Positions 1 to 64,000 of a stretch of 64,000 bases of DNA are shown here, one piece after another (the first letter of the stretch is position 1; the number at the start of each line of letters is the position of its first letter). The notes beneath the pieces were generated by a model. That model saw only the letters and a list, made by a program, of their open reading frames with translations. It was not told the DNA's origin and did no database searches. Both the position numbers and the translations under genes were made by a program. Source of the stretch: Paenibacillus sp. FJAT-29882 (GTDB lineage Bacteria; Bacillota; Bacilli; Bacillales; DSM-1321); NCBI RefSeq assembly GCF_001510645.1, contig NZ_LMVB01000001.1:887854-951853 (forward strand), given 5' to 3'.

Positions 1-653
1 TGAACCTGAGTCTTTTAAATAGACTAAAAGATACTTTGAATAATATTGTGTTTATCAATTACTCACCAGATGAGGATAGTTACGATTCAGTCATGATTGA
101 TTTTAGAAAAGCAACCACTAGTGCTATGGAACACTTATTGAATCAAGGATTTAAGGAAATTGGTTATATCGGTGGAAGTGAGAACGATGATTATTCAGAT
201 AACAATTTAGTGGTTAGGGATACGCGTCTAACGATATATGAAGAAATAATGAAATCGAAAGGTATCTTTCGGAGAGATCAAGTATTTATTGGCGAATATA
301 CAATGACGCAAGGATACATGTTGATGAAAGAAGCAATTCATAAGGGGAATCTACCTGAAGCTTTTTTTATTGCAAGTGATTCGATGGCGATTGGGGCACT
401 GCGCGCAATTCAAGAGGCACATTTAAAAGTGCCTGAAGATATTGCCATTGTTAGCTTTAATGATATCCTAATGGCGAAATTTGCAAGTGTACCATTAACG
501 TCAGTTAAGGTTTATACAGAGCAATTGGGAAGAGTTGGAGTGAAATTATTATTAGACAGAATTAATGGGAGGGAAATACCTCTGAAAGTAACTGTCCCTA
601 CTAAGTTAGTTATTCGCGATAGCTGCGGGGCTAAAAATAAACTAGATTCTTAA
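1..653 (+). CDS. msmR: LacI-family transcriptional regulator, 5'-truncated by window edge (MsmR-like)
   Basis: The frame is open from the window edge to the stop at 651-653, so the N-terminus, including the helix-turn-helix, lies outside. What remains is the periplasmic-binding-protein-like effector domain of a LacI/GalR repressor: a GYIGG strand, a segment ending in DSMAIGALRA, then IAIVSFND and a C-terminal TSVKVYTEQLGRVGVKLLLDRI typical of the family. It sits just upstream of a melibiose/raffinose-type ABC transporter and an alpha-galactosidase, the same order as msmR-msmE-amyD-amyC-melA in B. subtilis, so it most likely represses that operon in the absence of alpha-galactosides. The ligand is inferred from context only. 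Confidence 0.85.
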   Translation, partial: NLSLLNRLKDTLNNIVFINYSPDEDSYDSVMIDFRKATTSAMEHLLNQGFKEIGYIGGSENDDYSDNNLVVRDTRLTIYEEIMKSKGIFRRDQVFIGEYTMTQGYMLMKEAIHKGNLPEAFFIASDSMAIGALRAIQEAHLKVPEDIAIVSFNDILMAKFASVPLTSVKVYTEQLGRVGVKLLLDRINGREIPLKVTVPTKLVIRDSCGAKNKLDS

Positions 654-976
654 GGTTACATTATATCGATCATGATTGGGGCAAATGTTTAACTTTTAAG
701 GAGGTGAGGAACTGGAGAAATAAATTCGTTTGTCTAGAGTCATTAAGGGGTCATATTGTACGCATAAAGAAAGAGATGAAAAGTCATATAAGTAGATAAA
801 GATCCATTTGGCAGAATAGATGTTTATCAACGACTCTTCCATCTCTACTATTCTCTATAAGAGAAAAGAACTAGATCTCTATTGTATGTTAACTTCATCC
901 GTTCTAGCAAAAAATAATGTGTTACTAGTCAAAGAAAAAACCATTTATTTTACTAAGAAAATAGGGGAGAAAAACG
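654..976. promoter_or_regulatory. Intergenic control region between regulator and melE
   Basis: This 323-bp AT-rich gap must carry the promoter and any operator for the transporter operon. I could not find a clear LacI-type CG-centred palindrome or a catabolite-responsive element. A ribosome-binding site (AGGGGAG) ends 10 bases before the melE ATG. No gene is supported here. Confidence 0.35.
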
Positions 977-2239
977 ATGAAAAAGTATCTGAATATGTTC
1001 TTGCTTATAGTAGCTTTCAGTTTAATTGTTTCGGGATGCTCAAGAAGTGCATCCAATAAGACTGGGGGAGAGGACGGTACTATCACATTATCCCTTTTCT
1101 CATCGATGAGTAATGAAGGGGAAAAGAAGGCATTCGCAAGTGTTGTCGCCAAGTTCGAAGAGGCAAATCCTAAAATAAAGATTGAAGTGAATTCGCCTGG
1201 AGACTATGAAGATATGCTTCGTGTCAAGATGGCTGCGAACGATATGCCAGATTTATTTGATACACATGGCTGGTCACAGCTTCGATATGGTGAATATGTC
1301 ATGGATTTAAAGGACATGGATTGGGTTAAAAATCTTGATCCAGCGTTAAACCAAATACTTAAAGATAAAGACGGAAAAGTGTATGCGCTTCCACTGAATC
1401 AAGCGAAAGATGGGATTAGCTATAATGTTGCTGTGTTAAAAGAGTATGGCATTGAACAACCGGCAACATTAGATGAGTTTATGAAAGCTTTAGAAACAGT
1501 TAAGGAAAAAAGCAAGGGAGAAGTTACACCATTATGGATTCCTGGTAGTGATAAAGATGGTATTGCTCAAATTTTTGACGAGTTTGCGACACCGTTACTG
1601 ATTACCGATCAGAAGAATAGCTATGGCGATCAATTAGTAGATGGAACATTTGACTGGAACAATTACACGCTGCTTGCTGAAAAAATGAAGGAAATGCAAG
1701 ACAAAGGGTTGTTAAATGAAGATGTTCTAACCGCACAATTACAACAAGCAACAGAGTTAATTGCTCAAAATAAGATTGCTTTCACGTTTGTTGCAGGCTC
1801 ACTTGGCCCTGATGCAACAGAATTAAACCCAGATGTAAAAATAGGGACCATGCCAATCCCGGCGATTCATGCAGGAGATCAACCGAGTTGGATTGGCGGC
1901 GAGCGTCATACACTAGCGATATCAAAAGATACAAAGCACGCTGATGAGGCAAGACGTTTTCTTGACTTTATCGCTCAACCAGAAAATATTATAACGATTG
2001 CTAAAGGAACATCAGCGCCGGATGCTTTTACGAATGTTGATGCGGAAAACTATTTCTCCGCGTACTATAAAGAATTCGAGGATATTGATGTACAACCTTA
2101 CTTTGATCGTGTGTATTTACCAAGTGGCATGTGGGATGTTATGGGGACGACTGGTCAAGAATTGCTTTCAGGTAGCTTAACACCTGAAAAGTTATCGAAA
2201 AAAATGGGCGAAGAATATAATCGTTTAAGAAAACAGTAG
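977..2239 (+). CDS. melE: Extracellular sugar-binding lipoprotein of an ABC transporter (alpha-galactoside type)
   Basis: The 420-residue protein opens with a lipoprotein signal peptide: two lysines, a hydrophobic stretch and the lipobox IVSGC, so Cys21 is expected to be lipidated and the protein anchored outside the membrane. The rest is a family-1 extracellular solute-binding protein (MalE/MsmE class), with a typical LSLFSS first strand, a GWSQLRYGE region and WIGGERHTLAIS near residue 305. It hands sugar to the two permeases that follow. No ATPase is encoded here; in B. subtilis the general ATPase MsmX serves this transporter. The substrate (melibiose, raffinose or related) is inferred from melA downstream. 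Confidence 0.88.
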   Translation: MKKYLNMFLLIVAFSLIVSGCSRSASNKTGGEDGTITLSLFSSMSNEGEKKAFASVVAKFEEANPKIKIEVNSPGDYEDMLRVKMAANDMPDLFDTHGWSQLRYGEYVMDLKDMDWVKNLDPALNQILKDKDGKVYALPLNQAKDGISYNVAVLKEYGIEQPATLDEFMKALETVKEKSKGEVTPLWIPGSDKDGIAQIFDEFATPLLITDQKNSYGDQLVDGTFDWNNYTLLAEKMKEMQDKGLLNEDVLTAQLQQATELIAQNKIAFTFVAGSLGPDATELNPDVKIGTMPIPAIHAGDQPSWIGGERHTLAISKDTKHADEARRFLDFIAQPENIITIAKGTSAPDAFTNVDAENYFSAYYKEFEDIDVQPYFDRVYLPSGMWDVMGTTGQELLSGSLTPEKLSKKMGEEYNRLRKQ

Positions 2240-2324
2240 CTACGTGTACGAATAAGGGAGTTATTGAAGGATGGCGACTCCCTTATCCACAAAACGCTTT
2301 AGCACGTCTAAATAAGGAGTTGAT

Positions 2325-3254
2325 ATGATGAGCGAACTAGTAGCGAGAAGAAAGGTAGCCGTTGCCAAGAAAGCACCGAAGCGAAAAGAGAAAAAGCCAT
2401 CTTCTCTTTGGTGGATGTATACGCCAAGCTTGGTCATCGTTTTTCTGTTTATTTTATATCCCTTCTTAAATGGGATTCAGTTATCGTTTACGAATTGGAA
2501 CGGTTTTTCGCAAAGTTATGATTGGGTAGGCATAGACCAATACAAACGAATGTTTACAGATCCTACAACATGGCTCGTTGTCAAAAATACCTTATTGTAC
2601 GGAATGGGTAGTACCATTTTGCAAAATATTATTGGCTTATTATATGCGTTATTGCTAAATCAAAGCATTCGAATGAAAGCCATTACCCGAACGGTAATTT
2701 ATCTTCCGGTTATTATTAGTCCATTAATCATGGGGTATATTTGGTACTTTTTCTTTGCCTATCAAGGTGGAGCACTGAATGACGTCTTGCTTTTCTTAGG
2801 CTTAGATAAAATCAATGCATTAGCAAATCCTGAATGGAATACGTGGATCATCGTATTTGTCAATACATATCAATATGTGGGCGTTGCCATGATCATTTAT
2901 TTAGCAGGATTACAAAGTATTTCAAAAGATTATTATGAAGCAGCGCAAATTGATGGTGCCTCTTCCTTGCAACAATTTAAAAATATTACACTCCCTTTGT
3001 TAATGCCATCGATCACGATTAATATGGTGCTCAATATTATCGGCGGTTTGAAATTATTTGATGTGATTATTGCCTTAACGGGTGGAGGACCTGGAAATGC
3101 CTCACAATCGATGTCAACGTTTATGTATGATCTTTATTTTAAAAGACAGGATGCTGGTTACGCAGCAACGCAAGGTGTTTTCATGGCTGTGATCATTCTT
3201 ATTTTAAGCTTAGCTGCTCTCGTTTATTTTAGACGGAAAGAGGTCGAAGCATAA
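2325..3254 (+). CDS. melD: ABC sugar transporter permease, MalF type
   Basis: This 309-residue inner-membrane permease has a basic cytoplasmic N-terminus followed by six predicted membrane helices. The binding-protein-dependent transport loop [20 protein letters not shown] (around residues 205-225) is the EAA motif that docks on the ATPase. It corresponds to MalF/MsmF-class subunits and pairs with the next gene. Start: ATG at 2325 or the adjacent ATG at 2328, both served by AAGGAG. Its stop overlaps the next start by one base (TAATG), implying translational coupling. Confidence 0.9.
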
Positions 3255-4084
3255 TGACATACACAGACAAGAAAAAGAAACGATTGTTTGCCGGGTTAGC
3301 CATTTTCATTACGCTTGTTCATATCATACCTTTCTATATTTTAATTACGACTGCTTTAAAAGCGAAAGGTGATTTTAGTTCAAAATGGGTTTTCCCCAAG
3401 CAAATAAGTTTTGAAAACTTTTCCGAAGCGTGGAAACTTACCAATTTAGGGAATTCGTTTATCAATTCGGCAATTATCACACTGTTTTCAGCCGTATTAT
3501 TGATTGTGTTAGGATCAATGGCCGCCTATCCATTGGCACGTCGGCAAACAAAGTTAAATAAGTTTTTTTACTTCTTATTTATTGCCATTATGATTATTCC
3601 ACCGTTGACGGCACTTGTGCCATTGTACAATTTGGTTGTCGATTTTGGCATGATGAATACGTATGAGGTGGCAATTTTCAATAATGTTGCCGCGTTTATG
3701 CCATTAACGATCTTTTTATATGCAGGCTTTATCCGGTCGACGATACCAAAGGAGTTGGAAGAAGCCGCCAAGATTGATGGGGCTAGTACGCTCGGGATTT
3801 TCTTTAGAATCGTGTTTCCATTGTTAAAACCAATAACTGCATCGATTCTAATTATCTCTTGTGTATACATTTGGAATGATTACCAGTTTGCGATCTTCTT
3901 CTTGCAAGATAGTGCGATGCATACATTAACCGTTTCATTAGCCAATTTCTTTGGGGCCAATCAAAATAAACTGAACTTAGTAGCAGCGGCAGCCTTAATG
4001 TCGATGTTACCAATGACCATTTTATTTTTATTCTTACAAAAATACTTCATTAAAGGGTTATCTGCAGGTTCAGTCAAAGGTTAA
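3254..4084 (+). CDS. melC: ABC sugar transporter permease, MalG type
   Basis: The 276-residue partner permease has six predicted transmembrane helices and the EAA loop ELEEAAKIDGASTLGIFFRI near residues 170-190. The length and the short C-terminus fit the MalG/MsmG family. With MelD it should form the membrane channel of the alpha-galactoside importer. It overlaps melD by one base and is followed 35 bases later by melA, so all four genes probably form one transcript. Confidence 0.9.
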   Translation: MTYTDKKKKRLFAGLAIFITLVHIIPFYILITTALKAKGDFSSKWVFPKQISFENFSEAWKLTNLGNSFINSAIITLFSAVLLIVLGSMAAYPLARRQTKLNKFFYFLFIAIMIIPPLTALVPLYNLVVDFGMMNTYEVAIFNNVAAFMPLTIFLYAGFIRSTIPKELEEAAKIDGASTLGIFFRIVFPLLKPITASILIISCVYIWNDYQFAIFFLQDSAMHTLTVSLANFFGANQNKLNLVAAAALMSMLPMTILFLFLQKYFIKGLSAGSVKG

Positions 4085-4119
4085 TTATAAAAAACAGGAA
4101 TAAGGAAGGAAGATGAAAA

Positions 4120-5448
4120 ATGTCTAAAATCACATTTATTGGAGCAGGAAGTACGATTTTTGCTAAAAACGTCCTAGGAGATTGTTTGTTTGTACCAGCA
4201 TTAGCAGGATTTGAATTTGCCCTTTTCGATATTGATGAGCAACGTCTACAAGACTCTGAAAATATGTTGAATAACTTAAAGAAAAACTATAATAGTAATG
4301 TGAAGATTCAATCATATTCTGATCGAAAAGAAGCGCTCCGTGGAGCAAAATATGTGATCAACGCGATCCAAGTTGGTGGCTACAGACCTAGTACTGTAAT
4401 CGATTTTGAGATTCCTAAAAAATACGGTTTACAGCAAACGATTGCCGATACGACAGGTATTGGTGGGATTTTCCGAGCCCTTCGTACGATTCCGGTGATG
4501 TTGGATTTTGCAAAGGATATTGAAGAGGTTTGTCCAGATGCCCTTTTCTTAAATTACACAAATCCGATGGCTAGTTTAACCGGTGCGATGCTGCGCTACA
4601 CAAACGTGAAAACGATTGGACTATGTCATAGTGTTCAAGTTTGTACCGAGCATTTGTTTAGAGACTTAGAAATGGACCATGAAGGAATTGAAGAACGGAT
4701 TGCTGGCATTAACCATATGGCGTGGCTATTAGAGGTCAAACGCGATGGCAAGGATTTATATCCAGAAATCAAACGTCGGGCAAAGGAAAAACAAAAAACA
4801 AAACATGATGATATGGTTCGTTACGAATTAATGGATAAGTTCGGTTACTATATTACCGAGTCTTCCGAGCATAATGCCGAGTACCATCCATATTTTATCA
4901 AGAGCAAATATCCTGAGCTGATTGAACGATTCAATATTCCGCTTGATGAATATCCGCGTCGTTGTGTTTCTCAACTTGAGGGATGGGAATCGATGCGCGA
5001 AGAAATGGTGAACAACAGTCAGCTTACACATAGCCGAACACATGAGTATGGTTCAAGAATTATTGAAGCGATGGAAACAAATGTGCCGTTCAAATTTGGT
5101 GGAAATGTGTTAAATACCGGTCGCTTGATCAGTAATCTTCCAGAAAATGCAGTTGTTGAGGTACCTTGTGTTGTCGATCGCAATGGTATTATGCCGACCT
5201 ACATCGGTGATTTACCCGAGCAACTAGCTGCACTGAACAGGACAAATATTAATACACAACTCCTCACAATCGAAGCCGCGGTCACTGGAAAACGTGAGCA
5301 TGTGTACCAAGCGGCTATGCTTGATCCACACACAAGCGCGGAACTATCCATGGATGACATTATCTCAATGTGTGATGAGTTAATTGAAGCACATGGAGAT
5401 TGGTTGCCGCAATTTACGAAAAACGAATCTAAGGTTTATGTGAAATAA
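4120..5448 (+). CDS. melA: Alpha-galactosidase, glycoside hydrolase family 4
   Basis: The 442-residue cytoplasmic enzyme hydrolyses alpha-galactosides such as melibiose delivered by the adjacent transporter. Family 4 enzymes use NAD+ and a divalent metal in a redox-assisted mechanism. Visible hallmarks are the N-terminal dinucleotide-binding stretch ITFIGAGSTIFAKN, the NYTNPMA motif, the metal-binding Cys-His in GLCHSVQ (around residue 170) and NHMAW (around residue 200). The length matches MelA. An AAGGAAG ribosome-binding site precedes the ATG. The operon appears to end at the palindromic repeat starting 30 bases downstream. Other GH4 specificities such as alpha-glucosidase are possible, but the neighbours favour galactosidase. 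Confidence 0.9.
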   Translation: MSKITFIGAGSTIFAKNVLGDCLFVPALAGFEFALFDIDEQRLQDSENMLNNLKKNYNSNVKIQSYSDRKEALRGAKYVINAIQVGGYRPSTVIDFEIPKKYGLQQTIADTTGIGGIFRALRTIPVMLDFAKDIEEVCPDALFLNYTNPMASLTGAMLRYTNVKTIGLCHSVQVCTEHLFRDLEMDHEGIEERIAGINHMAWLLEVKRDGKDLYPEIKRRAKEKQKTKHDDMVRYELMDKFGYYITESSEHNAEYHPYFIKSKYPELIERFNIPLDEYPRRCVSQLEGWESMREEMVNNSQLTHSRTHEYGSRIIEAMETNVPFKFGGNVLNTGRLISNLPENAVVEVPCVVDRNGIMPTYIGDLPEQLAALNRTNINTQLLTIEAAVTGKREHVYQAAMLDPHTSAELSMDDIISMCDELIEAHGDWLPQFTKNESKVYVK

Positions 5449-5477
5449 GAATTTGCGAGTAATTTAGAGGTTGTCTT

Positions 5478-5530
5478 AAAAAGGGTCAGACCACGCACTA
5501 TATATACTAGTTGCGGAGTCTGACCCTTTT
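5478..5530. repeat. Family A palindromic intergenic repeat, copy A1
   Basis: The ends AAAAAGGGTCAGACC and GAGTCTGACCCTTTT pair as an inverted repeat around a short spacer with a central TATATATACTAG. It lies 30 bases after the melA stop and could act as a bidirectional terminator. The same ends recur in about a dozen places in this window. Confidence 0.85.
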
Positions 5531-5924
5531 GCTCGATTTTATTATAATAAGTTTGATCATTTGAGCGTGTTTATTCGGTTATCGAATTTTTCCCCAAATG
5601 CCCTCCCAATAATAATATCTTAAATAGAAGTTCTCTAGGTAAACCACTTTTTCACAAAGTCTTTTAAATTTTATAGTAATCAACGGTTCTATGTGTAGTA
5701 CTACTTTAAGGGGAACGTTTTCTTAGACATAAAGCAGTAACGGAAATTACAAATTGATTTCTTTTATTAAGAGAAGATAACAGTTCGATTACAAATAGGA
5801 AATGTTGGATGAATCGACAAAATTTTAAAAATAGCTTGTTTATACTGGCTTTAGCTTTATAAAGAAGGGAGTTGAAAATCGACCGTAATTAAATAATTGT
5901 GATGATAACTTCGGATAAGGAGCT
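5531..5924. other. AT-rich intergenic stretch without a recognised gene
   Basis: I see no gene with a credible ribosome-binding site here and no clear hairpin or riboswitch. A promoter for the small gene at 5925 could lie in this stretch. Confidence 0.4.
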
Positions 5925-6020
5925 ATGATGGAAATTTTACTCAGTTTAAGCATATATATATCGGGTGCTCTTTCTGTTCTATGGCTAATCACCATCGCAT
6001 TTGACTTGTTTCTGAAATAA
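5925..6020 (+). CDS. Very small predicted membrane protein (31 aa)
   Basis: A 31-residue reading frame starts at ATG 5925, with AAGGAG ending 2 bases before that ATG and 5 before the second ATG at 5928. The second start therefore has the better spacing. Most of the product is one hydrophobic helix (LLSLSIYISGALSVLWLITI) followed by AFDLFLK. I do not recognise a family. The strong Shine-Dalgarno and single membrane span support a real gene; the short length keeps confidence moderate. Confidence 0.45.
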   Translation: MMEILLSLSIYISGALSVLWLITIAFDLFLK

Positions 6021-6113
6021 TAGGCTAAGAATAAGAGGGACATCTATTTTTGTATTCTTTATTAAGGACCAACTAGATTAGTTCGAAACGGTTGATTGGA
6101 AGGAGAACAGGAA

Positions 6114-6458
6114 ATGCGTGATGATAGTAAGCTTTTAGAAGCAAAGGAAAGAAAACTAGCCCGATTTTTGGAAGCACATTCAACAGAGGAAGTGTTTAAT
6201 GAAGTCCAGGAATACATGCCATCCCTTCGTTCTCGATCAGATATTCTCCGTAAACTGAACGAAATGAAGCTACCACCCTCTGTCATAAAAACTCTCATTT
6301 ACTACGTACTAGCTACGAACAAACAAAAATTCGTGACTGATACACTACTAGCGTTAGCTAATCTATGCAGAAAATTGAACATACAAGATGCCCAGGAAGC
6401 AATTACTTTCTTTAAACAATACTATTCATTTCATACTCAAATCAGTCAAGAAGGGTAA
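6114..6458 (+). CDS. Small DnaB/DnaD-domain-like helical protein
   Basis: I start this at ATG 6114, which has AAGGAG 8 bases upstream, giving 114 residues (an upstream TTG at 6096 lacks such a site). The C-terminal half, LPPSVIKTLIYYVLATNK followed by a helix rich in Leu and Ala and then DAQEAITFFKQYY, resembles the DnaB_2/DnaD helical domain of Firmicute replication-initiation proteins (pattern: LP..VI..LI.YVL...., then ..A..FF). The full DnaB or DnaD proteins are much larger, so this is a free-standing domain. Its role is unknown; plasmid or phage origin is possible. The family assignment rests on pattern memory only. Confidence 0.5.
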   Translation: MRDDSKLLEAKERKLARFLEAHSTEEVFNEVQEYMPSLRSRSDILRKLNEMKLPPSVIKTLIYYVLATNKQKFVTDTLLALANLCRKLNIQDAQEAITFFKQYYSFHTQISQEG

Positions 6459-6569
6459 CGTCAATTTTCTCTTATAGATTGAACTCTCACTCTGAATCAG
6501 TATGTAGTGTTTAATGAAATAATCCTTTACTGTATTTAGCTGTTGCCCGGTTTGCCGTTCACCAATCTT

Positions 6570-6597
6570 AGCTACCCTTTATAGGTAGCTCTTTTTG
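6570..6597 (+). terminator. Rho-independent terminator
   Basis: The stem AGCTACC/GGTAGCT is followed by CTTTTTG. It lies about 110 bases after the DnaD-like gene. Confidence 0.75.
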
Positions 6598-6672
6598 TGT
6601 TCTATTCCTTTTCATAAGATAACTTTAACAATAAAAATATAATTAAATTTAATAAAAGTTTATTGTAAAACG

Positions 6673-6691
6673 ATAATAATTGCATTATTAT
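6673..6691. promoter_or_regulatory. Perfect 8-bp inverted repeat, candidate operator
   Basis: ATAATAAT-TGC-ATTATTAT is a perfect palindrome 31 bases upstream of the DUF2975 gene's start, next to a -10-like GATAAT at 6695. Because a Cro-type regulator follows in the same operon, autoregulation through this site is a reasonable inference. Confidence 0.4.
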
Positions 6692-6721
6692 TTAGATAAT
6701 ACTTATAAAGTGGGGTGCTTT

Positions 6722-7198
6722 ATGAAACGGGGAACAATACTTTTTTTAAAGGTAACTACTTTTATTATTGGGTTTACACTTCTTGGATTATGTATCTTTG
6801 TGTTACCGGGGTTAGCAAGAGATGCAGCGGAGATGAATCCCGAGTATGCTTATTTGAGATTTCCTGTTCTTTTTGGTTTGTATATGACTGCGCTACCACT
6901 TTTTCTTGCTTTGTATCAATCATTAAAGCTTTTAAAGTATATTGAAAGTAAAAATGCTTTTTCAAAATTAGCTGTTATGTCGTTAGGACATATAAAGAAC
7001 TGTGCCATTACAATCATTATCTTCTATGTAGCAGGGATCTTTTTGCTTGCCTTTCAAAACGCTTTGCATCCTGGAATAGCAATGATTGGCGCTGGTATCA
7101 TATTTACAACACTGGTTATTTCATTATTTACTGCGGTGCTCCAGGAATTGTTAAGAAGTGCACTGGAATTAAAATCAGAGAACGATTTGACAGTCTGA
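6722..7198 (+). CDS. DUF2975 family membrane protein (YoaS-like)
   Basis: Starting at ATG 6722 (GTGGGGTG ribosome-binding site 5 bases upstream), the 158-residue product has four predicted membrane helices: residues about 5-27, 42-64, 85-110 and 115-140. The topology, size and the motif SLKLLKYIESKNAFSKLAV match DUF2975 proteins such as B. subtilis YoaS. Such genes are almost always followed by a small Cro/CI-type regulator, as here 9 bases downstream. Function is unknown; these pairs are thought to act as membrane-linked regulatory modules. The family call is by motif and context. Confidence 0.75.
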   Translation: MKRGTILFLKVTTFIIGFTLLGLCIFVLPGLARDAAEMNPEYAYLRFPVLFGLYMTALPLFLALYQSLKLLKYIESKNAFSKLAVMSLGHIKNCAITIIIFYVAGIFLLAFQNALHPGIAMIGAGIIFTTLVISLFTAVLQELLRSALELKSENDLTV

Positions 7199-7207
7199 CG
7201 TGACCAA

Positions 7208-7414
7208 ATGGCAATTATTATTCATAATGATGTGATGTTAGCGAAAAGAAAAATGAACGTAACAGAACTTTCAAAGAGAGTTGGTATCACGATGGCTAAT
7301 CTTTCTATATTGAAAAATGGCAAGGAAAAAGCCGTTAGATTTTCAACTTTAGAGGCAATATGTAAGGTTTTGGACTGTCAATCTGGTGATGTTTTAGAAT
7401 ACAGAAGTACATAG
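7208..7414 (+). CDS. Cro/CI-type HTH regulator (YozG-like)
   Basis: The 68-residue protein is a single helix-turn-helix domain: MLAKRKMNVTELSKRVGIT, then MANLSILKNGKEKAVRFSTLEAICKVLDCQ, which is the XRE/Cro recognition pattern, with no additional domain. It begins 9 bases after the DUF2975 gene and is surely co-transcribed, as in the yoaS-yozG pair of B. subtilis. It probably binds its own promoter; the palindrome at 6673-6691 is the obvious candidate. Confidence 0.85.
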   Translation: MAIIIHNDVMLAKRKMNVTELSKRVGITMANLSILKNGKEKAVRFSTLEAICKVLDCQSGDVLEYRST

Positions 7415-7475
7415 ACACACAAGCATAAGGGACTTCTGCTTTATCCGAAAAACAAGAACTTCTAGGTGGGATAGT

Positions 7476-8003
7476 ATGACATTGATATTATTAATCGGTC
7501 TTTTTGGAGTGGGACTCGTTATATTGTTTAAAAATCCAATAATAGACAAATTTGAAAAAAACAAAAAGGTAAATATGCTAAAAAATACTATGTGGTTTCA
7601 AAGTCATTGGTTAGCTGGAATATTCTTATTCGTCATGAATGCCGTTCTATTTTTTTCAACTTGTCTTGTGCTTTATGTGTTGGTGTATTTCATTATTCCA
7701 ATTGTTCATATACTTGTGATGTTTTTTGCTGTAATCGGAAGTATTATTTTATGGATCGTAATAAATAAGGCTTGGCAAGGTACGAAAAGAAACCGTTGGA
7801 AGATGGGGACGATCGGGAGCAGTTTTTATATGTTCTTGACCATTATTTTTGTTTATTGGTTCGTGACACTAAAACCGTCTTATCCAGGTGAGGATACTTT
7901 CATGAGGGCTATTGGATTATTTTTCGCTATAATCGTTACGACAGTTGCGTTTATTACGTGTTTGGTTATTACAGGATTATCCAAAAGGAAAGTAGCCCAT
8001 TAA
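7476..8003 (+). CDS. Unknown integral membrane protein (175 aa)
   Basis: I do not recognise a family. The product has about five hydrophobic segments: residues 2-18, 44-70, 72-97, 110-130 and 143-167. Basic linkers (KFEKNKKVNMLKN and KAWQGTKRNRWK) lie between them. A GGTGGGA ribosome-binding site precedes the ATG. It starts 61 bases after the HTH gene and may be part of that operon. A short hairpin with a T-run follows at 8077. Confidence 0.6.
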   Translation: MTLILLIGLFGVGLVILFKNPIIDKFEKNKKVNMLKNTMWFQSHWLAGIFLFVMNAVLFFSTCLVLYVLVYFIIPIVHILVMFFAVIGSIILWIVINKAWQGTKRNRWKMGTIGSSFYMFLTIIFVYWFVTLKPSYPGEDTFMRAIGLFFAIIVTTVAFITCLVITGLSKRKVAH

Positions 8004-8076
8004 CCGAAATATGAAATTGAACAGATTCTTTATATTTTTGCTAACGGGTACCTGAACAGGGTAATGTGTGTATCTT

Positions 8077-8114
8077 GAAGCGATAAACGATCACCTATTA
8101 TGGCGCTTCTTTTC
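8077..8114 (+). terminator. Probable terminator after membrane protein gene
   Basis: GAAGCG and CGCTTC pair across a 21-base loop and are followed by TTTTC. The stem is short, so this is moderately supported. Confidence 0.45.
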
Positions 8115-8179
8115 AAGTAAAAATCATAGGATCACCAAAAAGGGACAAACTGTATTTGAAAAGAAAGGAGATGCAAGTC

Positions 8180-8317
8180 GTGACAAAAAAGTTCAATAAA
8201 GGTAGCCGTAATCAAAATGCACCACAATTACACGGACAAGTTCCGGTTAGTGGGGACAACAGTAAAGGAAATAAAAGAAATAAAGATCAGAACGATAAAA
8301 CAGATGGTGAAAGTTAA
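8180..8317 (+). CDS. Small hydrophilic protein (45 aa), function unknown
   Basis: GTG at 8180 is preceded by a strong AAAGGAG and opens a 45-residue frame. The product is very polar, rich in Asn, Lys, Gln and Asp, with no hydrophobic segment: MTKKFNKGSRNQNAPQ at the start and a tail of Lys/Asp/Asn. Composition is like small spore-associated or unstructured proteins of Bacillus, but I cannot assign a family. It is immediately followed by a strong terminator, which supports a real monocistronic gene. Confidence 0.6.
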   Translation: MTKKFNKGSRNQNAPQLHGQVPVSGDNSKGNKRNKDQNDKTDGES

Positions 8318-8319
8318 AT

Positions 8320-8358
8320 GCAACAAACCGGTCTATTCAGGCCGGTTTGTTGCATTTT
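8320..8358 (+). terminator. Strong terminator
   Basis: A 12-bp perfect stem GCAACAAACCGG/CCGGTTTGTTGC with a 10-base loop is followed by ATTTTG. It starts 2 bases after the small gene's stop. Confidence 0.85.
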
Positions 8359-8564
8359 GTTTATGTTCCGAATAATTTTTATCGTACTAGTGCAATTGTT
8401 GAGATATGCACATGAGCTGCACTTTTAGAATTATTTAGAAGTAAGTATTTGTTGAAGGAACAAAAGGAACTTTCAAAGTCGAGAAGCTTTTTGAGTGTAA
8501 TAAGTTGATAGATTGTGAATGTTGCTATTTCGACTAACGTAAGCGGTTTAATTGAAATCGAAAA

Positions 8565-8573
8565 TGGTATAAT
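8565..8573 (+). promoter_or_regulatory. Extended -10 promoter element
   Basis: TGGTATAAT, an extended -10 hexamer, lies 32 bases upstream of the small membrane protein start at 8606. No good -35 is visible at the usual distance. Confidence 0.4.
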
Positions 8574-8605
8574 TTAGAATGAATGGGAGATTCGGAGGTG
8601 GGGAT

Positions 8606-8752
8606 ATGCTTGAACTTATTTTAGTTCTCTTTGTTCCAGCGATTTTAATTATATTTTTGTTTGATTTTGCAAAATTTAGGCAGCAAAATCAAACGATAAT
8701 TGAACAGAATGAAAAGGTTATTTCTCTATTAGAAGAAATTAAAAATAAATGA
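8606..8752 (+). CDS. Small bitopic membrane protein (48 aa)
   Basis: ATG 8606 has GGAGGTGGGG just upstream. The 48-residue product has an N-terminal hydrophobic helix (ELILVLFVPAILIIFLF) and a cytoplasmic coiled-coil-like tail of Gln, Asn, Glu and Lys ending EEIKNK. This layout, a membrane helix plus short heptad-like tail, is common for small Bacillus proteins of unknown function. No partner is evident. Confidence 0.6.
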   Translation: MLELILVLFVPAILIIFLFDFAKFRQQNQTIIEQNEKVISLLEEIKNK

Positions 8753-8886
8753 TCACTGTCATTCTAGTAAACGGTGCAAGAGTCCAATAATGGAAGGCTG
8801 TTGCTGTGGATTTTCTTTTACTGACGAGGGAAGGACAGTTGAAAATGAAGTATAACATCAGGTTATGAATTGGAGATGCGAATGAA

Positions 8887-9699
8887 ATGAAATCAATTAT
8901 TGAAGCTACAACTTTTCCAAGAACTAGACAATCAATTGCCGAAGATTTGAGAGCTTTAGGATTAAATAAAGGAATGACCGTACTCGTACATTCATCTTTA
9001 TCGTCTCTAGGATGGGTAAACGGTGGAGCTGTTGCTGTTATTCAAGCATTAATGGATGTGGTTACGGAACAAGGTACCATCGTGATGCCTTCTCAATCTG
9101 TGGAATTATCCGATCCTTCAGAATGGCAATACCCTCCCGTACCAGAGGAGTGGTGGCATGGAATTAAAGAAAGCATGCCGGCCTACAATGCTGATTATAC
9201 CCCTACTGCTGGGATGGGAAAAATAGTTGAGGTATTCAGGTCTTATCCAGAAGTTTTAAGAAGTTCTCATCCAAATTACTCCTTTATAGCTTGGGGAAAG
9301 GATAAACATGAAATTCTTCATCAACAATCTCTTAATTTTGGACTTGGTGAACAATCTCCTTTAGGAAAACTGTATATGCGTCAGTCATTTGTCTTATTAT
9401 TAGGTGCTGGTTTTGATAGTAATACTTGTTTTCATCTTGCTGAATACAGGATTCCTAATCAGAAAGTTATTAGTAAAGGTGCTCCTATGATAGTAGAAGA
9501 CAAAAGGCTATGGAAAGAATATAAAGACCTCGAATATAGAGAGGAACTTTTTGAAGAAGTCGGTAAAGCATTTGAGGCAGAATATGATCTTACATCTGGT
9601 TTAGTCGGTTCTGCTAAAAGTCGCCTTTTTTCACTTAAAGAAGCAGTTGATTTTGCTGAGAAATGGTTTGAAAATTATGATAGTAAACATATAGGCTGA
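8887..9699 (+). CDS. Aminoglycoside N(3)-acetyltransferase family protein (YokD-like)
   Basis: The 270-residue protein carries the AAC(3)/antibiotic_NAT fold signature: VLVHSSLSSLGWVNGG (residues 32-47), GTIVMPSQS, then the Thr/Met region YTPTAGMGKIVEVFR and SSHPNYSFIAWG, and LLLGAGFDSNTCFHLAEYR near residue 180. These enzymes transfer acetyl from acetyl-CoA to an amine. Chromosomal relatives such as B. subtilis YokD do not necessarily confer resistance, so true aminoglycoside acetylation is unproven. No mobile-element ends flank it, and a strong terminator follows. Confidence 0.85.
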   Translation: MKSIIEATTFPRTRQSIAEDLRALGLNKGMTVLVHSSLSSLGWVNGGAVAVIQALMDVVTEQGTIVMPSQSVELSDPSEWQYPPVPEEWWHGIKESMPAYNADYTPTAGMGKIVEVFRSYPEVLRSSHPNYSFIAWGKDKHEILHQQSLNFGLGEQSPLGKLYMRQSFVLLLGAGFDSNTCFHLAEYRIPNQKVISKGAPMIVEDKRLWKEYKDLEYREELFEEVGKAFEAEYDLTSGLVGSAKSRLFSLKEAVDFAEKWFENYDSKHIG

Positions 9700-9867
9700 C
9701 TGCGGTTTTACCAAATGGTTTAGTAAAAACTTGCGTGAATCCCAATAGCCGTTCATTTCATTTCTTGTGCGTTACTCGCTTCACAGAATACATAGAATTG
9801 TACGAATTGGACTAGGTGGAACACTGATATGTGGTGAAAGTAACATGTTGTTCGGTGTGAGCAATGG

Positions 9868-9929
9868 GAAAGGTTGCTGCAAACAACCCCTTACCTAGCA
9901 GTAAAGGGATTGTTTGCGGCAACCTTTTT
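9868..9929 (+). terminator. Long strong terminator
   Basis: AAAGGTTGCTGCAAACAA pairs with TTGTTTGCGGCAACCTTTTT across an inner CCCCTT/AAGGG stem. It stands about 170 bases after the acetyltransferase stop and is symmetric enough to work in both directions. Confidence 0.85.
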
Positions 9930-10006
9930 CTAATTCTATTAAAGGGCAAGATTTATTTAATAATTGGATAGTTGTATCAGACTGATAATGTCTTGGGGGA
10001 AAGCAA

Positions 10007-10203
10007 TTGAAGCGCACTATGTTTAGGTTTTTAATGTATTTTTCGGTTTTTTTAATGGTAGTTTAATTGTTAACGCAATTTCCAAACCTAATTTGAATGT
10101 TTTAACAGCATTTTCTATTGCCTTGGGGACCTCAGCAGGGCTTACATTTGTCGAATATTATCTATCTAAGAAATTCAAGGAAAGTGAACAGATATCATAT
10201 TAG
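10007..10203 (+). pseudogene. Frameshifted small membrane protein gene
   Basis: TTG 10007, preceded by GGGGGAAA, opens a frame reading MKRTMFRFLMYFSVF that stops early. After a run of seven Ts near 10045-10052, the neighbouring frame continues as GSLIVNAISKPNLNVLTAFS and on to FKESEQISY with a stop at 10201. Adding one T to the run joins both halves into a 65-residue two-helix membrane protein. It is therefore either a pseudogene or a homopolymer sequencing error. The family is not recognised. A terminator follows at once. Confidence 0.55.
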
Positions 10204-10207
10204 TCCA

Positions 10208-10236
10208 AGGGAACTATAACGGTAGTTCCTTTTCTT
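10208..10236 (+). terminator. Terminator
   Basis: GGAACTA/TAGTTCC stem with a short loop and TTTTCTT tail, a few bases after the broken small gene. Confidence 0.75.
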
Positions 10237-10327
10237 GCAAGGCAAAATTTAAGAACAACATTAGAAAGTAAATCCAATTAAACAGTTGGACACTCATTCT
10301 ATGTTTAATAAAAGGATTTGATAAAAT

Positions 10328-10831
10328 ATGAAAGAACTTTATGAAAAATATCAACTTTTGAATATACCGAATAAATACCAATTATCAGATGTTGATGTTG
10401 TTATGAAAGAGGAATATTTATCAAAAGAAATCCATGTAAAAGATATGGACTTTTTGTTAGAACCAGAAAATATAGATAAGTTCATCAAATGTTACAAGTT
10501 AGATAATAAGGAAATATTAGATAAATTATTTTCAGAAGAAGAAAAACAAAGTTTGATACACATGAAGATTATGAATGAACAATATCCTCCAGAACCTAAT
10601 AATCTAAAGGAAATGGAGGATACTTGTATTCAAAATGGAGAATATTTGGTAGTATTTATTGGTTCAATGGATGGAAAATATATTGAAGATCTCAAGCTTG
10701 TAGGAAGTAGTTCAAGATTATTTGATCGATTACTTATTCTAGCAGGAATTGAAAAAGAAGATTGTCAGTTAGGAAATATTATGTTTGAACATTATTTATC
10801 AGCACTATCAAATTTAGGTTATTTAGATTAA
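10328..10831 (+). CDS. Unknown cytoplasmic protein (167 aa)
   Basis: I do not recognise a family. The 167-residue product is acidic and lysine-rich, has no membrane segment, and reads as mixed helix and strand (EYLVVFIGSMDGKYIEDLKL; SSRLFDRLLILAGIEKEDC). AAAGGA sits only about 7-10 bases before ATG. The gene is distinctly more AT-rich than its neighbours and stands alone between two regulatory gaps, which suggests recent acquisition. Single acidic proteins of this sort can be orphan immunity proteins of toxin systems, but nothing here proves that. Confidence 0.6.
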   Translation: MKELYEKYQLLNIPNKYQLSDVDVVMKEEYLSKEIHVKDMDFLLEPENIDKFIKCYKLDNKEILDKLFSEEEKQSLIHMKIMNEQYPPEPNNLKEMEDTCIQNGEYLVVFIGSMDGKYIEDLKLVGSSSRLFDRLLILAGIEKEDCQLGNIMFEHYLSALSNLGYLD

Positions 10832-10984
10832 ATTAAATATCATTCTATCACGTTATAATTCATTTTTTTAATACCATTTTCATGTGAAGTAAACATAATC
10901 ATAACTTTGAGTAATAAAGGGAGGTGGACGTTTTTTTAGATATCCAACTTCTTTTTGTTTTTTAGTTACCATGCTTCTAAAAAG

Positions 10985-11049
10985 GCGTGTGAGCCCACGG
11001 ATTCACACGAATGAGCCCAAATATTCTTTTACAACAAGATTGTTTAACG
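10985..11049 (+). repeat. Family D hairpin repeat, copy D1
   Basis: GTGTGAGCCCACGGATTCACAC forms a hairpin, followed by GAATGAGCC, an AT-rich spacer, and ACAACAAGATTGTTTAAC. The same ordered blocks occur at 23140-23202. It lies upstream of the zinc GTPase gene. Confidence 0.7.
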
Positions 11050-11084
11050 CCGTTATTTTTAAAAATTGCTTGCAAATAGGAACT

Positions 11085-11094
11085 ATTACGTTTT
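11085..11094 (-). promoter_or_regulatory. Zur-like half box, reverse orientation
   Basis: ATTACGTTTT is the exact complement of AAAACGTAAT, the block found upstream of the GTPase and S14 genes. Its distance from the start (about 140 bases) is larger than for the other two. Confidence 0.35.
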
Positions 11095-11170
11095 ATAATG
11101 ATTAAGCAAATGTAACGCAAATGAGGTTTTCTTTAGGTCTATCGAAACGTTACTCATTTTTTTAGACTTT

Positions 11171-11186
11171 AAAACGTAATGATTTT
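11171..11186 (+). promoter_or_regulatory. Candidate Zur box upstream of the GTPase gene
   Basis: AAAACGTAATGATTTT matches the centre and left arm of the Bacillus Zur operator (TCGTAAT-N-ATTACGA), with a weaker right arm. The identical 16-mer recurs at 12835-12850 in front of rpsN. That two zinc-starvation genes share it strongly suggests Zur control. Confidence 0.65.
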
Positions 11187-11235
11187 GATTTGTTAATTGG
11201 AATATCCAGAGGGGATTTCGCGTGAGGGAGTGAAC

Positions 11236-12420
11236 ATGTTGAGTAATCAAAAGATTCCAGTTACCGTACTGAGCGGGTATCTTGGTTCAGGAAAAACGAC
11301 TTTGCTCAATCATATTTTAGCAAACCGTGAGCAATTGAAAGTAGCTGTTATCGTCAATGATATGAGTGAAGTGAACATAGATGCTGCATTAGTTAAACAA
11401 GGTGGCTTCCAGAAAACGGACGAGAAATTGGTGGAAATGCAAAATGGTTGTATTTGCTGCACGCTCAGAGAAGATCTACTAATTGAAGTAGAGAAGTTGG
11501 CCAAGCTAGGTGACATCGATTATATCGTCATCGAATCAAGCGGGATTAGTGAACCTATTCCAGTAGCTCAAACCTTTACATATGTGGATGAAAGTTTAGG
11601 AATCGACTTGTCTAAATACTGCAAGCTGGATACGATGGTGACGGTTCTCGATGCGAACCGCTTTTGGCACGATTATGCTTCTGGAGAAAGTCTACTTGAT
11701 CGTAAACAGGCCGTTGATGAAACGGATGCAAGGGAGGTAGCTGATTTATTAATGGATCAAATTGAATTTGCAAACGTGATTGTGCTGAATAAAGTAGATT
11801 TAGTAGCCCATTCCAATATTCAGGAATTAAAAGCCGTTTTGCAAAAATTTAATCCGCAAGCGCAAATTATCGAGGGTGAGTATTCTAAGGTCCCACTTGA
11901 TCGAGTATTAAACACAGGTCTGTTTGATTTTGAGACGTCGAGTCAAGGAGCAGGTTGGCTAAAAGAATTAAACGAAGAGCATATTCCGGAAACAGAGGAG
12001 TATGGCATATCTTCGTTCGTGTATCGTCGTCATAAGCCGTTCCATCCTGAGAGGCTGATGACTTGGCTAAAAGATTGGCCAGTTGAGATCGTTCGAGCGA
12101 AGGGATTTATTTGGCTAGCTACTAGGAATAATATTTCTGGACTAATATCGCAAGCAGGACCATCTTTGACGATTCAAGGAGCAGGAAATTGGATCGCAGC
12201 TTATCCGGAAGCGGAACGAAAACAACTATTGGCAGAAGAACCCGAGCTTCTCAATCGCTGGGACGATACATATGGGGACCGTATAACAGAATTAGTCATG
12301 ATCGGCATCAGTATGGATCAAAAGCAAGTCGAGCAGACATTGGATGTATGCTTGCTTACAGAAGAAGAGATGGTCCAGGATTGGACGAAATTTATCGATC
12401 CTCTGCCTTCATTTGTATGA
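11236..12420 (+). CDS. yciC: CobW/COG0523 GTPase, putative zinc metallochaperone (YciC/ZagA-like)
   Basis: The likely start is ATG 11236, with AGGGAG 5 bases upstream, giving 394 residues. The N-terminal P-loop [10 protein letters not shown], the metal-binding CxCC in [12 protein letters not shown], the ESSGISEP switch and the NKVD guanine-recognition motif define the COG0523 GTPase family. The C-terminal CobW_C domain contains [16 protein letters not shown]. In B. subtilis, YciC (ZagA) is a Zur-repressed chaperone that delivers zinc, for example to the folate enzyme FolE, during limitation. The neighbouring zinc-independent ribosomal proteins and the shared Zur-like boxes support the same role here. 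Confidence 0.88.
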
Positions 12421-12423
12421 AGG

Positions 12424-12612
12424 ACATGGGGGCGGGTCTTCGCGGCTTCCTAATATAGCCAATCTATTTATCAGGTATATTGATTTTATCGAGAAAGCAT
12501 CCAAAGTCCGGCTTCGCGCCGCCACCATTGTGATTAGGTGAGTGTAGCGTGATACAGGATGGATCCTTCATAGTAAATGGTGGCGTTTTAACGCCATATT
12601 TGTTTCATATAT
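12424..12612 (+). repeat. Family B repeat, copy B1
   Basis: An element of about 190 bp, starting GACATGGGGGCGGGTCTTCG and ending in a GGCGTT-TT-AACGCC hairpin and ATATTTG. It is homologous over its length to 36538-36712 and in part to 60624-60720. It fills the gap between the GTPase and L33 genes. Confidence 0.8.
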
Positions 12613-12645
12613 AAAATCTAGATAAATCCATGAGGAGGAAACATG

Positions 12646-12795
12646 ATGAGAGTAAATATTATATTGGCATGTACAAAAACAGGAGATCGGAATTATGTGA
12701 CAACGAAGAATAAACGGAATAATCCCGACCGTATTGAGCTTATGAAATATTGTCCGAGATTGAAAAAACGTACTTTGCACAGAGAAACAAAATAA
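12646..12795 (+). CDS. rpmG: 50S ribosomal protein L33, zinc-independent (C-) paralogue
   Basis: The 49-residue protein (start ATG 12646, or 12643; GAGGAGGAA upstream) reads [20 protein letters not shown], then [14 protein letters not shown] and LHRETK, the L33 signature. Zinc-binding L33 has two CxxC pairs; here only isolated cysteines at residues 9 and 36 remain, so it is the zinc-free form. In B. subtilis such paralogues (RpmGC) replace the zinc form during zinc starvation, freeing the metal. Its place between the zinc GTPase and the alternative S14 fits this. Confidence 0.92.
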
Positions 12796-12834
12796 GAATA
12801 ACGCTGATTATTGAGTGAATAGGTTTTAATTTAT

Positions 12835-12850
12835 AAAACGTAATGATTTT
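12835..12850 (+). promoter_or_regulatory. Candidate Zur box upstream of rpsN
   Basis: AAAACGTAATGATTTT, identical to the block at 11171-11186, lies 35 bases before the S14 start, where repressor binding would block transcription. Confidence 0.65.
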
Positions 12851-12884
12851 GTTTTAATAAAAGTAAGTAAAGGAGAATCGGAAA

Positions 12885-13154
12885 ATGGCGAAAAAGTCTA
12901 AAGTTGTAAAAGAGAAAAAAAGGCAAGAAATGGTGATGAAATATGCAGCTATCCGTCAGGAGCTAAAAGAAAAAGGAGATTATGTGGCTCTAAGTAAACT
13001 GCCGCGAGATTCATCACCGACACGTTTGAAAAATAGATGTGAAGTGACAGGAAGACCAAGAGGATTCTTAAGAAAGTTCAAAATGTCCAGGATTGCCTTT
13101 AGGGACTATGCACATAAAGGACAAATTCCTGGCGTGAAGAAAGCAAGTTGGTAA
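12885..13154 (+). CDS. rpsN: 30S ribosomal protein S14, zinc-independent paralogue
   Basis: The 89-residue product has the S14 core [20 protein letters not shown] and ends with [11 protein letters not shown]. The long form (89 residues, no CxxC pairs; one Cys only) is the zinc-independent S14 equivalent to B. subtilis YhzA (RpsNB), made when zinc is scarce so that ribosome assembly can go on. GGAG lies 8-9 bases upstream of ATG. A candidate Zur box precedes it, and it follows the L33 paralogue by 89 bases. A partial family A repeat starts 8 bases after its stop. Confidence 0.95.
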
Positions 13155-13158
13155 TGAA

Positions 13159-13178
13159 ACAGGGGCTGACCCTTTCGT
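13159..13178. repeat. Family A repeat fragment (A12)
   Basis: CAGGGGCTGACCCTTTC, directly after the rpsN stop, matches one end of the family A element. The second arm is absent or degraded. Confidence 0.45.
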
Positions 13179-13452
13179 TATAGGACAGCTCCGAATGTAA
13201 GCTGTGGGAAATTTTTGCGGTGGTATGATGAATTCAATTTTCCTTGAATTTCTGCCACAATATGAAATGGTAGGTGCAATCGAATGAAATGAATGGATTG
13301 CACAGATAGAATGAGAAAAGGTATAGACCAACGATTTGGTAGGGTTACGTGGGCTAGTATAGTCTTTTAGGAAACGACTAAGTTAAAGCCCTATCATGAT
13401 TTTTGAGCGGATCTGTCCGTCTCGGAACGTAAGAATACAGGTAAAAAATATC
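13179..13452. other. Convergent intergenic region with imperfect hairpins
   Basis: Between the convergent rpsN and hydroxylase genes. The segment 13338-13398 can pair GGTAGGG with CCCTATC around an inner AGTC/GACT helix. There is no T-run, so it is not an ordinary terminator. No gene is supported. Confidence 0.35.
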
Positions 13453-14088
13453 CTATTTTTGTCTTCTCATCCATTGTGTTGCAACCCATTTTTCGCCAGT
13501 AATAACGGGCGCTCCACCATGTAAAGTTAGTTCGTTTATGCTTTTGTCATTATAGAAGTATTCGAAATACACCGCCATTCCTTTTTGTGGGGAGACTGAA
13601 AAATTTAGTTTCGGAAAAAAAGTTTCTCCGCCATGCTCCACGTCGTTTAAGTACATGACCATTGTGCTAATTCTATTATTATTTGTTGCTTTACTTGTAG
13701 ATGTAAAAAAATCAAAATGAGCTTTATATTCTTGACCAGGAGTATATTTAAGAATTTGAATCCCTTCGCCATGTTCAATGGGGATATTCATAATAGATGC
13801 TATTCTTTTTTCAATATTGGTAATGATGTCATTTTCATTTTCTTGAAAAAACATACTACTACTTGTTCTTATCTCATTAACATCGTGTGTCACTCCAATT
13901 TTAGAACGATGCATTTTGTCAGTTGATAATCTAATTAGCTCGTCACATTCTTCGTCACTCAACACATTTCCTAAAATTACGACTAGTGGTTCTTCTAATC
14001 TAGCAATGATATTAATTTCTCTATCTTCTGTTTTGATTGTATTGCCAATATGATTAAAAATCGTTTGTTCTTTACTATCCACTGTCAA
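13453..14088 (-). CDS. 2-oxoglutarate/Fe(II) oxygenase, prolyl-4-hydroxylase-like
   Basis: The 211-residue protein has the P4Hc double-stranded beta-helix. It shows a first segment PLVVILGNVLSDEECDELI, the iron ligands H-x-D in HFDFF (around residue 122), the strand ISTMVMYLNDVEHGGETFFP, the distal His in LTLHGGAPV and the 2-oxoglutarate-binding Lys in GEKWVATQWMR at the C-terminus. Related Bacillus enzymes hydroxylate proline in collagen-like or other proteins; the target here is unknown. The start is TTG 14088 (GAGGAG upstream) or the in-frame GTG two codons in. It stands alone, transcribed against rpsN. Confidence 0.85.
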   Translation of the reverse strand: MTVDSKEQTIFNHIGNTIKTEDREINIIARLEEPLVVILGNVLSDEECDELIRLSTDKMHRSKIGVTHDVNEIRTSSSMFFQENENDIITNIEKRIASIMNIPIEHGEGIQILKYTPGQEYKAHFDFFTSTSKATNNNRISTMVMYLNDVEHGGETFFPKLNFSVSPQKGMAVYFEYFYNDKSINELTLHGGAPVITGEKWVATQWMRRQK

Positions 14089-14261
14089 CTTTCATCGACT
14101 CCTCAGGAGATTTAATTTTCGGAATTATTAATTTTAACTTTTTTTGTAAGTTATGATCTATGATCATTATATCATGAACCGCACGTTTATAACGGTTTCT
14201 TATTCAGCTGATAAAGAAAATATTATTTTTCAGGAATCTTACAGACTTTTCCGAACGAGAA

Positions 14262-14350
14262 AGTCCACTTCTTCAGAGGTGGGCTGGTAGTGAGGTCGAA
14301 ACAGGCATGTCTTTAGGCATGTTCATGTTTCGATTTTTTTTTTGCGTTAA
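14262..14350. repeat. Hairpin region flanking TnpB remnant, possible IS200/IS605-type end
   Basis: Two hairpins stand side by side: CCACTTCTTCAGAGGTGG at 14272-14289, and TCGAAACA...TGTTTCGA at 14296-14333 followed by about 10 Ts. Read on the minus strand, the first resembles the small hairpins at right ends of TnpB-carrying elements. They could be ends of the insertion whose tnpB follows, or a terminator for the minus-strand side. I cannot decide. Confidence 0.35.
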
Positions 14351-14436
14351 GTGAACGTATTATTTGCAAACGGAACGTATGTTCCGTATGGTTGAATTGT
14401 GGAATTATTTAAATAATAGGGAAGGGGGAAAACACC

Positions 14437-15114
14437 GTGTTTGTGACTCATTCATTTAAAATACCTTATGATAAAAAATTGTATTCGGAGTTAAGGTTGA
14501 TGCAGCGAGAAGCAGCTTCCGTTTGGAACGATATAGTCAGAGAAGCAACATCTTATTATTTTTGCTTTAAAAAGTGGTTAAGTAAAACGGAAATCCAAGC
14601 AATCCGAAAACAAACGTATCATCTTCATTCTCAAACTGTTCAGGCCATTGCGGATAAATATGTGACGAATCGTGAAACCATTCGACAACTGCGAAAAACA
14701 GATAAAAAAGCAAGGTATCCGTGGCGAAGAAAGTACTATTATTGTATTCCATTAAAAAAAGCGTCAATGGATGTCTCTAAAGAAACGATTACGATTAAAA
14801 AAGTGGAATATGGATTCCAACTTTCTGATCTATTAACCAAAAAGAAAAATAAAAATTGGAATGAAAAGGTGCCGAAGAGAAATGTAACGATTGTCATTCC
14901 CAATCGGTCAGAAGAAATCTTAGAAACGTGCAACTATGCTGAAGTAGTGTGGAGAAACGGAGCGTATTGGTTTTGTTATTCTGTATCTGTACCAGAAAAA
15001 GACACGTCATCATATGCTTTTAAAGCGGCAGGTGGAGATTTAGGTGAAATTCACTCCGTAACGGTAGCGACCGAGGATCAAGTTTTAATCGTTTTGTTGT
15101 ACCATTATCTTTAA
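14437..15114 (+). pseudogene. tnpB: Truncated TnpB (IS200/IS605 family RNA-guided nuclease)
   Basis: GTG 14437 with GGGAAGGGGG upstream opens a 225-residue frame. It starts like TnpB (THSFKIPYDKKLYSELRLMQREAASVWN) and runs to GGDLGEIHSVTVAT, the first RuvC strand that carries the catalytic Asp (GxDLG). It then breaks into LLYHYL and a stop. Full TnpB is about 370-400 residues, so RuvC-II, RuvC-III and the zinc finger are missing. The protein cannot be an active nuclease. No tnpA is nearby. It is the debris of a mobile element, followed by another gene fragment at 15144. Confidence 0.8.
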
Positions 15115-15143
15115 TAGGGTGAAGGGAAAAGAAGGTTGCAAAA

Positions 15144-15212
15144 TTGAAGGTGGTAAAGCGCCCTAAACAAGGCGATGCCGAGGCATTTAATACATTGATT
15201 CATGAAATTTGA
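15144..15212 (+). pseudogene. N-terminal stub of an ECF sigma factor
   Basis: TTG 15144 with AAGAAGG upstream encodes VVKRPKQGDAEAFNTLIHEI and then stops. This is the first helix of ECF sigma region 2, whose usual pattern is V.RA..GD.EAF..LI. Only about 22 codons remain, and a terminator overlaps the end. It looks like the remains of a sigma factor gene removed by a deletion next to the TnpB remnant. Confidence 0.5.
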
Positions 15213-15252
15213 GCCTGTTATGATCGCAATTTTTTCATAACAGGCTCTTTAT
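15211..15252 (+). terminator. Strong terminator after the gene remnants
   Basis: A 13-bp perfect stem GAGCCTGTTATGA/TCATAACAGGCTC is followed by TTTATATTT. It was probably the terminator of the lost sigma factor operon. Confidence 0.85.
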
Positions 15253-15327
15253 ATTTGTTATGTAACAGACTATTGGTTGAAAGCGTTGCCTTTTGATCGT
15301 ACTGTCTCGATCTCCATTAAGATATGA

Positions 15328-15345
15328 TCGTTTTAAAACGATCTT
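15328..15345. terminator. Perfect palindrome downstream of MFS gene
   Basis: GATCGTTTTAAAACGATC is an exact 18-bp palindrome about 43 bases beyond the end of the minus-strand transporter gene. It could be its terminator or a protein-binding site. Confidence 0.4.
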
Positions 15346-15387
15346 GATATTCTAGCAATACCATTTCATAGACTCCAAGAATCTGCT

Positions 15388-16578
15388 TTACACGAGCGAT
15401 CGTTCATTTTTCTTTAAAAAGTATAAATAAATAATCATCGAAATAAAAATTGAAAGAGCTGATGCTAAATAAATGCTTCGATAGCCGAATAGGTAGCCGA
15501 TTTGTCCGAAAGTGATGGCACCAATCCCTACGCCAAGATCGAAGAAGGAGAAGAAGGTCGCGTTGGCCATTCCTTTTCGATTTCGTTCCGCCTTTTCAAT
15601 GGACCATGCTTGGAGTGCTGGCTGGACCGTTCCGAAGCCGAGCCCGTAGAATATAGCGGCTGTGTAGAGCACGATGTTATTTGGAAGCCATGCGAGGAGC
15701 AGCATAGCGATGAGAATACAGATAGCCGATGGAATGTAAATGAATTTGTGACCTTTTGTATCATATAGTTTTCCTGCATAAAGACGTGTAAATAAAAGAG
15801 CGATCGCATAGATGAGGAAATACCATTGAATGCCTGTGACTCCTTGTTTCATTGAATAGAGTGGGAGAAACGTGGCAATCCCGCCGAATGTTACGGTAAT
15901 GAAAAATAATAAAATCGATGGTTGCAAAGCCGTTTTTTCATAAAGATCCAATTTACGGGTTGTCGTTTTTACAGCGGCTTTTTCGCCTTTTTTGTAGTGA
16001 ATGGTTGAAGCGAGTGCAACGGCTCCTAGTCCTAATGCTCCACATAGGAGAAATAGTGTTTGAAATGATAGTTTTCCAGCCAGTGCTAGACCGAGTGAAG
16101 GACCGATTGCCAGTGCTAGATTTCCAGACAGGCCGTAAAAACCCATCCCTTCACCACGTCTGCTCGCAGGAATGATATCGCTTGCAATTGTACCGGAAGC
16201 AGTGGAAGAAAAGCCCCAACCGATGCCCTGGGCCACCCTTAGAGCGAATAGCATAAACATACTGGCCATGAAACCAAATACTCCAACTGTAAGAACAAAT
16301 ATAGAAAGGCCAAATAAAAATACAAACTTTCTTCCTCTTGTTTCAAGAATTTGTCCTGCAAATGGGCGTACAATCAAGGCGGAAAATGTGAAAATCCCAA
16401 CGACCATGCCAATTAATTGATCATTTCCCCCTAAGTATTCAACAAAGAGCGGAATGGTCGGTAATGTCATTTGAAAGCCGAGAAAAATAAAGAAGTTAGC
16501 GATACAAATCATCACAAAATCACGGGTCCATATTCTATCCTTACCTTGAGGACGTTGTGTTACTAAAGCTTTGTCCAT
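15388..16578 (-). CDS. Major facilitator superfamily drug/metabolite exporter
   Basis: The 396-residue protein has twelve predicted membrane helices. The family signature is the loop between helices 2 and 3: RPFAGQILETRGRKFVF, a form of G..aDr.GRk.. . The second half repeats the pattern in TRLYAGKLYDTKGHKFIY. This is the DHA1-like group of proton-coupled exporters such as B. subtilis YwoG. The substrate cannot be told. GAGGGCTTAT precedes the ATG on the minus strand. No regulator is adjacent. Confidence 0.88.
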   Translation of the reverse strand: MDKALVTQRPQGKDRIWTRDFVMICIANFFIFLGFQMTLPTIPLFVEYLGGNDQLIGMVVGIFTFSALIVRPFAGQILETRGRKFVFLFGLSIFVLTVGVFGFMASMFMLFALRVAQGIGWGFSSTASGTIASDIIPASRRGEGMGFYGLSGNLALAIGPSLGLALAGKLSFQTLFLLCGALGLGAVALASTIHYKKGEKAAVKTTTRKLDLYEKTALQPSILLFFITVTFGGIATFLPLYSMKQGVTGIQWYFLIYAIALLFTRLYAGKLYDTKGHKFIYIPSAICILIAMLLLAWLPNNIVLYTAAIFYGLGFGTVQPALQAWSIEKAERNRKGMANATFFSFFDLGVGIGAITFGQIGYLFGYRSIYLASALSIFISMIIYLYFLKKNERSLV

Positions 16579-16761
16579 CTATAAGCCCTCCTTCATTCCC
16601 TTTATATGTATATATTTTACTAGAATTTGGATGATAAAGCTATTGTTTAGGATAGGGGGTTTTTCGTGTTACTAAATATATTTTTATCGCCACAAATTAT
16701 GACATATCTGTTTCATGATCGGACATACATATGAAGAAGAGCTTGTTTTAGGAAATGGCAG

Positions 16762-17226
16762 GTGGAGGTTGTGAGGAAAAGAAGATATAAAAGGCGGATT
16801 GTATTGTTGGTTATCTCGGCCATCATAATCGGAATGATCCTTTTTGTTATGCTTAGGCTCCCAAGCAGCCCTGAAAAAGTGGTTCATGATTTTTATATGT
16901 ATGAAGCTGAGGGGAGTTTTGATCAATCATGGTCATTGTTTCACCCTGATATGAAGATTCGGTTTCCAAAAGCAAATTATATTCAAACTCGTTCACATGT
17001 TTTTATGCAGCATATGGACGTTGATACATTTTTCTATGAAATTGGTAAGGCGAAGAAAAAGAAAGGATGGAGAATGAATAAAGCAGGTGAAGTGTTTGCT
17101 GAGGTCTATGAAGTACCGGTTGACGTTACTTTTCATTCTCAATTTGGTATTTTTACGATGCAACAAAACTGTTATGTTGTGAAGGAAAAAGGAGAGTGGC
17201 TCATCCTATGGGATTATCGATTTTAG
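16762..17226 (+). CDS. Membrane-anchored protein with NTF2-like extracellular domain
   Basis: The 154-residue product has a strongly basic N-terminus (RKRRYKRR), one membrane helix (IVLLVISAIIIGMILFVML) and an outer domain starting SSPEKVVHDFYMYEAEGSFDQSWSLFHPDMK. That layout is typical of NTF2-like (DUF4878-type) domains that follow membrane anchors in Bacilli. It ends with KGEWLILWDYRF, a usual last strand. The start may be GTG 16762 or GTG 16771 inside GGTGGAGG. Function is unknown; a role in envelope or protein-protein contact is only a guess. Confidence 0.6.
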   Translation: MEVVRKRRYKRRIVLLVISAIIIGMILFVMLRLPSSPEKVVHDFYMYEAEGSFDQSWSLFHPDMKIRFPKANYIQTRSHVFMQHMDVDTFFYEIGKAKKKKGWRMNKAGEVFAEVYEVPVDVTFHSQFGIFTMQQNCYVVKEKGEWLILWDYRF

Positions 17227-17287
17227 ATGTAGAATAAAGCTGAAATATTGTTCTTCTCCTTTTTCATTCAAAATACGATAATAGGTT

Positions 17288-17383
17288 TTACATAGATCTC
17301 TTTGCACGATTACTAATTGCCTTTAGGATGAACATTTTCTCTTGTGAGGTAAGCATTGTCCAACTGCCAGCTTTAATTTTCAT
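17288..17383 (-). CDS. Possible very small protein (31 aa)
   Basis: ATG at 17383 (minus) has TAGGAG 9 bases upstream and encodes a 31-residue amphipathic peptide (MKIKAGSWTMLTSQEKMFIL, then KAISNRAKRSM). It has no membrane segment and no recognised family. The good ribosome-binding site in an otherwise empty gap is the only support. Confidence 0.35.
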   Translation of the reverse strand: MKIKAGSWTMLTSQEKMFILKAISNRAKRSM

Positions 17384-17580
17384 GACGATCGACTCCTATT
17401 TTTCAAATTATAGAGAAAAAGTACTTTCTCCTTATCAAAAGTATACCGCGAATTACGCTAATATAAACAAGATAAATTCCTACAAATTTTTTGCATAGAC
17501 TCGTATTTTGTCAAACAATCGTCTGTTTTTGCTCAATCATTATTTTCATAAACTAAAAATGAAGAGGGAGGACCAAAAGC

Positions 17581-17671
17581 AAAGGGTCAGACCCAGCAAC
17601 TACTTCATACAGTTTAAATGGAGTGTAAATAACACGATAAACTGTGTGGTGAGTGCAAGGTCAGACCCTTT
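17581..17671. repeat. Family A palindromic repeat, copy A2
   Basis: Ends AAAGGGTCAGACCC and AAGGTCAGACCCTTTT enclose a spacer with CAGTTTA...TAAACTG, which also pairs. It lies 13 bases beyond the end of the minus-strand LCP gene, on its 3' side. Confidence 0.85.
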
Positions 17672-17683
17672 TGACATTCTTCA

Positions 17684-18619
17684 TTATTTTAATTCTAAAT
17701 GTACTTTTAGCTCGTTATGAATTCTTTGTTTTTCTTCGTTACTTACAATTCCGTAGTAGATTCCATCGATTTTCTTACCTTCACTCTTAATCTCCATTTG
17801 TTCAACACTTTTCGCTGCAGCGCGATAGTGTTTTTGGATGTCGTTCATTTGCGAGAATGTAAGATTTGTTTCAATATTTTTGCTTAATGCTTCAAAAATA
17901 GTCGAGTAGTTTGTTAATGTAGCAAAGCTTGCCCCTTTATTAATGACTCCTTGAATGATCTCACGCTGTCTGTATTGACGTCCGAAGTCACCGCGTGGAT
18001 CTTCATATCTCATTCGAGAGAAGCTTAAAGCTTTTGCTCCATCTAATTTGATTTTTCCAATTGGGAAGTGATCTCCCTCATAGCTAAAGTCTAAATCATT
18101 GTTTACTTCAACACCGCCAACTGAATCTACAATATCTTTAAACCCTTCCATGTTGATTTTTACGTAATAATCTAATGGAATATCAAGGAAGTTCTCGACT
18201 GTATCCATCGACATTTTCACACCACCAAATGCATAGGCATGGTTAATCTTGTCCACTTTATTTTTGCCGATAATATCGGTTCGAGTATCGCGTGGGATAC
18301 TTAACATTTTCACGGAATTTGTTTCTGGGTTAACGGTTAAAACGATCACCGTATCAGAGCGTCCACTGTCTCCTTTACGCTCATCAACCCCTAGCAAGAG
18401 GACGGAAAATGGTTCCTGGTTTGTATAGGCGATTTCGCTTTGTCGTTTATCAGAAATGGGACGATCTTCAATCGGTGTATGCATCGTATTAACCGCTTTT
18501 GTAAGAGAATGATAGACGGAGTATGCATAAGCGCCACCTGCTACTACCAAAATGAGAAGGGTAATGCTGATAATCTTCAGCCATCTCTTTTTCTTCTTTG
18601 TTTTATTTGAACGTTTCAT
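17684..18619 (-). CDS. LytR-CpsA-Psr (LCP) family cell-wall glycopolymer ligase
   Basis: The 311-residue protein has a short basic N-terminus, one membrane helix (IISITLLILVVAGGAYAYSV) and the outer LCP domain. LCP landmarks are SVLLLGVDERKGDSGRSDTVIVLTVNP, SIPRDTRTDI, KINHAYAFGG and the Arg-rich SFSRMRYEDPRGDFGRQYRQREII. These enzymes attach teichoic acids or other polymers to peptidoglycan from undecaprenyl-linked precursors; B. subtilis TagT, TagU and TagV are examples. The conserved Arg and Asp residues that bind the lipid pyrophosphate are present. I cannot say which of the paralogues it matches best. It is a single gene, divergent from the ABC transporter. Confidence 0.9.
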   Translation of the reverse strand: MKRSNKTKKKKRWLKIISITLLILVVAGGAYAYSVYHSLTKAVNTMHTPIEDRPISDKRQSEIAYTNQEPFSVLLLGVDERKGDSGRSDTVIVLTVNPETNSVKMLSIPRDTRTDIIGKNKVDKINHAYAFGGVKMSMDTVENFLDIPLDYYVKINMEGFKDIVDSVGGVEVNNDLDFSYEGDHFPIGKIKLDGAKALSFSRMRYEDPRGDFGRQYRQREIIQGVINKGASFATLTNYSTIFEALSKNIETNLTFSQMNDIQKHYRAAAKSVEQMEIKSEGKKIDGIYYGIVSNEEKQRIHNELKVHLELK

Positions 18620-18721
18620 CTAGTACTTCCTTCCTATTTACAGAAATGGGACTTAAAATTCATTATATAGAAATTTACTAGAATTGGATAGTGTTTTATG
18701 GTGGAATAATGACTTAGATTG

Positions 18722-18753
18722 GCGAATCTTAACGAAAATTTAGCGAATCTTAA
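18722..18753 (+). promoter_or_regulatory. Two 11-bp direct repeats, candidate response-regulator site
   Basis: GCGAATCTTAA occurs at 18722-18732 and again at 18743-18753, a 21-bp period (two helical turns), just upstream of the ABC transporter. Tandem direct repeats on one face of the helix are typical for OmpR-type activators. Confidence 0.45.
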
Positions 18754-18847
18754 TGTGACATATTAGACAGATAATGTTAAAATTTATAGGTATTTCCTTT
18801 TATGATGAGTGGTTATACGATGTTTGCTGAAAAGGAGTGAATTTGAT

Positions 18848-19765
18848 TTGGTAGTTGTCTCGTTAAATAACGTCACGAAGAAAATTGGTAGTAAGACGAT
18901 TATTGATAATCTTAGTTTTGATGTGCACGCGGGGGAGGTGTTTGGTTTTCTTGGGCCGAATGGGGCTGGAAAAACAACGACGATTCGGATGCTTGTTGGG
19001 TTGATGAAGATAACGTCAGGAGATATTTTCATAGATGGACATAGTGTGAAAGCTAATTTTGAAGAAGCGATCAGTAAAGTGGGCGCCATTGTTGAGAATC
19101 CTGAAATGTATAAATTTATGTCTGGTTATGATAATTTGAAGCATTATGCAAGGATGGTAAAAGGCGTAACGCTAGAGCGGATTGATGAAGTTGCAGAGCT
19201 TGTTGGGTTGCAGAATCGAATGAAAGAGAAAGTGAAGACCTATTCATTAGGGATGCGTCAGCGACTTGGTATTGCACAGGCTTTGCTTCACCGTCCCAAA
19301 GTATTGATTTTGGATGAACCGACGAATGGACTTGATCCAGCCGGTATCCGGGAAATCCGTGATTACTTGAAACGACTAGCTCGCGAGGAAGACATGGCCG
19401 TGATCGTATCGAGTCACTTATTGTCTGAAATGGAAATGATGTGTGATCGGATTGGCATCATTCAAAATGGGCGTATGATTGATGTGCAACTTGTGAATGA
19501 CATGGTGAATGGCGGCAATGTTTCCTATGTGATTTCAGCAAAACCGATTGATCAAGCTTTCAATGTGTTGCAACATGCATTTGAAGGTATAAATGTGAAA
19601 ATGACGAAGCAACACCTTCATGTGGAAGGTGAATCTGTTGATGTTCCGAAACTAGTAAAACGACTCGTTGAAAACCAATGTGATATTTATGAAGTGAAAC
19701 AAGTCAATCAATCTCTTGAAGAGAAATTCCTTGAAATTACAAGTGAAAAAGGAGGGATCGCTTAA
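18848..19765 (+). CDS. ABC exporter ATP-binding protein (BcrA-like)
   Basis: I choose TTG 18848, with AAAGGAG 10 bases upstream, giving 305 residues. It has the full ATPase set: Walker A GPNGAGKTTT, signature YSLGMRQRLGIAQALL, Walker B VLILDEPTNGLDP and the switch His in SSHLL. A C-terminal DUF4162-like extension of about 85 residues follows, as in BcrA/CcmA-type exporters. It pairs with the ABC-2 permease that overlaps its stop. Related systems expel antimicrobial peptides such as bacitracin; the substrate here is unknown. Confidence 0.88.
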   Translation: MVVVSLNNVTKKIGSKTIIDNLSFDVHAGEVFGFLGPNGAGKTTTIRMLVGLMKITSGDIFIDGHSVKANFEEAISKVGAIVENPEMYKFMSGYDNLKHYARMVKGVTLERIDEVAELVGLQNRMKEKVKTYSLGMRQRLGIAQALLHRPKVLILDEPTNGLDPAGIREIRDYLKRLAREEDMAVIVSSHLLSEMEMMCDRIGIIQNGRMIDVQLVNDMVNGGNVSYVISAKPIDQAFNVLQHAFEGINVKMTKQHLHVEGESVDVPKLVKRLVENQCDIYEVKQVNQSLEEKFLEITSEKGGIA

Positions 19766-20712
19766 TGGGATTACTCGCAAATGAATGGATCAAGATTTTT
19801 AAGCGGAAATCAAGTTATATTATGATTGGGATCCTTGCGATCATTGTGTTGGTTGCGGCGATTGGGATGACGTTTATAAATAACCAGGGCACTGAAACTG
19901 GCGATAATGGAAACTGGAAGACGGCACTGGAGGCAGAAAATAAAGACTTAAAGGAAGAGCTCAAGTCAACTCCAGGTCCTTATAAAAAAGAGGTTGAAAG
20001 AGTCATTGCTGAGAATGAGTACCGCATCACACATGAAATGCCAAGAGTGACGTCTTATAACGTATGGACGTTTATGAATGGAATGATGGGGTTAGTCGAT
20101 ATCGTAGCATTGTTTACGATCATTATCGCGGCGGGAATCGTGGCAAGTGAATTCAGCTGGGGTACGATTAAACTGTTGCTGATTCGCCCGATTAATAGAG
20201 CGAAAATTTTGTTGAGTAAATACATAACGGTCCTATTATATGCTCTATTTATGCTAGCTATTTTATTTGTTTTAAGCTTTATTTTAGGAGCTGCTTTCTT
20301 TGGGTTTGAGCAGAACCAGCCACATTTGGCCTATTTAGATGGTCAGATTGTTGAACGTGCACAAATTCCATTTTTACTTTCCCAATACGCATTGAGTTCG
20401 GTTGGCTTGCTGATTTTTACCACGATGGCGTTCATGATTTCGGCTGCTTTCCGGAACAGTTCCCTTGCTATCGGACTATCCATCTTCCTACTATTAGTCG
20501 GTAGTATTGTAACATCTATCATTGCGGGATTCTTTGATTGGGCAAAATATTTACTATTCGCAAATACGAATTTGCTTCCGTACTTTGGAACAGGTACACC
20601 GATGGTTGAAGGTATGACCTTAGCGTTCTCGCTCATTGTGCTACTTGTGTATTTCATCATCTTCCTTGTCGTAGCATTCTGGGCTTTTGTAAAACGAGAT
20701 GTAGCAGCTTAA
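19765..20712 (+). CDS. ABC-2 type exporter permease
   Basis: This 315-residue permease starts on ATG 19765, overlapping the ATPase stop by one base (TAATG), so the two are translated together. It has a first membrane helix near residues 19-38, a large outer loop rich in Glu/Lys and then five more helices, among them IVALFTIIIAAGIVASEFSWGTIKLLLIRP. That SxEFxxGTxK..L..P motif marks ABC-2 permeases of the BcrB/NatB sort. The two proteins should form a (AB)2 exporter. Confidence 0.88.
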   Translation: MGLLANEWIKIFKRKSSYIMIGILAIIVLVAAIGMTFINNQGTETGDNGNWKTALEAENKDLKEELKSTPGPYKKEVERVIAENEYRITHEMPRVTSYNVWTFMNGMMGLVDIVALFTIIIAAGIVASEFSWGTIKLLLIRPINRAKILLSKYITVLLYALFMLAILFVLSFILGAAFFGFEQNQPHLAYLDGQIVERAQIPFLLSQYALSSVGLLIFTTMAFMISAAFRNSSLAIGLSIFLLLVGSIVTSIIAGFFDWAKYLLFANTNLLPYFGTGTPMVEGMTLAFSLIVLLVYFIIFLVVAFWAFVKRDVAA

Positions 20713-20840
20713 TATCGTTCAAAATCGGAAACTGGCGTGAATGAAGTGCATTCCAGCTTAATTCAGGTCGTTTCCATTGCAAACGGAGTGTATTCAGTCA
20801 CGCAAATCCGAAATTGGTAGTTTGATATAGGTTATAAAAA

Positions 20841-20886
20841 ACGCCAAGCCTTTATTTCCGTGTAGGATTAGGCTTGGCGTTTTTTT
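20841..20886. terminator. Bidirectional terminator
   Basis: ACGCCAAGCC/GGCTTGGCGT with AAAAAA before and TTTTTTT after. It overlaps the last codons of rarA (minus) and also serves the ABC operon (plus). Confidence 0.85.
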
Positions 20887-22144
20887 CAATTTTATCATAA
20901 ACAGCTGCAAGGGCTTGTTCAAATTTTCCGCTCGTTTTAGGCTGGTAATATTTTTTAGTAACCAGTTTATTTGGCAAATATTGCTGTTTAACCCAGCCAC
21001 TTTCATAGTTATGCGGGTACAAATATTCAACGCCGCGTCCGAGTTCTTTGGCCCCCTTGTAGTGGGCATCCTTCAGATGGTCAGGTATGTCACCAGTGTT
21101 TCCGGCCCGAATATCAGCAAGTGCTGCGTCAATCGCCATAATTGCTGTGTTTGATTTAGGGGATAAGCACAGCTCGATGACTGAATTAGTGAGTGGGATA
21201 CGTGCTTCCGGAAAGCCGAGGCGTTCAGCTGCTTCGACTGCTGCTAATGCACGAGGTCCAGCCTGTGGATTAGCGAGACCGACATCTTCGTAGGCAATGA
21301 CAACGAGTCTACGGGCGATGCTGACTAAATCGCCTGCTTCAATTAAACGACCTAAATAATGAAGGGCGGCATTCACATCACTGCCACGAATGGATTTTTG
21401 AAAGGCAGAAATCACGTCATAATGGGCATCGCCGTCTTTGTCGTGAGAAAAGCTTTTTTTCTGAATGCATTCCTCTGCAATTTCCACTGTAATCGTAATC
21501 GTCTCATCGTCGTCAGGCTCTGTTGAGATGACTGCGAGCTCTAGGGCGTTCAAAGCGCTTCTAACGTCACCATTGGAGGCGGTTGCCAAATGAAGGAGTG
21601 CTTCCTCACTTACATTTGTAGAATATTTCCCAAGTCCTCGGTCATCATCATCGATCGCACGTTTCAAAGCCGTAACAATGTCATCGGGTTCAAGTGCTTT
21701 TAATTCGAAAATTTGACAACGACTCCGAATAGCTGGGTTGATTGCATGATAAGGATTACTTGTTGTCGCTCCTATTAATGTAATCATGCCATTTTCAAGA
21801 TATGGTAACAGGAAATCTTGTTTCGCTTTGTCGAGTCGATGAACTTCGTCTAATAACAGAATGACTTTCCCTGACATTTTTGCTTCGGCAGCGACAATTT
21901 CCATATCTTTTTTATTATTAGTCACCGCGTTCAAAGTACGGAAGGCAAATTGGGTACTGCCAGCAATGGCGCTAGCAATTGACGTTTTGCCAACCCCGGG
22001 TGGGCCGTATAAGATCATTGAAGAAAGCTGTTTTGCTTTGACCATTCGATAGATAATTTTTCCCTCATCAACGAGATGCTCTTGCCCCATCACTTCCTCG
22101 ATAGAACGGGGGCGCATCCTAAATGCAAGTGGTTTTATGGACAT
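20852..22144 (-). CDS. rarA: Replication-associated recombination protein A (AAA+ ATPase)
   Basis: The 430-residue protein (MSIKPLAFRMRPRSIEEVMG start; TAGGAG 8 bases upstream of ATG 22144) is RarA/MgsA/YrvN. It shows the AAA+ Walker A GPPGVGKTSIA, Walker B LLLDEVHRLDK, sensor TTSNPYHAINPAIRSRC and the C-terminal tetramerisation region with VIAYEDVGLANPQAGPRALAAVEA. It acts at stalled replication forks and single-strand gaps. It is divergent from cymR, as in B. subtilis. A strong terminator overlaps its end. Confidence 0.95.
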   Translation of the reverse strand: MSIKPLAFRMRPRSIEEVMGQEHLVDEGKIIYRMVKAKQLSSMILYGPPGVGKTSIASAIAGSTQFAFRTLNAVTNNKKDMEIVAAEAKMSGKVILLLDEVHRLDKAKQDFLLPYLENGMITLIGATTSNPYHAINPAIRSRCQIFELKALEPDDIVTALKRAIDDDDRGLGKYSTNVSEEALLHLATASNGDVRSALNALELAVISTEPDDDETITITVEIAEECIQKKSFSHDKDGDAHYDVISAFQKSIRGSDVNAALHYLGRLIEAGDLVSIARRLVVIAYEDVGLANPQAGPRALAAVEAAERLGFPEARIPLTNSVIELCLSPKSNTAIMAIDAALADIRAGNTGDIPDHLKDAHYKGAKELGRGVEYLYPHNYESGWVKQQYLPNKLVTKKYYQPKTSGKFEQALAAVYDKIEKNAKPNPTRK

Positions 22145-22223
22145 TGTCATCGCTCCTATAGCTTTTGTGTAAGATAAAGGTATCATATTTTTCATGAAAA
22201 AGAACGTAAATAGGCTAACGGAG

Positions 22224-22407
22224 CGTGTTCAAAAAGTCTGGTAAAGAAAAGCTTGCGAATTTCTTTGTCGTGCATTTTCGATCTTCTGTTAAAATCGCGT
22301 ACGTTCTGTGCAAAGATCCGTTCCTTACGTATTCCTGCATACGCGAAAGGTTCTCGAGACGCGCTCGCAGAATTTCTCGGCTCTTTTTATCCTCCTTTTT
22401 GAACATG
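22224..22407. repeat. Family C MITE-like repeat, copy C1
   Basis: A 184-bp element bounded by GCGTGTTCAAAAAG and CTTTTTGAACATGC, inverted repeats with one mismatch. Inner blocks include TCTTCTGTTAAAATCGCG, GTTCTGTGCAAAG and CGGCTCTTTTTATCCTC, which recur in C2. It sits between the divergent rarA and cymR genes, next to the cymR promoter. Confidence 0.8.
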
Positions 22408-22434
22408 CACTAATATGCATTTTACCTAGGATTA

Positions 22435-22443
22435 TGCTATAAT
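22435..22443 (+). promoter_or_regulatory. Extended -10 element of cymR
   Basis: TGCTATAAT lies 78 bases before the cymR start, right after the C1 element. Confidence 0.45.
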
Positions 22444-22520
22444 TTTTAAAGCATATTAATCCGATCATGAAATGATGATATAGGTTATAAATTGAAGGAA
22501 AACATAAAGGTGGGTAAACG

Positions 22521-22946
22521 ATGAGAATCTCGACAAAAGGCCGCTATGGCTTAACCATTATGATTGAATTGGCAAAGCAGTATGGTGAGGGGAAGAGTCC
22601 AACATCGCTTAAGTCGATTGCACAGACACATAATTTATCAGAACATTATTTAGAACAGCTGATCGCACCGCTTCGAAATGCTGGCTTAGTTCGCAGTATT
22701 CGTGGAGCGTATGGCGGCTATATCCTAACGAAAGAACCGAAAGAAATTACGTCTGGTGACATCATCCGCGTACTGGAAGGCCCGATTACTCCGGTTGAAG
22801 GAATTGAGGATGAAGAACCAATTAAACGCCAACTATGGGTCCGGATTCGAGATGCAGTAAAGGATGTCCTAGACAGTACGACACTTGAGGATCTAGCGAA
22901 TTATAAAGATGATAGCGAACATGATTCGTATATGTTTTATATTTAA
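22521..22946 (+). CDS. cymR: Rrf2-family cysteine metabolism repressor CymR
   Basis: The 141-residue protein opens MRISTKGRYGLTIMIELAKQYG and has the Rrf2 winged helix (SLKSIAQTHNLSEHYLEQLIAPLRNAGLVRSIRGAYGGY). It lacks the three cysteines of iron-sulfur Rrf2 proteins, as CymR does, and ends with the ANYKDDSEHDSYMFYI region. CymR represses cysteine and sulfur-assimilation genes together with cysteine synthase CysK. Its likely targets in this window include the yrrT-mtnN-mccA-mccB cluster, although I did not find a convincing operator there. iscS and mnmA follow, as in B. subtilis. Confidence 0.95.
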   Translation: MRISTKGRYGLTIMIELAKQYGEGKSPTSLKSIAQTHNLSEHYLEQLIAPLRNAGLVRSIRGAYGGYILTKEPKEITSGDIIRVLEGPITPVEGIEDEEPIKRQLWVRIRDAVKDVLDSTTLEDLANYKDDSEHDSYMFYI

Positions 22947-22971
22947 TACCTTTAAAACGGTGAAGGAATAA

Positions 22972-23060
22972 AAAGGGTTTAACTCCAAGACTACACCATG
23001 TAGAAGCTGTTTATACGCAATCTTCTGAAATGGTAGTTGTGGAGTTAAGCTCCTTTTTTC
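22972..23060 (+). terminator. Long-stem terminator after cymR
   Basis: AAAGGGTTTAACTCCA and ACTACACCAT pair with ATGGTAGT and TGGAGTTAAGCTCCTTTTTT across a 30-base loop. The build (GGG arm, long spacer, T-run) resembles family A but the sequence differs. Confidence 0.7.
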
Positions 23061-23139
23061 TTTTTAAAATACGCTGTATTATATAACATTGTTGACTTTT
23101 GGCCCATTTTAGCTCTACCTTTCAGCATAGCTGAAAGAC

Positions 23140-23202
23140 GTGTGAAACTAGGGTTTCACACGAATGAGCCAAAAATCTTTTTAACAACAATATTGTTTAA
23201 CA
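23140..23202 (+). repeat. Family D hairpin repeat, copy D2
   Basis: GTGTGAAAC-TAGG-GTTTCACAC is a perfect hairpin followed by GAATGAGCC, an AT spacer and AACAACAATATTGTTTAAC, as in D1. Just upstream, CTTTCAG/CTGAAAG forms another hairpin. It lies in the 394-bp gap between cymR and iscS. Confidence 0.7.
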
Positions 23203-23340
23203 TAGCCTTAAAATAAGTCGTTTAGTGAAATCATTGTTTTGCATCATGTCAAATAAAATTATAGAATATGACCATCATGAAAATTTCAGGATAAATTGAC
23301 ATGGAAAATTTATTTTCTTTTATATATCGGAGGAAGAAAC

Positions 23341-24483
23341 GTGAAGAATGTGTATTTAGATCATGCGGCGACATCACCGATGCATCCGCGTGTGATTGAT
23401 CGGATGATGGCTGTCATGAAGGATGAGTATGGCAATCCGTCTAGTATTCACTCGTACGGCCGCGCGTCGCGTCATGTGCTGGATGAGTCCCGTGCGATGA
23501 TGGCTCGGAGCATTGGTGCGTTATCGAATGAAATCATTTTTACAAGTGGTGGTACGGAAAGTGATAACACGGCGTTAATTGGTATTGCGCGTGCTTATCA
23601 GCATCAGGGCAAGCATATTATTACGACAGAAATAGAACATCATGCCGTCCTTCATACATGCCAGTTTTTGGAGAAATCTGGTTTTGAAGTAACCTATTTA
23701 CCTGTTAATGAAGAAGGGCTTGTTTCGGTTGAAGAGTTGCGATTGGCACTTCGGGATGATACCATCCTCGTTTCCATCATGTTTGGTAATAATGAGGTCG
23801 GAACGATACAACCGATTCAGCAAATCGGTGAGCTATTACAGAATCATCCAGCATTTTTCCATACGGATGCGGTACAAGCGTACGGTTTGGTGAAAATCGA
23901 TGTGAATGAACTTCATGTTGATTTACTTTCGGTTAGTGCTCATAAAATTAACGGACCTAAAGGTATCGGATTTCTCTACATCCGAGACGGCATTAAACAT
24001 CAGCCGCATTTGTACGGTGGCGAGCAGGAACGAAAGCGTCGTGCTGGAACGGAAAGTGTCCCAGCGATTGCTGGCTTTGCAGAGGCCGTTACCATTGCAC
24101 AAAGCACAATTGTGGAGAAAAATGAGCTGTATGTAAGCTATAAAAAAGTTATTTTAGATATTTTTAACGATGCTGGTGTGGACTATATCGTGAATGGGTC
24201 TAGCGAATCATCATTGCCGCATGTGTTAAATATTAGTTTTCCTGGAACAAATGTGGAATCGATGCTTGTGAATTTGGATTTGGCAGGCATTGCTGTTTCA
24301 AGTGGATCTGCCTGTACAGCGGGGTCCATCGATCCTTCTCATGTCCTTGTTTCGATGTTTGACAAAGATTCTGAACGGACGAAAAACTCGATTCGCTTTA
24401 GTTTTGGCTTAAACAACTCTGAGCAAGATGTGAGACAAGCGGCACATGAAACGGTTAAGATAATCAACAGATTGTTGAAATAA
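23341..24483 (+). CDS. iscS: Cysteine desulfurase (NifS/IscS family, YrvO-like)
   Basis: GTG 23341 with GGAGGAAG upstream gives 380 residues, beginning MKNVYLDHAATSPMHPRV. It shows the PLP-enzyme set TSGGTESDNTALIG, HTDAVQAYG, the PLP-binding Lys in SVSAHKINGPKG and the persulfide-forming Cys in SSGSACTAGS. In B. subtilis the homologue YrvO donates sulfur directly to MnmA for 2-thiouridine in tRNA; its place 25 bases before mnmA implies the same here. Confidence 0.93.
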   Translation: MKNVYLDHAATSPMHPRVIDRMMAVMKDEYGNPSSIHSYGRASRHVLDESRAMMARSIGALSNEIIFTSGGTESDNTALIGIARAYQHQGKHIITTEIEHHAVLHTCQFLEKSGFEVTYLPVNEEGLVSVEELRLALRDDTILVSIMFGNNEVGTIQPIQQIGELLQNHPAFFHTDAVQAYGLVKIDVNELHVDLLSVSAHKINGPKGIGFLYIRDGIKHQPHLYGGEQERKRRAGTESVPAIAGFAEAVTIAQSTIVEKNELYVSYKKVILDIFNDAGVDYIVNGSSESSLPHVLNISFPGTNVESMLVNLDLAGIAVSSGSACTAGSIDPSHVLVSMFDKDSERTKNSIRFSFGLNNSEQDVRQAAHETVKIINRLLK

Positions 24484-24502
24484 AGAATTAGGTAAGAGGT
24501 GA

Positions 24503-25624
<1,122 letters not shown>

Positions 25625-25631
25625 TGAACAT

Positions 25632-25660
25632 CCCCAGCCGTGGTTTGGCTGGGGTTTTTG
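25632..25660 (+). terminator. Terminator of iscS-mnmA
   Basis: CCCCAGCC/GGCTGGGG with a 7-base loop, followed by TTTTTG. Confidence 0.9.
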
Positions 25661-25691
25661 TGATTTTACTGTTTAGGTGAGTGGATCAAAT

Positions 25692-25845
25692 GGAGATCTA
25701 GCGCGTAAATCTTAAATTCCGCTTGAAACGTACAGATTCCGACGTGCAAACACCCCAACCTGGCACGCAAATAGGCAATTCCCGCTCGCAAAATTGATTT
25801 TCGGCGCACAAATTTTGTAAAGGAAGGTTTACGCACGAAGTAGGA
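25692..25845. repeat. Degenerate array of short GC-rich units
   Basis: Seven loosely repeated units of the form (C)CGC-N-CGCAAAT follow one another about every 20-25 bases: GCGTAAATC, CCGCTTGAAAC, CCGACGTGCAAAC, GGCACGCAAAT, CCCGCTCGCAAAAT, CGGCGCACAAATT and ACGCACGAAG. There is no coding potential that I trust. Confidence 0.5.
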
Positions 25846-25984
25846 TGAAACGAATCGTACAGAACTCACGAATCATAGATCATCCATTCATTTACCGCGC
25901 ATTCCTACCGTACGATTAATGATGAGCCGACTTCTTTATGGTATACTGCTAAAGAATGAAATCTAATGGGGATGTCCCATAAAT

Positions 25985-26004
25985 AAAGGGCCAGACCCTT
26001 TTTT
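25985..26004. repeat. Family A minimal palindrome (A3)
   Basis: AAAGGGCCAGACCCTTTTTT is a contracted family A copy, both arms without the spacer. It lies 10 bases before the yrrB ribosome-binding site. Confidence 0.55.
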
Positions 26005-26026
26005 ATAGATTAAATGGAGAGTGAAT

Positions 26027-26692
26027 ATGATGGATAAAAACCAACAAGGAATTCAATATATGCAAGAAGGTAAGTATGAAGAAGCGGTGAAGATTTTTTC
26101 CGAGGCGATTGAGGAAAGCCCGAAAGAGCCTGTAGCATACATAAATTTTGGCAATGTTTTAACTGCGGTTGGCGAAACAGCGAAGGCAGAGAGTTTCTAT
26201 AAAAAAGCACTTGAACTCGATAAAGAAGCTGGGGCCGCTTATTACGCGCTAGGAAATCTGTATTTTGAAATGGACAAGCTAATCGAAGCGAAGGATATGT
26301 TTGAAAAGTCGCTTCGTACCGGGCTAGATACGAGTGATGCGTATTTTATGCTTGGCATAACTTTGATGCAGCTTGATCAAGGGAAACTCGCAATGCCGTA
26401 CTTGCAACGTGCGGTTGAATTGAATCCGGATGATGTCGATGCTCGTTTTCAATATGCGCTTTGCTTAGCTAATGCGGAGTTGTACGATGAGCTAATTAAA
26501 GAATTGGAAATCGTGATTGAACAGAATCCAGAGCATGCAGACGCTTACTACAATCTTGGCGTGGCATTTGGTGGCTATAAAGAAAATGCTGTGAAGGCTA
26601 TTGAATATTTCGAGAAAGCTTTGGAAGTGCAGCCTGATCATATGCTAGCAGCTCATGGAAAAAAATTGATGGAAACGCTGAACGAAGAATAA
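26027..26692 (+). CDS. yrrB: TPR repeat protein (YrrB-like)
   Basis: The 221-residue protein is made almost entirely of 34-residue tetratricopeptide repeats: for example GIQYMQEGKYEEAVKIFSEAI, AYINFGNVLTAVGETAKAES, AYYALGNLYFEMDKLIEAKD, AYFMLGITLMQLDQGKLAMP and AYYNLGVAFGG. About six repeats form a superhelix for binding partner proteins. It lies between mnmA and recD2, as yrrB does in B. subtilis; no enzyme activity is expected. The start is ATG 26027 or 26030 (GGAGAG upstream). Confidence 0.9.
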   Translation: MMDKNQQGIQYMQEGKYEEAVKIFSEAIEESPKEPVAYINFGNVLTAVGETAKAESFYKKALELDKEAGAAYYALGNLYFEMDKLIEAKDMFEKSLRTGLDTSDAYFMLGITLMQLDQGKLAMPYLQRAVELNPDDVDARFQYALCLANAELYDELIKELEIVIEQNPEHADAYYNLGVAFGGYKENAVKAIEYFEKALEVQPDHMLAAHGKKLMETLNEE

Positions 26693-26717
26693 AATAGTTT
26701 TGGAAAGGGGGAACCGT

Positions 26718-29120
26718 ATGAGCCAGCAGGATGCGTTGGATCTTTTTTCAGAAGAGAAGAAATTTATGAAAGGTCGGCACTTAGTGACAATTTTTCATAA
26801 TGAGTCAAATTTGTATTCTGTCGTGCGGATTCGCCTCGATGAAACGAATTTGGAATACGACGAGCAAGAAGCTGTTGTAACAGGGTATTTTCCAAAGATT
26901 CATGAGCAGGAAACGTATATTTTTTATGGCACGATGAAGGATCATCCACGGTTTGGCATGCAGTTTCATGTCGAACATTTCAGGAAAGATATGCCGCAGT
27001 CGAAAGAAGGAATCGTCGCTTATTTATCGAGTGATTTGTTTAAAGGGATTGGGAAAAGAACGGCGGAAAGCATTGTCGATACACTTGGCGAGAATGCCAT
27101 TTCGAAAATACTTGCCAATCCGTCACTCTTGGATACGGTTCCGAAATTATCATCTGAAAAAGCGAAAAGCTTCTACGATACATTGATTGAACATCAAGGG
27201 TTGGAACAAGTCATGATTGGGTTGAATCAATATGGATTTGGACCACAGCTTTCGATGAAAATTTATCAAATGTACCAACATGATACGTTGTCGATTTTAC
27301 AAAAGAATCCTTATCAGCTTGTCGAGGATATTGAAGGAATCGGCTTTGGCCGAGCGGATGAACTTGGGTTTCAGCTTGGTATTTCAGGGGGGCATCCTGA
27401 TCGAATTAAAGCAGCCTGTTTGTATACGCTTGATGCCCAATGTCTTCAAGACGGCCATGTGTATATGGAGGCTGAGGATTTACTAGAAGCAGTTAAGAGC
27501 ATGCTTGAAGAAAATAAACGAGATGAAATTGAGTTTACAGCGATTTCTTCGGAAATTGTGAAGCTTGAAGATGAAGGGAAAATCAAAGTCGAGGAGCGTC
27601 GGATTTATCCGCCCTCTTTATATTTCTCAGAAAAAGGTATTGTCACGAATATAAAGAGAATTTTAGCGCAAACCGAGTATGAAGATCAATTTCCTGAATC
27701 TGAATTTTTGCTGGCGCTTGGTGAATTAGAGGAGCGGCTTGGCGTCGATTATGCCCCGGCTCAGAAAGAAGCGATTCAGACGGCGCTTCAGTCGCCGATG
27801 TTGATTTTGACAGGAGGACCGGGAACGGGGAAAACGACAGTTATTAAAGGAATCGTTGAGCTGTATGCAGAGCTCCATGGTGTGTCGATGGACATTCACG
27901 ACTATAAAAAAGAGACTGAACCATTTCCGTTTGTCTTGGCAGCACCGACTGGACGTGCGGCAAAGAGAATGGCAGAATCCACAGGTTTGCCGGCTGTAAC
28001 TATTCATCGGCTTCTCGGTTGGAATGGGAGTGAAGGATTTTCCCATGATGAAGAGAACCCGATTGAAGGGCGAATTGTGATTATTGATGAAATGTCGATG
28101 GTTGACACATGGCTTGCTCATCAGCTGTTAAAAGCTTTACCTGAACATGTACAGCTTATTATGGTTGGAGATGAAGACCAGCTCCCATCGGTTGGTCCCG
28201 GTCAGGTGTTAAAGGATTTACTGGCATCACAATCGGTTCCGATGGTTGGCCTTGAGCAAATTTACCGCCAGGCAGATGGTTCTTCGATTATTGAACTTGC
28301 CCATGAAATTAAGCGAGGAAGATTGCCTGCGAGTTTCAGTCAGCAGCAAAGCGACCGTTCCTTCATCCGCTGTGGCACAGGACAAATCGCCCAAGTTGTT
28401 GAAAAAGTCGTCGCGAATGCCCGTAATAAAGGCTTTACATCAAGAGATATTCAAGTGCTTGCCCCGATGTACCGGGGGCCGGCGGGGATTGATAATCTAA
28501 ACAAAATGCTTCAAGAAGTGTTCAACGGCAATGCTGATGCGAAAAAACGGGAGCTGAAATTTGGCGATGTCGCTTACCGGAGTGGCGACAAAGTATTACA
28601 ACTCGTCAATCAACCTGAAGAAGGCGTCTATAACGGCGATATGGGCGAAATAGTCTCCGTCCTTTTTGCCAAGGAAAATACGGATAACGTCGATAAGTTA
28701 GTCATTTCGTTTGAGGGAATCGAAGTAGTCTATACGCGGCAAGATTTAAATCAAATTACCCATGCTTATTGCTGCTCGATCCATAAATCACAAGGAAGTG
28801 AATTTCCGATTGTGATTTTACCTGTCGTCAAAAGCTATTATCGAATGTTGCGGCGAAATCTATTGTACACGGCGATTACAAGAAGTAAAAATTTCTTGAT
28901 TTTATGCGGGGAAGAAGATGCCTTCCGTCAAGGAATTGAACGCAATAATGAAATGAAGCGCAAAACGACATTGATGCAAAAACTACAAGCAACTGACATG
29001 GAGGAAACTGATACTACAGAGATTATAGAGACTGAAGCAGCAGTCGATCCTTTCGAAATGCTCATGAAGGTTGACCCAATGATTGGCATGGAACACGTTA
29101 CACCATATGATTTTATGTAA
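26718..29120 (+). CDS. recD2: ATP-dependent DNA helicase RecD2
   Basis: ATG 26718, with AAAGGGGGAA upstream, gives 800 residues. The N-terminal region with helix-hairpin-helix-like segments (FKGIGKRTAESIVDTLG; EDIEGIGFGRADELGFQLG) is the extension found in RecD2 but not RecD. The SF1B motor follows: motif I LTGGPGTGKTTVIKG, Ia APTGRAAKRM, II VIIDEMSMVD, III MVGDEDQLPSVGPG and VI LYTAITRSKNFLILCG. There is no RecBC partner. It is involved in DNA repair and fork maintenance, as B. subtilis YrrC. It sits 25 bases after yrrB. Confidence 0.95.
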   Translation: MSQQDALDLFSEEKKFMKGRHLVTIFHNESNLYSVVRIRLDETNLEYDEQEAVVTGYFPKIHEQETYIFYGTMKDHPRFGMQFHVEHFRKDMPQSKEGIVAYLSSDLFKGIGKRTAESIVDTLGENAISKILANPSLLDTVPKLSSEKAKSFYDTLIEHQGLEQVMIGLNQYGFGPQLSMKIYQMYQHDTLSILQKNPYQLVEDIEGIGFGRADELGFQLGISGGHPDRIKAACLYTLDAQCLQDGHVYMEAEDLLEAVKSMLEENKRDEIEFTAISSEIVKLEDEGKIKVEERRIYPPSLYFSEKGIVTNIKRILAQTEYEDQFPESEFLLALGELEERLGVDYAPAQKEAIQTALQSPMLILTGGPGTGKTTVIKGIVELYAELHGVSMDIHDYKKETEPFPFVLAAPTGRAAKRMAESTGLPAVTIHRLLGWNGSEGFSHDEENPIEGRIVIIDEMSMVDTWLAHQLLKALPEHVQLIMVGDEDQLPSVGPGQVLKDLLASQSVPMVGLEQIYRQADGSSIIELAHEIKRGRLPASFSQQQSDRSFIRCGTGQIAQVVEKVVANARNKGFTSRDIQVLAPMYRGPAGIDNLNKMLQEVFNGNADAKKRELKFGDVAYRSGDKVLQLVNQPEEGVYNGDMGEIVSVLFAKENTDNVDKLVISFEGIEVVYTRQDLNQITHAYCCSIHKSQGSEFPIVILPVVKSYYRMLRRNLLYTAITRSKNFLILCGEEDAFRQGIERNNEMKRKTTLMQKLQATDMEETDTTEIIETEAAVDPFEMLMKVDPMIGMEHVTPYDFM

Positions 29121-29129
29121 CCAAACATG

Positions 29130-29198
29130 GAAAACCTTTCAGTTCATCTTTGTTTGTCTAAAGACAAATACTAAAGATGTTCGGAAAGGTTTTCTTTG
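29130..29198 (+). terminator. Terminator of yrrB-recD2
   Basis: GAAAACCTTTC pairs with GAAAGGTTTTC, and inner CATCTTTGT with AAAGATG, around TTGTC/GACAA. A TTTGC tail follows. Confidence 0.8.
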
Positions 29199-29282
29199 CA
29201 TAAGGGTATGTATCATGGAAAAAATGGGCATAATCGTAGCGAATGAAATGTTGAAAGATCATTTCGGTCTATGAAGAGGTAG

Positions 29283-29486
29283 GTGTCCATTTTGGAAATT
29301 AAATGCCCGAATTGTAACAGTAAAGATGTAGGTAAAATCGGTGTCAATCAGTTCTATTGTTGGAATTGTTTCATTGAAATGAGTGTAATGAAAGGGATCA
29401 TTAATACCCATCAAGTCGAGGAGGACGGAAGTTTAAGCTCGTTGGACGACTTGTTTGAAGAAGATGATCGCCGTTTGAGTATGTAA
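29283..29486 (+). CDS. Small zinc-ribbon protein (67 aa)
   Basis: The product carries one four-cysteine zinc ribbon: CPNCNSKDVGKIGVNQFYCWNC (CxxC-x16-CxxC, residues 9-30). An acidic tail follows (EEDGSLSSLDDLFEEDDRR). GAGGTAGGTG precedes the start; GTG 29283 is chosen, with TTG nine bases downstream as an alternative. The ribbon may bind nucleic acid or protein. No family name is certain. It is followed 22 bases on by another tiny gene. Confidence 0.75.
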   Translation: MSILEIKCPNCNSKDVGKIGVNQFYCWNCFIEMSVMKGIINTHQVEEDGSLSSLDDLFEEDDRRLSM

Positions 29487-29508
29487 ACGCGAGAAAAGAG
29501 GTGCAGCA

Positions 29509-29604
29509 ATGAGGAGACGTTCAAAAAGCTTCCTTGGTAACAGTACCGGTATGATGAAAAAATACACGAAAAAGATGCGAAAAAAATTAAAATCGATGCT
29601 TTAA
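29509..29604 (+). CDS. Very small basic protein (31 aa, YrzQ/DUF3918-like)
   Basis: ATG 29509 has AGAGGTG 6 bases upstream. The 31-residue product is extremely basic: MRRRSKSFLGNSTGMMKKY, then TKKMRKKLKSML. It resembles the short DUF3918/YrzQ-type proteins found near recD2 in Bacilli, though from memory only. It shares a transcript with the zinc-ribbon gene and a terminator follows 22 bases after the stop. Confidence 0.6.
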   Translation: MRRRSKSFLGNSTGMMKKYTKKMRKKLKSML

Positions 29605-29626
29605 TAGGAAAGCCCCGTTGGATCAA

Positions 29627-29657
29627 ACACACAGTTTTTTAACTGTGTGTTTTTTTG
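29627..29657 (+). terminator. Terminator
   Basis: ACACACAGTT/AACTGTGTGT stem with a 4-base loop and TTTTTT tail. Confidence 0.9.
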
Positions 29658-29747
29658 ATTTAGAAGTAAATGGGCGGATATTGGGGATAATGTAAAGAGC
29701 ATTTAGCTAAAAATTTGTATAGAAAAACATAAAAAAGGGTGAAAAGA

Positions 29748-31055
29748 ATGAAAGAACTTACAGTTTCAACAGTAGGGGAACTTGTAAATGCAGTGGACAA
29801 TCAAGCGATTGAAGTGATTCGAGTAAAAGGAAGGATAAAGGAGAGCCCTTCCATACATTTGTCACCAGGACAACAATTAGTTGGTGAAGCCGATTCGCTT
29901 ATTGAATTTAAAAGAGGCGTAGACGGTATTGAGGTAAGTCGGGATAATAGTATTGATGGAATAACTTGTATTGTTGAACCTAGCCGTCGGGCAATACTAA
30001 ACCGTTCGGATGTAGAATCACTCGGAACTTTGGAACTAAGGAATGTAAAAACAATTGGGCAAATTCAACTTATTGCTACTGGATCTGTACGATCCGGGCA
30101 TGTCGTTGCTCAGAATGTGGAAGTAATCGAAGCAGATACGAGAGATCGGCAGGAGCGACCCAATGGGTTTGGTGTGTATGTCTTGCAGGGAGCCTTCACA
30201 TTATGGAATCAACAAACTGACTCAAACGTGACCATCTCCGCTCATCTTTTAGGTCTGAAAGCTGGTAGTGACAAAAAACCGGTACAAGGAAGTGGCATAT
30301 TTATTAGTGGGGCTGGTGATGTAGGCGGAAGGCTCGAAGTGGATATACTGGAAACGGGTGAGATACACTCAAATGGTGGAATTAAACAAGGTACGCCCGA
30401 TCTTATTACAGGTGGTGTTTTTGTCGTATACAGTGCTCATGTGAAAAAGGTTGTAAATCGCGGTCCAGTGACGACATATGGTGTCAATGATATGGTGTTA
30501 GATAACTGGGGAATCGTGAAAGAATGGGTGGCAGAAGACCGAATAACGTCTCATGGACCAAGTGGGATTGGTTTTGTCAACTTTAACGAAATCGGGACGC
30601 TTCGTGTTCTTAGTGATATTGAGACTCGTGGGGTTGGTGCTCGGGGATTTAATTTATATGATGGTAGTCTAAAGCATGCAGAATTTAAACGGATTATTAC
30701 ACATGCAAATGCTTCAGTAGGGATTCAAGTCAGTCGACCTTTAGGATCGTTAATCGTCCATGAAGATATTGAAACGTTTGGAAGGGAAGGAGAATCCTTA
30801 GTAAAGGGAGTCATCACGCAACTATCTGCCGATGGGTTAAGTGTCAAAGAAGGCGGAAAAATCGATAAAGTTGAAATTGGTGGAAGAATTGTTACAAATG
30901 GGTCTAACGTTCGAAGTCTTCACGTACAAGGCGAAATAAATCACCTTACTGTTAATGGTGGGATTTTCGCAAAAGGATCTGGAGCGAAGGCAGTATTCGT
31001 TGAAAATGGTAGCGTGCCATTAAGCGGTATAGAACTATATGAAGCAACAAAATAA
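29748..31055 (+). CDS. Unknown protein with 25-residue repeats, predicted beta-solenoid (435 aa)
   Basis: ATG 29748 with AAAGGGTG upstream gives 435 residues with no signal peptide or membrane segment. From residue 241 the sequence falls into turns of exactly 25 residues, each starting (I/V)-x-T/S-x-G: VTTYG (241), ITSHG (266), IETRG (291), IITHA (316), IETFG (341, with a 15-residue insertion), IVTNG (381) and IFAKG (406). Alternating hydrophobic residues and frequent Gly/Asn at turns point to a right-handed parallel beta-helix or similar solenoid. No catalytic motif is obvious. I recognise no family. It interrupts the usual order between recD2 and the AI-2E permease. Confidence 0.65.
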   Translation: MKELTVSTVGELVNAVDNQAIEVIRVKGRIKESPSIHLSPGQQLVGEADSLIEFKRGVDGIEVSRDNSIDGITCIVEPSRRAILNRSDVESLGTLELRNVKTIGQIQLIATGSVRSGHVVAQNVEVIEADTRDRQERPNGFGVYVLQGAFTLWNQQTDSNVTISAHLLGLKAGSDKKPVQGSGIFISGAGDVGGRLEVDILETGEIHSNGGIKQGTPDLITGGVFVVYSAHVKKVVNRGPVTTYGVNDMVLDNWGIVKEWVAEDRITSHGPSGIGFVNFNEIGTLRVLSDIETRGVGARGFNLYDGSLKHAEFKRIITHANASVGIQVSRPLGSLIVHEDIETFGREGESLVKGVITQLSADGLSVKEGGKIDKVEIGGRIVTNGSNVRSLHVQGEINHLTVNGGIFAKGSGAKAVFVENGSVPLSGIELYEATK

Positions 31056-31100
31056 AGGGAATATATATAAAGTACATCTGGTGAATTTTATTTTTTGGCT

Positions 31101-31123
31101 AACCTGTTTTAAATAAACAGGTT
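31101..31123. repeat. Hairpin between solenoid gene and AI-2E permease
   Basis: AACCTGTTT/AAACAGGTT stem with a 5-base loop. A T-run precedes it rather than follows, so it would work as a terminator only for minus-strand transcription. Confidence 0.4.
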
Positions 31124-31198
31124 ATGTGGTAAACCCAAAATCAAATATACATATTTTACTCCTCAAACACGAACACTACTAGTCGTGAGGTGAGGTGT

Positions 31199-32269
31199 AT
31201 GAACATTCGAATGAAGTGGTTTTATCGACTGGGATTTCTGTTGCTATTATTTATTGTTTTATATATTTTTATGAAGCTCAAGCCGATGTGGGCACCGATT
31301 GTAGGCGTTGGGATGAAGGTGCTTATTCCCTTTTTAATTGCGGCGTTTATTAGTTATCTCTTGCACCCAGTAGTGGAGCTTTTGCATAAAAAGGGGATGA
31401 AGCGAGGGCTTTCCATTGTCATTATCTATTTATTGTTCTTTGGCGGGTTTGGTTTTGCTGTGTACAAAGGAATTCCGATCATGACCGAACAAATCAGAGA
31501 GTTATCTGAGAATGCGCCACAAGCAGCGGAGCAATATCGGGATTGGACAGACTGGATTGGTCGTAAGACGGAGGATTGGCCCTTTGGCATTCATGAGCGA
31601 TTAGATGCTACTATCCTCAAGATTGAAGGTAAATTGGAATCGTTGATGGATACAATCATGAGCTATTCGATGAAGCTATTTGATTTTGTGTTATTAATTG
31701 CTCTAATCCCATTTATTGCTTTTTATATTGTGAAAGATTATGATGCATTGAAAAAAATGACACGATATTTAACACCGCGAAAATGGCGCAACCAAGGGAT
31801 TGCTTTTTTAAAAGATATCGACGTTTCGCTAGGTGGCTATATTCGCGGACAAATCATCGTGTGTGCGGCAATCGGTGGTATTTCTTCACTGCTGTTTTGG
31901 ATTGTTGGGATGAAATACCCATTGCTTCTAGGTGCGCTTATTGGGATTACGAATATTATTCCGTATTTCGGTCCGATTTTCGGTGCGATTCCGGCGGCGT
32001 TGATTGCGGCTTCTATTTCTGTAAAAATGATTATGATCGTCGTTGTCATTGTCTTGGTGCTACAATTTTTAGAAGGAAATATCCTTTCACCGCTTATTAT
32101 TGGAAAAAGCTTGCATATGCACCCGATCTTTATTATGTTTGCGCTATTGGTTGGTGGTGAAGTAGGAGGTGTGATCGGGTTAATCATTGCGGTTCCTATT
32201 CTTGCTGTCGTAAAAGTATCTGTCATTCATGCACGGATACATTTTAAAAATAACCCATCCACCGATTAA
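31199..32269 (+). CDS. yrrI: AI-2E family transporter (YrrI-like permease)
   Basis: ATG 31199 with GAGGTGAGGTG upstream gives a 356-residue membrane protein with about eight helices. The family pattern is visible: an early FLIAAFISYLLHPVVELLHKKGMKRGLSIVIIYLLFF, a charged central helix, DVSLGGYIRGQIIVCAAIGGIS and the late LIGITNIIPYFGPIFGAIPAALIA. AI-2E proteins include sodium/proton antiporters and proposed signal exporters; the substrate is unknown here. As in B. subtilis it lies just upstream of the alaS leader. Confidence 0.88.
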   Translation: MNIRMKWFYRLGFLLLLFIVLYIFMKLKPMWAPIVGVGMKVLIPFLIAAFISYLLHPVVELLHKKGMKRGLSIVIIYLLFFGGFGFAVYKGIPIMTEQIRELSENAPQAAEQYRDWTDWIGRKTEDWPFGIHERLDATILKIEGKLESLMDTIMSYSMKLFDFVLLIALIPFIAFYIVKDYDALKKMTRYLTPRKWRNQGIAFLKDIDVSLGGYIRGQIIVCAAIGGISSLLFWIVGMKYPLLLGALIGITNIIPYFGPIFGAIPAALIAASISVKMIMIVVVIVLVLQFLEGNILSPLIIGKSLHMHPIFIMFALLVGGEVGGVIGLIIAVPILAVVKVSVIHARIHFKNNPSTD

Positions 32270-32344
32270 AAATGGTGGTATCGGCAGGTATCCATTGACA
32301 AATGAAAATCTTGTGAATATAATCCAATACATATGCTTTATTTT

Positions 32345-32590
32345 TACACGAGAACTCGTTGAAGGAACAAGTACGCTGTAGCCCTTCTTAAAGAGAGGCA
32401 GTCCCCATGGCTGAAAGGGACGCCAGAATGAAGAACAGTGGAAAGCTAGTCCGGAGTGCAGTTAATTCCTGCCGTATGCCGCGTTAAGGCGTTGATTGAG
32501 GTGATGAGTGGCGTATTTGCACTCATAATCAGGGTGGTACCGCGAGCAAACTCTCGTCCCTGTCAGGGATTAGGGTTTTTTTTGTGTCCA
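32345..32590 (+). ncRNA. T-box leader of alaS (tRNA-Ala sensing riboswitch)
   Basis: The leader contains the invariant T-box AGGGTGGTACCGCG (32531-32544), the AGAGAG bulge of stem I near 32391 and a Rho-independent terminator (TCCCTG/CAGGGA, then TTTTTTTT) at 32557-32582. The candidate specifier is GCU (Ala) at 32445-32447, in GGAAAGCTAGTCCGGAGT, placed as in other T-boxes just after the GAA and before the closing stem. Uncharged tRNA-Ala should pair with both sites, stabilise the antiterminator and allow transcription of alaS. Confidence 0.92.
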
Positions 32591-32651
32591 AAAAAGGGTA
32601 AAACAAGGTGTTTACGTAGTACGAAATAACTAATATTTAGGGTGTCTAAGC

Positions 32652-32716
32652 TAAGGGGCAGATCTCGCAACAATTAAATACGTATACACGAAATACTGAT
32701 TTAGAGTGCTTAGGTC
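32652..32716. repeat. Decayed family A repeat (A11)
   Basis: AAGGGGCAGATCTCGCAAC...TTAGGTCAGACCTG keeps both arms of family A, with several mismatches, between the T-box terminator and alaS. As a hairpin it lies inside the alaS mRNA leader. Confidence 0.5.
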
Positions 32717-32757
32717 AGACCTGATAAGACGCTTTTTAAAAATAAGGAGGAAATAGC

Positions 32758-35397
32758 ATGAAGAACTTAACAGGCGCGCAAATCCGTCAATTGTATTTAG
32801 ATTTCTTTAAAGAAAAAGGTCATTCCGTTGAACCTAGTGCATCACTTGTGCCACATGAAGATCCAACATTGCTTTGGATTAATTCAGGTGTAGCTACGTT
32901 GAAAAAATATTTTGATGGTCGTGTGATTCCAGAAAATCCACGGATTACGAATGCACAAAAAGCGATTCGGACGAATGATATTGAAAACGTCGGAAAAACG
33001 GCACGTCACCATACGTTTTTTGAAATGCTTGGGAACTTCTCAATTGGCGAATATTTCAAGGAAGAAGCGATCACATGGGCATGGGAATTTTTGACGGATG
33101 AGAAATGGATTGGTTTTGATCCGGAAAAATTAGCTGTGACGATCCATCCTGAAGATGAAGAGGCGTTTGAGCTTTGGAATAAAAAAATTGGTATTCCAGC
33201 TGAGCGCATTATCCGTCTTAAAGAAAATTTCTGGGATATCGGCGAAGGTCCAAGTGGCCCGAATACAGAGATTTTCTATGATCGCGGACCTGAATATGGT
33301 GATGACCCGAATGATCCTGAACTTTATCCAGGCGGCGAAAACGAACGCCATCTTGAGGTGTGGAACTTAGTGTTCTCCCAATTCAACCACAATCCTGATG
33401 GTAGCTACACACCACTACCAAAGAAAAATATTGATACCGGAATGGGCCTTGAACGGATGGCTTCCGTTGTCCAAGACGTGCCAACGAACTATGATACAGA
33501 TTTGTTCATGCCAATTATCCGTGCGGTTGAAGAAATTTCTGACGTGAAATATCGTACTGATGTAGAAAAAGATGTTGCATTTAAAGTCATTGCCGACCAT
33601 ATTCGTACTGTAGCATTTGCTGTCGGTGACGGAGCACTTCCTTCAAATGAGGGACGTGGATATGTATTGCGTCGCTTGCTACGCCGTGCTGTACGTTATG
33701 CGAAACAAATTAATATTAATCGACCATTTATGTTCGAGCTTGTTCCTGTTGTCGGTGAGGTTATGTATGATTTTTACCCGGAAGTGACAGATAAAGCGGA
33801 ATTCATTGCGAAAGTTGTGAAAAACGAAGAAGAACGTTTCCATGAGACATTGCATGATGGCTTATCAATTCTTGCTGATGTGATTGAAAAAGCGAAGAAT
33901 TCTGGCAGCACAATCATCCCAGGGGCTGACGTATTCCGTCTTTATGATACATATGGCTTCCCGGTTGAATTAACGGAAGAATATGCGGAAGAACAGGGGA
34001 TGACGGTTGACCAAGCTGGCTTTGATACAGAAATGGAAGCTCAGCGAAAACGTGCACGCTCTGCACGTCAAGATGTCGATTCGATGCAGATCCAAGGTGG
34101 AGCGCTTGGCGACATTAAAGTAGAGAGTAAATTTGTCGGCTATGATGAGCAAGAAACAGAAGGACAAGTGCTTGCAATCGTTAAAGATGGCGACCTTATA
34201 ACCGAAGCGCATGAAGGGGAAGAAGTTCAAGTCATTTTGAGCCAAACGAGCTTCTATGCTGAAAGCGGCGGACAAATTGCAGATAAAGGGATTATCGTTA
34301 ACGAAGACGTAAAATTGAATGTGTTAGACGTTCAAAAAGCACCAAATGGTCAAAATCTGCACAGAGTGACGGTTGAAGCTGGAACATTAACACAAGATGC
34401 AAATGTGATTACAGTTGTGGATGCTGATAATCGTAGCCAAATTATTAAAAATCATACAGCGACCCACCTATTGCATCAAGCGTTAAAAGATGTGTTAGGA
34501 ACTCATGTAAACCAAGCGGGGTCCCTTGTGGAACCAGACCGTCTGCGTTTTGACTTCTCTCATTTTGGGCAAATCACAGCAGAAGAGCTTGAGCAAATTG
34601 AGGCAATCGTAAATGAGAAGATTTGGAAAAGTATCGCTGTAAATATTGACTACAAAAACATTGAAGAAGCAAAAGAGATGGGCGCAATGGCATTGTTCGG
34701 CGAGAAATACGGTAAAATCGTTCGTGTCGTTCAAGTTGGCGATTATAGCCTAGAGCTTTGCGGCGGGTGCCATGTTCCGAACACGGCTGTTATCGGCTTG
34801 TTCAAAATTGTCTCTGAAAGTGGAATTGGTGCAGGAACTCGTCGTATCGAAGCAGTCACTGGAGCGGGTGCCTATAAACTAATGGCTGATCAAATTGGTG
34901 TCTTAAAAGAAGCGGCTGCCAAATTAAAAACGAATCTAAAAGAAGTTCCAGCTCGAATCGAATCGGTTTTAACTGAAGTGAAAGAGCTACAACGTGAAAA
35001 CGAGAGCTTAGCGACTAAACTTGGCAATATTGAAGCAGGAAATCTTGTTTCACAAGTGAAAGAAGTAAATGGCGTTAAAATTCTTACGGCAAATGTGCAA
35101 GCGACAGATATGAATAATCTTCGGACAATGGCAGATGAATTGAAACAGAAGCTAGAATCCGTTATTATCGTGTTAGGTTCAGCACAAGGAGATAAGGTCA
35201 ACTTGATTGCTGCGGTCACGAAGGACTATATTGATCAAGGCTATCATGCTGGTAAATTGCTGAAAGAAGTAGCGGGCATTTGCGGCGGTGGCGGCGGCGG
35301 TCGTCCAGATATGGCACAAGCTGGTGGAAAAAATCCGGCAAAATTGAATGAAGCGCTAAGTTTTGTGGAAGAATGGGTAAAATCCGTTTCATTATAA
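32758..35397 (+). CDS. alaS: Alanyl-tRNA synthetase
   Basis: The 879-residue enzyme charges tRNA-Ala. It begins [19 protein letters not shown], has the class II catalytic core ([36 protein letters not shown]), the editing domain zinc ligands HTATHLLH and CGGCHV, and the C-terminal Gly-rich stretch [16 protein letters not shown]. The length matches the family. AAGGAGG lies 8 bases upstream of the ATG. Expression is set by the T-box leader. ireB follows after 75 bases. Confidence 0.98.
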
Positions 35398-35472
35398 ATC
35401 TGACTAGTGTACAATGTATGTATCCATGGAAACCCGTTCGGAAATATGGAATGTTGAAAAGAGGTGCAGGAC

Positions 35473-35742
35473 ATGAGTTCGTTTGATAAAACCATGAAAT
35501 TCAACTTTCCGGAAGAGCCCTTTGAGAGAGATGTGCAAGAGGTATTATTCCAAGTCTACGGTGCACTTCAGGAAAAAGGCTATAATCCAATTAACCAAAT
35601 CGTCGGTTACCTGCTTTCCGGTGACCCAGCCTATATCCCGCGCCATCAGGATGCGAGGAATATCATTCGGAAGCTTGAGCGTGACGAGATTATTGAGGAA
35701 TTGGTAAAATCATACTTAAAACAACATCGTGAGGGTCGTTAA
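35473..35742 (+). CDS. ireB: IreB family regulatory phosphoprotein (YrzL)
   Basis: The 89-residue protein [16 protein letters not shown]...[45 protein letters not shown] is the UPF0297/IreB family, nearly identical in its core to B. subtilis YrzL. In Enterococcus, IreB is phosphorylated on threonine by the PASTA kinase IreK and influences cephalosporin resistance. ATG 35473 (GAGGTG upstream) is preferred over the in-frame GTG nine bases earlier. Its stop overlaps the next start by one base. Confidence 0.95.
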
Positions 35743-36164
35743 TGCGTACAATGGGGCTTGATTTAGGTTCGAAAACCCTTGGTGTTGCGATCAGCGACGC
35801 AATGGGTTGGACCGCACAAGGAATAGAAACGATTAAGATTAATGAGGCCCAAAAGGACTTTGGCTTAAAACGACTTGGACAACTTATTGAAGAGTACGAG
35901 GTTTCTGCAATTGTTATTGGATTTCCAAAAAACATGAACGGAACGATCGGACCGAGAGGCGAAGCGAGTCAAGCATTCGAAAAGCGCCTCGAAGATAAGT
36001 TCAAGCTGCCAACTCACCTTTGGGATGAACGGCTATCCACAATGGCTGCAGAACGCGTTTTACTTGAAGCAGATGTGAGCCGAAGTAAACGGAAGCAGGT
36101 CATTGACAAAATGGCTGCCGTCATGATTCTTCAAGGCTTTTTAGACAGACAAACAAATTTATAA
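35742..36164 (+). CDS. ruvX: YqgF/RuvX family Holliday junction resolvase-like nuclease (YrrK)
   Basis: The 140-residue protein has the RNase H-like fold: [19 protein letters not shown] with the first acidic residue, the strand [20 protein letters not shown] and the [12 protein letters not shown] motif, then a late Asp in [14 protein letters not shown]. Family members process the 5' end of pre-16S rRNA or cut branched DNA. It is translationally coupled to ireB. Confidence 0.95.
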
Positions 36165-36178
36165 AGAGGTGCATACAA

Positions 36179-36469
36179 ATGGAACATGGTGAAAATAACA
36201 TTACAATTGTAGATGAAAACGGAAACGAACAGCTTTGCGAGGTATTATTCACATTTGATTCTGAGCAATTTAACAAATCATATGTCCTTTACTACCCAAT
36301 CTCAGCTGAAGACGACGAAGATGAAGAAATAGAAATTCATGCGTCTTCTTTCGTACCAAGTGAAGACAATAAAGACGGTGAACTATCCCCAGTTGAAACA
36401 GAAGAAGAGTGGGATGTAATCGAAGAAATGCTTTCTGCATTCCTTGATGAAGAAGGCGACGAAGACTGA
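36179..36469 (+). CDS. yrzB: DUF1292 family acidic protein (YrzB)
   Basis: The 96-residue product is very acidic, with [28 protein letters not shown] and runs of Asp/Glu, and ends in an acidic amphipathic helix. This is the DUF1292/UPF0473 family, always found after ruvX in Bacilli. Function is unknown. GAGGTG precedes the ATG. A strong terminator closes the alaS-ireB-ruvX-yrzB group. Confidence 0.93.
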
Positions 36470-36492
36470 TCTAATTGATCGCTTATCTATCT

Positions 36493-36534
36493 AAAAGAGG
36501 TTGTCCCGTTATTATGGGATAGCCTCTTTTTTTA
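36493..36534 (+). terminator. Terminator of the alaS-yrzB group
   Basis: AAAAGAGGTTGTCCC/GGGATAGCCTCTTTTTTT hairpin, 24 bases after yrzB. Confidence 0.9.
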
Positions 36535-36537
36535 TGG

Positions 36538-36712
36538 ACATGGGGCGGGGCTTCGCGATTCACTAATATAGGCAATCTACCATGTCGATTTACTTCCTTT
36601 ATGAAGAAAACACTCCAAAATTCAGCTCCGCATCGCCACCATTGTGATTAGGCGAGTATAGCGGTGCTGAATCCTTCATGGTAAATGGTGACGTTTTAAC
36701 GTCGTATTTGTT
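36538..36712 (+). repeat. Family B repeat, copy B2
   Basis: Homologous along its length to B1: ACATGGGGCGGGGCTTCGCG, CTAATATAG, GCCACCATTGTGATTAGGCGAG, GAATCCTTCATGGTAAATGG and the last hairpin GACGTT-TT-AACGTC. Relative to B1 (GGCGTT-TT-AACGCC) both sides of one base pair have changed together. Confidence 0.8.
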
Positions 36713-36821
36713 TTATATAATATTTTACAATATAATTCTGTATTTATTAGCGAATTTTAGTATAATAAGTCGGAGTGTAGTGTTTACCTTTAAAAAAATA
36801 TCCGTTTTTTTAATAAATTTT

Positions 36822-37010
36822 GGTGTCTAGCTACTACAGCGCCTAGCCCCTCGAGGTCAAATGTCTTCAACAAAGGAAGTTAAAGTGCGAACTTCCTTTG
36901 TTGGAGAGCATTTGCTTGTCGGGCTTGCACAGGATGTGCTGACTTCAACGTTCGCCACAGGACGTGGCGGATTTTAGTTGAAGTTCCTAAAAAGGCGCTT
37001 TCGCTTTTCT
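36822..37010 (+). repeat. Family E repeat (GTCTAGC...GGCGCTTTCGC type)
   Basis: The element starts GTGTCTAGCTACTACAGCGCC and TAGCCCCTCGAGG, and ends AAAAAGGCGCTTTCGCTTTTC. Similar sequences are very common in Bacillaceae intergenic DNA as I remember it. Inside are a perfect-looking hairpin AAGGAAGTT...AACTTCCTT and a module, TTGCACAGGATGTGCTGACTT, that occurs inverted in C2. It ends 3 bases before the mltG ribosome-binding site. Confidence 0.7.
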
Positions 37011-37026
37011 TTAAGGGGGAACATAA

Positions 37027-38160
37027 GTGGATCAGAAGAATAAAACAAAGATACAGTATATTCGAGAGAGAATGCTCGAGCAGCAAGGTGAGGCGAGAAT
37101 CGTGAGAAAAATTATTATGATTGTTATGTTGGTTATTGTGGTAGTAGCAGCTTGTGTTGGCATCGGTGGCTATTTGTATGTGCAATCTGCCCTAAAACCT
37201 GCTGACCCAGATAATCAAAAGATACAAGAGGTAGAAGTTCCGATTGGTTCTTCTGTTGGTAACATATCGACAATTCTTGCAGAACAAGGAATTATCAAGA
37301 ACGCAAAAATATTTAAATATTATATTAAATTTAAAAACGAATCTGGTTTTCAAGCTGGAAACTATAAGCTCGCTCCTTCCATGTCTTTACCGGAAATCAT
37401 AAAAAGTTTGAAAACGGGTAAAGTGGTGATGGATGCGCAATTGAAAATAACGATTCCAGAAGGCAAGCAGCTTGTACAAATTGCCAATATCATTGCTGAA
37501 AAAATCGACGAGAATCCTGACGATGTATTCAAACAGATGAATAATAAAGCTTTTATTAATAAAATGCGAGCAAAGTATCCAGACTTGCTAACGGATGAAA
37601 TTTACGGCAAAAATGTACGATACCCGCTCGAAGGGTACTTATTCCCAGCTACTTACGATTTTTATGAAGAAAAGCCGAGTCTTGAGAGTATTGTCACAGA
37701 AATGTTGAAAAAGACGGAAGAAGTTCTTGCTCAATACAAAGATGAGTTGGATGAGCAGCATTTTACAAATCATACGATGTTAACTCTTGCGTCCTTAATC
37801 GAGGAAGAAGCGACAGCAAAGGTTGATCGTGATATGATTTCTTCTGTTTTCTTTAACAGAATGAAAATTGATATGCCGCTGCAGACAGACCCAACTGTCT
37901 TATATGCAAAAGGTCAGCATCAAGACAAGGTCCTTTACAAAGATTTAGAAGTAAACTCCCCTTATAATACGTATAAAAATAAGGGCTTAACACCTGGACC
38001 AATCGCCAATGCGGGGACAGTGTCGATTGAAGCTGCTTTAAATCCGGCAACATCCGATTATTTGTATTTCTTGGCAACGAGCACAGGAGAAGTAGTTTTT
38101 GCAAAAACTTTGGATCAACATAATCAAAATAAAGCCAAGTATATTACAAATAAAAAATAA
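37027..38160 (+). CDS. mltG: Endolytic murein transglycosylase MltG (YrrL)
   Basis: The 377-residue protein has a cytoplasmic basic N-terminus, one membrane helix (IIMIVMLVIVVVAACVGIGGYLYV, residues about 35-58), a LysM-like region (VEVPIGSSVGNISTILAEQGII) and the YceG catalytic domain with LEGYLFPATYDF, the catalytic Glu in LASLIEEEA and NRMKIDMPLQTDPTVLYA. It cuts nascent glycan strands and so ends their elongation. The start is GTG 37027 with AAGGGGG upstream. A terminator follows. Confidence 0.93.
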   Translation: MDQKNKTKIQYIRERMLEQQGEARIVRKIIMIVMLVIVVVAACVGIGGYLYVQSALKPADPDNQKIQEVEVPIGSSVGNISTILAEQGIIKNAKIFKYYIKFKNESGFQAGNYKLAPSMSLPEIIKSLKTGKVVMDAQLKITIPEGKQLVQIANIIAEKIDENPDDVFKQMNNKAFINKMRAKYPDLLTDEIYGKNVRYPLEGYLFPATYDFYEEKPSLESIVTEMLKKTEEVLAQYKDELDEQHFTNHTMLTLASLIEEEATAKVDRDMISSVFFNRMKIDMPLQTDPTVLYAKGQHQDKVLYKDLEVNSPYNTYKNKGLTPGPIANAGTVSIEAALNPATSDYLYFLATSTGEVVFAKTLDQHNQNKAKYITNKK

Positions 38161-38173
38161 TGTCACATCAATT

Positions 38174-38206
38174 GGGAGAGATATATTCACATTCTCCCTC
38201 TTTTTG
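38174..38206 (+). terminator. Terminator of mltG
   Basis: GGGAGA/TCTCCC stem followed by TCTTTTTG. Confidence 0.75.
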
Positions 38207-38482
38207 TGGTAAAATAGTCAAAGTGCAATTTTAGGCAAGAGAAATTTTGTTCATAAACGTATGGACTCGGCTAAGTGCCGGGTTTTTCTTGAGAAATAAG
38301 AAGTATAAGTTTCTAGAGGTGTTTTGCTGTTTCGTGCAAATAGTCAACGCCCTCTATTTTAGCTAATTGAGCATGGTGCTTGTGCTTTTCTATAGTGCTA
38401 AACTCTTTAATGAATGTAAGTGGTAGCGCATGACACCTTCTTTCGTAACAAGGTGTTTGCGCTTTTCGTAGGAGGAAAAAAC
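38207..38482. other. Intergenic region with further hairpins before trmR
   Basis: CTCGGC/GCCGGG with a T-run at 38266-38287 is a second terminator-like hairpin. ACACCTT/AAGGTGT (38433-38456) with a later TTTT stands right before the trmR ribosome-binding site and may act as an attenuator. I see no convincing gene on either strand. Confidence 0.4.
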
Positions 38483-39130
38483 ATGAGCATAGATGAATAT
38501 CTTCAATCGCTAATCCCAGAGCGTAATGGTTTGATAGCGGAGATGGAAGAGTATGCAAGGTTACATAATGTGCCGATTATGGAGCCGGAAGGTATGGAAA
38601 CATTGCTACAAATCTTAAGGCTAAAAAACCCGCAAGCCATTTTGGAAGTGGGTGCAGCAATTGGATATTCGGCGCTGCGAATGGCTGAAGCATTCCCAAA
38701 TGTGAAAATTGTCACAATTGAACGTGATGAAGAACGAATTGGTGTGGCTAAAGAAAACATTAGTAAAGCTTGCGCACAAGATCGGGTGATTCTAATCGAA
38801 GGCGATGCACTTGAAGTGACAGAATCGATTAAAGACTATGGTACTTTCGATGCGATTTTTATTGATGCGGCAAAAGGGCAGTACAGAAAATTCTTCGAGC
38901 TATATGAGCCTTTCTTGAATGATTCAGGCATTATTGTGACAGACAATGTGTTGTTTAAAGGTTTAGTGGCAGTGCCGGAAGAAGAAATTGAGCCAAGGCG
39001 AATTCGCAGTCTAGTACGGAAAATCAAAGAGTATAACGTTTGGCTCCACAATCACCCTGATTACGATACAGTCATTTTGCCAATTGGTGATGGTGTCGCC
39101 ATTAGTAAGCATAGGGGTCAACGAAAATAA
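38483..39130 (+). CDS. trmR: tRNA 5-hydroxyuridine methyltransferase TrmR (YrrM)
   Basis: ATG 38483 with GGAGG upstream gives 215 residues. It is an O-methyltransferase_3 family enzyme: SAM motif ILEVGAAIGYSALRMAEAFP, then TIERDEERIGVAKENI, FIDAAKGQYRKFFELY and IIVTDNVLFKG. In B. subtilis YrrM (TrmR) makes 5-methoxyuridine at wobble position 34 from ho5U, which is provided by TrhP1/TrhP2 (YrrN/YrrO) encoded next to it. Those two genes are missing here, so ho5U must come from another source such as TrhO, or from trhP genes elsewhere. Confidence 0.93.
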   Translation: MSIDEYLQSLIPERNGLIAEMEEYARLHNVPIMEPEGMETLLQILRLKNPQAILEVGAAIGYSALRMAEAFPNVKIVTIERDEERIGVAKENISKACAQDRVILIEGDALEVTESIKDYGTFDAIFIDAAKGQYRKFFELYEPFLNDSGIIVTDNVLFKGLVAVPEEEIEPRRIRSLVRKIKEYNVWLHNHPDYDTVILPIGDGVAISKHRGQRK

Positions 39131-39565
39131 AGAAATCAGAACTTCTTGTCATACCGACAAGTATAAGACGACATATTCAAGTTTAGTTTGGATAAATGAC
39201 TCTTTGACAATAAATAAGAATGGCTCGGTGAACTCGGGATAATATACGGACCTTAATACGAAAATAGGAAGTATTCAAAACGTATAAGCAGCGATTGTTC
39301 GGGAAACATAGCGAAAAGACGAGCTTTCTTTAGTTCGCCGGGTTAGTTCTCAGATGATAAAGCATATACAGGAATGGAAATGATGAGTAGCCTTATTCTT
39401 TTGAACAGGAGGGCTAAGGGGGCGCACCTTAGAATTTCCCACAACCGTGTGAGGCGGTAAAGAAATGAACGTAGGTGCTAGCAATCATCTTCTAAAAAAT
39501 TATCCGAAGAAATGAGGATGAACCTGATTTGCCAACAACATGATGCGAGAGGGGAACTAACGGAC
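39131..39565 (+). other. Structured-looking remnant where yrrN/yrrO are expected
   Basis: The 435 bp hold no credible gene but look like structured RNA: TTCGGGAAACATAGCGAAAAG, AAGACGAGCTTTCTTTAGTTCG, CAGGAGGGCTAAGGGGGCGC and CACAACCGTGTGAGGCGG. The GAAA/GNRA-like turns and AACATAGC phrases remind me of group II intron domain I, but I see no domain V. It may be an intron or mobile-element remnant left in place of the two peptidase-U32 genes. Confidence 0.35.
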
Positions 39566-40201
39566 ATGGAAAAGAAACCAGTTGTAATCGGAGTAGCCGG
39601 CGGCTCAGGATCAGGAAAAACGAGCGTAACACGCGCGATTTATGAAAGTTTCAAAGGACATTCCATCTTAATGCTAGAACAAGATTATTATTATAAGGAT
39701 CAAACGAATCTCCCTCTTGAAGAACGGCTAAAAACGAATTATGACCATCCGCTTGCATTTGATAATGATTTGCTAATTGAGCATATACACAAGCTTTTGG
39801 GGTATGAATCGATCGAGAAACCAGTATATGATTACAATATTCATACTCGCTCTGAAGAAATCATCCATGTTGAGCCAAAAGATGTGATTATTTTGGAGGG
39901 CATTCTGATTCTTGAAGATGAGCGCTTACGAAATTTAATGGATATGAAGCTATTTGTGGATACGGATGCTGATTTACGAATTCTTCGCAGAATGTCCCGC
40001 GACATCAAAGAGCGAGGCCGTTCATTGGATTCAGTGATGGATCAATATATTAATGTGGTCCGTCCGATGCACAATCAATTCATTGAGCCAACAAAGCGAT
40101 ATGCGGATATTATCATTCCAGAAGGTGGCCATAATTATGTCGCAATCGATTTAATGGTAACAAAAATACAAACAATCCTTGAACAAAAGTCATTTTTGTA
40201 A
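39566..40201 (+). CDS. udk: Uridine kinase
   Basis: ATG 39566 (GAGGGGAA upstream) gives 211 residues. The enzyme phosphorylates uridine and cytidine to their monophosphates for pyrimidine salvage. It has the P-loop [19 protein letters not shown], the substrate region [26 protein letters not shown] and [12 protein letters not shown], and [17 protein letters not shown]. Length and motifs are standard. In B. subtilis it lies between trhP2 and greA; here only the downstream side is conserved. A strong terminator separates it from greA. Confidence 0.97.
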
Positions 40202-40329
40202 TAACATGACATAGATAAAGATAAGAAGCAATTATTTCTTACACGGTTTAGACTTTCTCTAAATTAGATACGAAACAAAGTCTAAACATTTATACACTGG
40301 CAAAATTAGATGGAAAATAAAATACGTAC

Positions 40330-40363
40330 AAAGCGCGCCCTTTTTATAAAAGGACGCGCGCTT
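40330..40363. terminator. GC-rich terminator of udk
   Basis: AAGCGCGCCCTTTT pairs with AAAAGGACGCGCGCTT. The inner T/A arms make it possible in both directions. Confidence 0.8.
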
Positions 40364-40498
40364 ATGTATTTGTTGCTTGTTTTTCTATTTTATTTTCGCC
40401 AGCCGAGCATTACAGCTAGAAAAGTGTAGATCACTAGATACTACATAAACGGTCACCATGCTTTTAGCATCGTGAAGAATTTTGAAGGAGTGAAGGTT

Positions 40499-40975
40499 TT
40501 GGCAGTTGAAAAAGTATTTCCAATGACAAAAGAAGGTAAAGAGAAATTAGAGCAAGAACTTGAATATTTAAAAGCGGTAAAGCGTAAAGAAGTGGTCGAA
40601 AGAATTAAAATCGCCCGTAGCTTCGGTGACCTTTCTGAGAACTCTGAGTACGATTCTGCGAAAGAAGAACAAGCATTTGTTGAAGGGAAAATTACCACGC
40701 TTGAAAATATGATTCGCAATGCGAAAATCATCGTTGAGGATAGTACAAATTCAGATACTGTTGGTTTAGGTAAAACGGTAACATTTGTTGAACTTCCAGA
40801 TGGTGATGAAGAAACGTATTCGATCGTAGGAAGTGCCGAAGCAGATCCGTTTGAAGGTAAAATCTCAAATGATTCGCCGATCGCCAAAAGCTTAATTGGT
40901 AAAAAATTTGGTGAAACCGTAACCGTTAACACACCAGGCGGCGACATATCTGTGAAAATCATTAGCGTTAAATAA
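40499..40975 (+). CDS. greA: Transcription elongation factor GreA
   Basis: I start at TTG 40499, 8 bases after AAGGAG, giving 158 residues; this matches the family N-terminus ([21 protein letters not shown]). The coiled coil carries the acidic tip [15 protein letters not shown], which enters the RNA polymerase channel and triggers cleavage of backtracked transcripts. The C-terminal FKBP-like domain ends [13 protein letters not shown] family A repeat begins 15 bases after the stop. Confidence 0.97.
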
Positions 40976-40989
40976 TTGCATAACCGCTT

Positions 40990-41042
40990 TAAAAAGGGTC
41001 AGACCTCGTATACTATTCAGTAGCGGGGTTTGCCCCTTTTTG
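40990..41042. repeat. Family A palindromic repeat, copy A4
   Basis: TAAAAAGGGTCAGACCTCGTATACTA...GTAGCGGGGTTTGCCCCTTTTT: both arms pair imperfectly, and the T-run suggests terminator activity for greA. Confidence 0.85.
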
Positions 41043-41334
41043 CTTGGAATTTGGGAATCGGATCCGTTAACTACGGGTGAATATATGCGTCACTCCCTGG
41101 ATATATCCGCCAATTTAAAATCCCCCAGTCCAATATATGGCCTGGGGGAATACAGAAGGAGAAGGATATAAAACTAAGATTCTAAGATCCATTGCAATAG
41201 GTGGTGATTGGTTAACGGTAAAGATGGAACGGGGAATAGGTCATTGGTTTAGCCATTTTCCACGTGACATATGCCACCACAAATTAAGAGGTTCCTTCTG
41301 CACCTTGAAGCGGAGTCTCACCACTTCAAGGGGA
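41043..41334. other. Intergenic region with two hairpins
   Basis: TCCCCCAG/CTGGGGGA at 41123-41154 and CTTGAAG/CTTCAAG at 41304-41330 form stems without T-runs. No credible gene. It is followed directly by repeat C2, and the two may belong to one composite insertion. Confidence 0.35.
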
Positions 41335-41512
41335 TGTTCAAAAAGTCCGGTAAAAATAGCTGTCGAATTGCATCAAAGCTCATTAATGAACTTCTGTTAA
41401 AACCGCGCACGTCCTGTGCGCAACACAGAAGTCAGCACATCCTGTGCAAGTCCGGTCCTCACGAGATGCGCTCCTCGAACTTCCCGGCTCTTTTTATCCT
41501 CCTTTTTGAACA
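41335..41512. repeat. Family C MITE-like repeat, copy C2
   Basis: 178 bp bounded by TGTTCAAAAAGTCCGGTAAA and CTTTTTGAACA. It shares with C1 the blocks CTTCTGTTAAAA-CGCG and CGGCTCTTTTTATCCTCC. It also holds AAGTCAGCACATCCTGTGCAAG, which is the reverse complement of a module in family E. Confidence 0.85.
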
Positions 41513-41525
41513 CTCAATTCAAGGC

Positions 41526-42041
41526 TTAAAAATATTTATCGCTATCAAAATCAAGTTCTACTTGATAGTTCTTCGCGTTAATTAGATTCGAAAGTCGGTT
41601 TGCTTGTCTTTCTGTTTCAATACCCTTTACCCGGTAAACTTCCGGATCGAATGTTGCAACCCTGACTAAAGTGATGGCTTCACTATAGGAATGAATCATC
41701 TCTTCTTTAACAGAGGTGCCGTATTGTTTGTATTTACGTGCCTGTGCCCGTAGCTGGGTGGCGAGCTCTATCGCTTCTACAATCGTTAAAGATTGTTCTC
41801 CGAAGGAAACTTCATTTTCATAGTTCGCTTTGTACATGAGCTTATCAAGTAAGCGAAAATCACTGCGAACCTCTTTGAGCTCTTGTTCCACTACTACGAG
41901 ATTACGTACCTGACTTGGTATCTCTGATCCTTTTTCAATTTCGACAAATGCAAGTAGGTCCATTTCTGTTTCTAATTCTTGAATGCGCTTTGATAGGACA
42001 CTTTTCAGCTTAACCGCATCGGCCAATATCAATTTTCTCAT
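41526..42041 (-). CDS. Unknown coiled-coil protein, possibly DIP1984 family (171 aa)
   Basis: The 171-residue product is mostly helical: LADAVKLKSVLSKRIQELETEMDLLAFVEIEKGSEIP, then VVVEQELKEVRSDFRLLDKLMYKANYENEV and LTIVEAIELATQLRAQARKYKQYG. The order of an N-terminal R-I-L helix, an E.G..P turn, another helix, then (G)..LT..EAI reminds me of DIP1984 family proteins, whose function is unknown. That match is from memory. It has no membrane segment and AGGAGG precedes the ATG. It stands alone, divergent from the PBP gene. Confidence 0.55.
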   Translation of the reverse strand: MRKLILADAVKLKSVLSKRIQELETEMDLLAFVEIEKGSEIPSQVRNLVVVEQELKEVRSDFRLLDKLMYKANYENEVSFGEQSLTIVEAIELATQLRAQARKYKQYGTSVKEEMIHSYSEAITLVRVATFDPEVYRVKGIETERQANRLSNLINAKNYQVELDFDSDKYF

Positions 42042-42155
42042 TCATGTGCCTCCTGTGAAATCTTCTATGACTACTGTATCATGAATTCGTGAATAAATGC
42101 ATGTATAATTGTTTGAAAAATGGAGACCTCGTCCAAAATAGGGATGAGGTGTTAG

Positions 42156-43919
42156 ATGATGAAAATACGACGAATAAAATGGCTTGGCGCATTCATTATC
42201 GTGTTGTTACTCGTTTTGATAGGGAGATTAGTCGACATTCAGTTGTGGAACACTGAGTCGTTTTCGAAACATCAGGTGAACTTAATCGAAGCAAGTGTGA
42301 AGCAGAGATCACAAGTATTAACCGTTGACGATGGGCGTGGCAAGTTTTATGACCGTGATGGAGAGCCTTTAACCCATGAAGAGAAACAAGTGCTTGTCTT
42401 ATTTCCATTTTTAAAAAAAATGGAGTGGCCTGCAGATCAAATTGCATCCATTCTCGGGATTCGAGAAGATCAGTTACGAGCGGAAATTATGAACGGAAAG
42501 AAACCATTTGCTTTTGGCGGTAAGCAGCCACTTGAATTAAGCGAGTATCAGTCGAAAGCGATTAATAACTTAAAAATACCAGGTGTATTCGCTGTGAAAC
42601 AGAAATTCAATTCTGCAAGCATGCAAGCTAGCCAGTTGCTTGGTTCGACGGTGGTGTACTCTTCATTGCCAAAAGAAAGATACCCGGACCTTGAGCTTTT
42701 GCCTGACACAAGAGTGGGCGACAAAGGATTACAGCGAACGTTTGATGAGTTTCTCTTATCAAGCGGCGAGTCAAAGCTTGTGTTTCATGTAGATGCGAAT
42801 GGAGGGCCAATGTTTGGAGTTGACGTGAAATATGTGGAACCTGCCAATCCGCTTTACCCTGTAAAAGTCATCACAACACTAGATAAAGAAATTCAAGCAA
42901 CCGCAGAGAAAATCGTGGATGAATTTCAAATTAAAAAAGGCGGGCTTATTTTACTCGATATTGAGAAAAGTGAAATTTTAGCAAGTGTTTCTCGTCCTGT
43001 TTTAGATATGCAACAACCCAATGGAGAAGGAGCTATCAACAATATGTTCACCCAACATGTACCTGGTTCTGTCTTTAAGACGGTTGTAGCTGCAGCGGCG
43101 ATTGATTATGAAACAGCACCACCAACTCGAATGTTTGACTGTAATCAAACGATTGATGGCAAGGAAGAAAAACAAAGACCGCTCGGAATGTTGAACTTTC
43201 AGAACAGCTTTGCGCAGAGCTGTAACCGGGCATTTGCACAAGTGTCTCAAGAAATAGCCCAAAAAGATGCGAACTTCTTTGAAACATATGCCGACAAACT
43301 TGCGATCACAAAGTATTCGGGCTGGCAAGGTGATTTATATCATTCAGCTTTTAAACAACTGTATGGCGAGCAAGCAGGAACCATCTGGAAGGATCAGAAT
43401 GAACTGAAGAACGATCCGAAGATGGTCGCCAAAACAGCGATCGGCCAATTAAATGTTCAAGTGACTCCACTTGCTGTCGCCAACATGATGGCGACGATTG
43501 CCCGTGGCGGCGAAAAGCAAATGGTGAAGGCGGTACAAAAGGTCGAATTCAATAACGGGACATCTGCGATTGATTTCCCCGAAAAAGAAATGGATCAAAA
43601 TAAAATCTCTCCATATACAGCAATGAAGCTTCAAGAATTATTAAGAGGCGTCGTGAATGAGCCAAAGGGCACCGGTACTTTATTGAAAGATTTGCCTTAT
43701 GCCGTTGCTGGAAAATCAGGAACAGCGCAGACAAAAATAAAGGAAGGCAAGTTGAATAAATGGTTTGCAGGCTACTTTCCCTATGAAAATCCGAAATATG
43801 CGTTAGTAGCGGTTAATTTGGATACAACGGAAAATACGAGTGGAATGGCAGCTGTTTTTGCGGAAATGGTAAAAGAGATCTATGTGGTCAATCATGAAGA
43901 TCGTTCGAAAGAAGGGTAA
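42156..43919 (+). CDS. pbpI: Class B penicillin-binding protein (PbpI/YrrR-like)
   Basis: The 587-residue protein has an N-terminal membrane anchor (WLGAFIIVLLLVLIGRLVDIQLW), the class B dimerisation region and a transpeptidase domain with all three active-site motifs: SxxK in PGSVFKTV (around residue 310), SxN in AQSCNRAF and KSG in VAGKSGTAQ. It cross-links peptidoglycan and should bind beta-lactams. The place before yrrS matches B. subtilis pbpI (yrrR), which has a role in sporulation. The catalytic set is intact. Confidence 0.92.
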   Translation: MMKIRRIKWLGAFIIVLLLVLIGRLVDIQLWNTESFSKHQVNLIEASVKQRSQVLTVDDGRGKFYDRDGEPLTHEEKQVLVLFPFLKKMEWPADQIASILGIREDQLRAEIMNGKKPFAFGGKQPLELSEYQSKAINNLKIPGVFAVKQKFNSASMQASQLLGSTVVYSSLPKERYPDLELLPDTRVGDKGLQRTFDEFLLSSGESKLVFHVDANGGPMFGVDVKYVEPANPLYPVKVITTLDKEIQATAEKIVDEFQIKKGGLILLDIEKSEILASVSRPVLDMQQPNGEGAINNMFTQHVPGSVFKTVVAAAAIDYETAPPTRMFDCNQTIDGKEEKQRPLGMLNFQNSFAQSCNRAFAQVSQEIAQKDANFFETYADKLAITKYSGWQGDLYHSAFKQLYGEQAGTIWKDQNELKNDPKMVAKTAIGQLNVQVTPLAVANMMATIARGGEKQMVKAVQKVEFNNGTSAIDFPEKEMDQNKISPYTAMKLQELLRGVVNEPKGTGTLLKDLPYAVAGKSGTAQTKIKEGKLNKWFAGYFPYENPKYALVAVNLDTTENTSGMAAVFAEMVKEIYVVNHEDRSKEG

Positions 43920-44012
43920 CCGCTAAATTAAGGATTGGGAAAGTATTCCCTTCAAACTGATACGGGAACGTGTTAAAATAGACCTTGTATTGAATAATGA
44001 GGAGGAAGTACA

Positions 44013-44678
44013 TTGAAAAAAAATTCTGGACCTTTTCATACGGGTGCACGTTCATCAACCAAAGACAAACAGAGAAAAACAAATCGTATATATAATATTT
44101 CCATAACTGTTGTAATCGTGTTAATTCTAATTGTCGGAGCATCGATACTATTTAGTAAAGACGAAACGAAACAAGCATCAACGACGGTTAAAGAAGATAC
44201 ACCGAAGCAAACGGAGAAAAGTGATGCTAAGACTAGCAAAGCGGAGGATGAGGATCAGGATATTACGTCTGAAACTGATGATTCGAATGCCGAAAATCAA
44301 GACGAGACAGATGAAGAGCAGGGAATTGATGAGAATGGTCAAGATGATTCAACAGTCATTTTGGAATCTGAAGATGAAAATGACGAGAATGCCGAAACGA
44401 GTGACTCACCGGATTCAGTGGAAACTACGCAACCTTCCAATGCCGAAGTAACAAATTTCGATAAAGGATCTACTAACTGGGCAGAAATGGAAAGTGCCGT
44501 TGCACAAGGAGCTGGTATCTCTACAGATAATATGACAGTCTTGTGGCTGGGAAATGGCGGAGCGCCTGGTAAAGCCGTTGGAACCGTTTCGGCGAAGGAT
44601 ACAAAGCAAGTTTACAGCGTCAACATCGAGTGGGTGGAAGGCTCGGGCTGGAAACCAGTGAAAGTGGAAAAAAAGTGA
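44013..44678 (+). CDS. yrrS: YrrS family membrane-anchored protein (DUF1510)
   Basis: TTG 44013 with GAGGAGG upstream gives 221 residues. A basic start (KDKQRKTNRIYN) and one membrane helix (ISITVVIVLILIVGASILF) lead into an outside linker of about 100 residues made almost wholly of Glu, Asp, Ser, Thr and Asn. The C-terminal DUF1510 domain follows: WAEMESAVAQGAGISTDNMTVLWLGNGG and VNIEWVEGSGWKPVKVEKK. It follows the PBP gene by 93 bases, as in B. subtilis pbpI-yrrS. Its function is unknown. Confidence 0.9.
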   Translation: MKKNSGPFHTGARSSTKDKQRKTNRIYNISITVVIVLILIVGASILFSKDETKQASTTVKEDTPKQTEKSDAKTSKAEDEDQDITSETDDSNAENQDETDEEQGIDENGQDDSTVILESEDENDENAETSDSPDSVETTQPSNAEVTNFDKGSTNWAEMESAVAQGAGISTDNMTVLWLGNGGAPGKAVGTVSAKDTKQVYSVNIEWVEGSGWKPVKVEKK

Positions 44679-44704
44679 TTTAACAAAAAGCAAAGAGGAT
44701 GCCT

Positions 44705-44790
44705 AAAAGTGGGTCTGACCTCGTACACTACAGTAGTAATGTGTTATAAACACTTATTTTACTTGTAGTTGCGAGGGCAGACCCTTTTTT
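44705..44790. repeat. Family A palindromic repeat, copy A5
   Basis: AAAAGTGGGTCTGACCTCG...GCGAGGGCAGACCCTTTTTT with a spacer that can also fold (AATGTGTTATAAACACTT). It lies between the converging yrrS and yrzA genes and can serve both as a terminator. Confidence 0.85.
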
Positions 44791-44813
44791 AAAATAGAAC
44801 TTATTAAAGTTTA

Positions 44814-45023
44814 TTATTTTTTCATCTTAAAATGCACGACAGCACTGTAAAATCGATGTCCTTCTTCCACATGCATTTGGTGAGAAACGGACTGTACTTC
44901 AAGGAGAATGGCTTTGTTTATCTCGATTTGTGTTTGGATTTGCTTTTCGAGGTTTCTAATGGTGTCCGCTTCAAAGAACTCCACTTTGTCTTGGATTAAA
45001 TCTAGCTGAAAATTCATGGTCAT
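44814..45023 (-). CDS. yrzA: DUF2536 family small protein (YrzA)
   Basis: The 69-residue protein MTMNFQLDLIQDKVEFFEA, then RNLEKQIQTQIEINKAILLEVQSVSHQM and a last strand YSAVVHFKMKK, is the YrzA/DUF2536 family. It has a long central helix and no membrane segment. It is placed on the minus strand between yrrS and yrrT, as in B. subtilis. Function is unknown. TGGAGGC precedes the ATG. Confidence 0.85.
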   Translation of the reverse strand: MTMNFQLDLIQDKVEFFEADTIRNLEKQIQTQIEINKAILLEVQSVSHQMHVEEGHRFYSAVVHFKMKK

Positions 45024-45189
45024 GCCTCCATTTGCTTAGGGTATAGGGCTATTTTATCACGTTTAAAGACTAATTCGCAGGGAAATCTAATACTTGAAGG
45101 AAAGGAGAAGATGTGGTAGATTAAGAACAGTTTTAAAACAAAAACATAGTATATTCATAGGAATAATTAAATATAAAAAGGTGATAAAA

Positions 45190-45828
45190 ATGGGAAGAGA
45201 ATTTATCGAGCTTTTTGAAGAATGGTCGAAATCCTATGATGATACTGTAGATGGTCATGATGTAGAATACCGCGAAGTGTTTCTGAACTATGAGCGGATT
45301 TTAGATAGTGTAGTAAGCAGAGCCCATGGTCACACGATCGAATTCGGGATCGGAACGGGTAATTTGACAGAAAGATTGTTGAATGCAGGCTTAACAGTGA
45401 CAGCTGTGGAGCCCTCACCTGCGATGAGAGAGAAGGCTATGGGAAAATTACAAGCTCGCACGGAAATAGTAGATGGTGATTTTTTTGAATTTCCTAAGCC
45501 CGAACAAGTGGATTCAATCGTTAGTACCTATGCGTTCCACCATTTAAATGATGACGAGAAGGCGAAAGCTATTGCAATCTATAGCCAATTATTAAAAACT
45601 GGTGGTAAAATAGTGTTTGCGGATACGATGTATCTGACAAATATTCATCACAAACAGGCCATACTTGATGCAAAATCGTCTGGGTATCATAATTTAGCAA
45701 ACGATCTATCCACTGAATACTATACAACGATCCCGTTTTTAGAAGAGATATTAAAAGAAAATGGCTTTACTGTATCATTCGATAAGTGCAACTCGTTTGT
45801 CTGGATTATGGAGGCTGAAAAATTATAG
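45190..45828 (+). CDS. yrrT: SAM-dependent methyltransferase YrrT
   Basis: ATG 45190 with AAAGGTG upstream gives 212 residues: [23 protein letters not shown] motif [32 protein letters not shown] and [19 protein letters not shown]. YrrT is the first gene of the methionine-to-cysteine operon in B. subtilis and is a putative AdoMet-dependent methyltransferase; its product S-adenosylhomocysteine feeds mtnN, which starts 14 bases after its stop. The methyl acceptor is not known. Confidence 0.92.
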
Positions 45829-45842
45829 AAAGAGGTACAGGA

Positions 45843-46544
45843 ATGAAAGTAGCAATTATCGGAGCAATGGAAGAAGAAGTAACGATTCTAAGAGATAAAA
45901 TAGAGAACCTTGAACAAATGACGATTGCCGGTTGTGAATTTAATACGGGCACATTAAACGGCATTGAAGTCATTTTACTAAAATCAGGAATTGGCAAAGT
46001 AAATGCAGCCATGTCAACAACTATATTATTAGAAAAATTCAAGCCGGATGCGGTTATTAATACAGGTTCTGCAGGCGGATATGAACCATCATTAAATGTC
46101 GGGGACGTTGTGATTTCAACTGAAGTACGCCATCATGACGTGGATGTAACGATTTTTGGCTATGAATACGGTCAGGTTCCGCAATTGCCAGCAGCGTTCA
46201 TCCCTAATGAAAAGCTGTTTGCGATTGCCGAGATTGCTGCCAAAGAAATCACCGATATCCAAGTCAAAAGCGGATTAATCGTAACGGGTGACTCATTCAT
46301 GAACGATCCAGTTCGTGTTGACTTTGTTCGCACAAAGTTCACGGACCTCTATGCAGTAGAAATGGAAGCAGCAGCAATCGCTCAGGTCGCTCACCAATTT
46401 GGTACTCCATTTGTAATCATCCGTTCCCTTTCTGATATTGCTGGAAAAGAATCGAACCTTTCATTCGATCAATTCCTAGAAACGGCAGCATTAAACTCAA
46501 GCCAGTTGATTATGAAAATGATTGATCGTTTGAAAGTGAGTTAA
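45843..46544 (+). CDS. mtnN: 5'-methylthioadenosine/S-adenosylhomocysteine nucleosidase
   Basis: The 233-residue enzyme removes adenine from methylthioadenosine and S-adenosylhomocysteine. It has [51 protein letters not shown] with a catalytic-region Asp, and [28 protein letters not shown] near the end. AGAGGTACAG precedes the ATG. It yields S-ribosylhomocysteine, from which LuxS (not encoded here) makes homocysteine for MccA. Confidence 0.97.
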
Positions 46545-46576
46545 GTAAAAAAAACTAAGTTAGATTCGTGGAGATT

Positions 46577-46620
46577 CGTTGGACGAAAGAATGGTCATGA
46601 ACAACTCTTTCGTTCAACGC
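46577..46620. repeat. Hairpin between mtnN and mccA
   Basis: GTTGGACGAAAGA pairs with TCTTTCGTTCAAC around a 15-base loop. No T-run follows, so it may be an RNA-processing or partial-termination site inside the operon. Confidence 0.45.
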
Positions 46621-46680
46621 ACTCTTCACATTCTGAAATACTCCTAAAAACATAAGAAAAAATAGGAGGGGGAGAAAATA

Positions 46681-48742
<2,062 letters not shown>

Positions 48743-48977
48743 ACAGAACCTAGTACGTATTGCTAGGAGCATGCTACTATGTAAAATCAGGATTTACCTG
48801 TATCTTTGGGACCCAAATCAGGGCAAGAAAGATCTCGGGCAAGCAAAGATTTAAATGATTGTAAAATTCATTCACAATTTTGCCACCATTTAGATGAAAT
48901 TTGTTCATAATATACACCGTTCTGGTCAAGGAAAACGTGGTACCTTTTAAAGTAGGCAAGTAAAAGGAGTGTATGCC

Positions 48978-49061
48978 ATGTTTTCGATTGTAATGGTGCT
49001 CGTTGTCATCACTGTTATTGGCATTGTGATTGCAACAGAAGTAACAGTGGACTCAGATTAA
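48978..49061 (+). CDS. Very small membrane peptide (27 aa)
   Basis: ATG 48978 is preceded by AAAAGGAGTG. The 27 residues are almost one hydrophobic helix: MFSIVMVLVVITVIGIVIAT followed by EVTVDSD. It could be a small membrane regulatory or spore protein; no family is recognised. A family A repeat begins 8 bases after its stop, in the position this repeat takes after real genes. Confidence 0.5.
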   Translation: MFSIVMVLVVITVIGIVIATEVTVDSD

Positions 49062-49068
49062 AATTCTT

Positions 49069-49163
49069 GCAGGGTCTGGGCCTCACACTAATCCCCTTTT
49101 ATTGTGTTACTTACATATCACACAAACGATAGATAGTAGAGTAAGGTCTAACCCTTTCGTTAA
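49069..49163. repeat. Family A palindromic repeat, copy A6 (diverged)
   Basis: CAGGGTCTGGGCCTCACACTA...GAGTAAGGTCTAACCCTTTC keeps both arms with several substitutions; the spacer holds TTGTGTTAC...ATATCACACAA. Confidence 0.7.
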
Positions 49164-49165
49164 AG

Positions 49166-49195
49166 AAAAGGAGCAAATGCATTTGCTCCTTTTTC
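49166..49195. terminator. Perfect bidirectional terminator
   Basis: AAAAGGAGCAAAT/ATTTGCTCCTTTT is a perfect palindrome just beyond the end of the minus-strand YjcZ-like gene and after repeat A6. Confidence 0.9.
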
Positions 49196-49196
49196 A

Positions 49197-49373
49197 TTAA
49201 CAGACAAGAGGACCACAACTAACAAACCACCAGAATCCAAAGATTAAGAGAAGAATCAAAAGTACGATGAAAAACGCATACGCTGGGCCATAACTTCCGC
49301 GCACCATACCAGGTCCAAATGCTGGATAAGATTGGTATGGTCCATAACCGCCACCTGGATATCCATAACCCAT
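49197..49373 (-). CDS. YjcZ-type small sporulation membrane protein (58 aa)
   Basis: On the minus strand, ATG 49373 has a near-perfect GGAGGTGATTTC site. The 58-residue product starts MGYGYPGGGYGPYQSYPAFG, a Gly/Tyr/Pro-rich segment. It then has the helix FFIVLLILLLIFGFWWFV and a short tail with two cysteines. This is the layout of YjcZ-family sporulation proteins of Bacillus. Its place beside sigK fits. A terminator follows immediately. Confidence 0.75.
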   Translation of the reverse strand: MGYGYPGGGYGPYQSYPAFGPGMVRGSYGPAYAFFIVLLILLLIFGFWWFVSCGPLVC

Positions 49374-49592
49374 GAAATCACCTCCAATTAGGATAGAAAT
49401 TCCCCCTATACTGTATGCTTCGTGAAGACGAGGTGTATGGGATATTGCCCATTATCACTGAATTTAGAAATCTGTGAGACGCATCACAAAATGCGTAATG
49501 AAAGTGAAATTAAGTTGTACAGACACAAAGACGTCCCTTCTAGCATAAGCATTAGATATAGGCGAATGACGAGAAACTCTGGGGGTGTGAGA

Positions 49593-50309
49593 ATGCCGGA
49601 TATTTTAACTGCATTAGGTTATATGGTTAAAGAGTTTTATTTGCTCGTATCATACGTAAAGAACAATGCTTTTCCTCAGCCGTTATCAGCGGGGGATGAG
49701 CGCAAATACTTACAGCTAATGGCCGAGGGAGATGCTGAGGCACGCAATATGTTGATTGAGCATAACTTACGGCTCGTCGCCCATATTGTCAAGAAATTTG
49801 AAAATACGGGCGAAGATACGGAAGATCTTATTTCCATCGGCACGATTGGATTAATCAAAGCAATCGAGAGTTATTCGGATGGAAAAGGAACGAAGCTTGC
49901 GACCTATGCGGCACGTTGTATTGAGAATGAAATACTCATGCATTTACGAGCTACTAAGAAAACAAAAAAAGATGTATCGCTTCATGATCCAATCGGCCAA
50001 GATAAAGAAGGAAATGAAATTAGTTTAATTGATGTACTGAAATCTGAGTCTGAAGATGTCATTGACACGATTCAGTTGAATATGGAAATTGAAAAGGTAA
50101 AAAAATATATTGATATTTTAGATGAACGTGAAAAAGAAGTGATTGTCGGTCGATTTGGGTTGGACTTAAAAAAGGAAAAAACACAGCGGGAAATTGCCAA
50201 AGAACTGAATATTTCAAGAAGCTATGTGTCACGAATCGAAAAGCGTGCATTAATGAAAATGTTTCATGAGTTTTACCGAGCTGAAAAAGAGAAACGACGC
50301 GGTGGATAA
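49593..50309 (+). CDS. sigK: RNA polymerase sporulation sigma factor K (pro-sigma-K)
   Basis: The true start is ATG 49593 (GGGGGTG upstream), giving 238 residues. The first 20 residues, [20 protein letters not shown], form the hydrophobic pro-sequence; the next residues [12 protein letters not shown] are the mature N-terminus, with Ser20-Tyr21 placed exactly as the SpoIVFB cleavage site of B. subtilis pro-sigma-K. Region 2 ([32 protein letters not shown]) and region 4 ([24 protein letters not shown]) are intact. It is a late mother-cell sigma factor. The gene is whole, with no skin element. Confidence 0.95.
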
Positions 50310-50384
50310 GTGAAAATAAGCTGTAGCTACCTAATCAGATCCTTGTTGGTATTTAGAACATTTGATGGATTGCATAAAAAATAA

Positions 50385-50416
50385 ACAGAGCGTAAAGCAA
50401 ATGCTTCACGCTCTGT
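50385..50416. terminator. Hairpin between sigK and a small minus-strand gene
   Basis: ACAGAGCGT...ACGCTCTGT with inner AAGCA/TGCTT. It lies between convergent genes; AAAAAATAA before it gives a T-run for minus-strand transcripts. Confidence 0.7.
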
Positions 50417-50423
50417 AGCTCGT

Positions 50424-50537
50424 TCATTTTGTTTTAAACATTTCAACGATGGCATGGTAGATTTCAGTACCTTGATAAAGGAATAATCTAGATGCTGTCA
50501 ATGAAAATAAAGCGATCATAATGAAACGAAATACCAT
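50424..50537 (-). CDS. Small membrane protein (37 aa)
   Basis: ATG 50537 (minus), with GGGGAGTGGACGAA upstream, encodes MVFRFIMIALFSLTASRLFL followed by YQGTEIYHAIVEMFKTK: one membrane helix and a short polar tail. It lies 25 bases after the stop of another minus-strand membrane protein gene, so the two are probably an operon. No family is recognised. Confidence 0.5.
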   Translation of the reverse strand: MVFRFIMIALFSLTASRLFLYQGTEIYHAIVEMFKTK

Positions 50538-50562
50538 TTCGTCCACTCCCCTATTTTTTATT

Positions 50563-50904
50563 TTATCTAATAAAAAATATAGGAGTTAAGATAAGGTAAT
50601 TCGATCTGTAAAAGACGGGACCTTGTAGGACATAACGTCTGATGAGCTTAATAAAGGATAAGCTATAGAGAAATAGCGTGAGTACGACTAGAACAACTAC
50701 AGCAAAACCGATTAAGCTGAAATCAGGTATAACCTGCATGGCTTCAATCTGAAGTTCAACAGCTACTGTGGGATCTTCTTCAACCATTTTGAAATGCTTA
50801 TGTAGGCTCGGTCCTGTGAGTCCACCATGGATTTTGCTAACCGCAGAATGTTGAATGCTTCCGAGTAAAAATAAGGCGAGTATGAGAACGGATAATCTTT
50901 TCAC
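50563..50904 (-). CDS. Small exported/membrane protein of unknown function (113 aa)
   Basis: I prefer GTG 50904, since the product then starts with a signal-like helix MKRLSVLILALFLLGSIQHS; a longer in-frame start exists at 50958. After an outer segment of about 50 residues (KIHGGLTGPSLHKHFKMVEE) comes a second helix, FSLIGFAVVVLVVLTLFLYSL, and a basic end. The family is not recognised. It may be a sporulation gene, given the position between sigK and pepF, but that is only context. Confidence 0.55.
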   Translation of the reverse strand: MKRLSVLILALFLLGSIQHSAVSKIHGGLTGPSLHKHFKMVEEDPTVAVELQIEAMQVIPDFSLIGFAVVVLVVLTLFLYSLSFIKLIRRYVLQGPVFYRSNYLILTPIFFIR

Positions 50905-51061
50905 TGTAACTCGCCCCCTTTTCTTTTGAATTATTTCTATCTTACCATGATTTTTCATGAATGTCAGAAAGAAAAATAGACATTTTCCTTAAGCAGGTTC
51001 AAGTGAATATTGGCGTTTTTTACTAAAGTATGTCATGTAGTAGCGGAATACCACCTTTAAG

Positions 51062-51091
51062 TTAGAATAATTCTGAAAAGTTCTTTATAAT
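51062..51091 (+). promoter_or_regulatory. Sigma-A type promoter of the oligopeptidase gene
   Basis: TTAGAA and TATAAT are separated by 18 bases, 31 bases before the start codon. Confidence 0.55.
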
Positions 51092-51121
51092 AGAAGTATC
51101 AAAAAGAAGGAGGCAGGATCT

Positions 51122-52930
51122 ATGGCATATCCGTTAACTTGGGATTTAGATGTGTTTTTTAAAGGTGGAAGCGCTTCACAGGAATTCACCGCTTTTTTAG
51201 ATCAATTACGAGTGGATGTAGGCGAATTTGATAGGTTAGTAAGTGGCTGGAAGGTGAAATCTGTAGAGCAGGATCAGCATTTGCTTGAAAGTGCTATGGA
51301 GTTATTTGGACAATCGGGTAAAAAAATGCGCCAAGCAGGAGCGTTTGTAAGCTGCCTAGAGGCACAAGATGTTAAGGATCAGAGAGCGAATGAATTACGC
51401 GGTCAAATAACGAAGCAAAGCGCCATCTTCCAAAATGCATTAACGAAGTTTGATCAGAAACTTGTCACTCTGGATGAGGAGTTTTTCCAAAACCTACTAA
51501 AAAAAGAACCGTTAAAAGAATTAAAATACATATTGAATGAACGTCGTGAGCGTGCGATGGAGAAGCTTTCTGTAGAAGAGGAATCATTAATTCATGCATT
51601 GGCAGTGGATGGATATCATGGCTGGAGCCAACTGTATGATACGGTTGTCAGTACGATTCACATCCCATTTGAGGAAAATGGGGAAGTGAAACAATTATCT
51701 GTAGGGCAAGCGGCTAATAAATTTTCAGATCCTGATCAAGATGTACGCAAGCGGATTTTTACTGCTTGGGAACATGCTTGGAAAGAGCATAGCGATGTAT
51801 TGGCTAAAGCGTTAAATCATCTAGCTGGGTTTCGCTTAAGTGTGTATGAAAAACGCGGCTGGAAGGACGTACATAAAGAACCACTTGAAATCAATCGGAT
51901 GTCCAAACAAACATTGGACAGCATGTGGTCTGTGATAGCAGAACATAAAGAGCCACTTGTCCGATTTCTGAAACGAAAAGCGGAACTGCTTGGATTAGAA
52001 AAATTAAGCTGGGCTGACTTGGATGCACCGATTACAACGTCTGCAAAAACGAGTGTCATGAGTTATCAGGAAGGTGCTGAATTTATCCTAAAGCATTTTG
52101 GAAAGTTTGGCAGTGAGTTAGAGAGCTTTACGAAAAAAGCGTTTGAAGAAGGGTGGATCGAAGCACAAGATCGTCCGAATAAACGCCCAGGTGGATTTTG
52201 TACAGGGTTTCCTGTGTCTGGTCAATCCCGGATTTTCATGACGTATTCCGGAACGCCGTCTAATGTATCAACTTTAGCGCATGAATTGGGACATGCCTTT
52301 CATTCATATGCGCTTAAAGATACACATACATTAAACCGTGCGTATGCGATGAATGTTGCGGAAACGGCTTCTACGTTTGCTGAACTGATTGTCGCAGATG
52401 CCTCTGTAAAAGAAGCGAAGTCAGAGAGCGATCGTATTTCGCTTTTGGAAGACAAAATTCAACGTACTGTTGCTTTATTAATGAATATTCATGCGCGTTT
52501 TCTATTTGAAACACGTTTTTACGAGGAACGAAAACAAGGAATAGTAAGTAGTGCTAAATTGAATGAATTGATGATTGATGCCCAAAAAGAAGCGTATGGA
52601 GAGGCATTAGATGAATATCACCCTACATTCTGGGCATCCAAGCTTCATTTCTATATTACTGGTGTACCGTTTTATAATTTCCCCTATACATTCGGATATT
52701 TATTCTCGCTCGGTATATATGCGAAAGCGCAAAAAGAAGGTAAAGAATTTGAAGAGAAGTATATCGCCCTTCTAAAAGATACGGGTTCAATGCGGGTTGA
52801 AGATTTGGCAAGCAAACATTTAGGGGTAAACTTGTTAGGACGTGAATTCTGGGAAGAAGCGGTTGGCACTTGTCTTAAAGATATTGAGGAATTTTTTGAG
52901 TTGACGGATCCACTGGTGAAGCAAGCATAA
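51122..52930 (+). CDS. M3 family oligoendopeptidase (PepF-like)
   Basis: The 602-residue cytoplasmic metallopeptidase has the zinc motif HELGH in TLAHELGHAFHSYALKD (around residue 390), with the downstream Glu ligand in AETASTFAELI. The preceding RPGGFCTGFP and GQSRIFMTYSGTPSNV and the late YPHTFGY-like YNFPYTFGYLFSLGIYA are typical of the M3B (PepF) family, which cuts peptides of roughly 7-17 residues. It is a lone gene with its own promoter and a family A repeat 16 bases after the stop. B. subtilis has more than one such enzyme (PepF, YusX); which one this matches I cannot say. Confidence 0.9.
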   Translation: MAYPLTWDLDVFFKGGSASQEFTAFLDQLRVDVGEFDRLVSGWKVKSVEQDQHLLESAMELFGQSGKKMRQAGAFVSCLEAQDVKDQRANELRGQITKQSAIFQNALTKFDQKLVTLDEEFFQNLLKKEPLKELKYILNERRERAMEKLSVEEESLIHALAVDGYHGWSQLYDTVVSTIHIPFEENGEVKQLSVGQAANKFSDPDQDVRKRIFTAWEHAWKEHSDVLAKALNHLAGFRLSVYEKRGWKDVHKEPLEINRMSKQTLDSMWSVIAEHKEPLVRFLKRKAELLGLEKLSWADLDAPITTSAKTSVMSYQEGAEFILKHFGKFGSELESFTKKAFEEGWIEAQDRPNKRPGGFCTGFPVSGQSRIFMTYSGTPSNVSTLAHELGHAFHSYALKDTHTLNRAYAMNVAETASTFAELIVADASVKEAKSESDRISLLEDKIQRTVALLMNIHARFLFETRFYEERKQGIVSSAKLNELMIDAQKEAYGEALDEYHPTFWASKLHFYITGVPFYNFPYTFGYLFSLGIYAKAQKEGKEFEEKYIALLKDTGSMRVEDLASKHLGVNLLGREFWEEAVGTCLKDIEEFFELTDPLVKQA

Positions 52931-52946
52931 TCAAAGAATTTTAAGC

Positions 52947-53031
52947 AAAAAGGGTCTGACTTCGCACTTTATATACTATTTAGTGATACATCGCTAAACG
53001 GTATATCGAAATTCGGGAGCAGGCCCTTTTA
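52947..53031. repeat. Family A palindromic repeat, copy A7
   Basis: AAAAAGGGTCTGACTTCGCACT...GAGCAGGCCCTTTT; the spacer holds TATACTATTTAGTGA...CGCTAAACGGTATA, which pairs as a second helix. Confidence 0.85.
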
Positions 53032-53074
53032 TTCAAAGAAGAATATTTTTATGGGGGTTAGTGTGTAACCTCAC

Positions 53075-53195
53075 ACTTGCCACGTTCGGACGATCACAAT
53101 GCGCTGACTTCTGGTCATGACGTACGCGATTTTAACAGAACGTCAAAAATGCGCGATGACACAATTCGCAAGCTTTTTTACCGGACTTTTTGAAC
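53075..53195 (-). repeat. Family C repeat, reversed and truncated (C3)
   Basis: Reads on the minus strand as GTTCAAAAAGTCCGGTAAAAAAGC, TTGCGAATTGTG and further blocks shared with C1/C2, up to AGAAGTCAGCGCAT. The other terminal repeat is lost. It lies right behind the 3' end of pssA (minus strand). Confidence 0.65.
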
Positions 53196-53211
53196 TACCT
53201 CTGATATTATT

Positions 53212-53760
53212 CTAGACTTTTTTAAGTTTAAATGGACTGATCATGAGTAAAGATAATATAATCATGAAGAATAAGAAAAATACGGGCGGAGCGTACTGAA
53301 TTACAAGGAAGCTTAATGTCAATAGGCAGCCAGCTACCGTAATGGGCAATCCGGTAAAATAGCCATTGTTTTCACTGATGTTAAAACGGGCAAGCCTAAA
53401 AGCTCCACAGCCAATATAAAAAACAGTGAAGAAACTGCCTGGTGCTCCAAAATCAAAGATGATTCCTTGATAGAGAAGTAAGGCTGGAGCGACTCCAAAT
53501 GAGATAATATCACACATAGAGTCGAGTTGCTTACCTAACGCAGATTCAATATTAAATTTTCGTGCAATCATTCCATCGAAGCGGTCGCAAAGTGCGGCTA
53601 GAAAGATTAATAGAAGACTAAGATTCAATTGATTCGTTAAAACAGCTATAATTGCAAATCCGCCAAGTGATAAATTTAGAAGGGTAATAATATTTGCCGT
53701 TTGTGCTTTCAATTTTTTTAACGTAAGATCCAAAGCATGCAGGAAAAACAAATCATCCAC
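53212..53760 (-). CDS. pssA: CDP-diacylglycerol-serine O-phosphatidyltransferase
   Basis: The 182-residue membrane enzyme makes phosphatidylserine from CDP-diacylglycerol and serine. The CDP-alcohol phosphotransferase motif is complete: DGMIAR, then eight residues, G, three residues, D, three residues, D, in CDRFDGMIARKF to LGKQLDSMCD. About six helices follow the family plan. GGAAGGGAG precedes the ATG. psd, which uses its product, starts 97 bases away in the opposite direction, so the two promoters are probably in this gap. Confidence 0.93.
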   Translation of the reverse strand: MDDLFFLHALDLTLKKLKAQTANIITLLNLSLGGFAIIAVLTNQLNLSLLLIFLAALCDRFDGMIARKFNIESALGKQLDSMCDIISFGVAPALLLYQGIIFDFGAPGSFFTVFYIGCGAFRLARFNISENNGYFTGLPITVAGCLLTLSFLVIQYAPPVFFLFFMIILSLLMISPFKLKKV

Positions 53761-53856
53761 TCCCTTCCTGTATTGTTAAAAGTATTGATTATATAATCAT
53801 ATTATTTCTGATACAATTTATGCAAGAATCATTTCTATTATTTAACAAATGGTGGT

Positions 53857-54648
53857 GTGTGGTGTTTGTACCAATCTTTATATCGTCTATTTATTGAGTT
53901 AACAAATGGAAGAGTTACTTCAGGCACTTTGCGGAAGTTTAGTCAGTCTACAAAGAGCCGCGCAGTGATCCCTTCCTTTGTGAAAATCTTTCAAATTAAT
54001 CACGAGGAAAGCGAGCAGAACGTTACAACTTATTCTACTCTACATGATTTATTTACGCGCAGGCTGAAAGAAGGCGTAAGAGTGATTGATTCAGAGCCTA
54101 ATTCTGTCGTTAGTCCTGTAGATGGTGTTTTTGAGGATTATGGTTTAATTACTATGAATAAAGAGATTGTGGTCAAAGGAAAAACGTATTCAATCGAGGA
54201 AATGCTGGATGATACAGCTGTTTTCGAGAAGTATGTTGGTGGTAGCTTTGCGGTGCTCTATTTAAGTCCGAGCCATTATCATCGGATTCATGCACCAATT
54301 TCAGGGAACGTTACGAAACGGTGGATAAAAGGGGAGAAATCCTATCCAGTGAATCGACTGGGCATGAAATATGGTCGTTCTCCTTTATCTAAGAATTATC
54401 GAAATATCACGGAGGTTCAGCATCATTTGGCACATGTTGCTATTGTAAAGGTTGGTGCGATGTTTGTGAACTCCATCGTTATATCAGATGAAGCTAATCA
54501 ATTAAAAAAAGGTCAGGAGTTTGCTTATTTCAGCTTTGGTTCAACGGTTGTGTTGCTTTTTGAAAAAGGCAGTTTTGAGAAACGAGAAGATTTGATTGTT
54601 CCAAAAGAAGTGAAAGTAGGAGAACGAATTGGGAAGGTAAAGGGGTGA
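53857..54648 (+). CDS. psd: Phosphatidylserine decarboxylase proenzyme
   Basis: The 263-residue proenzyme converts phosphatidylserine to phosphatidylethanolamine. It has VVSPVDGVFEDYG, the conserved SPSHYHRIHAPISG and the autocleavage site FGST in YFSFGSTVVLLFEKG (around residue 225). Cleavage before Ser leaves the pyruvoyl cofactor on the small alpha chain; Firmicute enzymes often have FGST rather than LGST. The start is GTG 53857 or TTG 53866 (better spaced from GGTGGTG). Confidence 0.93.
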   Translation: MWCLYQSLYRLFIELTNGRVTSGTLRKFSQSTKSRAVIPSFVKIFQINHEESEQNVTTYSTLHDLFTRRLKEGVRVIDSEPNSVVSPVDGVFEDYGLITMNKEIVVKGKTYSIEEMLDDTAVFEKYVGGSFAVLYLSPSHYHRIHAPISGNVTKRWIKGEKSYPVNRLGMKYGRSPLSKNYRNITEVQHHLAHVAIVKVGAMFVNSIVISDEANQLKKGQEFAYFSFGSTVVLLFEKGSFEKREDLIVPKEVKVGERIGKVKG

Positions 54649-54667
54649 GCAGAGGGAGTCTATATCG

Positions 54668-54764
54668 AAAAGGCAAGACCCCCACAACTAATATATCTCG
54701 TTCATATGAAGTGTAAATCATACAAGTAACGGTGTATAAAGTGTGAGGTCGGCTCCTTTTTTGA
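54668..54764. repeat. Family A palindromic repeat, copy A8
   Basis: AAAAGGCAAGACCCCCACA...TGTGAGGTCGGCTCCTTTTTT with a long spacer. It lies 19 bases after the psd stop and between the convergent psd and sda genes. Confidence 0.75.
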
Positions 54765-54782
54765 GACATCCTCTAAAATCCA

Positions 54783-54932
54783 TTATGCTAAAGAACCTCT
54801 AATTTTATGAGTTAAAGATCTTCGTTGAATTTCTGTTTCGATTAAAATGATGAAGTCTGAACTTAACTTCAGTTTTATGGCTTTGAAATAAGCTTCGATT
54901 AATAAATCATCTGATAGTTTATTCATTGGCAT
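54783..54932 (-). CDS. sda: Sporulation checkpoint inhibitor Sda
   Basis: The minus-strand frame encodes [20 protein letters not shown], then a second helix [21 protein letters not shown] and a short tail (49 residues; 47 from ATG 54926). It closely matches B. subtilis Sda ([21 protein letters not shown]...IENEIKRRSLGH). Sda is a helical hairpin that binds the sporulation kinases and blocks phosphate transfer to Spo0F when replication is blocked. GGAGG lies an unusual 16 bases before ATG 54932, but TGCC/GGCA between them can fold and shorten the distance. A DnaA-box cluster lies upstream. Confidence 0.9.
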
Positions 54933-55044
54933 GCCCTAAGGCAGGTCACCTCCAATTTTTTTCCTAGGAATAAAAATTATTTCACATGCATATAGTGGTA
55001 AGTGATCTATGGTATAGTCATACCTTACCAGAAAAAGTAATCGA

Positions 55045-55056
55045 GAACAATCGTTC
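55045..55056. promoter_or_regulatory. LexA-like GAAC-N4-GTTC palindrome
   Basis: GAACAATCGTTC fits the core of the Bacillus SOS box (GAAC-N4-GTTC). It lies 112 bases upstream of sda, next to the DnaA boxes. The outer bases are not optimal, so the call is weak. Confidence 0.35.
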
Positions 55057-55059
55057 TAG

Positions 55060-55157
55060 TTATCCACAATGGACGTGGATAAGTTGTGGGTATTTTGTTT
55101 ATAAATGATTGTTTGGTCTGCTAATCTAAGGGGATAATGTGTATAACTTTATCCACA
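55060..55157. promoter_or_regulatory. Cluster of four DnaA boxes upstream of sda
   Basis: TTATCCACA at 55060-55068 and 55149-55157 (plus strand), TGTGTATAA at 55138-55146 (box TTATACACA on minus) and CGTGGATAA at 55074-55082 (one mismatch, minus). In B. subtilis a DnaA-box cluster in front of sda lets DnaA-ATP activate it, tying sporulation to replication. The same arrangement is kept here between sda and yqeG. Confidence 0.8.
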
Positions 55158-55409
55158 ATGAAAATAATTAAAGAATTTGTCGAAATGTTTTTGGGAATAT
55201 ACGTAATTTATGAATAGGATGGATGGATCGTAAATGGTCATGCAATAGCGAAATTCATTAGGTTTGCTGCTTTCCAGCGCTGCTTTTTTATATTATGATG
55301 GAACTTTACGGCAAGACTAAAGAAGAGAGCGTGTTTTCTTTTAGAAATTTGTTGTAACAAACAAGAAAAGGGTTGAACAGTAATTCAAGAGAGGTTATTG
55401 AGGTGAATC

Positions 55410-55931
55410 ATGCTTAAATTATTTTTACCAAATGAACATGTGAAAAGCATTTTTGAGATAAAGCCTGAAGACTTGAAAAAAAAAGGCGTAAAGGGAATTA
55501 TTACAGATTTAGATAATACCCTTGTAGAATGGGACAGGCCTTTAGCAACGCCTAAATTAATGGAGTGGTTCGAATCCATGCGCAATCACGGGATTTTAAT
55601 CACTATTGTTTCGAATAATAATGAAACGAGAGTAAAGTCCTTTTCTGATCCGCTTCAGATCCCGTTTATTTCACTTGCACGTAAGCCGATGAGCAGATCT
55701 TTTCGCAGAGCGGCTGAACAAATGGGCATTAAGCGAGAAGAGGCCGTGGTGATTGGCGATCAGTTGATGACAGATGTGTTGGGTGGAAATCGAGGCGGCT
55801 TTCATACGATCCTTGTCGTGCCGGTTGTACAGACAGATGGATTCTGGACGAAGTTTAATCGGAAAATAGAAAGACGGATTTTGGCATTTTTCAGAAGAAA
55901 AGGAATGATAGAATGGGACAATCAGAAGTAA
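55410..55931 (+). CDS. yqeG: YqeG family HAD phosphatase
   Basis: The 173-residue protein has HAD motif I in IITDLDNTLVEWD, motif II near VSNNNE, the Lys/Arg loop ARKPMSRSFRRAA and motif III in VVIGDQLMTDVLGG. This is the YqeG group of HAD-IIIA phosphatases related to phosphatidylglycerophosphate phosphatases; the substrate has not been settled here. GAGGTGAATC precedes the ATG. It overlaps yqeH by 19 bases and heads the yqeG-yqeM gene group. Confidence 0.94.
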   Translation: MLKLFLPNEHVKSIFEIKPEDLKKKGVKGIITDLDNTLVEWDRPLATPKLMEWFESMRNHGILITIVSNNNETRVKSFSDPLQIPFISLARKPMSRSFRRAAEQMGIKREEAVVIGDQLMTDVLGGNRGGFHTILVVPVVQTDGFWTKFNRKIERRILAFFRRKGMIEWDNQK

Positions 55932-57037
55932 TGCACGAGGAAGAACTAGCTTGCATCGGTTGTGGAGTGAAAGTCCAAACCGAAGACCCGAAAGCTTTGG
56001 GGTACACGCCTAAGTCAGCGTTGGAAAAAGAAATGATCATTTGCCAACGCTGCTTTAAATTGAAACATTATAATGAAGTACAAGATGTTTCTCTGACAGA
56101 TGATGACTTCTTAAAGATCTTGAATCAAGTAGGTCAAACTGATTCATTAATTGTGAAGATCGTGGATATATTTGATTTTAATGGCAGTTGGTTGCCTGGG
56201 TTACATCGTTTTGTTGGCTCTAATGATGTCCTATTGATTGGCAATAAAGTAGACTTGTTACCGAAATCGGTAAAGCATAATCGATTGATTCACTGGATGA
56301 AGGAGTCTGCTAGAGAGCTTGGCTTAAATCCAGTTGATGTGTTATTGGTGAGTGCTGAGAAAGGTAATCAAATTCAAGAAGCAGCATCCGCGATCGAACA
56401 GTATCGGAACGGAAAAGATGTCTATGTTGTTGGGTGTACAAACGTTGGTAAATCAACATTCATCAATCGGCTGATCAAACAAGTGAGCGGAGAGGAAGAT
56501 GTGATTACAACATCTCATTTCCCAGGAACGACGCTTGATATTATTGAAATTCCGCTGGATGATGAAAAAGCATTGATTGATACACCAGGCATCATTAACC
56601 ATCATCAAATGGCTCATTATGTCGATAAACGTGATTTAAAATTCATCACACCGAAAAAAGAAATTAAGCCGAAGATTTATCAGCTTAATGAAGAACAAAC
56701 ATTATTCTTTGGCGGTTTGGCTCGATTGGATTATGTGTCAGGCGGTCGCCGTTCTTTCACATGCTATTTGTCCAATGAATTGAATATTCACCGTACAAAG
56801 CTTGAAAAAGCGGATGAATTATATAAAAATCATGCAGGCGAGCTTTTAACTCCTCCACGCAGAGAAGGTATGGCTGAAATTCCTGAACTGGTTGCTCATG
56901 AATTTTCGATTAAAGATGGGAAAATGGACATTGTCTTCTCAGGTCTTGGCTGGGTAACGGTGAATGAGCCAGGTGCAAGAGTTGTTGCTCATGTTCCAAA
57001 GGGTGTTAATGTGATTTTACGAAAATCTTTAATTTAA
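55913..57037 (+). CDS. yqeH: Ribosome biogenesis GTPase YqeH
   Basis: The 374-residue protein has an N-terminal zinc finger (CIGCG...CQRC) and a circularly permuted GTPase order: NKVD (G4) and SAEKG (G5) come before the P-loop GCTNVGKSTFI (G1) and DTPG (G3). A C-terminal domain binds RNA and protein. YqeH is needed for 30S subunit assembly. ATG 55913 is within yqeG; ATG 55931 would also serve. The overlap implies coupled translation. Confidence 0.95.
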   Translation: MGQSEVMHEEELACIGCGVKVQTEDPKALGYTPKSALEKEMIICQRCFKLKHYNEVQDVSLTDDDFLKILNQVGQTDSLIVKIVDIFDFNGSWLPGLHRFVGSNDVLLIGNKVDLLPKSVKHNRLIHWMKESARELGLNPVDVLLVSAEKGNQIQEAASAIEQYRNGKDVYVVGCTNVGKSTFINRLIKQVSGEEDVITTSHFPGTTLDIIEIPLDDEKALIDTPGIINHHQMAHYVDKRDLKFITPKKEIKPKIYQLNEEQTLFFGGLARLDYVSGGRRSFTCYLSNELNIHRTKLEKADELYKNHAGELLTPPRREGMAEIPELVAHEFSIKDGKMDIVFSGLGWVTVNEPGARVVAHVPKGVNVILRKSLI

Positions 57038-57098
57038 CAAGAACGAAGCAAAGAATCATTTTAGTTAGATAGACTAGAGAGGTTTTAGGGGGAAAAGG

Positions 57099-57932
57099 AT
57101 GAAAAAAATCTACGGAGTTATAGGGGACCCGATTGCGCATTCGATATCACCAGCGATTCAAAACGATGCTTTTACTCATCAAGAGCTAGATTGTATCTAT
57201 CATCCATTCCATATAACGCCAGAAAATTTGAGTGATGCGGTAAAAGGAATGAAAGCGATTGGTATTGCCGGCTTTAATATCACCATTCCACATAAAACGA
57301 CCATCATTCCCTATCTTGACGAGATAGATGAGCTTGCTGCTACAATTGGTGCAGTTAACACTGTTTCTTATCAGGATGGCAAGTATATCGGGTATAATAC
57401 AGATGCAATGGGTTTTTATAAGGCGCTATCTGATCAAATCTCAAATCTAACAGAGAAGAAAATCTTAGTAATTGGAGCTGGTGGCGCAGCGCGAGCCATC
57501 TATTTTACGCTGCTTTCGCACGGTGCTATCTCCGTTGATATAACGAATCGGACGTTAGAAAAGGCGGAAGCGCTAATAGCGGATTGTCCATTTGAAAAAC
57601 AATCAACTGCTCTAACGCTCTTACAGGCAGAAGAGCAGTTAGCAGAGTATGATGTGATTATTCAAACGACCTCTGCTGGAATGAGTCCCCATCTGGATGA
57701 AATGCCATTTAGCATTCGAAATTTATCAGAGGGTTCATTTGTGAGTGATATTATCTATAACCCACTGGAAACAAAGCTATTAAAAGAAGCAAAGCAAAAA
57801 GGTGCCGACGTTCAAAACGGATTGGACATGTTGGTCTACCAGGCTGCCTTAGCTTTCCAAATCTGGACAGGGATTACTCCGGATACAACTAGAATGAAAA
57901 ACATCATGCGAACGACATTAGGAGGAAAATAA
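57099..57932 (+). CDS. aroE: Shikimate dehydrogenase
   Basis: The 277-residue NADP enzyme reduces 3-dehydroshikimate in the chorismate pathway. It has YGVIGDPIAHSISPAIQND, the substrate Lys in FNITIPHKTTIIPYLD, AVNTVSYQDGKYIGYNTDAMGF, the nucleotide loop VIGAGGAARAIYF and the NR motif TNRTLEKAEAL. AGGGGGAAAAGG precedes the ATG. It has the same neighbours as in B. subtilis and abuts yhbY. Confidence 0.96.
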   Translation: MKKIYGVIGDPIAHSISPAIQNDAFTHQELDCIYHPFHITPENLSDAVKGMKAIGIAGFNITIPHKTTIIPYLDEIDELAATIGAVNTVSYQDGKYIGYNTDAMGFYKALSDQISNLTEKKILVIGAGGAARAIYFTLLSHGAISVDITNRTLEKAEALIADCPFEKQSTALTLLQAEEQLAEYDVIIQTTSAGMSPHLDEMPFSIRNLSEGSFVSDIIYNPLETKLLKEAKQKGADVQNGLDMLVYQAALAFQIWTGITPDTTRMKNIMRTTLGGK

Positions 57933-58223
57933 ATGCTTACAGGTAAACAAAAACGATTTTTACGTGCAAAGGCACATCATCTTAATCCAATTTTTCAAGT
58001 TGGGAAAGGTGGCGTCAATGACAATCTGATTAAACAGATCGGTGAAGCATTAGAAGTACGGGAATTAATCAAAGTGAGTGTGCTGCAAAACTGTGATGAA
58101 GACCGAGATGACGTAGGTATGGCGCTATCAAAGGGAGCACGTGCTGAGCTTGTACAAATCATTGGCAATACGATTGTGTTGTATAAAGAATCTAGAGAAA
58201 ATAAACAAATCAAGCTGCCTTGA
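57933..58223 (+). CDS. yhbY: CRM-domain RNA-binding protein YhbY (YqeI)
   Basis: The 96-residue protein is a single CRM domain: LTGKQKRFLRAKAHHLNPIFQVGKGGVNDN with the GxxG-like loop, then ALEVRELIKVSVLQNC. E. coli YhbY binds pre-50S particles and this protein is presumed to help ribosome assembly. Its start follows the aroE stop directly, and its end overlaps the region of the nadD start. Confidence 0.93.
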   Translation: MLTGKQKRFLRAKAHHLNPIFQVGKGGVNDNLIKQIGEALEVRELIKVSVLQNCDEDRDDVGMALSKGARAELVQIIGNTIVLYKESRENKQIKLP

Positions 58224-58225
58224 GT

Positions 58226-58795
58226 ATGAAAAAGGTCGGAATCCTTGGTGGTACATTTAACCCGCCACATATTGCCCACCTGATTATTGCGAATGAAGTG
58301 CTGGATGCATTAAAACTGGATGAAATCAGATTTATGCCCAATTACACGCCGCCGCATAAAATAAAAACAGACGATGTCTCAGATGATGATCGTGTTGCGA
58401 TGCTTAAGCTTGCGATCGACTCTCACTCGTCATTTTTACTAGAAACGATCGAGTTAGAACGAAAAGGTACGTCTTATACGTTTGATACGATACAAGTCCT
58501 CCTTGACCGTGAGCCGAATACAGAATTTTACTTTATCATTGGTGCAGATATGATTGAATATTTACCAAACTGGCATCGAATTGATGAGTTGGTTGAGCTT
58601 GTTACCTTTGTTGGCGTCAAGCGGCCGGGGTATGAGGTTTCTACAAATTATCCTGTGGAGATGGTAGATATTCCTGAAATGCTGATTTCATCCTCTTTAA
58701 TCAGGGAACGGGTCAAGCAAAGGAAAACCATTCGTTATTTAGTTCCTGATCAAGTTTGGGAATATATGAAAGGAAATGGATCGTATGAAACGTGA
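58226..58795 (+). CDS. nadD: Nicotinate-nucleotide adenylyltransferase
   Basis: The 189-residue enzyme transfers AMP from ATP to nicotinate mononucleotide for NAD synthesis. It has the nucleotidyltransferase motif GILGGTFNPPHIAHLIIA, FMPNYTPPHK, FIIGADMIEYLPNWHRIDEL and the late ISSSLIRER. ATG 58226 matches the family start; it has only a weak ribosome-binding site, so translation probably depends on coupling to yhbY, whose stop is 2 bases upstream. Confidence 0.95.
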   Translation: MKKVGILGGTFNPPHIAHLIIANEVLDALKLDEIRFMPNYTPPHKIKTDDVSDDDRVAMLKLAIDSHSSFLLETIELERKGTSYTFDTIQVLLDREPNTEFYFIIGADMIEYLPNWHRIDELVELVTFVGVKRPGYEVSTNYPVEMVDIPEMLISSSLIRERVKQRKTIRYLVPDQVWEYMKGNGSYET

Positions 58796-59348
58796 GGAAG
58801 CGCTGGAAATCGTAAAAAAACAGCTGACAGAACGAAGATACGTGCATACAATTGGTGTGATGGAAACGGCGATTAAACTTGCTAGACAGTATGGAGCAGA
58901 TGAGGAAAAAGCGGAGCTTGCTGCGATCTTCCATGATTATGCGAAATTCCGTCCGATTGAAGAAATGAAGGAGATTGTAATCTCTGAGAATATGGCTTCT
59001 GAGTTACTTGAATATGGCGACGAGCTGCTTCATGCCCCAGTTGGTGCGTACCTAGTGCAAAAAGAAGTGGGCATTACCGATCGGGAAGTGTTAGCTGCTA
59101 TTTCCCACCATACATCTGGTAGAGTGAACATGACGCTACTTGACAAGATTGTCTATTTAGCGGATTATATTGAACCGGGACGTTCTTTTCCTGGTGTAGC
59201 AGAAGTACGGCAGTTGGCGAAAGAAAGTTTGGATACGGCGTTATTACAATCTGTTTCCAATACGCTTGCATTTTTGGTGAAAAATAACCAAGCGGTGTAC
59301 CCGGATACGTTTCATTTTTATAATGCTTTAATTTTACAACATAAGTGA
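58785..59348 (+). CDS. yqeK: YqeK, HD-domain Ap4A hydrolase
   Basis: ATG 58785 (AAAGGAA upstream) gives 187 residues starting MKREEALEIVKKQLTERRYV. The HD phosphohydrolase metal set is visible: H in YVHTIGVMETA, HD in IFHDYAKF, H in LLHAPVGAYL and SHHTSG, and D in YLADYIEPG. Members hydrolyse diadenosine tetraphosphate into two ADP. It overlaps nadD by 11 bases. A shortened family C repeat separates it from rsfS. Confidence 0.93.
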   Translation: MKREEALEIVKKQLTERRYVHTIGVMETAIKLARQYGADEEKAELAAIFHDYAKFRPIEEMKEIVISENMASELLEYGDELLHAPVGAYLVQKEVGITDREVLAAISHHTSGRVNMTLLDKIVYLADYIEPGRSFPGVAEVRQLAKESLDTALLQSVSNTLAFLVKNNQAVYPDTFHFYNALILQHK

Positions 59349-59413
59349 GGGTTCAAAAGGACATTGAGGAGCAATGCCGCAATTCGCAAGCTTTTTCGGA
59401 CCTTTGAACAACT
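59349..59413. repeat. Family C internally deleted copy (C4)
   Basis: GTTCAAAAGGAC...GGACCTTTGAAC encloses a short core with AATTCGCAAGCTTTTT, which is shared with C3. Only about 60 bp remain. It sits inside the yqeK-rsfS transcript, starting one base after the yqeK stop. Confidence 0.65.
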
Positions 59414-59431
59414 CAATAAGGAGAAGATTTG

Positions 59432-59788
59432 ATGACTGAAAGAGAGCTATTAATAACGGCAGCAACGGCTGCTGATGATAAACGTGCAGAAGACATTCTT
59501 GCATTAAATATGAAAGGAATTTCTTTGATTGCAGATTATTTTCTAATTTGCCATGGTAATTCTGATAAGCAGGTCCAAGCGATTGCTCGTGAAATGAAAC
59601 AAAAAGCAGAAGAAAATGGCGTTGAAGTAAGACGCATGGAAGGCTTTGATGAGGCAAAATGGATCCTTGTTGATTTGGGGGATGTGGTTGCTCATGTATT
59701 CCATCGTGATGAAAGAGGGTACTACAATCTTGAACGTCTATGGGGAGATGCTCCAATCGAGAACTTGCAAAGCGAATTAAGCCAATGA
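59432..59788 (+). CDS. rsfS: Ribosomal silencing factor RsfS
   Basis: The 118-residue protein has the RsfS core: DDKRAEDILALNMKGISLIADYFLICHGNSDKQVQAIA, then MEGFDEAKWILVDLGDVVAHVFHRDERGYYNLERLWGDA. It binds L14 on the 50S subunit and hinders joining with 30S under starvation. ATG 59432 is preceded by AAGGAG. Its stop overlaps the yqeM start by four bases (ATGA). Confidence 0.95.
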   Translation: MTERELLITAATAADDKRAEDILALNMKGISLIADYFLICHGNSDKQVQAIAREMKQKAEENGVEVRRMEGFDEAKWILVDLGDVVAHVFHRDERGYYNLERLWGDAPIENLQSELSQ

Positions 59789-60531
59789 GTTATGAACGCT
59801 TCGCCTATGTGTATGATGAACTGATGAAGGATGCTCCTTATGAGAAATGGCTTGAGCTCCTTCTATCAAAAATGACCCAGTACGAGGCAAGTGGCCAAAA
59901 CGTGCTTGATCTTGCATGTGGTACGGGTGAGTTTACAGTAGAACTGGCAAAGCTAGGCTTTCATGTTTCCGGCGTGGATTTATCAGAGGAAATGCTGGCA
60001 ATTGCAAATGAGAAAGCAACTTTATTAGGACTCTCCATTCCGTTTTATCAACAAAATATGGCACAGCTTTTCGGGCTTGGCGTTTATGATTGTGTAACCC
60101 TTTTTTGCGACTCTTTAAATTATCTTCGCGAGGAAGCAGATGTTGCGGAAACATTTCGCTCTGTTCATGCTCATCTGAAACAGGATGGCTTGTTTTTATT
60201 TGATATCCATTCCATCTATAAAATGGAGCATGTGTTTCAAAACCAAACGTTTGCGATAAGTGATGAAGAGGTTTCATATATTTGGGAATGTTATGCAGGA
60301 GAAGAGCCCTATAGTGTGGAACACGATTTAAGTTTCTTTGTCCGTGATCCCGAAAATGGCTTGTATGATCGCTTTGATGAATACCATTATCAACGCACAT
60401 ACCCTATTTCTTTTTATCAGGAAAAGCTTGTAGAGTGCGGTTTTGAAGTGCTTGAGTTGTTATCAGACTTAGAGGATGAACCGATTCACGATCAAACCGA
60501 GCGGATTTTATTTGTAGCAAAGAAGAAATAA
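59785..60531 (+). CDS. yqeM: SAM-dependent methyltransferase YqeM
   Basis: ATG 59785 overlaps the rsfS stop (ATGA). The 248-residue protein has MSYERFAYVYDELMKDAPYEKW, the SAM motif VLDLACGTGEFTVELAKLGFHVSGVDLSEEML, CDSLNYL and LFDIHSIYKM. YqeM is a class I methyltransferase of unknown substrate, constantly found next to rsfS in Bacilli. A family A repeat begins about 5 bases after its stop. Confidence 0.9.
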   Translation: MSYERFAYVYDELMKDAPYEKWLELLLSKMTQYEASGQNVLDLACGTGEFTVELAKLGFHVSGVDLSEEMLAIANEKATLLGLSIPFYQQNMAQLFGLGVYDCVTLFCDSLNYLREEADVAETFRSVHAHLKQDGLFLFDIHSIYKMEHVFQNQTFAISDEEVSYIWECYAGEEPYSVEHDLSFFVRDPENGLYDRFDEYHYQRTYPISFYQEKLVECGFEVLELLSDLEDEPIHDQTERILFVAKKK

Positions 60532-60536
60532 GTAAT

Positions 60537-60615
60537 GAAAAGGGTCTGACCTCACACTCAATAATCGTTTCCGTCGTATAAACGATTATAGTAGATGTGG
60601 GGACAGACCTTTCTT
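60537..60615. repeat. Family A palindromic repeat, copy A9
   Basis: GAAAAGGGTCTGACCTCACACT...GATGTGGGGACAGACCTTTCTTTT, with an inner AATCGTTT...AAACGATT helix. It probably ends the yqeG-yqeM transcript. Confidence 0.85.
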
Positions 60616-60623
60616 TTCTGTGG

Positions 60624-60720
60624 CAAAGGGGTGGGGCTTCGCAAAATCAGCTCCGCACCGCCACCATCATAAGTTGATGCAATTGGAGAACCTGAACCTT
60701 TTTCATCGTTGGGTTGCGTG
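60624..60720 (+). repeat. Family B fragment (B3)
   Basis: AAAGGGGTGGGGCTTCGCAAA, TCAGCTCCGCACCGCCACCAT and GAACCTTTTTCAT match the first and middle parts of B1/B2, with the rest deleted. It directly follows repeat A9. Confidence 0.6.
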
Positions 60721-60790
60721 TAGACGCTCATGGATGTTTTTTATAAAAAAATTAAAAAAAGAAAAGGGCTTCTGCATTCAATGACGAATA

Positions 60791-61618
60791 TTAATAACGA
60801 GTCCTAAATTGTTTTTCCACGTCTTCGATATCTTCTGTAAACTTCTCGTTTGTCGCTATAAAAAGATGCTCGAACATTTCCCCTGTTTCTGCTTCAAGGA
60901 TTTTCATTCCTTCACCAGTAATTCCGCCTTTTACCATTACTTTCTCTTGTAGTGTTGGTAAAGTGTAGATGCCTTTCTTAAGTAAGTCCCCTAAGCCGAT
61001 TACCATATTTTCTGTTAAGATCCTTGCCGTTTCTTCGTCTATTTTTGTTGTTTGAACAGCCCCGTCGATAAATTTTCTTGCTAAATACGTGAAAAATGCC
61101 GGTCCACAGCTCACAATATCAGAAGCAGCCCGTGTTATTTCATTTTCAATGATCACCGCCTCGGACATACTATTTGCTAATGCGGTAATCGTTTCTTTCC
61201 AAACGCTTTGACATTGGCTTCCAAAGCTGAGTAAAGATACACCAGAAAGAGCGCGATTGGTAATGCTTGGGATGAAGCGGGCGCAAGAACAATCCAATTG
61301 AGATTCAAGTTGGTCGACTGAGATTGGACTTGTAATCGAGATCACACATTTGTCTTGATTTATATAAGGTTTGATGGTTTGAAGTACCGGCAAAACCTCC
61401 AAAGGCTTCACACAGACAAAGAGGGCATCAGCATGCTTTGCAACATCAGCCGCGGTATTTACCACGGTTACGCCTTTATATTGATACTGGATAGCGAGTG
61501 CTTTTTTTAGAGTGCGGTTCGTGATGATGAGATCTTCTTCTGTGATTGCTTTTGCTTCCAGCCATGATTCAAGTAAAACAGTCCCCATATTTCCTGTTCC
61601 GATTACACCAATTTTCAA
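60791..61618 (-). CDS. comER: ComER, pyrroline-5-carboxylate reductase-like protein
   Basis: The 275-residue protein has the P5CR nucleotide fold MKIGVIGTGNMGTVLLESWL, then VCVKPLEVLPVLQTIKPYI, SITSPISVDQLESQL and the C-terminal dimer region with CGPAFFTYLARKFIDGAV. It lies on the minus strand, divergent from comEA, as in B. subtilis. Despite the name it is not needed for competence there; it has been linked to sporulation and biofilm formation. A regular proline-biosynthesis role is also possible. Confidence 0.92.
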   Translation of the reverse strand: MKIGVIGTGNMGTVLLESWLEAKAITEEDLIITNRTLKKALAIQYQYKGVTVVNTAADVAKHADALFVCVKPLEVLPVLQTIKPYINQDKCVISITSPISVDQLESQLDCSCARFIPSITNRALSGVSLLSFGSQCQSVWKETITALANSMSEAVIIENEITRAASDIVSCGPAFFTYLARKFIDGAVQTTKIDEETARILTENMVIGLGDLLKKGIYTLPTLQEKVMVKGGITGEGMKILEAETGEMFEHLFIATNEKFTEDIEDVEKQFRTRY

Positions 61619-61710
61619 AATTTGCCACCTCCTACTAAACGGAACTACTCCTAAACTCTATGATGCCAATTGCTTGGTTATGACGAAAATTAAAATGAAG
61701 GGTGATTTCA

Positions 61711-62319
61711 ATGGACGTTCAAGGAAAAAAGAAAATAATCATCGGTATAGTAGCAGGAATTGCTTTATTACTCGGTTTTGCTTATTTTCAAACTTCAAAG
61801 CCGGAACCTAAGGAAACGGCAGCTATTTTTCCTGATGGGGGCGGTATGTTTGATGAACCGTTAGAGCAGGAGGAAGAGGTTATCATTAAAGTAGATGTGA
61901 AAGGAGCGGTTAACCGTCCTGGCGTCTATATCGCAGATAGCGGTGATCGAGTGATTGACCTTATTGCAGATGCTGGAGACTTCACAAGTGAAGCGAATAA
62001 AGATCAAGTGAATTTAGCGCAAGTTGTAGAAGATCAAATGGTCATCCTTGTACCGGAGATTGGTGATGAGGGTGTAGGTGGGGTAACAACAGGTCCGGAG
62101 ACATCCTTGGGAGGTTCGTCTGACGGAAAAATAAATTTGAATACGGCGACACAAGCAGAGTTGGAAACATTAACGGGCGTTGGCCCATCAAAGGCACTGA
62201 GCATCATCGACTATCGGGAAAAAACCGGGAAGTTTCAAAGTGTGGAAGATTTGAAAAAGATATCGGGAATCGGCGATAAAACGTTTGAAAAATTAAAGGA
62301 TTCGATAAAGGTAAAATAA
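61711..62319 (+). CDS. comEA: Competence protein ComEA, DNA receptor
   Basis: ATG 61711 gives 202 residues. One membrane helix (KIIIGIVAGIALLLGFAYF), an SLBB-like domain (VDVKGAVNRPGVYIADSGDRVIDLIADAGDF, residues about 60-110), a flexible Gly/Ser linker and a double helix-hairpin-helix DNA-binding domain (INLNTATQAELETLTGVGPSKALSIIDYREK and VEDLKKISGIGDKTFEKL). It is the outside receptor for transforming DNA. I see no clear ComK box upstream. Parts of several repeats lie between it and comEB. Confidence 0.95.
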   Translation: MDVQGKKKIIIGIVAGIALLLGFAYFQTSKPEPKETAAIFPDGGGMFDEPLEQEEEVIIKVDVKGAVNRPGVYIADSGDRVIDLIADAGDFTSEANKDQVNLAQVVEDQMVILVPEIGDEGVGGVTTGPETSLGGSSDGKINLNTATQAELETLTGVGPSKALSIIDYREKTGKFQSVEDLKKISGIGDKTFEKLKDSIKVK

Positions 62320-62371
62320 TCAGCTATTCAAATGGGGGAAGAGAAGGTAAAATGTAGACAATGTCGGAATA

Positions 62372-62392
62372 GGTTGTTCAAAAAAAGTTCTG
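62372..62392. repeat. Family C terminal fragment (C5)
   Basis: GGTTGTTCAAAAAAAGTTCTGG resembles one end of family C (TGTTCAAAAAGTCCGG). It lies next to repeat A10. Confidence 0.4.
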
Positions 62393-62423
62393 GTTTTCTG
62401 ATCTACACGTGTTGCTGGTTACG

Positions 62424-62495
62424 GAAAGGGGTCTGTCCGGTCAGACCCCGCAACGACTCTATACTGTGTATAGAGTACGAGGTCAGACCCTTTGG
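62424..62495. repeat. Family A palindromic repeat, copy A10
   Basis: GGAAAGGGGTCTGTCCGGTCAGACCCCGCAACGAC...GAGGTCAGACCCTTTGGGG: one arm is duplicated, giving GGTCTG-TCCG-GTCAGACC as a separate small hairpin. The spacer includes CTCTATACTGTGTATAGAG, a perfect stem. Confidence 0.85.
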
Positions 62496-62538
62496 GGATA
62501 TCTTCTTCTCGGCTACTAAAAGTGAAAAAGGGGAATGT

Positions 62539-63117
62539 ATGTTGAATCGAATTAGTTGGAATCAATATTTTATGGCGCAAAGTCATTTATTAGCATTAAG
62601 AAGTACATGTACAAGATTAGCGGTTGGCGCAACGATTGTCCGTGATAAACGAATCATTGCCGGTGGATATAATGGTTCAATCGCTGGTGGCACGCATTGC
62701 ATCGATGATGGCTGCTATGTGATTGATAATCATTGTGTCAGGACGATTCATGCGGAGATGAATGCGGTTTTACAATGTGCCAAGTTCGGTGTACCGACTG
62801 AAGGCTCTGAAATTTATGTCACACACTTTCCTTGCTTGCAATGCTGTAAATCATTAATACAAGCGGGAATCAAGGCGGTTTATTATGCAAAAAATTATAA
62901 AAACCATCCTTACGCTATAGAGCTTTTCGAGCAAGCGGGTGTTACAGTTGAACAGGTTTTAACAGAGGAAATCATTGACCTAAAAGGTAAGGAAAAACAA
63001 AATCTTGTTGCTGATTTATTAACCGCACTGTCAGAAGCTGGCGGTTCGATTGAACGAGTGAATGAACTTCAGAAACAGGCAGAACGACTATTTTTATCCC
63101 GCATCAACGGGCAGTAA
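62539..63117 (+). CDS. comEB: dCMP deaminase family protein ComEB
   Basis: ATG 62539 with AAAAGGGGAATG upstream gives 192 residues. The zinc deaminase motif is complete: HAEMNAVLQCAKFG with the catalytic Glu, and PCLQCCKSLIQAG with the two Cys ligands. It begins MLNRISWNQYFMAQSHLLALRSTC, as in dCMP deaminases. In B. subtilis ComEB has been reported to help place ComGA at the cell pole. It is separated from comEC by 354 bp, whereas they overlap in B. subtilis. Confidence 0.95.
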   Translation: MLNRISWNQYFMAQSHLLALRSTCTRLAVGATIVRDKRIIAGGYNGSIAGGTHCIDDGCYVIDNHCVRTIHAEMNAVLQCAKFGVPTEGSEIYVTHFPCLQCCKSLIQAGIKAVYYAKNYKNHPYAIELFEQAGVTVEQVLTEEIIDLKGKEKQNLVADLLTALSEAGGSIERVNELQKQAERLFLSRINGQ

Positions 63118-63120
63118 TAC

Positions 63121-63345
63121 CCCCATCTCAAGGCTTCGAGGAATCGAAGAAGCGTAGGTGGAGAATAAAAGCCCGATTGGTGAGATACAGTGAAACTTAC
63201 CGATGCGTGAGCAGAGGTTTAGTTGAACCAATCGGGTTCGTAGAGTCGATTTATCGAAGCGGAGCGGAGATAGTAGCGACTCTAGAACGGGACTAACAAT
63301 CAGCAGGGGATGAAGAACCCCCCCACTGATTGAAGTTTCACTTTA
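63121..63345 (+). ncRNA. Orphan omega-RNA / HEARO-like structured element
   Basis: About 225 bp form at least four hairpins: CTTCGAGGAATCGAAG (63136-63151); CCCGATTGGT...AACCAATCGGG (63172-63238) holding GTGAAACTTACCGATGCGTG; TAGAGTCG...CGACTCTA (63241-63283); AATCAG-CAGGGG-ATGAAGAA-CCCCCC-CACTGATT (63297-63331). The end GAAGTTTCAC follows. The GAAGAACCCCC hairpin and GAAGTTTCAC close resemble right ends/omega-RNAs of IS200/IS605-related TnpB or IscB (HEARO) elements. No nuclease or transposase gene accompanies it. It was inserted between comEB and comEC. Confidence 0.6.
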
Positions 63346-63385
63346 TTAAAAAAAGATGGAGAGTGACTAAAAATTAAAAAGGGGA

Positions 63386-63442
63386 AAACGACAACTTTGA
63401 TTACATGATTCGGATCACTTTGGACGAGATACCCCTTTTTAG
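63386..63442. terminator. Possible hairpin before comEC
   Basis: AAAAAGGGG...CCCCTTTTT pair across a loop of about 40 bases, with T-rich sequence after. It could end readthrough RNA from the inserted element. Confidence 0.4.
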
Positions 63443-63471
63443 TCTTCTTCTTTTAAGTTGAAGGAGGCCTT

Positions 63472-64000
63472 ATGACGAAACAACTCATATTCGCTGCCGT
63501 ATCTGCCACATTTGGCGTAACAGCTTTCACTTATTTCGGGTGGGAATGGCTTGTTTGTGCGTTCCTTTATTACGGCTTCCTTTATTTTCGAATTCCTAAC
63601 AAAATCTTAGCTCTTCACCTCTTTGTCCTTCTGCTATTTTTCCTCAGTGCGACTATTTCTGAAAAAAACAACCGTACGGAACTTTCAGGTATGGAAACAA
63701 ACTTCACGATTACTTTTACGGATTCAATCGACATTGACGGAGATATGATGAAAGGCTTTGTGACAGCTGAGCATAACGAAAAGCTCCAGTTACGGTATAA
63801 GATTTCTTCTGAGTCTGAAAAAATAGACTTGCAAAAACATATGAAAATTGCTTTGTCTTGTCCTGTCGCGGGCGTTCTGGAAGTACCGAGTGGGATGCGC
63901 AATTTTAATAGCTTTGATTATCAGCTGTATTTAAAAAGACAAGGCATTCATTGGGTTCTTAAAGCGGATTCGATTGAATTTGCGAAATGCATATTAAAAA
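63472..64000 (+). CDS. comEC: ComEC, DNA-uptake channel protein (3'-truncated by window edge)
   Basis: ATG 63472 with AAGGAGG 5 bases upstream opens a frame that stays open to the window end (176 codons). It begins MTKQLIFAAVSATFGVTAFT, has hydrophobic helices (LVCAFLYYGFLYF and LHLFVLLLFFLSATIS), then a soluble part with SCPVAGVLEVPSGMRNFNSFDYQLYLKRQGIHWVL. The NFNSFDYQLYLKRQGI motif is typical of the DUF4131/ComEC N-terminal region. The channel (competence) and metallo-beta-lactamase domains lie outside the window. Confidence 0.93.
   Translation, partial: MTKQLIFAAVSATFGVTAFTYFGWEWLVCAFLYYGFLYFRIPNKILALHLFVLLLFFLSATISEKNNRTELSGMETNFTITFTDSIDIDGDMMKGFVTAEHNEKLQLRYKISSESEKIDLQKHMKIALSCPVAGVLEVPSGMRNFNSFDYQLYLKRQGIHWVLKADSIEFAKCILK

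Follow-up and report, generated by a model that had tools for sequence, protein, structure and literature searches.

The DNA at the comEB-comEC junction of Paenibacillus sp. FJAT-29882 carries one copy of a non-coding interspersed repeat, TTTAT-CCCGCATYAACGGG...GAAGTTTCAC-TTTAT, at positions 63093-63346 of the window (the whole stretch analysed, 64,000 bp), and we are confident in reading it as a non-autonomous, non-coding mobile repeat of a bcr1-like TTTAT family. The genome holds well over 100 copies, a point missed by an earlier account drawn from the letters of the window (hereafter the sequence-only reading), in which the same DNA figured mainly as an orphan guide RNA; its kind, the non-autonomous mobile repeat, is an ordinary one. 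A non-autonomous transposon had been that account's alternative, and it is borne out by many copies with the same ends, an empty site in relatives and a TTTAT at both edges.

The window's copy measures 254 bp with both TTTAT counted (Table 1). It opens with TTTATCCCGCATCAACGG (63093-63110), within the coding end of comEB, and closes with GAAGTTTCACTTTAT, the last base of which is 63346. The bounds first proposed, 63121..63345, fall short on both sides, the true left end lying 28 bases further left, at 63093, and the right end at 63346. With up to three mismatches allowed, the left-end motif has a single match in the window, against a mean expectation of 0.03. Pfam analysis of four neighbouring proteins identifies a deaminase, a ComEC protein, a helix-hairpin-helix/SLBB protein and a P5C-reductase-like protein, the first three of which we take to be encoded by comEB, comEC and a comEA-like gene. 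The statement that no nuclease or transposase is attached holds for these four proteins, none of which is of either kind.

Table 1. Features of the repeat and its flanking genes, in window coordinates.
Feature	Position	Strand	Remark
comEB, dCMP/cytidine deaminase family, PF00383	62539..63117	+	Pfam
left TTTAT	63093..63097	+	target site; single in empty site
left end CCCGCATCAACGGGCAGTAATAC	63098..63120	+	source of new comEB tail and stop
repeat body, 200-271-bp length class	63098..63341	+	
inner structured module	63182..63290	+	missing from 157-bp class
inverted near-copy of right end, TAAGTTTCACTGTAT, 2 mismatches	63185..63199	-	predicted pairing with right end
terminal hairpin GGGG-ATGAAGAA-CCCC	63299..63331	+	compensatory stem changes among 157-bp copies
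right end GAAGTTTCAC	63332..63341	+	
right TTTAT	63342..63346	+	
comEC start, PF13567	63472..63999	+	Pfam

The genome comprises 5.32 Mb in 21 contigs. A BLAST search of it returned at least 61 matches to the repeat, a lower bound because 40 of the 300 first-look candidates were scored, and pattern searches located the left-end motif 180 times (up to two mismatches; none in the control) and the right-end motif 275 times (up to one mismatch; three in the control). Regions were fetched around 38 BLAST matches and 20 pattern matches. Aligned by their ends, nearly all copies start with TTTATCCCG and finish with CACTTTAT, and the sequence beyond them varies from one copy to the next. When the ends were sought without TTTAT, an exact TTTAT stood on either side of 42 of the 47 distinct copies in this genome and 59 of the 71 in other species. 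A selection bias has to be allowed for: the pattern used to fetch the other-species loci, and 20 of the 58 own regions, contained the left TTTAT, and for the own regions alone the right TTTAT formed part of the BLAST query or pattern (the query behind the 38 BLAST regions included the right TTTAT and stopped short of the left one). Conservation ends sharply on both sides, with 1.56-2.0 bit of information within TTTAT and at most 0.35 bit outside it.

The history of the insertion can be read from relatives of the same genus. Of 35 such relatives, 29 were read at the comEB-comEC junction, and all 29 are without the element, the nearest matches being right-end-like words with two mismatches far upstream in two of the loci (L105, L106). 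The closest relative, G018, whose comEC fragment is 90% identical, provides the empty site that the sequence-only reading had suggested looking for: it reads ...GACTATTTTTATTAAAAACAGATGGAG..., with one TTTAT, where our genome reads ...GACTATTTTTAT, then the element body, then TTTATTAAAAAAAGATGGAG...; the second close relative, G017, has TTTCTATTAAAA at the corresponding place. Since the empty site holds one TTTAT and the filled site two, one became two, which shows that the repeat inserted at a TTTAT and that the TTTAT count rose from one to two. These observations weigh heavily against a regulatory RNA element conserved in the competence operon, a notion for which the sense orientation between comEB and comEC speaks: an element missing here from every relative read, and with the same ends at well over 100 other sites, is scarcely credible in that role.

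The insertion changed the end of comEB and brought in a new stop. The C-terminus of ComEB is LFLSRINGQ in our genome, compared with LFLLKTDGD in G018 and LFLLKTDGV in G017, so that the last residues, SRINGQ* in place of LKTDGD* and LKTDGV* in these two closest relatives, are supplied by the repeat, and the stop codon at 63115-63117 is itself repeat sequence. The effect at this junction is probably near neutral, a few C-terminal residues of ComEB being swapped and a hairpin spacer added to the mRNA. The idea that the repeat splits two normally overlapping genes does not apply to this genus: among 27 measurable relatives, comEB and comEC are separated by 9-25 nt in 22, overlap by 4 nt in one and lie 45-278 nt apart in four, two of which (L085, L110) rest on partial comEB alignments (L108 and L109, where the comEB stop was misread, are left out of this count). 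A second spacer, AAAAAGGGG...CCCCTTTTTAGTC, lies at 63371-63470 between the repeat and comEC; its length and inside vary in the two closest relatives, and the junction may therefore be a hotspot for small inserts. Just upstream of comEB, at 62425-62510, stand the words GGGGTCTGTCCGGTCAGACCCC and GAGGTCAGACCCTTT, with similar words near two other loci (L022, L045); they are perhaps another interspersed repeat.

Copies fall into length classes with common ends and differing insides. Pairing of ends by script yielded 61 elements in our genome, ten of 51-55 bp and the rest of 97-182, 200-271, 301-381 and 433-529 bp. The 529-bp pair, in L022, was discarded as a chance pairing of right and left motifs at the mismatch limit, so that the longest class consists of seven copies of 433-520 bp and the copies as a whole range from 51 to 520 bp with common ends and a variable inside; one further copy, in L034, measures 368 bp on recheck and not 410. 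The ten minimal copies of 51-55 bp contain little beyond the two ends, the 157-bp class carries two long hairpins, and the window's copy follows the 157-bp plan with the addition of an inner module at about 63182-63290. It is without ten bases (CAACTGCCCG or nearly so) of the right arm of the left hairpin that are present in most of alignment A2. The inner module recurs at full length in Peribacillus huizhouensis (L167, 83%) and Neobacillus massiliamazoniensis (L134, 76%), and the 171 loci compared contain these two full-length and two partial matches in other species. The Bacillaceae-1 RNA (RF01690) matches above cut-off ten times in the eight loci that carry the longest copies, at two recurrent places, as if one repeat nested in another. 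Some long copies are without the Bacillaceae-1 module at one of these two places. The window itself has RF01690 matches above cut-off at 36926-36993 (minus strand) and 41381-41448 (plus strand), scoring 67.4 and 63.6 bits.

The two ends of the repeat differ and are not inverted repeats of each other, only 4 of 23 positions agreeing when left and right ends are compared in that way. A classical MITE moved by a DDE transposase, with TTTAT as target and a 5-bp duplication, would account for the TTTAT that is single in the empty site and double in the filled one, and for high copy number together with internal deletions; with unlike ends and no terminal inverted repeats, we find that origin rather improbable. 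In two loci (L117, L143), copies directly adjoin another right end and have a TTTAT-like junction in common, and an existing end may thus serve as the target for the next copy.

The repeat is strongly folded. The chain of hairpins described in the sequence-only reading, with its GGGG-ATGAAGAA-CCCC stem and the GAAGTTTCAC that follows (63332-63341), is present, and its predicted fold surpasses all 200 shuffles both as RNA (63091-63365, z -6.14) and as single-stranded DNA (63080-63365, z -5.52). Comparative evidence was obtained from alignment A1, which takes copies of 148-162 bp from L054-L073, L112-L191 and L311 with identical ones removed. In the resulting 39 distinct copies of 148-161 bp (five from our genome, 34 from other species), 97.8% of cells pair and 11 of the 30 pairs have changed on either side, values that none of 500 shuffles reach. 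When partners are slid by 1-3 columns, 35.6-55.6% of cells pair and 1-6 pairs have changes on both sides, although the structure was derived from the same alignment and is therefore expected to beat its slid versions. The structure has thus been maintained across genera through compensatory changes. There are 29 G.T cells to 11 A.C cells (p 0.006, one mostly-G.T pair left out and kinship not corrected), an imbalance that speaks for the top strand as the one that folds, the fold itself being derived from the top strand.

A structured top strand is also what would be expected of an orphan omega-RNA of TnpB or IscB, working in trans with a distant nuclease and reading its guide from the DNA to the right of 63345. 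Six TnpB genes are present in the genome, and the right end may resemble IS605 right ends, the sequence-only reading having associated it with right ends of TnpB/IscB elements. The covariance comparison proposed for this reading gave no match to HEARO or any other omega-RNA in Rfam up to E 10; the sole match was a 10.7-bit snoRNA far below cut-off, in a collection that may lack most TnpB omega-RNA models, and the eight long-copy loci were likewise free of omega-RNA matches in Rfam. A look for copies elsewhere beside tnpB had also been suggested: copies there are, well over 100 of them, but repeat ends bound none of the six TnpB loci. The only clear copy at these loci is a separate minimal element of about 54 bp some 1.1 kb downstream of one tnpB (L052), and the right-end matches with three mismatches at two others (L048, L051) look like chance. 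Copies of 51-55 bp, little more than two ends, also speak against such an RNA, and the DNA to the right of TTTAT is almost unconserved, an observation that alone would equally fit a guide. On the Rfam comparison, at the gathering cut-off and at E 10, and on that of the TnpB loci we rejected the omega-RNA, and we regard it as extremely improbable.

The repeat extends well beyond the genus. Exact left ends occur in at least 114 stretches, of which 80 loci are listed, on contigs with the genus labels Lysinibacillus, Psychrobacillus, Peribacillus, Domibacillus, Sporosarcina, Cytobacillus, Neobacillus, Filibacter, Rummeliibacillus, Terrilactibacillus, Priestia, Gottfriedia, Fredinandcohnia and Bacillus. 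A survey of the order found left ends in 71 of 397 genomes and 38 of 135 genera, with one control match, and more than ten copies in 13 of the 397 genomes, from ten genera (hereafter high-copy genomes). Distribution within the own genus is patchy, with 110, 148 and 51 copies in genomes G000, G017 and G018 and 0-8 in the other 33. One contig labelled Modestobacter (L128) holds a single minimal copy of 54 bp and is probably contamination, and a Klebsiella grimontii plasmid (CP079755.1) has a partial match to the repeat. A phage search gave no match to the repeat. Among 56 viral stretches with the exact 15-base right end, only four (L276, L281, L290, L309) resemble element ends by eye. Six viral contigs (L311-L316) carry the repeat at one common site, two as a 158-bp and four as a 99-100-bp form, a difference that amounts to an internal deletion in place. 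At this site the repeat is followed, 172 bases downstream, by a gene whose Gly/Cys-rich peptide product we take to be heterocycloanthracin-like, and in L316 a protein encoded 1.8 kb from it is 97% identical to one named Bacillus cereus.

Single-strand transposition by HUH enzymes is characterised by a fixed target, different ends and hairpins next to the ends. By analogy, the features of the repeat (fixed target, unlike ends, end hairpins and no gene) match this mode, and our best guess for the mobilising enzyme is a Y1 (HUH) transposase acting in trans. The repeat would move as folded single-stranded DNA, which the transposase would recognise in trans and cut at the TTTAT of either end, as in IS200/IS605-derived PATEs or in REP/RAYT systems. 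We put the chance of a Y1 mechanism at about even, and the boundaries are explained just as well by an enzyme of another class that duplicates 5 bp of a preferred target. That a site-specific recombinase or an RNA/cDNA intermediate underlies the movement, with TTTAT as crossover or priming site, is consistent with the TTTAT at both ends, with a folded structure that shows strand preference and with the copies directly adjoining another right end (L143, L117); we consider this route unlikely, while keeping it in mind.

Genome content provides a weak association with the Y1 candidate. Y1 proteins are present in all 13 high-copy genomes and in 280 of the 384 others (Fisher p 0.018, kinship not corrected), and RAYT, with a presence threshold of E 1e-10, in 11 of 13 and 221 of 384 (p 0.043, kinship not corrected), both associations with high copy number being weak. 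Two high-copy genomes, G120 (114 copies) and G238 (20 copies), have no RAYT match at E 1e-10 and do have IS200-type TnpA, a type found in several high-copy genomes besides our own; in two more (G371, 2e-14; G411, 2e-18) the RAYT match is weak. Given the weak association and the exceptions G120 and G238, RAYT was rejected as a needed partner and is kept as a candidate only. The sole Y1 protein found in our genome is a single-copy RAYT (L047; NF047646, 88 bits, cut-off 80) whose nearest named relative is that of Peribacillus loiseleuriae (87%), a kinship that puts the window within or close to Peribacillus. The RAYT match of G017 (L076, G017:C10:25396-25994) comes in two pieces in different frames, and since it is split between frames the gene may be broken in this genome, which has the most copies in the genus sample.

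Eight RAYT loci, that of our genome included, have no clear repeat end within about 1.5 kb on either side, and an element or right end lies within 1 kb of a RAYT-like gene at 2 of 10 loci from high-copy genomes (L238, L245). In G262 and G284 (80 and 115 copies), TTTAT stands at the start of what is common to the sequences of an IS605-type tnpA element. A search for an autonomous element with the ends of the repeat gave no pairs 700-5000 bp apart in fetched loci over 1.2 kb. A lagging-strand bias was seen as 28 to 10 in replication orientation among 38 copies located by BLAST (p 0.005; those on C17 and C19 left out); the larger set of 93 pattern-found left ends (100 of 180 listed, minus seven on C4, C5 and C17, which have no skew samples) gave 51 to 42 (p 0.41), without such a bias.

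These results replace a false lead, the orphan guide RNA, with a well-bounded mobile repeat, and repeats of this kind explain altered gene ends such as that of comEB here. If the link to bcr1 is true, a repeat so far ascribed to the B. cereus group alone spans many genera, and its mover can be tested for by comparing high-copy genomes with repeat-free neighbours. The interest of the repeat rests on its wide range, its modular inside and the question of its mover. As a broader and tentative proposal, possible but short of probable in our view, the copies may form a folded, strand-specific family spanning genera, with bcr1 as no more than its B. cereus branch, moved in trans in REP-like fashion by a chromosomal Y1 enzyme (RAYT or an orphan IS200-type TnpA) cutting TTTAT on both sides, with modular, RNA-like inner parts that would be able to host further repeats such as Bacillaceae-1.

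Among known systems, PATEs are comparable in lacking genes and inverted repeats, in having unlike ends with hairpins close by, and in their short fixed target. The present repeat differs from them in that no autonomous IS with matching ends was found in the fetched loci and in that the larger set is free of a strand bias (51 to 42); the single Y1 locus of our genome is not bounded by repeat ends. REP/RAYT systems share with our genome the combination of many short folded repeats and a single-copy RAYT; here, however, the RAYT is not flanked by repeats, and some high-copy genomes have no RAYT. The Bacillaceae-1 RNA (RF01690) is a hairpin module found inside long copies of the repeat, but it is a separate module of 67 bases that is absent from the window's copy.

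The closest likeness is to bcr1, which is said, going by the title of a 2004 report by Okstad, to be specific to the B. cereus group. In the literature on bcr1, RAYT and TnpB/PATE, from a search with most subscription journals outside its scope, we found no description of these repeats outside that group. Published reports describe bcr1 as having a TTTAT motif and 11-130 copies per genome (PMC6542083) and a length of 147-167 bp (PMC2267715), and in two B. cereus strains 40.0% and 50.9% of the bcr copies are reported to lie inside mRNAs (PMC3446304). Compared by description, the two repeats are alike in having TTTAT at both ends, a hairpin fold, no gene and tens to more than 100 copies, and the 157-bp class is similar in size to bcr1 (group A, bcr1-bcr3). 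The present repeat differs in having classes of 51-55 bp, about 250 bp and 433-520 bp besides, and in occurring in many other genera where bcr1 is called B. cereus-group-specific; left ends in 38 of 135 genera exceed such a restriction, a matter of range and not of kind. The same ends are also found at 158 bp in contigs among L311-L316, one of which has a gene named Bacillus cereus. Since the repeat is spread over many genera of the Bacillales, and is present on contigs matching B. cereus, we read it as a probable relative of bcr1 and class the family, by description, as bcr1-like.
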